In this document: one piece after another, positions 1 to 27,994 of the stretch | Position numbering within the stretch: position 1 is the stretch's first letter | Layout of the letters: each line of letters opens with the position of its first letter | Virus record (IMG/VR): IMGVR_UViG_3300046373_000243 | Span: 1 to 27,994 of that record | DNA: 27,994 nt | Strand: one strand, 5' to 3' | DNA from: a virus | Made by a program: the position numbers and the translations under genes | The notes under the pieces: generated by a model | Told to the model about the DNA's origin: nothing | Databases searched by the model: none | Seen by the model: the letters and a program-made list of their open reading frames with translations, nothing else

Positions 1-1032
1 ATGAAAATAATGTCATGTAAGGCCAAGCTTTACCATCAAAGAAAACAAATTAGAACCAATCGGCTTCTGATTAGAGCTGCTGGCAAGTTGCGAAATGTTG
101 AATACGTTCGTTTACTTGAGAAAAGTCGCAAGCGACGACCTGTAAGAATTTTAGCTCCAGAGTATTTGATTTTGAATGACGATAATCATCGAGAAAATTT
201 GGTGGTATTTCTTCGGGATTTGGAAAGAGAGTTGAAGTCTGGATTTAAGGTAATAATTGATTTTTCGCCGACAATTAAGCTGCATCCTTGTGGGACACTT
301 TATCTTATTGCTAATCTAGATGAGTTTTTGGCGGAGTATCCGGGTTCATTGAGTTGCAAACTGCCTAAAGATAATGTCGTTGAACAATTGTTTCAACACG
401 TCGGATTACTCTCTAAGTTGGGCAGAGCTTCGCAATTGGCCGTTACTGCTTCTAATGTGGTTAATTGGCATTATGCTACAGGATCTGATGCTACCACGAA
501 TACTTTTAAGGCACTCCTAATGCAGCATGGGGATGCAATGGGCGGGATTTTAATTCGCTCAAACTTATATGATTGTATGAGTGAAGCCGTTACTAATACA
601 AAGAAACATGCTTATCCGAAAGCAATTGGGAGTTTAAATAATTGGTGGATGTTTTCCCAGGCTAGTGGAGATATTCTTCAAGTGGCGATTTGTGATCTGG
701 GAATTGGTATTCCTCGTTCGTTGTTGGAAAAGCCAGAAATGAAGGATTATTTCAGAAAACTCTTCATGATTGGTCGCCAGTCCAGTCATGATAAAACATT
801 AATTAAAATAGCTAGTAGTACAAATCGCTCTAGTACGGGTCTCGAATATCGGGGAAAAGGTTTGCCTCAAATGCTTGACTTTATCAAAAATCAAGATGAT
901 GGTGGATTTCGAGCACAGAGCGGATCGGGGAGCTATACTTATAATGCCTTCTCGAAGAGACAAAAAGAAGTTACTCATAAACAATCTATTAAAGGCACCT
1001 TGGTACAATGGACATTGAAGTTAAAATCCTAA
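1..1032 (+). CDS. GHKL-type ATP-binding protein with STAS-like N-terminal region
   Basis: A 343-residue protein, first gene of a three-gene + strand cassette. The C-terminal half carries the Bergerat (GHKL) ATP-binding signature: an N box around E195-N199-H203 (EAVTNTKKHA), a G1 box D232-L-G-I-G-I and a G2 box around G285-K-G-L. Residues about 80-140 (hydrophobic strand, then a GLLSKLG-type end) resemble the STAS-like region often placed before such ATPases. No dimerisation/phosphoacceptor histidine domain or membrane segment is seen, so it is unlike a classical sensor kinase and closer to SpoIIAB-type or stand-alone ATPases. The ATG is the first base of the window, so the true start could lie upstream. 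The sequence is much more AT-rich than the phage genes to its right, suggesting separate acquisition. Fold call is solid; biological role is unknown. Confidence 0.8.
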   Translation: MKIMSCKAKLYHQRKQIRTNRLLIRAAGKLRNVEYVRLLEKSRKRRPVRILAPEYLILNDDNHRENLVVFLRDLERELKSGFKVIIDFSPTIKLHPCGTLYLIANLDEFLAEYPGSLSCKLPKDNVVEQLFQHVGLLSKLGRASQLAVTASNVVNWHYATGSDATTNTFKALLMQHGDAMGGILIRSNLYDCMSEAVTNTKKHAYPKAIGSLNNWWMFSQASGDILQVAICDLGIGIPRSLLEKPEMKDYFRKLFMIGRQSSHDKTLIKIASSTNRSSTGLEYRGKGLPQMLDFIKNQDDGGFRAQSGSGSYTYNAFSKRQKEVTHKQSIKGTLVQWTLKLKS

Positions 1033-1048
1033 TGAGGGGTTTTGGATT

Positions 1049-1372
1049 ATGAAAAAATTATCTGTCGCAACTGAGTTTTCTGAGTTTCCAGCTGGACGTG
1101 TGCCGGATGATGGCCCAAATTCCGGAGAGAGATTTAGAGAGGAGAAGTTGTTACCTCTTCTTAATGGTTCTGGAGATATAATCGAAATAAATCTCGATGA
1201 AACTATGGGTTATGGGTCTTCTTTTTTGGAGGAGGCTTTTGCTGGACTATTGCGAAATAACGGAAAAACCGAGAAGGAATTAAGGAATCGATTGGTTTTT
1301 GTTGATTCGCGAATAATTTATGAGCTAATGATTTGGGATTATATTGCTGAGGAGCAGGCCCGTGCCCGGTGA
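1049..1372 (+). CDS. STAS-like domain protein (DUF4325-type)
   Basis: A 107-residue protein 16 bp after the ATPase gene, with a good ribosome site (GAGGGG at 1034-1039, 9 bp before the ATG). The stretch around residues 50-70 (LDETMGYGSSFLEEAFAGL) followed by a predicted strand (RLVFVDSR) matches the DUF4325 STAS-like pattern. Members of this family are typically encoded next to GHKL ATPases, by analogy with the anti-sigma/anti-anti-sigma pair SpoIIAB/SpoIIAA. The likely role is partner or substrate of the upstream ATPase; this is inference. Its end overlaps the next gene by 11 bp, so the three genes are probably one transcript. Confidence 0.78.
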   Translation: MKKLSVATEFSEFPAGRVPDDGPNSGERFREEKLLPLLNGSGDIIEINLDETMGYGSSFLEEAFAGLLRNNGKTEKELRNRLVFVDSRIIYELMIWDYIAEEQARAR

Positions 1373-1865
1373 ATGTAATCCAACTTACCTAGAAGTTATA
1401 AGGATAATATTGCCATCTGTCATGGTGGTTATTGGCTGGATTGTTGTTTATAGGTTGCAGAGAAAATCAAATTTCAAGCAGGATGCTCGGAAAGATTTAC
1501 GAGCAAGATTAGATAAGTTGGACTCTGACCTGAAAAGCCTTCGGGATTTTTGTATTGAATATTATACTGATGAAAAGAAGGGTTTTGAAGTTTCTACCCA
1601 GGTAAAGGTCGTTGTGGAGGATATTCGGCGACAATCATACATTCTTTCAAATAATTTCTTGAAAGATGTTGAGAAACCTAAGATGGGAACTTACTTAAAG
1701 AATTTGCATAAGGCAGCGACTGGAGGTACATTTGAATCAAAGGTTAGGCTACCTTTGGATTCAAATGATTTGCAATTAAATTCTTTGTTTATTAGTTCTG
1801 CTCAGCTGCTAAATTTATTTGAAGATGGTTTCTTTCGTACGTATCCGCCACTGGTGGAAAAATAA
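1362..1865 (+). CDS. Small membrane-anchored coiled-coil protein of unknown function
   Basis: A 167-residue protein. I chose the GTG at 1362 because GAGGAG (1349-1354) sits 7 bp upstream; a TTG at 1344 would add six residues. It has a single N-terminal membrane helix (about residues 9-27, IILPSVMVVIGWIVVYRLQ), then a charged, probably coiled-coil stretch (ARKDLRARLDKLDSDLKSLR) and a C-terminal soluble part ending in PPLVEK. No enzyme motif is visible. It overlaps the STAS-like gene and ends 10 bp before the convergent integrase stop. Position and topology would suit an effector or sensor anchored in the inner membrane and controlled by the two upstream proteins, but nothing in the sequence proves this. 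Confidence 0.7.
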   Translation: MPGECNPTYLEVIRIILPSVMVVIGWIVVYRLQRKSNFKQDARKDLRARLDKLDSDLKSLRDFCIEYYTDEKKGFEVSTQVKVVVEDIRRQSYILSNNFLKDVEKPKMGTYLKNLHKAATGGTFESKVRLPLDSNDLQLNSLFISSAQLLNLFEDGFFRTYPPLVEK

Positions 1866-1874
1866 CTATGAAAG

Positions 1875-2933
1875 TTATCTTGTGGGAAGAACAGCTTGCC
1901 CTATACGTCGATATACTTTTTCGGTAATTGTTTTTTCGCTGTGTCCAAGCAATGAACTGGCAGCTGATAGATCCACGATGTCGCTTGCAGACCTAGCTCG
2001 AATGTCTCTAAACTGAAAGGCCTTGACGCGGCTTGCCAGCTCTTCGTCTCCTGCCTTTAGCGCCAGATCGGCTGCAGCTTTCCGGGCGCTATCGAAGCGC
2101 AGGCGCAAATGCCACTTCTTAACCTGGCAACCATTCGGCAGCGCGACAATGAAGGTGGTGCGCGGCCGGTGCGGGCGCGCGTGGATGCGCTCGATGACCT
2201 TCGCCAGTTCGGACTTGATGCCGTCGTGCTCGAGCACGATGCGCAGCAGCTTGTTGCTCTTGCCCTGGCGCACCTGCAACGCCCCATCCTTCAAATCGCC
2301 GTCGCGCATCTTGAGCACGTCCGCAGGCCGCTGGCCGGTCAGGTAGTTCAGGTCCATGGCATCCTGCAGCTCTTCACAGCCAGCGTTTCGCACCGCATCC
2401 CACACGGCTTTGTCGGCATAGAAGTCGCGCGGCACCTCCTTATTTTTGCGCACGCCCCGGCATGGGTTCTCGCGCTTGGTGTAGCCCCATTCCCGTGCCA
2501 TATTGAACACATGCGACAGCAACGCGATTTCGCGGTTGGCGCGCACCTTGGCGCTGCGCGCGTCGCGGTAGCGGGCAATGTCCTGCGGCGTGATGGCATC
2601 GATGGGCGCGCTGTCGAAGACCGGGCGCAGCTGGCTCAACGAGCTTGAGTTCTCGCGTTGCGTGCTTGGCGCTTTGCCGGGCAGTATGTCCCGGACGTAT
2701 TGCGCAAACACATACTCCATCAGCGTGGCGTCGGTCGGGACAGGCTTGCACTCGTATTCTGCCCACAGGCGCTTGGCCTCGACCAGATCCGTGCCCAGCG
2801 GGTATTCCTTCCTGTTCCCGGCATCGTCCCGGCCGTTGTAGTAGTAGCCGGTCCATGTATCGCCGGACTTGAGCTTGCGCACGCGCCGCAGCATGCGGGG
2901 CGGCAGTTTGTAGCCAGTGCTCTTAGGTCGCAT
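1875..2933 (-). CDS. int: Phage tyrosine-recombinase integrase
   Basis: A 352-residue site-specific recombinase for integration and excision. Catalytic residues are visible in order: R202 (TGQRPADVL), K225 (RQGKSNK), R309-D-I-R312 in place of the HxxR box, H331 (LGHSEKT) and Y341 (EKVYRR). The R in the HxxR position is, as far as I recall, usual in this phage subfamily and not a sign of decay. The N-terminal region (to about 160) is an arm-binding/core-binding type domain. The ATG at 2933 has an AAAGAGA ribosome site. It is the last gene of the leftward early operon, 13 bp after the DUF4224-type gene, and its 3' end faces the left cassette; in P2 the attachment site lies beside this end of int. 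Confidence 0.95.
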   Translation of the reverse strand: MRPKSTGYKLPPRMLRRVRKLKSGDTWTGYYYNGRDDAGNRKEYPLGTDLVEAKRLWAEYECKPVPTDATLMEYVFAQYVRDILPGKAPSTQRENSSSLSQLRPVFDSAPIDAITPQDIARYRDARSAKVRANREIALLSHVFNMAREWGYTKRENPCRGVRKNKEVPRDFYADKAVWDAVRNAGCEELQDAMDLNYLTGQRPADVLKMRDGDLKDGALQVRQGKSNKLLRIVLEHDGIKSELAKVIERIHARPHRPRTTFIVALPNGCQVKKWHLRLRFDSARKAAADLALKAGDEELASRVKAFQFRDIRARSASDIVDLSAASSLLGHSEKTITEKVYRRIGQAVLPTR

Positions 2934-2946
2934 AGTTCTCTTTCTA

Positions 2947-3198
2947 TTAACGTACTTTGGACAGGTCTGGCGCCCAGGCCGGCGTGCTCACAAGGCTGGC
3001 GGGATTGATGCCGCTCAAGCGCAGCCTGGCGTACAGGCGCCCGATGATGGGGGCGCCGGCGCGGTTCTTGATGAAGGTCCAGCCGTTTTGCTGCAGCCAT
3101 TTGATCTGATCCACTTTCCGGCAGCAGCCTGAAATGGTTTCCAGCTCTTCCGCAGTCAGGGTTTCGGACTGGATAGAATTGTCAAAAAGGTTATTCAT
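2947..3198 (-). CDS. DUF4224-type small protein next to integrase
   Basis: An 83-residue protein. Its N-terminal half (LTAEELETISGCCRKVDQIKWLQQNGW) fits the DUF4224 pattern of a short helix-turn-helix-like unit found just upstream of phage integrases. Such proteins are plausible excisionase or accessory factors because they sit beside int and no cox gene is present, but I infer that from context only. Its start overlaps the end of the preceding gene by 8 bp (ATGAATAA), implying translational coupling. Confidence 0.75.
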   Translation of the reverse strand: MNNLFDNSIQSETLTAEELETISGCCRKVDQIKWLQQNGWTFIKNRAGAPIIGRLYARLRLSGINPASLVSTPAWAPDLSKVR

Positions 3199-3388
3199 TG
3201 GATGCCGCTTTCGTTATTGCGGGATTGCATGCCTTGCTTTTGCTCGTTGCCAAGGCGAACGCTTCTGCCTCGGTATATTGGGGAACTTCGGCGCCGATCT
3301 TGCGGAAGTCTCTTAGCCTGCAAAATTCTTTATAGTCGGCGTCCTCGTTCAAGGCCGCCACGGCAGGCACTGAGCGTTCCTCTGTCAT
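3191..3388 (-). CDS. Small early-operon protein, function unknown
   Basis: A 65-residue protein rich in charged residues. The ATG at 3388 was chosen because it forms an ATGA overlap with the stop of the upstream gene; longer in-frame extension upstream is low-complexity shadow sequence. A central stretch (YKEFCRLRDFRKIGAEVPQYTEAEAFALA) looks like a compact helical fold. It overlaps the next gene by 8 bp. Not recognised; real because of its tight coupling on both sides. Confidence 0.6.
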   Translation of the reverse strand: MTEERSVPAVAALNEDADYKEFCRLRDFRKIGAEVPQYTEAEAFALATSKSKACNPAITKAASNE

Positions 3389-3624
3389 GCCTGGCAACCG
3401 ACAGGAGCGGTTGCCTTCTTGACCGCCGCGATGGCCGCCAACGGCACCGCACGGAACATGCCCGGCCACTGGTGGTCCAGTTCCACCCATGCGTGCAGTT
3501 CCCCATTGCCCACGTCGCGGCGCAGGTCGTTGACGGTGCCGGCCTGGTAACCTTCGTCGGTGTCGAATGTCACGCGGTCGCCCAGGGCGATTTGCCGCGG
3601 AGAATTGGTCAGGGTGTTCAGCAT
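3385..3624 (-). CDS. Small phage protein with SH3/KOW-like beta-barrel pattern
   Basis: A 79-residue protein starting at the ATG at 3624, which has a strong ribosome site (AAGGAG, 7 bp upstream). The sequence alternates short beta strands (LGDRVTFDTDEGYQAGTV, then HAWVELDHQWPGMFRAVPL), resembling a small SH3/KOW-like barrel, as in conserved hypothetical proteins of the P2 early region. Its stop forms an ATGA overlap with the next gene. Function unknown; fold is inferred by eye. Confidence 0.65.
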   Translation of the reverse strand: MLNTLTNSPRQIALGDRVTFDTDEGYQAGTVNDLRRDVGNGELHAWVELDHQWPGMFRAVPLAAIAAVKKATAPVGCQA

Positions 3625-3770
3625 TGCGATGCTCCTTTCAGTTTGGCGGTAACGCCGCACACGCCGTAGCGGTCGATGGCGGCGTCGATCACGTCGCCGC
3701 TGGATGCGGCAACCTCAAAAAATTCAAAGCGTTCGGTTTGCGTGCGAACGATCACGGCATAGGTGCTCAT
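3618..3770 (-). CDS. 50-residue conserved-type early phage protein
   Basis: A short gene encoding 50 residues, starting MSTYAVIVRTQTERFEFFEV. The ATG at 3770 overlaps the gpA stop (ATGA, 3767-3770), and its own stop overlaps the ATG at 3624. A beta strand is followed by an AASSGDVIDAAIDRYG helix. Proteins of this shape sit between gpA and int in many beta-proteobacterial P2-like phages; no function is known to me. Confidence 0.7.
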   Translation of the reverse strand: MSTYAVIVRTQTERFEFFEVAASSGDVIDAAIDRYGVCGVTAKLKGASQC

Positions 3771-5605
3771 GTGCCATTTCCTTCATGGGGTGGGGTGTCG
3801 GGGACGATCAGCCGGGGATAGGGGCAGGCGTTGACGGCTACCCAGGCCGCAATGACGGCTGTTTTTGCCTCGTCGGGCAGGTCAGGCAGGGGCGCCGCCG
3901 GCGGCGTGGCTGAGGCAGGGCGGTCGGGGTGCGTACAGTTATTTACACGAGTCCGAGGAACGGCAACCCCAACAGCCACCCCGCGCCCGCCTGTGGCCTG
4001 TACCGGCGTCCACGTATGGCGCACGGACTTGAAGACCACGCCAATCAGGTCGCTGCAACGCACGCCGTAGGGCGTGGTGCGCAGCGTTTCGCCGTAGCGG
4101 CCGATGACGGTTTTTTCGTCCTTGGCCAGGGTGACGACCAGTTCCTTGCGCGGCACCAGGGCGCCGCCCTGGGCGCGAAGGTATTCGGCCCAGCAGGCGC
4201 GCTTTTCGCCGTCGATCTTTTGCACGGCGTCCCAGGCGCGGCGCATGGCGGCGGGGGCTTCGTTGAGCATGCTTTCTTCGATGCGGCGCAGTTCGCGCCA
4301 CACGGTGACGGGCGCGCCGCCCCATTGCTGGAATTGACGGATTCCCCAGCATGCAGCCCAGGACTCGACGCGCGCCGATGGCGTCAGCTCGACATCGCCT
4401 TCGGTGTCGGCCGTGACGAGATAGCCTTCTTTCGTCTTGTGTTCGGCCACGCCGTCGATGTTCTTGGCCACGTACTTGGCGATGTAGCCGGCGGCGCTGC
4501 CCTTGGCCCAGTCGATGCGTTTCACGTCCAGGCGGCGCGCGAAGGCGCCCGGCTCGCCACGGTCCACGCGCCAGGCGTAGCGCTTCATGATGCGGATGGC
4601 TCGGCCCGCCACGTCCCGCAGGTGGGCCGTCTTGTACTTGGCCGTAGGCCGGACGAACAGCAGCAGATGCCAATGCGGACAGCCATCGTGATGCGGCTCG
4701 GCGATGCGAAAGCCGTACAGGCCGATGCCACGGCGCGCCAGTGCGGAGCGGCACAGCGACGTCATCTTGCCCAGGTAGGCGTTTGCCTCGCGCGGCGTGG
4801 AACCGTCGAACTTGTCGTTTGGCTTGCCGCTGTGCTGCATGGCGTGAAAGCGCGATGGGCACGTCCAGGTGATGAAGATGCCCTGGTCGCCGCACTCGCG
4901 GGCGATCTGCTCGAAGCCGTTGATGCGCAACATCAGCTCGCCGCGCCGGATGGCTTTATTCGCCGTCGTTTTCTCGGCCAGCTCGGCGATGCTGAATTGC
5001 TGGCCGTTCTCGTTCTGTACCAGGGTGGCGGCCAGCGCCGCCGCGTTGCGGCGGTTTTGCGCCAGGCGCGACAGCACGGCGTCATTGCTGGCGTAGGGTT
5101 CGCCGCGATAGTTCACGTAGCCCAGGCGGATATTGCCGGCTTCAAAGGCGCGCTTGACCCGCTTGCGCAACTGGCGGCGCCACCAACGGGCATCCACGAG
5201 GCGGGCGATGGTGTCGGTCAGCGCGTCGAATTCGGGCAGCTCGATGCCATACGAGGCGCATTCGTCGGCCATGATCTGCAGGGCGTGCGTGTCGGACACA
5301 GCCATCCACAGCATTTTGGTAACGCCGGCCGCCGCGCGCTCGGCGGTGGCCACAATGTCGGCGTCGCTTTGCGACAGGTCGACGCCGGCCGGCACGTACT
5401 GCTCGGCGAACTCGCGCACAAAGCTGGTGGCGATGGATTCATAGATTTTGTACCAGGACGACCAGGCCATTTTTGCCATTGCGGCCGTGATGACGCGGTT
5501 GCGCCATTTGTAGGGAATGCGGGCCAGCTCGGGCGCGAACTGGGCGGAGCGCAAAAAGGCTTCGTGACGCTGCGGGGCCGGCAGCAGGATTTGTTTAGAT
5601 TGCAT
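3767..5605 (-). CDS. A: Replication initiator gpA (HUH endonuclease)
   Basis: A 612-residue rolling-circle replication initiator of the P2 gpA family. It nicks the phage origin and covalently joins the 5' end. The metal-binding HUH motif is at H311-W-H313 (CPHWHLLLF), and the paired active-site tyrosines are Y374 and Y378 in YIAKYVAKN, spaced by three residues as in P2 gpA. The full length suggests it is intact; the C-terminal 70 residues are proline/alanine-rich. The ATG at 5605 lies 11 bp inside the end of the chimeric gene upstream. In P2 the origin lies within the A gene; I did not locate the nick site. Because of the upstream deletion this gene now follows directly on the tail operon. 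Confidence 0.93.
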   Translation of the reverse strand: MQSKQILLPAPQRHEAFLRSAQFAPELARIPYKWRNRVITAAMAKMAWSSWYKIYESIATSFVREFAEQYVPAGVDLSQSDADIVATAERAAAGVTKMLWMAVSDTHALQIMADECASYGIELPEFDALTDTIARLVDARWWRRQLRKRVKRAFEAGNIRLGYVNYRGEPYASNDAVLSRLAQNRRNAAALAATLVQNENGQQFSIAELAEKTTANKAIRRGELMLRINGFEQIARECGDQGIFITWTCPSRFHAMQHSGKPNDKFDGSTPREANAYLGKMTSLCRSALARRGIGLYGFRIAEPHHDGCPHWHLLLFVRPTAKYKTAHLRDVAGRAIRIMKRYAWRVDRGEPGAFARRLDVKRIDWAKGSAAGYIAKYVAKNIDGVAEHKTKEGYLVTADTEGDVELTPSARVESWAACWGIRQFQQWGGAPVTVWRELRRIEESMLNEAPAAMRRAWDAVQKIDGEKRACWAEYLRAQGGALVPRKELVVTLAKDEKTVIGRYGETLRTTPYGVRCSDLIGVVFKSVRHTWTPVQATGGRGVAVGVAVPRTRVNNCTHPDRPASATPPAAPLPDLPDEAKTAVIAAWVAVNACPYPRLIVPDTPPHEGNGT

Positions 5606-6035
5606 TCAACAGTCTTTCGTACACACGGATAGCGGCAGAGGTGGCGGCGCGCAGCTCGATGCGCTCTTCCTCGGTAAATGAATGGATGGGCGATTCCCAT
5701 CGGTCGGCGTCCAGGCCGGCGGCGATCAGCACGGAACGGCGCGCGGCACGCGGCGACAATCCCCAGGCCTGGGCGATAAAGCGCGCCTCGCTGGCACGCC
5801 GCTGCTCGATGGTGCGCAAGCTGGCCCGCTCGGCCAAACTGGCTTTCGCCGCTGCGATGGCGGCCAGCGCCTCCGGCGCCCCTGGGGGCGTCGGCACGTC
5901 CCTGTCACGCGCGGCGAGGATGGCCTTCAAAGCCTTGGCCGTGTCGCTGGAGCCGCCCATGATTTTTTTCAGCGGGCCGGTCAGCTTGTCCAGCGCTGCA
6001 AACACTACCTGTAACTTCAAATCCCGACCAGCCAT
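5595..6035 (-). pseudogene. T: Chimeric remnant: N-terminus of tape measure gpT fused to an early-region ORF
   Basis: A 146-codon ORF starting directly after the E' stop (TAG then ATG), exactly where gpT should start. The first ~40 residues (MAGRDLKLQVVFAALDKLTG, then PLKKIMGGSSDTAKALKA) read like the start of a P2 tape measure. The rest (about residues 42-146) has no tape-measure character: it is a compact alanine/arginine-rich sequence ending LLNAI and overlaps the gpA start by 11 bp, like an early-operon gene. P2 gpT is about 800 residues. The simplest reading is an in-frame deletion joining T to the 3' part of a gene upstream of gpA, with loss of most of T plus U, D, ogr and the repressor/cox region. 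The junction is near 5895-5925. Confidence 0.8.
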
Positions 6036-6149
6036 CTATTCCGCTCCGCTTCGCTGCCGGGCGCGTTCGCGCCAGGCCATCAGTTCATCAATCGTAAAAC
6101 CGTCCATCGCTGCCGGCGTCCAGTGGAAGACGCCGGCAATGTCGGCCAT
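6036..6149 (-). CDS. E': Tail protein gpE' segment (GpE-family, 37 residues)
   Basis: A 37-residue reading frame from ATG 6149 to TAG 6038-6036, immediately before T. It contains the DGFTIDELMAWRERA core typical of the short GpE family of P2-like phages. In P2 this segment is expressed mainly as the C-terminal extension of gpE after a -1 ribosomal frameshift. Here the frame is open upstream to the slippery site at 6200-6206, so the fused E+E' product would be about 143 residues. Analogous to lambda gpG/gpGT, both products are thought to act as tape-measure chaperones. Confidence 0.85.
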   Translation of the reverse strand: MADIAGVFHWTPAAMDGFTIDELMAWRERARQRSGAE

Positions 6150-6157
6150 GGCGTCTT

Positions 6158-6466
6158 CTACTTCGCCGGGGATACCGAAAGGCGATCGGCTTTGCTCGCC
6201 AAAAAACCGGCAACCTCGGCGCCCACGGCGAGCAAGTCGGCCGGGTCCATGTTGGCGATGTCGTGCGCGGTCAAGGTTGGCTCGGTGATACGCGGCAGCA
6301 CGATCTGCAGGGCCGACACGTTCAGGTTGGCCAGCTCGATCAGGGAAATGCCGCGCAGGGCGCCCGCCTTGGGCTTGCGCACGGTCAGCGCGGTGATGAA
6401 GCTGTCGCCGCGCTTGATCGGGTCGTCCAGCTCGATGACGGCGCTGTTTTGGGTATCGTTGTTCAT
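6158..6466 (-). CDS. E: Tail assembly protein gpE
   Basis: A 102-residue tail assembly protein of the P2 gpE family (TIELDDPIKRG-like start, LRGISLIEL, then an NMDPADLLAVGAEVAGFL helix). It sits between the tail tube gene and T, as expected for a tape-measure chaperone. The ATG at 6466 has AAGGA upstream. About 13 codons before its stop is the heptamer T-TTT-TTG in the zero frame, where a fraction of ribosomes should shift -1 into E'. Confidence 0.9.
   Translation of the reverse strand: MNNDTQNSAVIELDDPIKRGDSFITALTVRKPKAGALRGISLIELANLNVSALQIVLPRITEPTLTAHDIANMDPADLLAVGAEVAGFLASKADRLSVSPAK
6200..6206 (-). promoter_or_regulatory. -1 programmed frameshift site (T TTT TTG) linking E to E'
   Basis: On the minus strand the codons GGT TTT TTG of gpE contain the X-XXY-YYZ slippery heptamer T-TTT-TTG in the correct phase. 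This is, from memory, the same heptamer as in P2 E/E'. Reading in the -1 frame from here is open through the E' start at 6149 to the stop at 6036. Confidence 0.85.
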
Positions 6467-6503
6467 GCTGTGTTCCTTGTTGTGGTGTGATTAAAAAAGG
6501 GGA

Positions 6504-7013
6504 TTACAGGCCGATGGCCTTGCGGATGGCCGCATTGGTGTCGCCGCCGCCGAAGTTCTCGGTGCCGCTCATGAAGTCCAGTTCGATGACGGTGGCGCCG
6601 TCGATCATCAGTTTGTAATAGCTGCAAGCCATGGTGTATTTGTGGGTGGTGTCGTCGCCCATCTTGGCCGCGCCCATGTCGATTTCCTTGTAACGGCCGC
6701 GCACGACGACCTCGACGGCGGCGACGCTGCCGTCATCGTCGTTCTGGTAAGCACCGGCAAAGCGCAGTTGCACGGCGCCGTGCGTGTGCGCGCCGTACTG
6801 TTTCAGGGCTTCGGCGATCAGGCCGCCGGCGCTCCATTCCAACGACAGCGCCTCATTGCCGAAGTCCACGGAAACGGGGCCGCTCATGCCGCCGGCGCGG
6901 TACTCTTCCATCTTGCGGCTCAGTTTTGGCAAGGTGACTTCGGGCACCATGCCCATGAACAGCACGCCATTTTGAAATACGTTGAATTGCTTGAGTTTGT
7001 GGGGCATGCCCAT
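6504..7013 (-). CDS. FII: Major tail tube protein gpFII
   Basis: A 169-residue protein forming the inner tube of the contractile tail. It matches the P2 gpFII family throughout: start MGMPHKLKQFNVFQNG, LPKLSRKMEEYRAGGM, and a C-terminal YKLMIDGATVIELDFMSGTE segment. The length is close to P2 FII (172). The ATG at 7013 has TGGAGAA upstream. Apparently intact, although its sheath partner FI is broken. Confidence 0.95.
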   Translation of the reverse strand: MGMPHKLKQFNVFQNGVLFMGMVPEVTLPKLSRKMEEYRAGGMSGPVSVDFGNEALSLEWSAGGLIAEALKQYGAHTHGAVQLRFAGAYQNDDDGSVAAVEVVVRGRYKEIDMGAAKMGDDTTHKYTMACSYYKLMIDGATVIELDFMSGTENFGGGDTNAAIRKAIGL

Positions 7014-7063
7014 AGTGTTCTCCAGTGATCAGTTGCGCCCGCACGCGGCGGGCACGGGGATGG

Positions 7064-7447
7064 TTAAGCCGCGATGCGCGAGGCGAAGTCGGCCAGGTAG
7101 CGGTCGGTGATGCGCTGCTGGAATTTCAGGTTTTCCAGCGGCGGCACGGGCGTGTAGTCGTAGTCGATGGCCAGCTTGCCGTCTTTCAGCGCCGTCTTGT
7201 CGTTGTACTGCTCGTCATACCAGGCATGGCCGTCGATGATGTAGCCCTGCAATTTCAAGTCGCGGAACTTGGCGTTGATGCTTTCCAGCAGATCGCGCAC
7301 CAGGGACGGATGCAGGGGCACGTCGACGTACGCGAAATGCGCCTCGGCGATGGTGTCGGCCAGCACTTGGGCCGTGCGCGTGTAGCTTTCGAAATAGAAG
7401 AATCCGCCCGGCGCCTCGCAGGTGCGCGAACCCCAGAAGCGGTATCC
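7064..7447 (-). pseudogene. FI: C-terminal remnant of tail sheath protein gpFI
   Basis: Only about 127 residues of the contractile sheath remain, from [20 protein letters not shown] to the end ([10 protein letters not shown]). P2 FI is about 396 residues, so roughly the N-terminal two thirds are missing. The remnant has no start codon of its own at the boundary; upstream in its frame is meaningless arginine-rich sequence from another gene's reverse frame. The remaining segment includes the conserved [20 protein letters not shown] region. Without the N-terminal part the sheath cannot polymerise, so the tail should be non-functional. Confidence 0.88.
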
Positions 7448-7761
7448 GTGTCGCCGTCGGCCATGGCGGCAAAGCCAATGCCGGCCAGGCGGTTGAGGAT
7501 GGCACCGCGCCTCTGGCGCACGCTGGCCAGGTAGGGGGCGGCCTGCACGGCAAACGGTGGCGGCGGGGGCGCGCTGATGTCCCACTTGCCGCCGGATTTC
7601 TTGCGGATGGTGGCGCCGGCGGCAATGGCCTCGCGCAGCACGGTTTCGTCTTCTGGCGTGACTGCGATGCCATCGGCCGGCCAGGTGCCTGCCGCTTCAT
7701 ACGCGGCCTGCATATCCGCCGGAAAGAAGCCACGGACCTTGTTGGAGTAGAACGTCGTCAT
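7255..7761 (-). pseudogene. G: Tail fibre assembly protein (DUF4376-type), 3' end replaced by a deletion
   Basis: Starts at ATG 7761, one base after the H stop, where P2 gene G (tail fibre assembly) lies. Residues 1-107 are coherent: MTTFYSNKVRGFFPADMQAA at the start and, from about residue 78, the DUF4376 core [20 protein letters not shown] then [10 protein letters not shown]. In this family the core continues with an ARQALLDI-like helix; here from about residue 108 the frame runs out of phase through the FI remnant to a stop at 7255. The junction is near 7441-7447. The normal protein chaperones fibre folding, so fibre attachment may also fail. Confidence 0.8.
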
Positions 7762-7762
7762 G

Positions 7763-9388
7763 TTATTTTCCGATGGCGAGGAAGTTGATGGAGGTATCAG
7801 CGGCGGCCGCATAGACGTTGAACCCGGTAATGCTGGGGAGGTCCGAGCTGACGTAGCCAGGGGAGTTGCCATTCGATACAGTTACGAAGACGCGCAGGCA
7901 CTCCTTCGGAAAGGCAAACTTGAATGCCACGCGCGTGCCTTCCGGACTTCCCGTAATGGCGCCCCATTGCATGATGAGGTCGCCGGGCAGTTTCAGATCG
8001 CCGCCGGGCAGCAGCCGGGAGGCAAAGTCCGCGTTGCGCCACAGCTCGGCGGTCGATTCGATGACTTGCCATACGCCATCGCCGGTCGCCATCAAGGTAA
8101 GGAATTGCCCCTTCTTGATTGTGATGCTGGGCACGTCGCCGACATCAAACCGCATGTTGACACCAGGCGCGGCAAGGATGGTTCCGCCATTGAAGATGCC
8201 GACGAACTTGACGCACTTGCCGGAATGGTCGGCAATGCCGAGCGAGCGCGGATTGGGAATCGTGATGCTCTTGCCTGCATAGGGAAAGTGCAGGGCACAG
8301 CCCACGTCATCGGCGGTGAGCGTGCGGCTTTCGATGACATCGACATGGCCCGCCATGTTTCCTTGCGCTTGCTGCACAAAATCGGTGTTGGCAAGCCTGT
8401 TCGACACGTCGAACTTTGGTGGCGTCGCCACCTCTTTCATGCTGTATTGCGGGTGCGGGTCAAGAGCGTTCGCGTGCTGGGCCAACTGCTGATCGCCATA
8501 GTTGCGAGCCGTGATGTACATCCGATCGACATAGTCGACCTTCGCCAGCAGCGGGTGCGGGTCGGCAGCTTCCAGATGCCCGGCCAGTTGCTGGTCGCCA
8601 TAGGCGCGAGCCGTGATGTACATCCGATCGACATAGTCGATCTTCGCCAGCAGCGGATGCGGGTCGGCAGCTGCCTGATGCTCGGCCAGTTGCTGGTCGC
8701 CATAGGCGCGTGCCGTGATATACATCCGATCGACATAGGCGATCTTCGCCAGGAGCGGGTGCGGGTCGGCAGCTGCCAGGTGCTCGGCCAATTGCTGGTC
8801 GCCATAGGCGCGAGCGGTGATGTACATGCGATCGACATAGTCGATCTTCGCCAGCAGCGGGTGCGGGTCAGCGGCGGCCAGGTGCTTGGCCAGTTGCGCA
8901 TCGCTGTAGGCGCGCACAGTAATGTCCTGGTCATCGACATATTTACGAGTGGCCAGGATGATGGACGGATCGATTTTCAGCTCGATGGCGGCCGTGCTGG
9001 CGACGATGAGCACGATGCGCACCACTTGCGTGCGCCCGCTGCCTTCAAGCATCAGGGGCTTGTAGCTGGGCGGGCAGTTGGCCACAGCGCACAGGTCGCC
9101 GGCCTCGTCGTAGATACCGATTTCACGTATCCACCAGCCGCCCACGTCCTCGGGCAGCACCTGCTCGACGATGATCTGGCTGGCATTGGCCGGGTCGACC
9201 GTCAGCTGATTCAGTCCTGCGCGGCGCACTTCGCGCACCAGCGTCTTTTGCGTGCGCACTGGCATGGGCAGATTGCCGTTGCCGTCGCCCACGGCCATGG
9301 TTTTCAGTTTCAGGGTGTGACCCAGGGCGATGGCGTTGGCCAGCTTGGCCTCGCCCACTTCGGTCAGGATGGCAAAGTATGTGCTCAT
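7763..9388 (-). CDS. H: Tail fibre protein gpH with five ~34-residue repeats
   Basis: A 541-residue receptor-binding tail fibre. The start at ATG 9388 gives the typical N-terminus MSTYFAILTEVGEAKLANAI of the P2-like fibre (DUF3751-type, residues 1-150) that attaches to the baseplate. Residues about 160-318 are near-identical 34-residue units built on AYGDQQLAEHLAAADPHPLL and AKIDYVDRMYITAR. The C-terminus (about 460-541, LPGDLIMQWG ... GFNVYAAAADTSINFLAIGK) resembles the Gp53-like fibre tip domain that contacts the receptor. It overlaps gpI by 4 bp (ATGA). It is shorter than P2 H (669), but fibres vary widely. Confidence 0.92.
   Translation of the reverse strand: MSTYFAILTEVGEAKLANAIALGHTLKLKTMAVGDGNGNLPMPVRTQKTLVREVRRAGLNQLTVDPANASQIIVEQVLPEDVGGWWIREIGIYDEAGDLCAVANCPPSYKPLMLEGSGRTQVVRIVLIVASTAAIELKIDPSIILATRKYVDDQDITVRAYSDAQLAKHLAAADPHPLLAKIDYVDRMYITARAYGDQQLAEHLAAADPHPLLAKIAYVDRMYITARAYGDQQLAEHQAAADPHPLLAKIDYVDRMYITARAYGDQQLAGHLEAADPHPLLAKVDYVDRMYITARNYGDQQLAQHANALDPHPQYSMKEVATPPKFDVSNRLANTDFVQQAQGNMAGHVDVIESRTLTADDVGCALHFPYAGKSITIPNPRSLGIADHSGKCVKFVGIFNGGTILAAPGVNMRFDVGDVPSITIKKGQFLTLMATGDGVWQVIESTAELWRNADFASRLLPGGDLKLPGDLIMQWGAITGSPEGTRVAFKFAFPKECLRVFVTVSNGNSPGYVSSDLPSITGFNVYAAAADTSINFLAIGK
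8435..8911 (-). repeat. In-gene tandem repeat, about 4.7 units of 102 bp
   Basis: Within the fibre gene, units of 102 bp recur at constant spacing; the TCGCCATAG marker appears near 8497, 8598, 8700 and 8802. Each encodes 34 residues; the last unit is partial and divergent (ends ANALDPHPQY). The preceding KYVDDQDITVRA looks like a decayed half unit. High identity suggests recent duplication or gene conversion. Confidence 0.9.
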
Positions 9389-10005
9389 GGATAGATGGTG
9401 AGAGTGTCGATGGTATGGGATGCGCCGGCCTGCAAGAGCGTGCCGCGCACTTCGATGGTTTCCGCGATCCAGGGATACACGGTCATGGCGTCGCCGTGGT
9501 AGGCGCAAGCGCCCGCGTAGACGTTGCCGCGACTTTCCAGATAAATGGCCAGGCCCGTCATGTGGCGGCTGACGGGCTTAGCGTCGGCAATCAGGCGTTC
9601 CATTTCCAGAAACATGGCGTCGGTGATGCCCGTGTCGAGCACGCCCACGTCGAGGCGGAACGTGCCCGGTACGCCTGGTGGCGTGGTTTGCCACCATTCG
9701 GTAATGCGGATCAAATAGCCCAGGGATTCGACCACGCGGCGCACGGCGGCAATGGTGCCCTTGTGCTTGTGAATGAAATAGGACGCCTTGATCGTGCCGC
9801 GCTTGATCGACTCGGGCCAGGCATCGTCCCAACGGTCGACGGAACAGGCCCAGGCCAGAAACGGCAGCAGGGCAACGGGGCAGCGGTCGGCGTTCCACAG
9901 GTCGCGCAGCGGTACGGGCACGTTGACCAGCTCGGCGCAGGCCACGGCAATGGCGCGTTCCAGCGCGGTGGTGTTGGGCGGCAGGGTGGGCACGTGTTTA
10001 TTCAT
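9385..10005 (-). CDS. I: Baseplate wedge / tail protein gpI
   Basis: A 206-residue baseplate protein of the P2 gpI family (LPPNTTALERAIAVACAEL at the start; LLPFLAWACSVDRWDDAWPE; a GTFRLDVGVLDTGI segment). I chose the ATG at 10005 because it forms an 8-bp ATGAATAA overlap with the J stop; a start at 10020 would add five atypical residues. It ends in an ATGA overlap with H. Confidence 0.93.
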   Translation of the reverse strand: MNKHVPTLPPNTTALERAIAVACAELVNVPVPLRDLWNADRCPVALLPFLAWACSVDRWDDAWPESIKRGTIKASYFIHKHKGTIAAVRRVVESLGYLIRITEWWQTTPPGVPGTFRLDVGVLDTGITDAMFLEMERLIADAKPVSRHMTGLAIYLESRGNVYAGACAYHGDAMTVYPWIAETIEVRGTLLQAGASHTIDTLTIYP

Positions 10006-10909
10006 CGAGCACCACGACATTGAGCTGGATGGCCGTGCAGCGCGCGGCCTGGGTGGCGTTCAGTTCGATGTCCGCTGCCGGGCTGCTCATGACGACCTTG
10101 CGCACGCCTTCGACGTGGACGGCGGCGCTGCAGGCGGAACGATAGATGCTGTGCCCCAGCGGGCGGCGCGGCTGCGACACGCGCACGGCGTTGGCGCGCG
10201 CGGCGTCCAGCAGAATCGGCACTTCGGGGCCGACGCCGATAAACAAGGTGGCCTCGATCTGGTAATCGATGACCTGGGCGGCCTGCACGCTCAAGCGGTC
10301 GCCCAGGGGACGCACTTCCTCGGCGTTGAGCGCGCGCGCCACGATGGCCAGCAGTTCCGCGCCGGCAATGCCGGTGTCGTTGTTGGCCAGCACCGTGACG
10401 GTGACGCTGGCCGGCGCGGGGCTGGTGGCGCTCGCGTCCTTAACGCGGCCGTCGCTGCTGCGGGCGTGGAATTCATACGACGCTTTCGGGCCGGCCACGG
10501 ACAGGCCATCCGGCGCTTCCTGGATGCGCAGGCGGTAGGCGTCGTTGTCTTCCATGACAGCGGCCACAGGCGGCAGGGCGTTCGGATTGGCCGGCGTGAT
10601 GACCAGGCGCGCCACGTTGACGTTGGCGCCCAGCTGGTCCAGGTCGCCATCGAGGGCAAACGCCAGCATGACGGCTTTGCCCGCCTCGTTGACGCGGTTG
10701 CGCAAGATGGTTTCCTGATAGCTGTTCTCTTCCAGCAGCTTGGTGGCCGGTTCCGATTCCAGCTCAAGCAAAGCCGTGACGGCCGCGCGCTCGGCTTCCG
10801 GCAGCAGGCTCACCAGATGCGCTTTACGTGTGGCGAGAATGGCTTCGAAGTCCAGGACTTCCACCACGCTGGGCGCGGGCAATTGGGTCAGGTCGATAGG
10901 CGTGCTCAT
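9998..10909 (-). CDS. J: Baseplate assembly protein gpJ
   Basis: A 303-residue baseplate wedge protein, equal in length to P2 J (302). Family features include PAPSVVEVLDFEAILATRKA at the N-terminus, ETILRNRVNEAGKAVMLAFA and a YEFHARSSDGRVKDASATSP segment. It starts in a 4-bp ATGA overlap with W. Appears intact. Confidence 0.95.
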   Translation of the reverse strand: MSTPIDLTQLPAPSVVEVLDFEAILATRKAHLVSLLPEAERAAVTALLELESEPATKLLEENSYQETILRNRVNEAGKAVMLAFALDGDLDQLGANVNVARLVITPANPNALPPVAAVMEDNDAYRLRIQEAPDGLSVAGPKASYEFHARSSDGRVKDASATSPAPASVTVTVLANNDTGIAGAELLAIVARALNAEEVRPLGDRLSVQAAQVIDYQIEATLFIGVGPEVPILLDAARANAVRVSQPRRPLGHSIYRSACSAAVHVEGVRKVVMSSPAADIELNATQAARCTAIQLNVVVLDE

Positions 10910-11250
10910 ACGGCGCTCCCTTGCTTGACGGGTACGGACAGGGTGATGCCCTGGCCATTGGCGGTGCCGTCGAGCAGCAGGGCGATGGCGCCGTCCGTGT
11001 CGCGCGTGAGTTGCACGCTGGCCAGTTGCAGGCGCGGCTCCCAGCGGCGCAGGGCAAAGGCGGTAGCGGCGTAGATGCGCAACTGCGTGGCGCTGTTCAG
11101 GGGCTGGTCGATCAGTTCGGGCACTTCGGAGCCATAGCGGCGCCGCCGGATGCGGGAGCCGATGGGCGTCGTAATAATGTCGGCGACGGACTGGCGCAGG
11201 TGGCCCAGGCCCGTCAGGCTGCGCCCGGTGGCGGCGTGCATGCCCATCAT
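10906..11250 (-). CDS. W: Baseplate protein gpW (gp25-like)
   Basis: A 114-residue protein of the gpW/T4 gp25-like family, which initiates sheath assembly at the baseplate. The central GSRIRRRRYGSEVPELIDQP is diagnostic. The ATG at 11250 overlaps the V stop (ATGA); P2 W is 115 residues. Intact. Confidence 0.95.
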   Translation of the reverse strand: MMGMHAATGRSLTGLGHLRQSVADIITTPIGSRIRRRRYGSEVPELIDQPLNSATQLRIYAATAFALRRWEPRLQLASVQLTRDTDGAIALLLDGTANGQGITLSVPVKQGSAV

Positions 11251-11909
11251 GATTGCGGCCCGCCCGATTGATCGCCGCCGGCCCTGACGCCGCCGTGCGG
11301 GTGCTTGGCCAGGCTGATGGCGCCGGCCAGCACGTCCTCGCTGGCCTTGACGGTGCCTTGCACGGCCATGGCCACGCCGCCAGCGGCGCCGGCCTTGGCG
11401 TTCACGCCGCCGTTCAGCGCGGTGGCGCCTTCCACGGTGGCCGATTGCTCGACAAGCAGATTGCCCATGACGGTCAGGTCGCCCGTGCAAATGGTGCTGG
11501 GCGCGTTCGACGTCACCTTGTCGGCCGTGATGGTGGCGGTGCCGCCTGGCAGCGTGGCAGTCAGGGCATGGGCCGCGTGGTTGTACTGCACCACGGCGCC
11601 GTCGGGGTAATGCGTGGTGTGGATGCTGTCGCTGGTTTCAGGCGCGTCAAATTCCTGGGAGTACAGCGCAGGCAGGATGATGCCGCGCGTCAGGTCGCCA
11701 CCCGGGGAAAAGACGATGACCTGTTCGCCTGCGGTGGGCGCCGACCAGGTGCGGGTGCTGCCTGCGCGTCGGGTGGCCCATTTCAGCCATTCGGTGGTGA
11801 GTGTCGGCCCTAGCCGCACGCGCGCCTTGGCTCCTTCGACCTCGGCGATGGTGCCCAGGCGGATCAGGTTTTGCAGCAAACGGAGGAGGTCGGACTGGTC
11901 GGCGTTCAT
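11247..11909 (-). CDS. V: Baseplate spike protein gpV
   Basis: A 220-residue membrane-piercing spike. It has an N-terminal OB-like part (GTIAEVEGAKARVRLGPTLT), a TAGEQVIVFSPGGDLTRGI stretch, a beta-helical region rich in small residues and a C-terminal H203-P-H205 motif that in P2 gpV binds iron at the spike tip. The start at 11909 (MNADQSDLLRL) is the family-like one; the frame stays open upstream to 11987 but that part is non-homologous. No strong Shine-Dalgarno is seen, and the normal V promoter zone appears displaced or altered by the cassette immediately upstream. Confidence 0.92.
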   Translation of the reverse strand: MNADQSDLLRLLQNLIRLGTIAEVEGAKARVRLGPTLTTEWLKWATRRAGSTRTWSAPTAGEQVIVFSPGGDLTRGIILPALYSQEFDAPETSDSIHTTHYPDGAVVQYNHAAHALTATLPGGTATITADKVTSNAPSTICTGDLTVMGNLLVEQSATVEGATALNGGVNAKAGAAGGVAMAVQGTVKASEDVLAGAISLAKHPHGGVRAGGDQSGGPQS

Positions 11910-11929
11910 GCAGTGCATGTTGCCGAAGT

Positions 11930-11949
11930 CCGCGTGCGGATGCACGCGG
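11930..11949. repeat. 8-bp hairpin in the V leader
   Basis: CCGCGTGC and GCACGCGG pair around a GGAT loop, about 20 bp upstream of the V start. It could affect V translation or mark the edge of the original phage leader. No U-tract follows on either strand. Confidence 0.4.
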
Positions 11950-11974
11950 GGGCGGGTTGATATCAGACTTAATA

Positions 11975-12025
11975 TCCACGAGCTCACTATAAGCTTACCT
12001 TGTAAGCTTATAGTGAGCTCGTGGA
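11975..12025. repeat. Perfect 24-bp inverted repeat with 3-nt loop
   Basis: Positions 11975-11998 and 12002-12025 are exact reverse complements around CTT; the core is CGAGCTCACTATAAGCTTAC. It starts 13 bp downstream of the immunity-gene stop. Neither strand has a following T-run, so it is not a textbook intrinsic terminator, although a stem this stable could still end transcription or protect the 3' end of the cassette mRNA. No second copy was seen at the other cassette edge. Confidence 0.9.
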
Positions 12026-12037
12026 AAATCTGGTTAG

Positions 12038-12436
12038 TTACTGGTCGCTACTTGCTGGTATCCCTAATCTGGATTCTAAAACCGTAGGTCCGGCAGTGAA
12101 TAAGATAGCTCCATATACCCAGCCCAACAGTAGAGTAGGGAAAAAATAAAAGTTGCTAATTGGGTATTCTCGAATCAGAATAGATGTTCCCCTGAGCGCA
12201 AGTTCCGCAGCAAACGCCGCTGCAATCCCTCCGAGAAATCCTACAATTGCACCTAAAAGTGCTCGGTTGTACCATGGATAAGTACAAATAGATCGGTTCA
12301 ATATATAGATCGATAGGGAAATAAATGTGAGTAATGTGCACGTAATTACAAAAACGTTATAGTGTCGAGCAATCATGCAAGTCCATAAAACCTGTAAGAT
12401 GGTGCTTAATGCTATAAAGAAAATATTTATTTTCAT
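12038..12436 (-). CDS. Four-helix membrane protein, putative immunity protein for the YD-repeat toxin
   Basis: A 132-residue hydrophobic protein with about four membrane helices (roughly residues 4-24, 28-47, 58-80 and 95-118) and a short polar C-terminus. Its ATG at 12436 overlaps the stop of the YD-repeat gene (ATGA), so it is translationally coupled to the toxin-like C-terminus. A small gene of different character directly after a polymorphic toxin is the classic position of an immunity gene. An integral-membrane immunity protein would suit a toxin acting at or near the inner membrane or periplasm. No family recognised; the role is inference from position. Confidence 0.7.
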
Positions 12437-15400
12437 TGTTTTTTTCCCGCATCACGAAAAAGATTTCCTGGGAATAAAGTTCCGCTCGTTACGTGCGGAA
12501 AATATGGCGACTGATTTAATACATTTGAAACATTTACGGCGCATTGAGCGATACCCGGGCTTTGCATCCCTTCAATTTTTTGCAATAACCGTTGTTCCTC
12601 TTTTTTGTTTGTGTTTTTGCAATTTTTCTCAATTTTCGAGTCGGCGTGGTACTTTGAAAATTTACCTATACTCGCTGTGCTTCCCTCTACCACATCACCA
12701 GTGCCGCCGCCGTTGCTTTGCGCGTACGAACCGCTAGGATCAAATAAAATCGGTTGCCCTCTTTCGCCCGCCTGTGACATGTAAAGCGCCGCATGATCTC
12801 GAAATCCCCATGAATTGGTTGTTACCAGCACGCACGTTTCGAGTCCGTTAGAATCAATAGACAAAATGGGATTTCCTCCAACATATGCATAGGTATTGAT
12901 ACCTCCGGCTAGTCCAATTGGATCACTCTGCAAATACCGCCCCAGCGATGCATCATAGTAGCGATTCCAGTTGTACCACAATCCTGATTCAGTGTCGTAA
13001 TACTGCCCTGGGAAACCGATATGCATGCCTCCGATAGTATCAACGGTGACCTGGCGGTCGAACGCGGCGTTGGTGGCACGCCAGGCAACGGCGCCATTCG
13101 AATCGGTCAGCACTTCCGGACGACCAAGATGATCGTTATGGCTGGCATAGAACCGGCCGGAACGTGCCATACCTAACAGCTCGCCGCCGAGCCAGACATA
13201 ACTCGTGCCGACCGAGTTCAACTCAGCCAGCAGTTCGCCTTGCGGGCCATAGATTGCGAATGTGGCAGTTCCAGCGACGTAGCGATAAACACGTTGATTA
13301 AGTGCATTGCTGCGATAAGCCGAAACAGTCCCATTGACATTAATGCCGAAGATACGATTAAACGTATCATACATATATGTTCGATATCCATCATGTCGCG
13401 ACTCACTGACGACATTTCCAATTGCATCATATGTAAAATTGCGGAACTGACCATTTCCACTCCAAGAAGACAATCGGTTGCTGCTTGCATCCGGCACAAA
13501 ATTATAGCCAGTGTTCTTGCGAGTATGCAGTGTTCGATTTCCGGCCTGATCAATGGAGAAAAATTGTGAGTCACCATCACGCCAGATACTCGTCACACGA
13601 TCAGCCATGTCGTAATCAAGCACTTGCGACTGCGCTGGATTGCCATAGTCAGTCATCTTCGTCAGATTGTCGACGGGACTGTATTCAATGTCGACATGCT
13701 GACCGCCTCCATATAGCGAAGTAGTGCGCCCATCGGCATCATAAGTAACCTTGCGCGGCTTGTTATTGCCAAAACGCCAGGCATAGCGCTGGCCACTTAC
13801 AGGCTGATAGAGAAATGAGTCGGCGATAGTGCTCCACGCTCCTTGGTTGCTTGTAATCGAAGCGATGCGTCCCACACTGTCGTACTGGTAATTAATTACT
13901 ACACCAGTGGGATAACTCATACTTGTCCGTCGCCCAGCAGTATCATAACTCCAGCTCGTTGTATGTAACCCACCGTAAATATTGTTAACCTGCTGAACGA
14001 TCTCGCCTGCGGCATTGTAACTATAAGTGGTTTTCCCCGTGTCATCGTTGAGTCGCGTCAGTCGTCCCTTGCCAAAGGCACCTTCATCATAGGTAAATGT
14101 TTCCACGTAACCATTGCTGCTGCGGGAAGTTTTACGTCCCAGTACATCCCAACTATATTGAATAATGATACCCGCCGCATTCTTTTCATTCAGGAGACGG
14201 CCGGCACTGTCGTAGGCATATATAGTCGTTCCCGTATCTGGACTGATGATGCTGGTTACCTGGCCAAAGCCGTTGTAGGTATACTGTGTTTGCAGCGGGC
14301 GGGGATCGGTCACCGATGTCAGGTTGCCTTGCTCATCATAGGTCATGGTCGTCGTACCGCCATCAGCAGCCACGCTGCTCACAAGACGGTTCTCCGCGTC
14401 ATATTCATAAGTTGTAACGCGGCCTTGAGCATCCGTGCTGCTTGTTAAATTACCATTGTTATCGTAGCGTTTTTCGACCTGTTGGCCATTGTTGCCCAAC
14501 TGCGTGTACGGGCGGCCCAATGAATCAAGGGCGGTGGTACTACTAAAATCCGTCGTGCCCACTGCGACTGGCACTGTGCCATTGATTTCGGCATAGTGCC
14601 TGGGGGAGCTGGTTTGCACAGTGTTGTCAGTTATGTTCACTGCTATGCGCGCGACCTCACCCAGCGCGTCACCGACAGATTCCAGTCGGCCAGCTGCGTT
14701 ATATTGGTAGCGCGCCATGCTACCGTCAAGATAAGCTATCGTACTAGGTTGACGAGCATGATTGTACGTATATGTTGTTGTCCGAACACCGCCAATTAGA
14801 CGTTTCTCAGTGGTGAGTAAATTACTCTTTTCATCATACGTGTAGTCAGTCGCAACGCCATTTTCATCTACCATCCGGCCCGGAAATCCTCGTCCGTTAT
14901 AGCCCGAATACTTCACTTGATGGCCTAACGCATTGGTGACTGATATAAGATTCGCTGCGCTATCATAGGCGTAAATTGTAGACGAAATCGCATCCGCCAA
15001 GGTCTGATTGACTGTGTACGTATTGGTTACGCCAGATGGATGATATGTATACTGATATTCAAATTTTCGTTGGCTACCCGTCAAAAGATCCGTTGCTGTT
15101 TCAGATGCGAGGCGATTCAAGCCGAATCCACTGGAAAAGTATGTATAAACGGTACGCGAAATATTTAATCCAGAAGATCCGTAAAAATCTACTTGGATTA
15201 AGTTATTTCCATTCCATGTGTAAATTTGTTTTTTTTCCAATGATGTACCTGCTGCATTAGTCAACTGCAACAGCTTTCCAGTCGCATCGTAACTATAATC
15301 GGTTTTGATGCCATTCCAATCCAACGTATAGTCTACCCAGCCATTGGAGTCATAGGTTGTATGTGCATTGGCAGCGGAACATGTACTGGAAGCTGCTCGT

Positions 15401-16584
15401 GAAACAGTACTTAGTTTAAGCGAACCTTGAACAGGGACAAATGTATAGGTAGTTGTCTGGTTGGCTGAATTTTTTATTGTTGTTGAATTACTTGCGTAAG
15501 TAAAAGTATCAGCTTCCTCGCCTCCGGCAAGTGAGCTAATATGCACACGTTTATCTGCATAATAGCTATAGGTGCTATAGCGCTCACCGTTAATTGACAC
15601 TCCTGTTAAAAGTGAATAATCTATGTTAGGGCTTTCATAGTGATATGTTCGAACATCTGGTGATATTCCTGGTGAGGTGACGGATGAAAGTAAATTGACA
15701 TTGGCGTATTGGTAACTCCACTCATTTCCGTCTTGATCGCGAGCCTTCGATACATACCAGTCTGGATTGTAGGTGAAATCAATAAAATTACCCGCAGCAT
15801 TGATTACTCGACTAGGAAGTTTATTGTTGATAGTGTAGTTAAATTTCAGAAGGTTGACGCCACCTCTGGTGCTGATATTCTGGATGACGCCGAGCGTGGA
15901 GTAGTTATATATTAACGAATCTGTGATTATTTTATATCCATTTTCGGGTGAATATGTCATTTTCCCCATTGCGGAAGAATTATTGACGGTGTAGGTGAAG
16001 TTATAGGCTGCATTGGATTTGAATGTATATCTTGCGCCATCAGACAAGGTGAACACCACTGAGGTCGGCATACACTTGCTTGGGTAGTCGGAACTCCGAA
16101 AGCAGCCAGATGTTTGCAGCGGAGCGAAATCATAGGTGGAATTCCAGCGATTACCAAACATTCGCGCAGAGGTATCAAAGCTTTTGTAGGTTCTATCAAG
16201 TCCCATACTAAATTCGCCCTCGGCCACAATGTCATGCTCAGTCTTGAATTTCTCGCCCGTAGCAATGATCACAGGATTCGATGTCGAGGGGCTTTTTCCT
16301 TCGCAATCGTTTGGTGCCGTATTGGCATCTGAGCTTGCCTTCTCCTTCGCCGGTGATTTGCGCCCCCCACCCGAACTTCCATTTGTCGGACTGTACGATC
16401 CATGGGTACGCGGTCGAGTATCGCCGTAATTTGGAGGCCGCTGGTCATTAATGTAAACCCTATCTTCATAAGCGCGAGGAGGGGGAATTCCTTGTTCGTT
16501 CATCGCTATGGCAACTGAAGTAATCCCACTCAAAACCAGTGCAGCGGATATGTTAAACCAAACATGATTTAGACAACTTTTCAA
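12433..16584 (-). CDS. Sec-exported YD-repeat (Rhs-like) protein with C-terminal toxin-like domain
   Basis: A 1383-residue secreted polymorphic-toxin-like protein. Residues 1-27 form a signal peptide (positive start, hydrophobic core [14 protein letters not shown]). Then come a low-complexity linker, a DUF6531-like Rhs N-terminal block ([20 protein letters not shown], about 104-140), a long run of YD repeats (YDSAGRL, YDADGRT and similar) and the Rhs core end ([20 protein letters not shown]), near residue 1230. The last ~134 residues (1250-1383) are the variable tip, with H1264 (DHAALYM), DPSG at 1282 and C1348 ([10 protein letters not shown]). The start is a TTG at 16584 with GGAGG four bases upstream. 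It is AT-rich unlike the flanking phage genes, has its own promoter and sits between S and V, so it is cargo. No VgrG or PAAR domain is fused, so export is more likely Sec-dependent than by T6SS. Confidence 0.85.
12436..12837 (-). other. Toxin-like C-terminal domain of the YD-repeat protein
   Basis: This segment encodes residues 1250-1383, directly after the Rhs core. The visible order is beta strand, H1264 in a DHAALYM strand, DPSGSY, a lysine-rich helix region, then C1348 at the start of a helix (CAVNVSNVL), and a final FPGNLF. A histidine strand preceding a helix-starting cysteine is the order of permuted papain-fold (NlpC/P60/LRAT-like) enzymes, so a peptidase, amidase or acyltransferase activity is plausible. 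I recall similar H..DPSGSY..C..FPGN tips in other bacterial Rhs proteins, without a proven activity. Confidence 0.5.
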
Positions 16585-16635
16585 AGATCCTCCGATGAGT
16601 ATTCGGTCAAATATAATTTTAAAGCATCAATTTGA

Positions 16636-16664
16636 AATGTATTTTTAAAATCTATTTTTGTCAA
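16636..16664 (-). promoter_or_regulatory. Sigma70-like promoter of the YD-repeat cassette
   Basis: On the minus strand a perfect -35 TTGACA (16664-16659) is followed by 17 bp and a -10 TACATT (16641-16636, 4 of 6 matches). It lies about 50 bp upstream of the TTG start, in AT-rich DNA between S and the cassette. This would let the cassette be expressed from the prophage independently of late phage activation. Confidence 0.6.
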
Positions 16665-16720
16665 TCTTTTATTCTTGCTGGATTTTTCTCGATGTCAGTT
16701 GAAGTTTGCATTGAAGAATC

Positions 16721-17188
16721 TTAGTTTTTTTCCATATGACGCAGCAGAGATTCGCGTATCAACGTCCGATCCGTTTCACTCAAGCCCAGCAGTGGCCGCT
16801 CCGGGTATTTGTAGACTGCCCCCTTTTTCGACACGCGCTCCTGCCGCCCAAACTGATGCACATGCGCCACGCGCGCCACCCAGCCAAAGAAACCGACTTC
16901 AACTTGATCGCCGGTCGCTTTTACCTTCAGGTGTCTGGCGGTGCGAATCTTGGCAAACATGGCCACCTTCTGCCGCTTGATGCGCCCGCTCTTCCCTTTG
17001 AATTCCTTGCGCCGCTTGCGTGCCGGATACGCGGTGCCATCTGGCCCTTGCTGCGCCTTGATGCGCTGCGCCTGGCTTCGGCGCAGGTCGATGGCCACCT
17101 TGTGATTGATGGCGCGGCGCTGGGCCGGCTGCAGCTTGGCCAGCAGCGCGCCGGCCCAGGCTTCCAGCGCGTGCAGGTCGTCGCTCAT
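16721..17188 (-). CDS. S: Tail completion / virion morphogenesis protein gpS
   Basis: A 155-residue protein of the P2 gpS family (phage virion morphogenesis), involved with gpR in tail completion. Features include INHKVAIDLRRSQAQRIKAQ, DGTAYPARK and the ARVAHVHQFGRQERV segment, plus the C-terminal YPERPLLGLSETDRTLI. The ATG at 17188 overlaps the R stop (ATGA). In P2, V follows; here the YD cassette intervenes. Confidence 0.92.
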   Translation of the reverse strand: MSDDLHALEAWAGALLAKLQPAQRRAINHKVAIDLRRSQAQRIKAQQGPDGTAYPARKRRKEFKGKSGRIKRQKVAMFAKIRTARHLKVKATGDQVEVGFFGWVARVAHVHQFGRQERVSKKGAVYKYPERPLLGLSETDRTLIRESLLRHMEKN

Positions 17189-17673
17189 GGCGTGGCCTCG
17201 GGCGTGCGCCATTCGGCCAGCAGGGTCTCGCCGGCATACAGCTTCCAGAACTCGTCCGCATAGGCCGGCATATGCTGTATCTCGGCCAGGTGCTTGATGT
17301 CCAGGCGGCCCGCCTCGCCGGTCTTGACGGCCACGCGCTCGGTGAGGTCCAGCTTGATGGAAATGTCGACCGTTTCATGGTTATTAAAATCCACTTCGAA
17401 GGCGATGCCGTGCTTGCGCGTTTCCTCGTTGGCCATCAGGTCGAGCTGGTGGACTTTGAGCCAGGCGATCAGGGCCACCATGATGGCGTCGGCGTCGCCC
17501 GCGTAATCGGTGACGATCAGGTTGAGCTTGAAGCGGTATTCGAAGGAGAGCGAGGCGGTGGCCGACGCCACCACGTTGCCTTCGTCTGCGAAGACCAGCA
17601 GGCGGTCGGGGTCGCGCTGCAGGTCGGGGATGGCGGCGGCCAGGTGCTGGCGCAGGCTATTCGGTTTGTACAT
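17185..17673 (-). CDS. R: Tail completion protein gpR
   Basis: A 162-residue protein matching P2 gpR (155): start MYKPNSLRQHLAAAIPDLQR, central FEYRFKLNLIVTDYAGDADA and IAWLKVHQLDL. It acts in tail completion and head-tail joining. It overlaps the end of the i-spanin gene by 17 bp and gpS by 4 bp. Confidence 0.93.
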   Translation of the reverse strand: MYKPNSLRQHLAAAIPDLQRDPDRLLVFADEGNVVASATASLSFEYRFKLNLIVTDYAGDADAIMVALIAWLKVHQLDLMANEETRKHGIAFEVDFNNHETVDISIKLDLTERVAVKTGEAGRLDIKHLAEIQHMPAYADEFWKLYAGETLLAEWRTPEATP

Positions 17674-18169
17674 GGTAGGTTTCTCGTATTAGGTTGTAGG
17701 CGTCGATGCAGGCATTCAGCTGGCGGGCGGCGTCGTCGCCGTCGCCGGCAATGGCGTCAAGAGCTGCCGCAGTCGCTGGGTCAAGTTCGGCGCGCGTTTG
17801 GTGCCGATGGCCTGCGGCAGCGGAGGTATCTGCCATTGCGGCGCACTGGCCGCTGGCGATGGGGATTGACAGGCGCACAGCGCCGCTGCGCACGTCATCG
17901 TTAAAACGGTCACGTTCAGTTTTCGCATGGGATTGCTCCTGGGTGAGGTGGTCGGCGCGCAGCATTAGGGCGGCGCCGGCTGCGCGTTCCAGGGTGAGCA
18001 CGCGGGCGGTGGCCTGGGCCAGTTCGGTGGCGGCGGTGCTTTTGTTGGTGGCGGCCGCCCGCTGCAGTTCGGCGATGCTGGCGTCCTTGCGCCAGCCCTG
18101 CGCCGTCCAGCCAGTCAGGACGCCGCACAGCAGGCAGGCGGCCAGCGGGCGCCAGGTGGGTGCTATCAC
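17657..18169 (-). CDS. i-spanin (Rz / LysB-like) lysis protein
   Basis: A 170-residue inner-membrane spanin. The GTG start at 18169 makes a GTGA overlap with the endolysin stop. One N-terminal membrane helix (about 8-25, LAACLLCGVLTGWTAQGW) precedes a long alanine-rich periplasmic coiled coil. An out-of-phase lipoprotein gene is embedded inside, the hallmark of Rz/Rz1 pairs. The two subunits bridge the periplasm to disrupt the outer membrane at lysis. Confidence 0.82.
   Translation of the reverse strand: MIAPTWRPLAACLLCGVLTGWTAQGWRKDASIAELQRAAATNKSTAATELAQATARVLTLERAAGAALMLRADHLTQEQSHAKTERDRFNDDVRSGAVRLSIPIASGQCAAMADTSAAAGHRHQTRAELDPATAAALDAIAGDGDDAARQLNACIDAYNLIRETYHVQTE
17716..17928 (-). 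CDS. o-spanin (Rz1 / LysC-like) lipoprotein, embedded in the i-spanin gene
   Basis: A 70-residue protein in another frame, wholly inside the i-spanin gene. It has a lipoprotein signal with lipobox LCAC (cysteine at residue 20) and a proline-rich mature part (SPSPAAS, PPLPQ, TPLPATATTPPAS), both typical of Rz1. ATG 17928 has CAGGAG 7-8 bp upstream. It would be anchored in the outer membrane and pair with the i-spanin. Confidence 0.85.
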   Translation of the reverse strand: MRKLNVTVLTMTCAAALCACQSPSPAASAPQWQIPPLPQAIGTKRAPNLTQRLRQLLTPLPATATTPPAS

Positions 18170-18726
18170 ATGACCACCCGTTCCTTGATCCAGCCGAACA
18201 GGAAACGGCGCTGGGTGGTGTTGGCTTCGGTGATTTCCAGGTAGCGCGCCGCCTGCAGGCCGTTCAAGGCGCGCAGCAGCACGGCGGCGCCGTCCTGGCC
18301 GCGCCATGTCAGGAAGGATGCAAGCGCGCCCAGCGACTGCGCACCCAGGCGGCCGTCGACGAACAGGGCGGGATAGCGCGCGCCCGTGTCATTGAAACCG
18401 TTCAGCCAGCGCTGCAGGAACTCGGCCGCGCGGTGCGGCCCCATGTTCACGCCCGTGTCGATCAGTTCGGCGCCGATGCCGGCATGCAGGGCCAGCACCT
18501 GGTCGAACTTGGGTTCCGTGATGTAGCGCGCCGTGTAGATGGCGCGCGCCACGGCCACGGGCAGGTCCCGCATCGGGCCTTGATAGCCGTTGGCGCGCGC
18601 CACGGCCACAGTGATGCCGTAATTGGTTTCGCCGCCTTTGTCTTGTGGGTCATTCACGTAGCCGCCTTCGGCGCGCAAGATGGCGTCGATGGTGCGCGCG
18701 ATCAGTGGATTTTCTGTGGTGGCCAT
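18166..18726 (-). CDS. Endolysin, GH108-type N-acetylmuramidase
   Basis: A 186-residue cell-wall hydrolase. The N-terminal EGGYVNDPQDKGGETNYGIT with catalytic E20 is the glycosyl hydrolase 108 signature; the C-terminal half (FVDGRLGAQSLGALASFL onward) resembles the peptidoglycan-binding unit usual in this family. No signal peptide is seen, so release depends on the holin just upstream (TGATG overlap). Confidence 0.92.
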   Translation of the reverse strand: MATTENPLIARTIDAILRAEGGYVNDPQDKGGETNYGITVAVARANGYQGPMRDLPVAVARAIYTARYITEPKFDQVLALHAGIGAELIDTGVNMGPHRAAEFLQRWLNGFNDTGARYPALFVDGRLGAQSLGALASFLTWRGQDGAAVLLRALNGLQAARYLEITEANTTQRRFLFGWIKERVVM

Positions 18727-19097
18727 CAGTGTTCCTTCGCGTCTTTGACCAGCTCGGCGATGTCCTTGTCGCTACGGCGCTGGAACCACAGGGCCACGGC
18801 GCGCGATACCCACCAGCCGGGCGCGCCGACGATCAGGTCGATGGCGGAAGCGTTGACCATGGCGCCGATGGCCGGGAGCTGGGCGCACAGCAGCTGGTAC
18901 ACGGTGCCGCCCAGCAGGCACGAGAACACGCCCGCGCAGGCCAGGCGGGCGACGAATTCGCCCTTGTTGAAGGTGCCGTCGCTATTCAGCGGCGGCAGCA
19001 CGATGTACAGCATGGCGGCGCCGACCATGCCCAGCGCCGCCTTGAAGCCGTACAGTTTGACCAGGGTGGCGAAACCACCAAACGATTCTGCGGACAT
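18726..19097 (-). CDS. Putative phage holin
   Basis: A 123-residue small membrane protein with about three hydrophobic segments (ALGMVGAAMLYIVL, LACAGVFSCLLGGTVYQLL, APGWWVSRAVALWF) and a charged C-terminus (RRSDKDIAELVKDAKEH). I chose ATG 19097 because a GGAGAA Shine-Dalgarno lies 9 bp upstream; ATG 19112 would place that site inside the gene. It precedes the endolysin with a 1-bp TGATG overlap, as expected for a holin-endolysin unit. Confidence 0.8.
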   Translation of the reverse strand: MSAESFGGFATLVKLYGFKAALGMVGAAMLYIVLPPLNSDGTFNKGEFVARLACAGVFSCLLGGTVYQLLCAQLPAIGAMVNASAIDLIVGAPGWWVSRAVALWFQRRSDKDIAELVKDAKEH

Positions 19098-19144
19098 TGC
19101 TTGTTTCTCCATGATGAGGATAAGTAGAGGTGTTGTTAAAAAAG

Positions 19145-19360
19145 TTAGTCCCATAGCTGCACAAGATCGGCTGCGGCCACCTGGCCCGTGCTGGGCGCCG
19201 GCTCGGGCAGGGTGACGACCAGGCCGGCAGGCAGCACGGCGCCGTGGCGCGCCAGCGCGGGATTCCTTTCCAGGGTTTGCTCGACGTATCCCGCGCCGTC
19301 GCCCAGGTAGCGCCACACCAGGGCGTCTACCGTGTCGTGCTGCTGCGTGCGCACCTGCAT
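19145..19360 (-). CDS. X: Tail protein gpX (LysM-like)
   Basis: A 71-residue protein of the P2 gpX family, with the pattern VRTQQHDTVDALVWRYLGD then YVEQTLERNPALARHGAVLP. It probably binds at the tail or baseplate hub. Its ATG shares one base with the L stop (TGATG). Confidence 0.92.
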   Translation of the reverse strand: MQVRTQQHDTVDALVWRYLGDGAGYVEQTLERNPALARHGAVLPAGLVVTLPEPAPSTGQVAAADLVQLWD

Positions 19361-19863
19361 CAGATCAGTTCCACGGTCAGGTGCGAGCGGCCGACGATAT
19401 CGGCGATGGCCCATTGCGCATTGCGCCGCTGCGCGCCTGGCGCTTCGTCCAGCCACTCCATGCTTTTCTTGTCGCTCACGGACGTGGCCGTGCTGTCGTA
19501 GTCGCGGTAACGCTCGATCAGATCGGCTTTCGCCGTGCTGTAGACGGCGCGCCGGTACTGCGCCAGCAGGCGGGATTCGCGGTTGATGCGCGTGGCCGGC
19601 ACGTCCACCAGGGCGGCAATACCGGCAGCGGCCTGCTTGCCTTGCCAGTCGGCCAACTCGCGGTTGACGTGCAGGATGGCATCGACCACGGCTTGCACCA
19701 GGCGCGCATCGGTGACGGTGCCATCCAGGCGCATGGCGTCGCGCATATCGGTGAGCAGGATGTCGGGAAACCAGCCGTCGTTCTCGATGATGCCGGCGGC
19801 CGGCGCTGGCGGCGCGGGCGTGGTGCCGGGCGGGATGGACGGGGGCAGGGCCATGAAGGACAT
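19360..19863 (-). CDS. L: Head completion protein gpL
   Basis: A 167-residue head completion/stabilisation protein that fills the head after packaging (P2 L is 169). Family features are NDGWFPDILLTDMRDAMRLD, ILHVNRELADWQ and the YRRAVYSTAKADLIERYRDY helix. The start at ATG 19863 (MSFMALPP) was chosen because the family begins this way; ATG 19902 is an alternative and neither has a strong ribosome site. Confidence 0.92.
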   Translation of the reverse strand: MSFMALPPSIPPGTTPAPPAPAAGIIENDGWFPDILLTDMRDAMRLDGTVTDARLVQAVVDAILHVNRELADWQGKQAAAGIAALVDVPATRINRESRLLAQYRRAVYSTAKADLIERYRDYDSTATSVSDKKSMEWLDEAPGAQRRNAQWAIADIVGRSHLTVELI

Positions 19864-19923
19864 ACGGGGCGCTTTCAAAATGGGGCGGTGGACGGGGTTC
19901 ATCAGGCCGATGGTTCAGCCAGA

Positions 19924-19953
19924 ATCCCCCCGTGCCGCCGTGCTGCGGGGGAT
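19924..19953. repeat. Hairpin in the M-L gap
   Basis: ATCCCCC (19924-19930) pairs with GGGGGAT (19947-19953) across a 16-nt loop, just after the M stop on the transcribed strand. No T-run follows, so it is more likely an mRNA stability element than a terminator. Confidence 0.4.
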
Positions 19954-19958
19954 GCTCT

Positions 19959-20678
19959 TTACGTGGAACCGGCCGCACGCTTGATGCGCCGTTCCAGCCG
20001 TTCCATATCTTTCTTGACGCCGCAGGACTCCGACAGGGTGCGGGCGCGCTTTAAATGACCCATGGCCGCTTCCGCCTGCGCCACCAGCGCCGGGGCGATG
20101 TCGGTGTCGTCGGCCTGATCGAGCACGGCGATCATGGCCAGGCCGATGGCCTTGTGCAGCTTGGCGCGCGCCTGGTCGGGCGCGTCGCTGGCGGCCGTCA
20201 GTTCTTCGACGGCGCCCAGCACCTGGGCCGCGTGCTGCGGATCGGCGGCCAGTTTGCCGTGCAAGTAGCCTTCGGCGAACTCGTCCAGCATCAGGGTGGC
20301 GATGTCGCGGCTGTAGGTGTCGGGCAGGGTGAACTTGTGCGCCAAAGCATATTCGGCCATGACCAGGGCGCGCGCGTACTCGCCCGTGTCGATGTGCCAC
20401 ACCAGCAAGGTGGCGAAGACGTCATCCTGGGCGCCCTTGCCGCTGGCCAGCACGCCGTCGATCCACTGCGCATAGTCGGGCAGCAAGGTGGCCTTGACCT
20501 CGATCTTGCGCTCCACCGACTGGATGGATTTCAGGCGGCGCCGGTCGTCGGCCAGCTTGTAGAGCATCATTTCGTAGGCCGTGCCGGTGGTGACGCCTTG
20601 CGGCGCGGCGGCGCCGGCCGTGCGCTCGGCCAGCATGCGCGCGCGGTGGCGCAAGGCGGGGGATTGGTTCGCCATCAC
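19959..20678 (-). CDS. M: Terminase small subunit gpM
   Basis: A 239-residue terminase subunit (P2 M is 247), working with gpP to cut cos and package DNA. Seen features: N-terminal SPALRHRARMLAERTAG, YEMMLYKLADDRRRLKSIQS, LASGKGAQDDVFATLLVWHID. Its start overlaps the N stop by 4 bp (ATGATGG). Confidence 0.93.
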   Translation of the reverse strand: MMANQSPALRHRARMLAERTAGAAAPQGVTTGTAYEMMLYKLADDRRRLKSIQSVERKIEVKATLLPDYAQWIDGVLASGKGAQDDVFATLLVWHIDTGEYARALVMAEYALAHKFTLPDTYSRDIATLMLDEFAEGYLHGKLAADPQHAAQVLGAVEELTAASDAPDQARAKLHKAIGLAMIAVLDQADDTDIAPALVAQAEAAMGHLKRARTLSESCGVKKDMERLERRIKRAAGST

Positions 20679-21694
20679 TTGTCTTTCAGGTCGATGTTTT
20701 CCACCAGCGCGGCCAGGCCCAGGTCTTCGATCACGTAGGCGTCATTCGACGACTCGTAGTTCTCGATGCGGTCGCGCTTGGGCACGTCCTCGACGCGGCG
20801 GCGGCGCGCGCCTTCCTGGAAGTAGATCGACAGATTGTCGAAGCGGGTAATCAGGATGGCGTTCTCCGGGAAGTAGGGCACGCGCGCGGCCGGCAAGCCG
20901 CCGATGCGCTTCTGGCTGATGATGATGTCGGCCGCCAGGGTTTCCGTGGGCGCCTGCTTGGTGTTGACCAGCGGGAAATACTTGTCGTTCAACAGCTTGC
21001 GCCCGACGATGGCCACCAGATTGGTGTCTTCCTGATACCACGGGTCCAGCAGGTTGACGGCATCGGTGACGGCCGCGTCGAGGTTGGCATAGTCGGCGCC
21101 GTCCACGTCGCCGATGATGACCTTGCCCGGCATGCCAGCGGCCACCAGGCCCAGCACGCGCTCGGGCGCCAGCTCGCGCAGGTGCTGCAGCCAGCCTTTA
21201 TTGACGTCCTGCAGCAGCGGATTGGCGTCCAAATCGGTGTCGGCCATGGCTTTCACGCCATTGAAGCCGATGACGATGCGGTCGAGCGCCTGGCGCGTCA
21301 GGATGGCATTGGCCACGCGCGACTGAAAATCGGCGAACTTGGCCCAGGCGTCCAGCTTGGCATAGTTCAAATGCGTGTCGAAGTTGGTCTGTTCGCAGCG
21401 GTATTTGGTGCCGTCCAGGGTGGACAGGTCGCGCGTCTTGCGTTCCTTGTCCTTGGTGTTGGTGCGGCCGGCAATCGGGCCGGACACGCCCAGGCCCAGC
21501 TTTTCGCCTTCCTGCTCGGTCACGCCGATGATGTTTACTTTTGAGAGGAACTCGCTCGATTCCTGCATCTTCGTTTCCAGCTTTTGCTGCACGCTGGGCG
21601 TGACGCTGAACGTCTTGGCCACGTTGTCCGTGTCGTTCAGTTGGCCCAGGCGGGTTTCATATTGGCCAAAGACCTGGCGCGTTTGCTTTTTCAT
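20675..21694 (-). CDS. N: Major capsid protein precursor gpN
   Basis: A 339-residue HK97-fold capsid protein (P2 N is 357). Recognised by the N-terminus (MKKQTRQVFGQYETRLGQLN), the TDLDANPLLQDVNKGWLQHL and the IGGLPAARVPYFPENAILIT segments. The N-terminal scaffold-like part would be trimmed by gpO. ATG 21694 has GGAG 9 bp upstream. Intact. Confidence 0.95.
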   Translation of the reverse strand: MKKQTRQVFGQYETRLGQLNDTDNVAKTFSVTPSVQQKLETKMQESSEFLSKVNIIGVTEQEGEKLGLGVSGPIAGRTNTKDKERKTRDLSTLDGTKYRCEQTNFDTHLNYAKLDAWAKFADFQSRVANAILTRQALDRIVIGFNGVKAMADTDLDANPLLQDVNKGWLQHLRELAPERVLGLVAAGMPGKVIIGDVDGADYANLDAAVTDAVNLLDPWYQEDTNLVAIVGRKLLNDKYFPLVNTKQAPTETLAADIIISQKRIGGLPAARVPYFPENAILITRFDNLSIYFQEGARRRRVEDVPKRDRIENYESSNDAYVIEDLGLAALVENIDLKDK

Positions 21695-21741
21695 ATATCG
21701 GTGCTCCGTTGTTGAATGGGGGGAAGAAAGGGCGAGGGCGC

Positions 21742-22530
21742 TTAAAACTCGGTCTGCACGGCGCCGTCGTTGCCGGTGGCGGCCGGGCGGCGCGGGCCGT
21801 TGCCGGGCGCTTCGTCCATCTGCGCCTTGAAAGCGGCCAGCTCGTCCTGCGTGGCCTTCAATGCCGTTTCGGTTTTCTCCAGGCGCACCAATGTGCCCGT
21901 GTAGTTGTCGTTGACGGTGACGACGTGGCCGGCCAGCGCTTCCACGGCTTCGCTGATGTCGGCGAACTGCGCGGCGTCGCTGCCGGATTTGGTGGAAAAG
22001 CGCGACAGCAGGTTCTTCACGGCGTCGGCCAGTTTGGTGCCCTGTGGCTCGTCAAATTCCAGCGTGACCTCGACGGCGGAGGTAAACAGGTTGGTGCTTT
22101 GCTGCTTGCGGCTGGCGGAGAATTGCAGCGCTTCGGTACCCAGGCTGGCGGGGCTGTCGGTGACGCCCAGGCCGACCAGATAGGGCTGCGACGAGTCGGC
22201 AAAATCGGGTTGAATTTCCAGGCTGGTGTACAGCTTTTGTTTCGCCTTGTTGATGGCCACCAGCTCCGGCGTGGGTTCGATCTGCGCGAACAGGGCCAGT
22301 TTCTTGCCGCTGTCCGTGTCCACTTCCTCGGCTTTCACCGCGATCACGTCGCCGTAGGCCTTGAACTGGCTGTCGGGCAGGATGCCGCGAATGTGTTCCA
22401 GCCAGATGCGGGCGCCGTAGGTTTTCGGGTTGTAGCTGGCGGCGATCTGCTCGATGGTGGCGCGGTCGATGTTGCGGCCGTCCGTGGTGGCGCCTTCGGT
22501 AGCGACGCGGAAAAATTTCGATTTGGACAT
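21742..22530 (-). CDS. O: Capsid scaffold / maturation protease gpO
   Basis: A 262-residue scaffold-protease (P2 O is 284). The N-terminal half is a serine protease with a likely triad D17 (TTDGRN), H46 (WLEHIRG) and S103 (LYTSLEIQP), matching the spacing of P2 gpO. The C-terminal part (from about 180) is helical scaffold. The ATG at 22530 gives the family start MSKSKFFRVATEG; an upstream ATG at 22590 would extend across the divergent promoter region. Confidence 0.94.
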   Translation of the reverse strand: MSKSKFFRVATEGATTDGRNIDRATIEQIAASYNPKTYGARIWLEHIRGILPDSQFKAYGDVIAVKAEEVDTDSGKKLALFAQIEPTPELVAINKAKQKLYTSLEIQPDFADSSQPYLVGLGVTDSPASLGTEALQFSASRKQQSTNLFTSAVEVTLEFDEPQGTKLADAVKNLLSRFSTKSGSDAAQFADISEAVEALAGHVVTVNDNYTGTLVRLEKTETALKATQDELAAFKAQMDEAPGNGPRRPAATGNDGAVQTEF

Positions 22531-22545
22531 GGTGGGCGTTCTCGG

Positions 22546-22618
22546 TTGATCGGATAACGCCATGGTCAACGTCTTGGCGCCGCGATTCAATGTGGTGCGG
22601 GTTGCTATGGGCCATAGC
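22546..22618. promoter_or_regulatory. Divergent O/P control region with palindrome
   Basis: Between the O start (22530) and P start (22667) lies the divergent promoter zone that in P2 is switched on by Ogr. Visible elements are GTTGA...TCAAC (22546-22571 approx.) and a perfect palindrome GCTATGG-G-CCATAGC (22604-22618). I could not find the P2 Ogr box TGT-N12-ACA. The palindrome could be the operator for a different activator or the missing repressor. Confidence 0.45.
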
Positions 22619-22666
22619 GACTTTTGCCTTTCCCCGTTCCGCGCGCGCGCGGCCTACGCTGGCGGC

Positions 22667-24478
22667 ATGCTGACAATCGAGAAAACAAGCGAACAAACCG
22701 TCGATGGAATCATCGGCGAACTGGCCGTGCCCGAATCTGAGCCACGACGCGCCGCGCGTGCCCTGTACTGGAAGGGCTGGCGTATTTCGTCCATCGCCCG
22801 CCACCTGGGAATCAAGCGCAGCACCATCAATAGCTGGAAAGAGCGCGACGAGTGGGACAAGGCCCAGGCCATCGAGCACGTCGAGGCGTCGGCCGAGCTG
22901 CGCCTGGTGAAACTGATCGAAAAAGAGGTCAAGAGCGGCAGCGATTACAAGGAAATCGATCTGCTGGCGCGCACCATCGTGCAGATGGCGCGCGTGCGCC
23001 GCTATGAGCAGCCGGGCGGCAACGAGGTCGATCTCAACCCCAAGCTGGCGAATCGCAACGCCGGCCCGAAGAAGAAGCCGACCCGCAACGACTTCAGCGA
23101 AGAACAGAAAATCCAGCTGCTCGACGCCTTCCAGGATTCGCTCTTCGACTATCAAAAGGTGTGGTTCCGCAACGGCGACCAGCGCACGCGCGCCATCCTC
23201 AAGTCCCGCCAGATCGGCGCCACCTGGTACTTCGCCCGTGAGGCGCTGGCCGACGCCATGGCGACGGGCCGCAATCAGATCTTCCTGTCCGCTTCCAAGA
23301 GCCAGGCCCACGTCTTCAAGCAATACATCGTGCAATTCGCGCGCGAGGCGGCCGGCATCGAGCTGACGGGCGATCCCATCGTGCTGCCGAACGGCGCGCA
23401 CCTGTATTTCCTGGGCACCAATGCCCGCACGGCGCAGGGCTACCACGGCAATTTCTACTTCGATGAGTTCTTTTGGACGCAGAATTTCCAGGAACTCAAC
23501 AAGGTGGCCTCGGGCATGGCCATTCACAAGAAATGGCGCAAAACCTACTTCTCCACGCCGTCCTCGACCACGCACCAGGCTTATCCGTTCTGGACGGGGG
23601 AGCTGTTCAACAAGCGCCGCGCCAAGGCGGATCAAGTCAACATCGACGTCAGCCATGGCCGCCTGTCGTCGGGCTTCACCGGCGAGGACAAAATCTGGCG
23701 CCAGATCGTCACGATCCTGGATGCCGAGCGCGGCGGCTGCAACCTGTTCGACATCGACGAGCTGCGCAACTTCGAATACAGCCCGGACCAGTTCGACAAC
23801 CTGCTGATGTGCAATTTTATTGACGACTCGGCCTCGGTCTTCCCGCTGGCCGAGCTGCAGCGCTGCATGGTCGATTCCTGGGTCGAGTGGGATGACTACA
23901 AGCCCTTGCTGGGCCTGCGCCCGTTCGGCAACCGGCCCGTGTGGATCGGCTACGACCCGGCCTTGAACGGCGACAGCGCCGGCTGCGTGGTGCTGGCGCC
24001 GCCCATGACGGCCGGCGGCAAGTTCCGCATCCTGGAGCGCCACCAGTGGCGGGGGCAGAGCTTCGAAGACCACGCCGACGCCATCCGCCAGATGACCCAG
24101 CGTTACAACGTCGAGTACATCGGCATCGATACCACGGGCATGGGCATCGGCGTGCTGCCTATCGTGCGCGGCTTCTTCCCGGCCGTCACGGCCCTGAACT
24201 ACTCGCCCGAAGTCAAGACCCGCATGGTGCTGAAAGCGAAAAACATCATCAGCAAAGGCCGGTTGGAATTCGACGCCGGCTGGACCGACATCGCGCAGTC
24301 CTTCATGGCGATCCACAAGACCCTCACCCCCAGCGGACGGCATGTGACTTATGTCGCCGGCCGCAGCGATGAAACCGGCCACGCCGACCTGGCGTGGGCC
24401 TGCATGCACGCCCTCGATCACGAACCCTTCGAAGGCACCACCGACAACCACCACTCTTTCATGGAGATTTATTCTTGA
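22667..24478 (+). CDS. P: Terminase large (ATPase) subunit gpP
   Basis: A 603-residue packaging motor (P2 P is 590). It has an N-terminal HTH (about 38-60, ISSIARHLGIKRSTINSWKE), Walker A K179-SRQIGAT-186, Walker B FDE at 265-267 (NFYFDEFF) and C-terminal nuclease-fold acidic motifs (WIGYDPAL, YIGIDTTGMG, GHADLAWA). I chose ATG 22667; the frame stays open to 22562, but the upstream part overlaps the control region and lacks family character. Followed by Q with a 4-bp overlap. Confidence 0.93.
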   Translation: MLTIEKTSEQTVDGIIGELAVPESEPRRAARALYWKGWRISSIARHLGIKRSTINSWKERDEWDKAQAIEHVEASAELRLVKLIEKEVKSGSDYKEIDLLARTIVQMARVRRYEQPGGNEVDLNPKLANRNAGPKKKPTRNDFSEEQKIQLLDAFQDSLFDYQKVWFRNGDQRTRAILKSRQIGATWYFAREALADAMATGRNQIFLSASKSQAHVFKQYIVQFAREAAGIELTGDPIVLPNGAHLYFLGTNARTAQGYHGNFYFDEFFWTQNFQELNKVASGMAIHKKWRKTYFSTPSSTTHQAYPFWTGELFNKRRAKADQVNIDVSHGRLSSGFTGEDKIWRQIVTILDAERGGCNLFDIDELRNFEYSPDQFDNLLMCNFIDDSASVFPLAELQRCMVDSWVEWDDYKPLLGLRPFGNRPVWIGYDPALNGDSAGCVVLAPPMTAGGKFRILERHQWRGQSFEDHADAIRQMTQRYNVEYIGIDTTGMGIGVLPIVRGFFPAVTALNYSPEVKTRMVLKAKNIISKGRLEFDAGWTDIAQSFMAIHKTLTPSGRHVTYVAGRSDETGHADLAWACMHALDHEPFEGTTDNHHSFMEIYS

Positions 24479-25539
24479 GCAAAGCACGACACTTGCACGC
24501 GCGCGGCCAGCAGGCCCAGGGCGCGCCATCACCAGAGGCCACGGCGCCGGCCGCCGCCGGCATCGAGGCGTTTTCTTTCGGCGATCCCACGCCCGTGCTG
24601 GAGCACGCCGATATCCTCGACTGCTTCGAATGCTGGAAGAACGGCCACTGGTATGAGCCGCCCGTCAACCTGGCCGGCCTGGCCAAGTCCTTCAACGCGG
24701 GCGTGCACCACAGCAGCGCCATCCACTTCAAGGCCAACGTGCTGACGTCCACCTTGCTGCCGACGAAATACCTGTCGCGCGATGGCTTCAAGCGCATGGC
24801 CCTGGACTATCTGACCTTCGGCAATGCCTACCTGGAAGACCGCCCCAGCCGCAGCGGCAAGGCGCTGGCGTACCAGCATGCGCTGGCCAAGTACATGCGG
24901 CGCGGCGTCGATCTGGATACCTACTTTTTCGTGAACGGCTACCAGGCCGTGCACCAGTTCGACAAGGGACGCGTGTTCCACCTGATGGAACCGGACGTGA
25001 ATCAGGAGCTGTACGGCGTGCCGCAGTACCTGAGCGCGCTGCAGTCGGCCTGGCTCAACGAGGCGGCCACCTTGTTCCGCCGCAAGTATTACAAGAATGG
25101 TTCGCACGCCGGTTTCGTGTTCTACATGACGGACGCCGCCGCCAACACCCAAGACGTGGACAACCTGCGCCAGGCCATGCGCGATAGCAAGGGACCGGGC
25201 AACTTTCGCAACCTGTTCATGTACGCACCGAACGGCAAGAAGGACGGCATCCAGATTCTGCCCGTGTCGGACGTGGCCGCCAAGGACGAGTTTTTCAACA
25301 TCAAGAGCGTGACGCGCGACGACCAGCTGGCCGCGCACCGCGTGCCGCCACAGCTCATGGGCATCCTGCCGAACAATGCCGGCGGCTTCGGCGCCGTCGA
25401 ACCGGCCGCGCGCGTGTTCGCCCGCAATGAGCTGGTGCCGCTGCAGGCGCAGTTCGAAGCGATCAACGAGTGGGCTGGCGTGGAAGTGGTGAAGTTCGCG
25501 CCGTATGACCTGGGCCTGGGCAAGGAGAGCGCGCAATGA
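24475..25539 (+). CDS. Q: Portal protein gpQ
   Basis: A 354-residue portal vertex protein (P2 Q is 344), the channel for DNA packaging and tail docking. The TTG at 24475 gives the usual start MSKARHLHARGQQ, with GGAGA 9 bp upstream and a TTGA overlap with the P stop. Diagnostic stretches: DPTPVLEHADILDCFECWKN, YEPPVNLAGLAKSF, TFGNAYLEDRPSRSG and RVPPQLMGILPNNAGGFG. Confidence 0.94.
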   Translation: MSKARHLHARGQQAQGAPSPEATAPAAAGIEAFSFGDPTPVLEHADILDCFECWKNGHWYEPPVNLAGLAKSFNAGVHHSSAIHFKANVLTSTLLPTKYLSRDGFKRMALDYLTFGNAYLEDRPSRSGKALAYQHALAKYMRRGVDLDTYFFVNGYQAVHQFDKGRVFHLMEPDVNQELYGVPQYLSALQSAWLNEAATLFRRKYYKNGSHAGFVFYMTDAAANTQDVDNLRQAMRDSKGPGNFRNLFMYAPNGKKDGIQILPVSDVAAKDEFFNIKSVTRDDQLAAHRVPPQLMGILPNNAGGFGAVEPAARVFARNELVPLQAQFEAINEWAGVEVVKFAPYDLGLGKESAQ

Positions 25540-25751
25540 GCGACCATATCGACAACACCGACAAGATCATCTTTGCGGAGGTGGCGCGCGGCCTGGCCGC
25601 CGTGCGGTGCCGGCCCAGCCTGGTGGCGCATGGCTGTTGCCACTACTGCGACGAGGCGCTGGCGCCCGCGCTGCTGTTCTGCAACGTGGACTGCAGCGAC
25701 GATTACGAGAAGGAGCAGGCCGCCAAGGCGCGCGCCGGCCGCGCAGGATGA
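25536..25751 (+). CDS. Small C4 zinc-finger protein downstream of Q
   Basis: A 71-residue protein whose start overlaps the Q stop (ATGA). Cysteines C35-x2-C38 and C49-x3-C53 (CHYCDE, FCNVDC) form a likely zinc-binding knuckle, followed by a charged SDDYEKEQAAKARA tail. This is reminiscent of DksA/TraR-like or other C4 knuckles of P2-like phages, but not of Ogr itself. Role unknown; possible transcription modulator. Confidence 0.7.
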   Translation: MSDHIDNTDKIIFAEVARGLAAVRCRPSLVAHGCCHYCDEALAPALLFCNVDCSDDYEKEQAAKARAGRAG

Positions 25752-25823
25752 CCGCCACGCCGCGATAGCCGACAGGGCGGGACCGCGTTGCCCCGCCGCG
25801 CCAGCGCGCCCCAGCCACCGCAC

Positions 25824-25847
25824 AAGCCGCCCACGAGGCGGCTTTTT
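25824..25847 (+). terminator. Intrinsic terminator after the P-Q-zinc-finger operon
   Basis: AAGCCGCC (25824-25831), loop CACGA, GGCGGCTT (25837-25844) and a T-run to 25847. The stem is GC-rich and followed by T5 on the + strand, about 70 bp after the zinc-finger gene. Confidence 0.85.
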
Positions 25848-25912
25848 CACGTCCTGATGATTGATGTTGCTCTTGGAGCAAGAAAAAGCCCCGTTTCGGC
25901 CCGGCGCGCGCA

Positions 25913-25931
25913 GTTGTCCCCCCTCCACACC
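25913..25931 (-). other. Candidate cos site (19-nt cohesive end)
   Basis: Read on the minus strand, GGTGTGGAGGGGGGACAAC followed by TGCGCGC aligns without gaps to the P2 cohesive end as I remember it (GGCGAGGCGGGGAAAGCAC then TGCGCGC), with about 18 of 26 positions identical. It lies downstream of Q, as cos does in P2. The P2 sequence is recalled from memory. Confidence 0.6.
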
Positions 25932-26020
25932 TGCCCGCTATATAGGGGTCTTTTGACTCAAATGTGCACCATGGCCGAAGGCGCATGAGGACTGGTGCGG
26001 CGGGGCGAAGAGGGGGCATG

Positions 26021-26050
26021 CGATTTGACGCATTTTGACGCACTTTGACC
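26021..26050. repeat. Three tandem 10-bp repeats
   Basis: CGATTTGACG, CATTTTGACG and CACTTTGACC follow each other in exact 10-bp phase, one helical turn. Such arrays often bind proteins; near a prophage end they could be integrase arm-type sites. Confidence 0.5.
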
Positions 26051-26209
26051 GCTTTTTCGTGCGGGTGGTGTTGCGACGTGGGAACGGTGTTGTTTTCGCG
26101 CTGCGCCGCGTCCTGGCGCGGCTCTGGGCTATGTATGACGTCTCTATGCTGACGATCATTCATCTTCACGCCGACGCATCATCGCCGCGTATTGCGGCCT
26201 CAAGAACTC

Positions 26210-26239
26210 TTGATATACTGTATTTATGTACAGTATTTT
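26210..26239 (+). promoter_or_regulatory. LexA (SOS) box within a sigma70-like promoter
   Basis: TACTGTATTTATGTACAGTA (26216-26235) matches the CTGT-N8-ACAG LexA operator and nearly equals the E. coli consensus. It lies between a -35 TTGATA (26210-26215) and a possible -10 TATTTT (26234-26239), so bound LexA would block the promoter. The first gene starts 12 bp after the -10. Confidence 0.85.
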
Positions 26240-26250
26240 ATTTAGGTGTC

Positions 26251-26592
26251 ATGATGATTGTTAAAATGTTAAAGATGCGCCTTGCTGGGGTGGAGGTGCC
26301 CAAGCGACGGCTGCATGATCGCTACAACTCGGCACGGCCCGGCACGTTGGAAGTCGTTGAAACGACAGACCAGGGCTTGCACCGGTTGGTGAAGCTGGCC
26401 CGCTTCACTTACGGAGAGAGTGGAAACTACGTTGACACACTTTTCGGCGTGAATTTGCTCTGGTATCGGGATGGGCGCATGGTGCTGTCAGGGTTTGAGC
26501 GCAGCAAAGTAGGTATGCAATTTTGCGACTATGCGCAGTCCTGGCTGTGTTTTGTCGGGACGGAGCCGCCGCCAGTGCCAGAAGGCAGGTAG
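26251..26592 (+). CDS. Unknown 113-residue SOS-controlled protein
   Basis: The ATG at 26251 follows TAGGTG and sits just after the LexA box. The protein (MMIVKMLKMRLAGVEVPKRR at the start) has no signal or membrane segment. Its C-terminal half looks beta-rich (FGVNLLWYRDGRMVLSGFER) and it ends PPPVPEGR. I do not recognise a family. It precedes the SRAP gene by 10 bp, so the two are very likely co-transcribed and induced by DNA damage. Confidence 0.75.
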   Translation: MMIVKMLKMRLAGVEVPKRRLHDRYNSARPGTLEVVETTDQGLHRLVKLARFTYGESGNYVDTLFGVNLLWYRDGRMVLSGFERSKVGMQFCDYAQSWLCFVGTEPPPVPEGR

Positions 26593-26602
26593 AATAAATT
26601 GC

Positions 26603-27241
26603 ATGTGCGCCGACTATACCCCCAGCCGTAGCGATCAAATCGAACAGCATTTTGCTGTCCGCTCCCCTCAATTTGACCTGCCGCCGGAAGCCTGGCCAGG
26701 CTACATGGCGCCGATCATTCGCGCGTCGCACGACGTGCCCGGTGATATGGAAGTCGCTCCGGCATGTTTCGGAATGGTTCCGCATTGGGCCGATATGAAG
26801 CTGGCGCGGCAGACCTACAACGCCCGCACCGAAACCGTGGCGCAGAAGCCATCCTTCCGCAATGCCTGGAAGCGCAAACAGTTCTGCATTATCCCTGCAG
26901 ATAACTTCTTTGAACCCTGCTACGAAACAGGGAAGCCGATCCGCTGGCGCATCGAGCGCGCCGATGGCATGCCGGCCGCCATCGCCGGGATATGGGAATT
27001 CCGGCCGCAAGATTTGCTGTTGTCGTTCTCGATGCTGACGATAAACGCCGATGGCCACCCGCTCATGCAGAGTTTCCACAAGCCGGATGATGAAAAGCGC
27101 ATGGTGATGATTCTCGACCCGGACCAGTATCACGGCTGGCTCGATGGCTCTCTTGTGAGCGAAGAGGATCTGTTTCAGCAGTATCCAGCAGAGTGCCTAA
27201 TGGCTGTAGCTGATCCGCTTCCGCCGCGTGTGAAAAAATGA
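26603..27241 (+). CDS. SOS response-associated peptidase (SRAP; YedK/HMCES family)
   Basis: A 212-residue SRAP-domain protein that forms a DNA-protein crosslink at abasic sites in single-stranded DNA. All active residues are placed as in YedK: C2 (exposed after Met removal), N73 (NARTET), E104 (NFFEP) and H159 (SFHKPDDEKRM). The start at 26603 is fixed by the required MC N-terminus. Second gene of the LexA-controlled operon. SRAP genes are frequent on phages and mobile elements as well as chromosomes, so it cannot settle whether this part is prophage or host. Confidence 0.93.
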   Translation: MCADYTPSRSDQIEQHFAVRSPQFDLPPEAWPGYMAPIIRASHDVPGDMEVAPACFGMVPHWADMKLARQTYNARTETVAQKPSFRNAWKRKQFCIIPADNFFEPCYETGKPIRWRIERADGMPAAIAGIWEFRPQDLLLSFSMLTINADGHPLMQSFHKPDDEKRMVMILDPDQYHGWLDGSLVSEEDLFQQYPAECLMAVADPLPPRVKK

Positions 27242-27250
27242 ACACGGGTA

Positions 27251-27448
27251 TTGGCGCTTGGGACTTGTAGTGACAAGGATGAAAGCAACAGCCATAAAAA
27301 GGCTATCATTTTGCAAGGTCGAGTGGAAGTATTCGTAAAATTTTCCGCAAAAGATGGTTTCGGCGCTGTGAATATGTCTATCGCACGATGCATCTTTGAG
27401 AGTGACGGAAAAACGTTGCTCGATCTTCGTGCAACTAAAAGCCGCTAG
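27251..27448 (+). CDS. Doubtful small ORF
   Basis: A 65-codon frame starting at a TTG, without a clear ribosome site. The latter half (GRVEVFVKFSAKDGFGAVNM then SIARCIFESDGKTLLDLRAT) looks protein-like, so it may be real or the end of a decayed gene. No family recognised. Confidence 0.25.
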   Translation: MALGTCSDKDESNSHKKAIILQGRVEVFVKFSAKDGFGAVNMSIARCIFESDGKTLLDLRATKSR

Positions 27449-27524
27449 ATTGTTGCTCGCTTGACGGATAGGTTAGTTGTTAGCCGGTCGTGTTGCTTAC
27501 CGAATTTTTTTAGAGCAGTTGAGG

Positions 27525-27580
27525 GGGGAGCTGAGATCGGATGAATGCCAAATGATAGGCGGGATATCTCTCAGCTCCCC
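27525..27580. repeat. 12-bp inverted repeat with 32-nt loop
   Basis: GGGGAGCTGAGA (27525-27536) and TCTCAGCTCCCC (27569-27580) are exact reverse complements. It lies just past the 3' end of the minus-strand LTD-like gene. No adjacent T-run in either direction, so a terminator role is not clear. Confidence 0.7.
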
Positions 27581-27607
27581 TTGCTGTTATCTCAGATGAG
27601 CTTGAAA

Positions 27608-27988
27608 CTATTCTACAGGAGGGACGTTTAGGATTTGACGGAAGAGACGGGGGGCATAAAACAACTGCGCAGTATCTCCATCTTTGTTCCAGACGGTTTT
27701 TTTATGGTTCCAATGTAGAGCATACATGTCTTTGCCATCGTTAGATTTTTCCATGCCATCAACACCGCTTCGCGTCCGCAGACTGATAAAAGTTCCCTTT
27801 TTAAGAATTAACTGCGGAAAGACATAGGCATGACGATTCGTGTTCGACACTTCGTGATCATCAGTGAATGTATTGTCCATTAGAATATAGTTTCCGAGGT
27901 TTACCTCTTCCATGGCTTGCAACCACACGTACTCTTTTTTCAAATCCCCTGGGTTTCTGACCGCCCACAAACGTAAATCATTTGACAT
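27608..27988 (-). CDS. Lamin-tail-domain-like protein
   Basis: A 126-residue protein. The pattern GNYILMDN, HAYVFPQLILKKGTFISLRT, ALHWNHKKTVWNKDGDTAQL then LF follows the lamin-tail (LTD) immunoglobulin-like fold: a YxFP strand, a KKGT turn and the WNxxGDTAxL signature. It has no signal peptide and no attached enzyme domain, unlike many bacterial LTD proteins. ATG 27988 is near the window end, so a longer upstream start cannot be excluded. AT-rich; function unknown. Confidence 0.65.
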   Translation of the reverse strand: MSNDLRLWAVRNPGDLKKEYVWLQAMEEVNLGNYILMDNTFTDDHEVSNTNRHAYVFPQLILKKGTFISLRTRSGVDGMEKSNDGKDMYALHWNHKKTVWNKDGDTAQLFYAPRLFRQILNVPPVE

Positions 27989-27994
27989 TTTTTT

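Follow-up and report, generated by a model that had tools for sequence, protein, structure and literature searches.

Introduction

P2-like prophages are defined in this work by their gene set and gene order, i.e. Q P O N M L, the lysis genes, R S V W J I H G FI FII E T U D, Ogr, A and int, with Ogr being the activator of the P2 late genes. A tailocin is a complete contractile tail with its sheath, without head genes. The capsid-forming PICIs, as presented in PMC10690885, carry head and packaging genes of their own and need a tail from another phage. Defective prophages are recognisable prophages with large deletions: a review describes "grounded" prophages as highly deletion-prone (PMC6379469), and defective prophages are reported as elements that can be inducible and sometimes transferable (PMC2669165).

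The subject of this analysis is the IMG/VR virus record IMGVR_UViG_3300046373_000243, whose 27,994 bases constitute the whole stretch of DNA that we have analysed, hereafter "the window". We consider it probable (roughly 0.85) that the window is a P2-like prophage of a Janthinobacterium-type host, recently inactivated by two separate illegitimate deletions: deletion 1, located between the tape measure gene T and gene A, and deletion 2, located between the fibre assembly gene G and the sheath gene FI. In kind, the element looks like an ordinary decaying P2-like prophage, real at the level of the record. A non-exhaustive literature search has found no title on this element.

Results and Discussion

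Comparison of the window with the described systems

The phage genes of the window are arranged in P2 order, mostly on the minus strand, and the P2 set is present apart from the parts lost at the two junctions (the end of G with the first part of FI, and most of T with the two genes that follow it) and Ogr; genes without a family match presumably correspond to the letters that we have given them from gene order. Intact P2-like prophages (such as loci L015, L031, L081 and L191) resemble the window in gene order, where compared, and in the protein identity of the shared genes (70-100%), but they keep a full sheath of about 391 residues; in L191, the tape measure is also present, together with two more tail genes and the Ogr-type and HTH regulators.

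As in defective prophages, virion-essential genes that are intact in the relatives have been lost: the sheath is matched at positions 347-475 or 347-476 of the 496 of its profile, depending on the search, and the tape measure at positions 109-182 or 100-175 of 1228. Against the accounts in PMC6379469 and PMC2669165, we find no weighty difference, the window being a case of two clean deletions with shared words. The capsid-forming PICIs of PMC10690885 also combine their own head and packaging genes with dependence on a foreign tail, but the window keeps part of its tail module (FII, E, H and I-V remain) and its loss has come about through two simple deletions, which does not correspond to a lineage with head and packaging genes and without the tail module. 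With its head genes present and its sheath broken, the window is the reverse of a tailocin.

The nearest kin of the sheath remnant and of gpA are found in virus records, and those of the sheath remnant also in Janthinobacterium genomes; judging from this kinship, the host of the prophage would be of the Janthinobacterium type. Phage and plasmid collections match the window at only 60-80% identity. No tRNA has been found within the window, and no attachment repeat is obvious by eye among its listed direct repeats.

The junction between G and FI

The fibre assembly gene G (tfa) is located at 7440..7761 on the minus strand and keeps its N-terminal ~107 codons; it matches phrog_188 (E 2.8e-9), at residues 1-91 only, and its read-through frame is 83% identical to L029, L031 and L032 over residues 1-113. 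The last 127 codons of the tail sheath gene FI lie at 7064..7447 of the same strand, out of frame with G, and match Pfam PF17482 (Phage_sheath_1C, E 2.5e-16) as well as phrog_23, at the profile positions given above, while Pfam Phage_sheath_1 has no match anywhere in the record.

By alignment to intact relatives, which defines the breakpoints and the shared word, G ends and FI sequence begins on one and the same word, TACCG, at 7440..7444 (minus strand). The sequence-only reading had described G as coherent to about residue 107, with the frame breaking at 7441-7447, where sheath sequence appears, and with the first two thirds of FI gone, and the alignment bears this out in all three respects. 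All eight relatives that were inspected base by base carry an extra 1,014-1,019 bp between the two breakpoints, so the break is no chance reading; deletion 2 shortens G by its last 60-63 residues and FI by 264 of its 391 (68%). On the G side, TACCG occurs in three of the eight relatives (L015, L025 and L032), the other five having ACCG preceded by a different base; on the FI side, it occurs in seven, with TATCG in L017. The shared word is thus 5 bp long, or 4 bp if the lost ancestor carried the other G allele.

The description of the junction as a fusion holds for the DNA but not for the protein. The read-through frame (7255..7761, minus strand) comprises residues 1-107 of G, followed by 61 unrelated residues through sheath DNA up to a stop at 7255, so that no G-FI fusion protein is encoded; we have accordingly rejected such a protein, the two frames being out of register at the junction. 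The FI frame opens mechanically with a GTG at 7585 inside G, a putative start only.

The junction between T and the small frame before gene A

Deletion 1 extends from codon 38 of T to just before gene A. The first ~38 codons of T are kept at 5921..6035 (minus strand), the part matched by phrog_28, and are joined in frame to the 3' part of a small open reading frame that precedes A (5595..5921, minus strand; 97% to L178, L191 and L192 over residues 38-146). T matches the relatives down to 5921-5923, the match of the small frame begins at 5921-5925, and the junction word, GGCCA, is located at 5921..5925 (minus strand). The distance between the two points is 7,621-8,318 bp in the six relatives whose alignments are in register (L191, L199, L192, L180, L209 and L186), i.e. 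7.6-8.3 kb are missing; the row of L167 is out of register and has been left out of the sizing. GGCCA is present on the T side in five of the six (all except L199) and on the pre-A side in two, L191 and L192, which thus have the word on both sides; immediately past the junction, it is again these two to which the window is most similar, which makes theirs the likely ancestral allele. As a side observation, the deletion is in frame by chance, and an open chimera of 146 residues results (5595-6035, minus strand).

The missing stretch has been annotated in detail in L191 only, where it contains the rest of an 884-residue tape measure, two tail proteins (phrog_76 and phrog_52, which we take from gene order to be U and D), a membrane protein, an HTH regulator, an Arc-like protein and an Ogr/Delta zinc finger. 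Matches to Ogr_Delta are found in all 11 comparator records, always above the cut-off, and to HTH_3 likewise in all 11, above the cut-off in eight; the same search gives no match to either in the window. Two internal deletions in tail genes had been proposed from the sequence alone: that there are two deletions joining genes has stood, while deletion 1 is larger than that reading implied and is not confined to tail genes, since its 7.6-8.3 kb also include the Ogr-type and HTH stretch.

State of the other genes

We have compared 27 frames of the window with the loci, covering the window outside 1-1865, 3191-3660, 12038-12436 and 27608-27988. Nearly all are full length, with 85-100% identity in the best match, V aligning over 220 of 221 residues and the best match of H having 70% identity; the exceptions are the two broken places and the RHS cargo (53-71% over part). 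The tail tube FII (6504..7013, minus strand; PF04985, E 7.7e-61) is intact and 100% identical to L020 over its full length, and the tail chaperone E (6158..6466, minus strand; PF10109) is intact by comparison with relatives, as is the replication initiator gpA (3767..5605, minus strand; PF05840, E 5.5e-76), which is 98% identical to L163 over its full length. The tail fibre H (7763..9394, minus strand; PF12571, E 3.5e-58) is full length by comparison with relatives, and the five best matches listed for the holin (123 aa) all have 100% identity to it.

No further disabled phage gene has been found among the frames compared, which fits a recent loss and likewise fits an artefact. The frames for head, packaging, lysis, replication and integration are intact; the earlier statement that the head, packaging and lysis genes are spared is therefore correct as to their frames, while a wider sparing of non-tail functions is contradicted by the control genes lost in deletion 1.

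Within H, at 8446-8958 (minus strand), there are direct repeats with a 102-bp unit, in four registered copies that are 77-100% identical to the reference; the recurrence of the blastn hits suggests such repeats in relatives as well. The RHS-repeat protein, of 1,383 residues, is a cargo protein whose gene separates those designated V and S (12433-16584, minus strand); it is matched by only four of the loci compared, and in L083 the same site has about 400 bp between the matching flanks.

Occurrence of the losses among relatives

The exact 30-mer of the G/FI junction has no match in the viral contigs, a set that may omit the window's own record. The G/FI join is found in none of the 147 loci retrieved with the sheath remnant and at none of the 25 strong sheath places in 40 genomes of the genus Janthinobacterium, to which the genome of L081 belongs (best 15 first-look candidates per genome). 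These 25 places are distributed over 16 of the 40 genomes; their matches to the sheath half have E-values of 4.1e-82 or lower and all begin at query position 314 or 315. The sheath frame is at least 370 aa long in 140 of the 147 loci and is cut by the contig start in five (343-364 aa). Of the remaining two, L020 had the appearance of a second broken sheath but carries a frameshift, and L147 is what is left of a decayed copy in Yersinia.

A further set was based on the capsid: from the best 80 of at least 600 stretches, 53 records with a length of at least 28 kb were chosen, of which 48 were searched. In all 48, the sheath match begins no later than profile position 19 and reaches at least position 476, so that no record without a sheath occurs among them, and neither there nor in the genus genomes has a lineage of PICI-like elements been found. 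The tape measure is also matched in all 48 and is incomplete in two, being cut by the record end in G077 and broken over frames in G076. Since many of the 48 recur among the matches of the sheath-remnant search, the counts are not independent.

Proposed origin of the deletions and alternative explanations

Each deletion would have joined two places with a common word of ~5 bp (TACCG at G/FI and GGCCA at T/pre-A), with loss of the DNA in between, by a route of the type of replication slippage or microhomology-mediated end joining. Deletion 2 would have cost G its end and FI two thirds of its length; deletion 1 would have taken most of T, the next two tail genes, the Ogr-type activator and the HTH regulator. 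Among random pairs of breakpoints, the share of draws with 5 or more bases in common is 0.73-0.91%, and that with 4 or more is 2.1-2.6% (five relatives, 20,000 draws each, at a spacing of ~1 kb, against ~8 kb at deletion 1); two shared words are thus unlikely by chance, which argues for deletion at short repeats, given the best-matching alleles. The 5-bp overlaps depend on these alleles, as TACCG is present on the G side in three of eight relatives and GGCCA on the pre-A side in two of six. The recency and the order of the events are what we infer from the present state of the window. With sheath, tape measure and Ogr absent in cis, the prophage is probably unable to build a tail by itself and should yield no infectious particle of its own. 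One point counts against this explanation: according to the review PMC6379469, large prophage deletions affect accessory genes more often than repressor, replication, capsid or packaging genes, and a regulator is among the losses here.

Since the junction is absent from every other record searched, deletion 2 rests on one assembly, a single record, which is what would be expected if the missing segments were present in the source DNA and had been skipped by the assembler or lost in a chimeric read. Related prophages that occur together make assembly harder, and of the 16 genomes in which the sheath is strongly matched, eight carry two or more such places (in G036, on two different contigs). 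We nevertheless regard this artefact as unlikely: only ~4-5 bases are common at each junction, usual assembler k-mers are well above that length, and if co-resident prophages had been confused, a switch at homologous places would be more likely than a jump from G to FI.

Considerably less probable is a selected, tail-less head-and-packaging element, comparable to a capsid-forming PICI, for which intact P2-like prophages in the same cell supply the tails and the late activation. Equally improbable is its incipient form: the sheath, tape measure, late activator and regulator would have been shed by a P2-like prophage that now rides in tails supplied by co-resident P2-like prophages, as a first step towards a head-only satellite, and the window would then show the beginnings of such satellites. 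The intact frames for head, packaging, lysis, replication and integration and the frequency of potential helpers in the genus are compatible with such an element, and PMC2669165 reports that defective prophages of O157 can be induced and released as particulate DNA and, in some cases, transferred. But no second element with such losses has been found among the loci, the genus genomes and the capsid-bearing records searched, hence nothing points to selection or spread; unlike a streamlined satellite, the window retains FII, E, H, I, J, W and V; and recent loss alone accounts for the intact head, packaging and lysis genes, without selection. A normal G and FI pair with a sequencing frameshift is hardly credible, for frameshifts of the sheath gene do occur in such records (L020) but here ~1 kb is missing, not shifted, and the 1,014-1,019 bp by which the relatives are longer rule out a reading by frameshift only.

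Inactivation by two deletions explains why the record has no complete sheath or tape measure, which is of little consequence beyond bookkeeping; in counts of complete phage genomes, the record should be left out.

Additional features of the window

At 1-1865 (plus strand), the integrase is adjoined by a protein of phrog_3364, whose HATPase match is weak and below the cut-off, by a STAS-like protein (DUF4325) and by a third small protein; these are possibly cargo or defence genes, and a counterpart over most of their length is found in one of the 40 genus genomes (74%). At the right end, where the genus genomes give no match beyond about 27304, the frame at 27608-27988 (minus strand) has a weak Lamin Tail Domain match, below the cut-off. 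Near the same end, an SRAP (SOS-associated peptidase) gene is located at 26531-27241 (plus strand), with matches in 14 of the loci compared.
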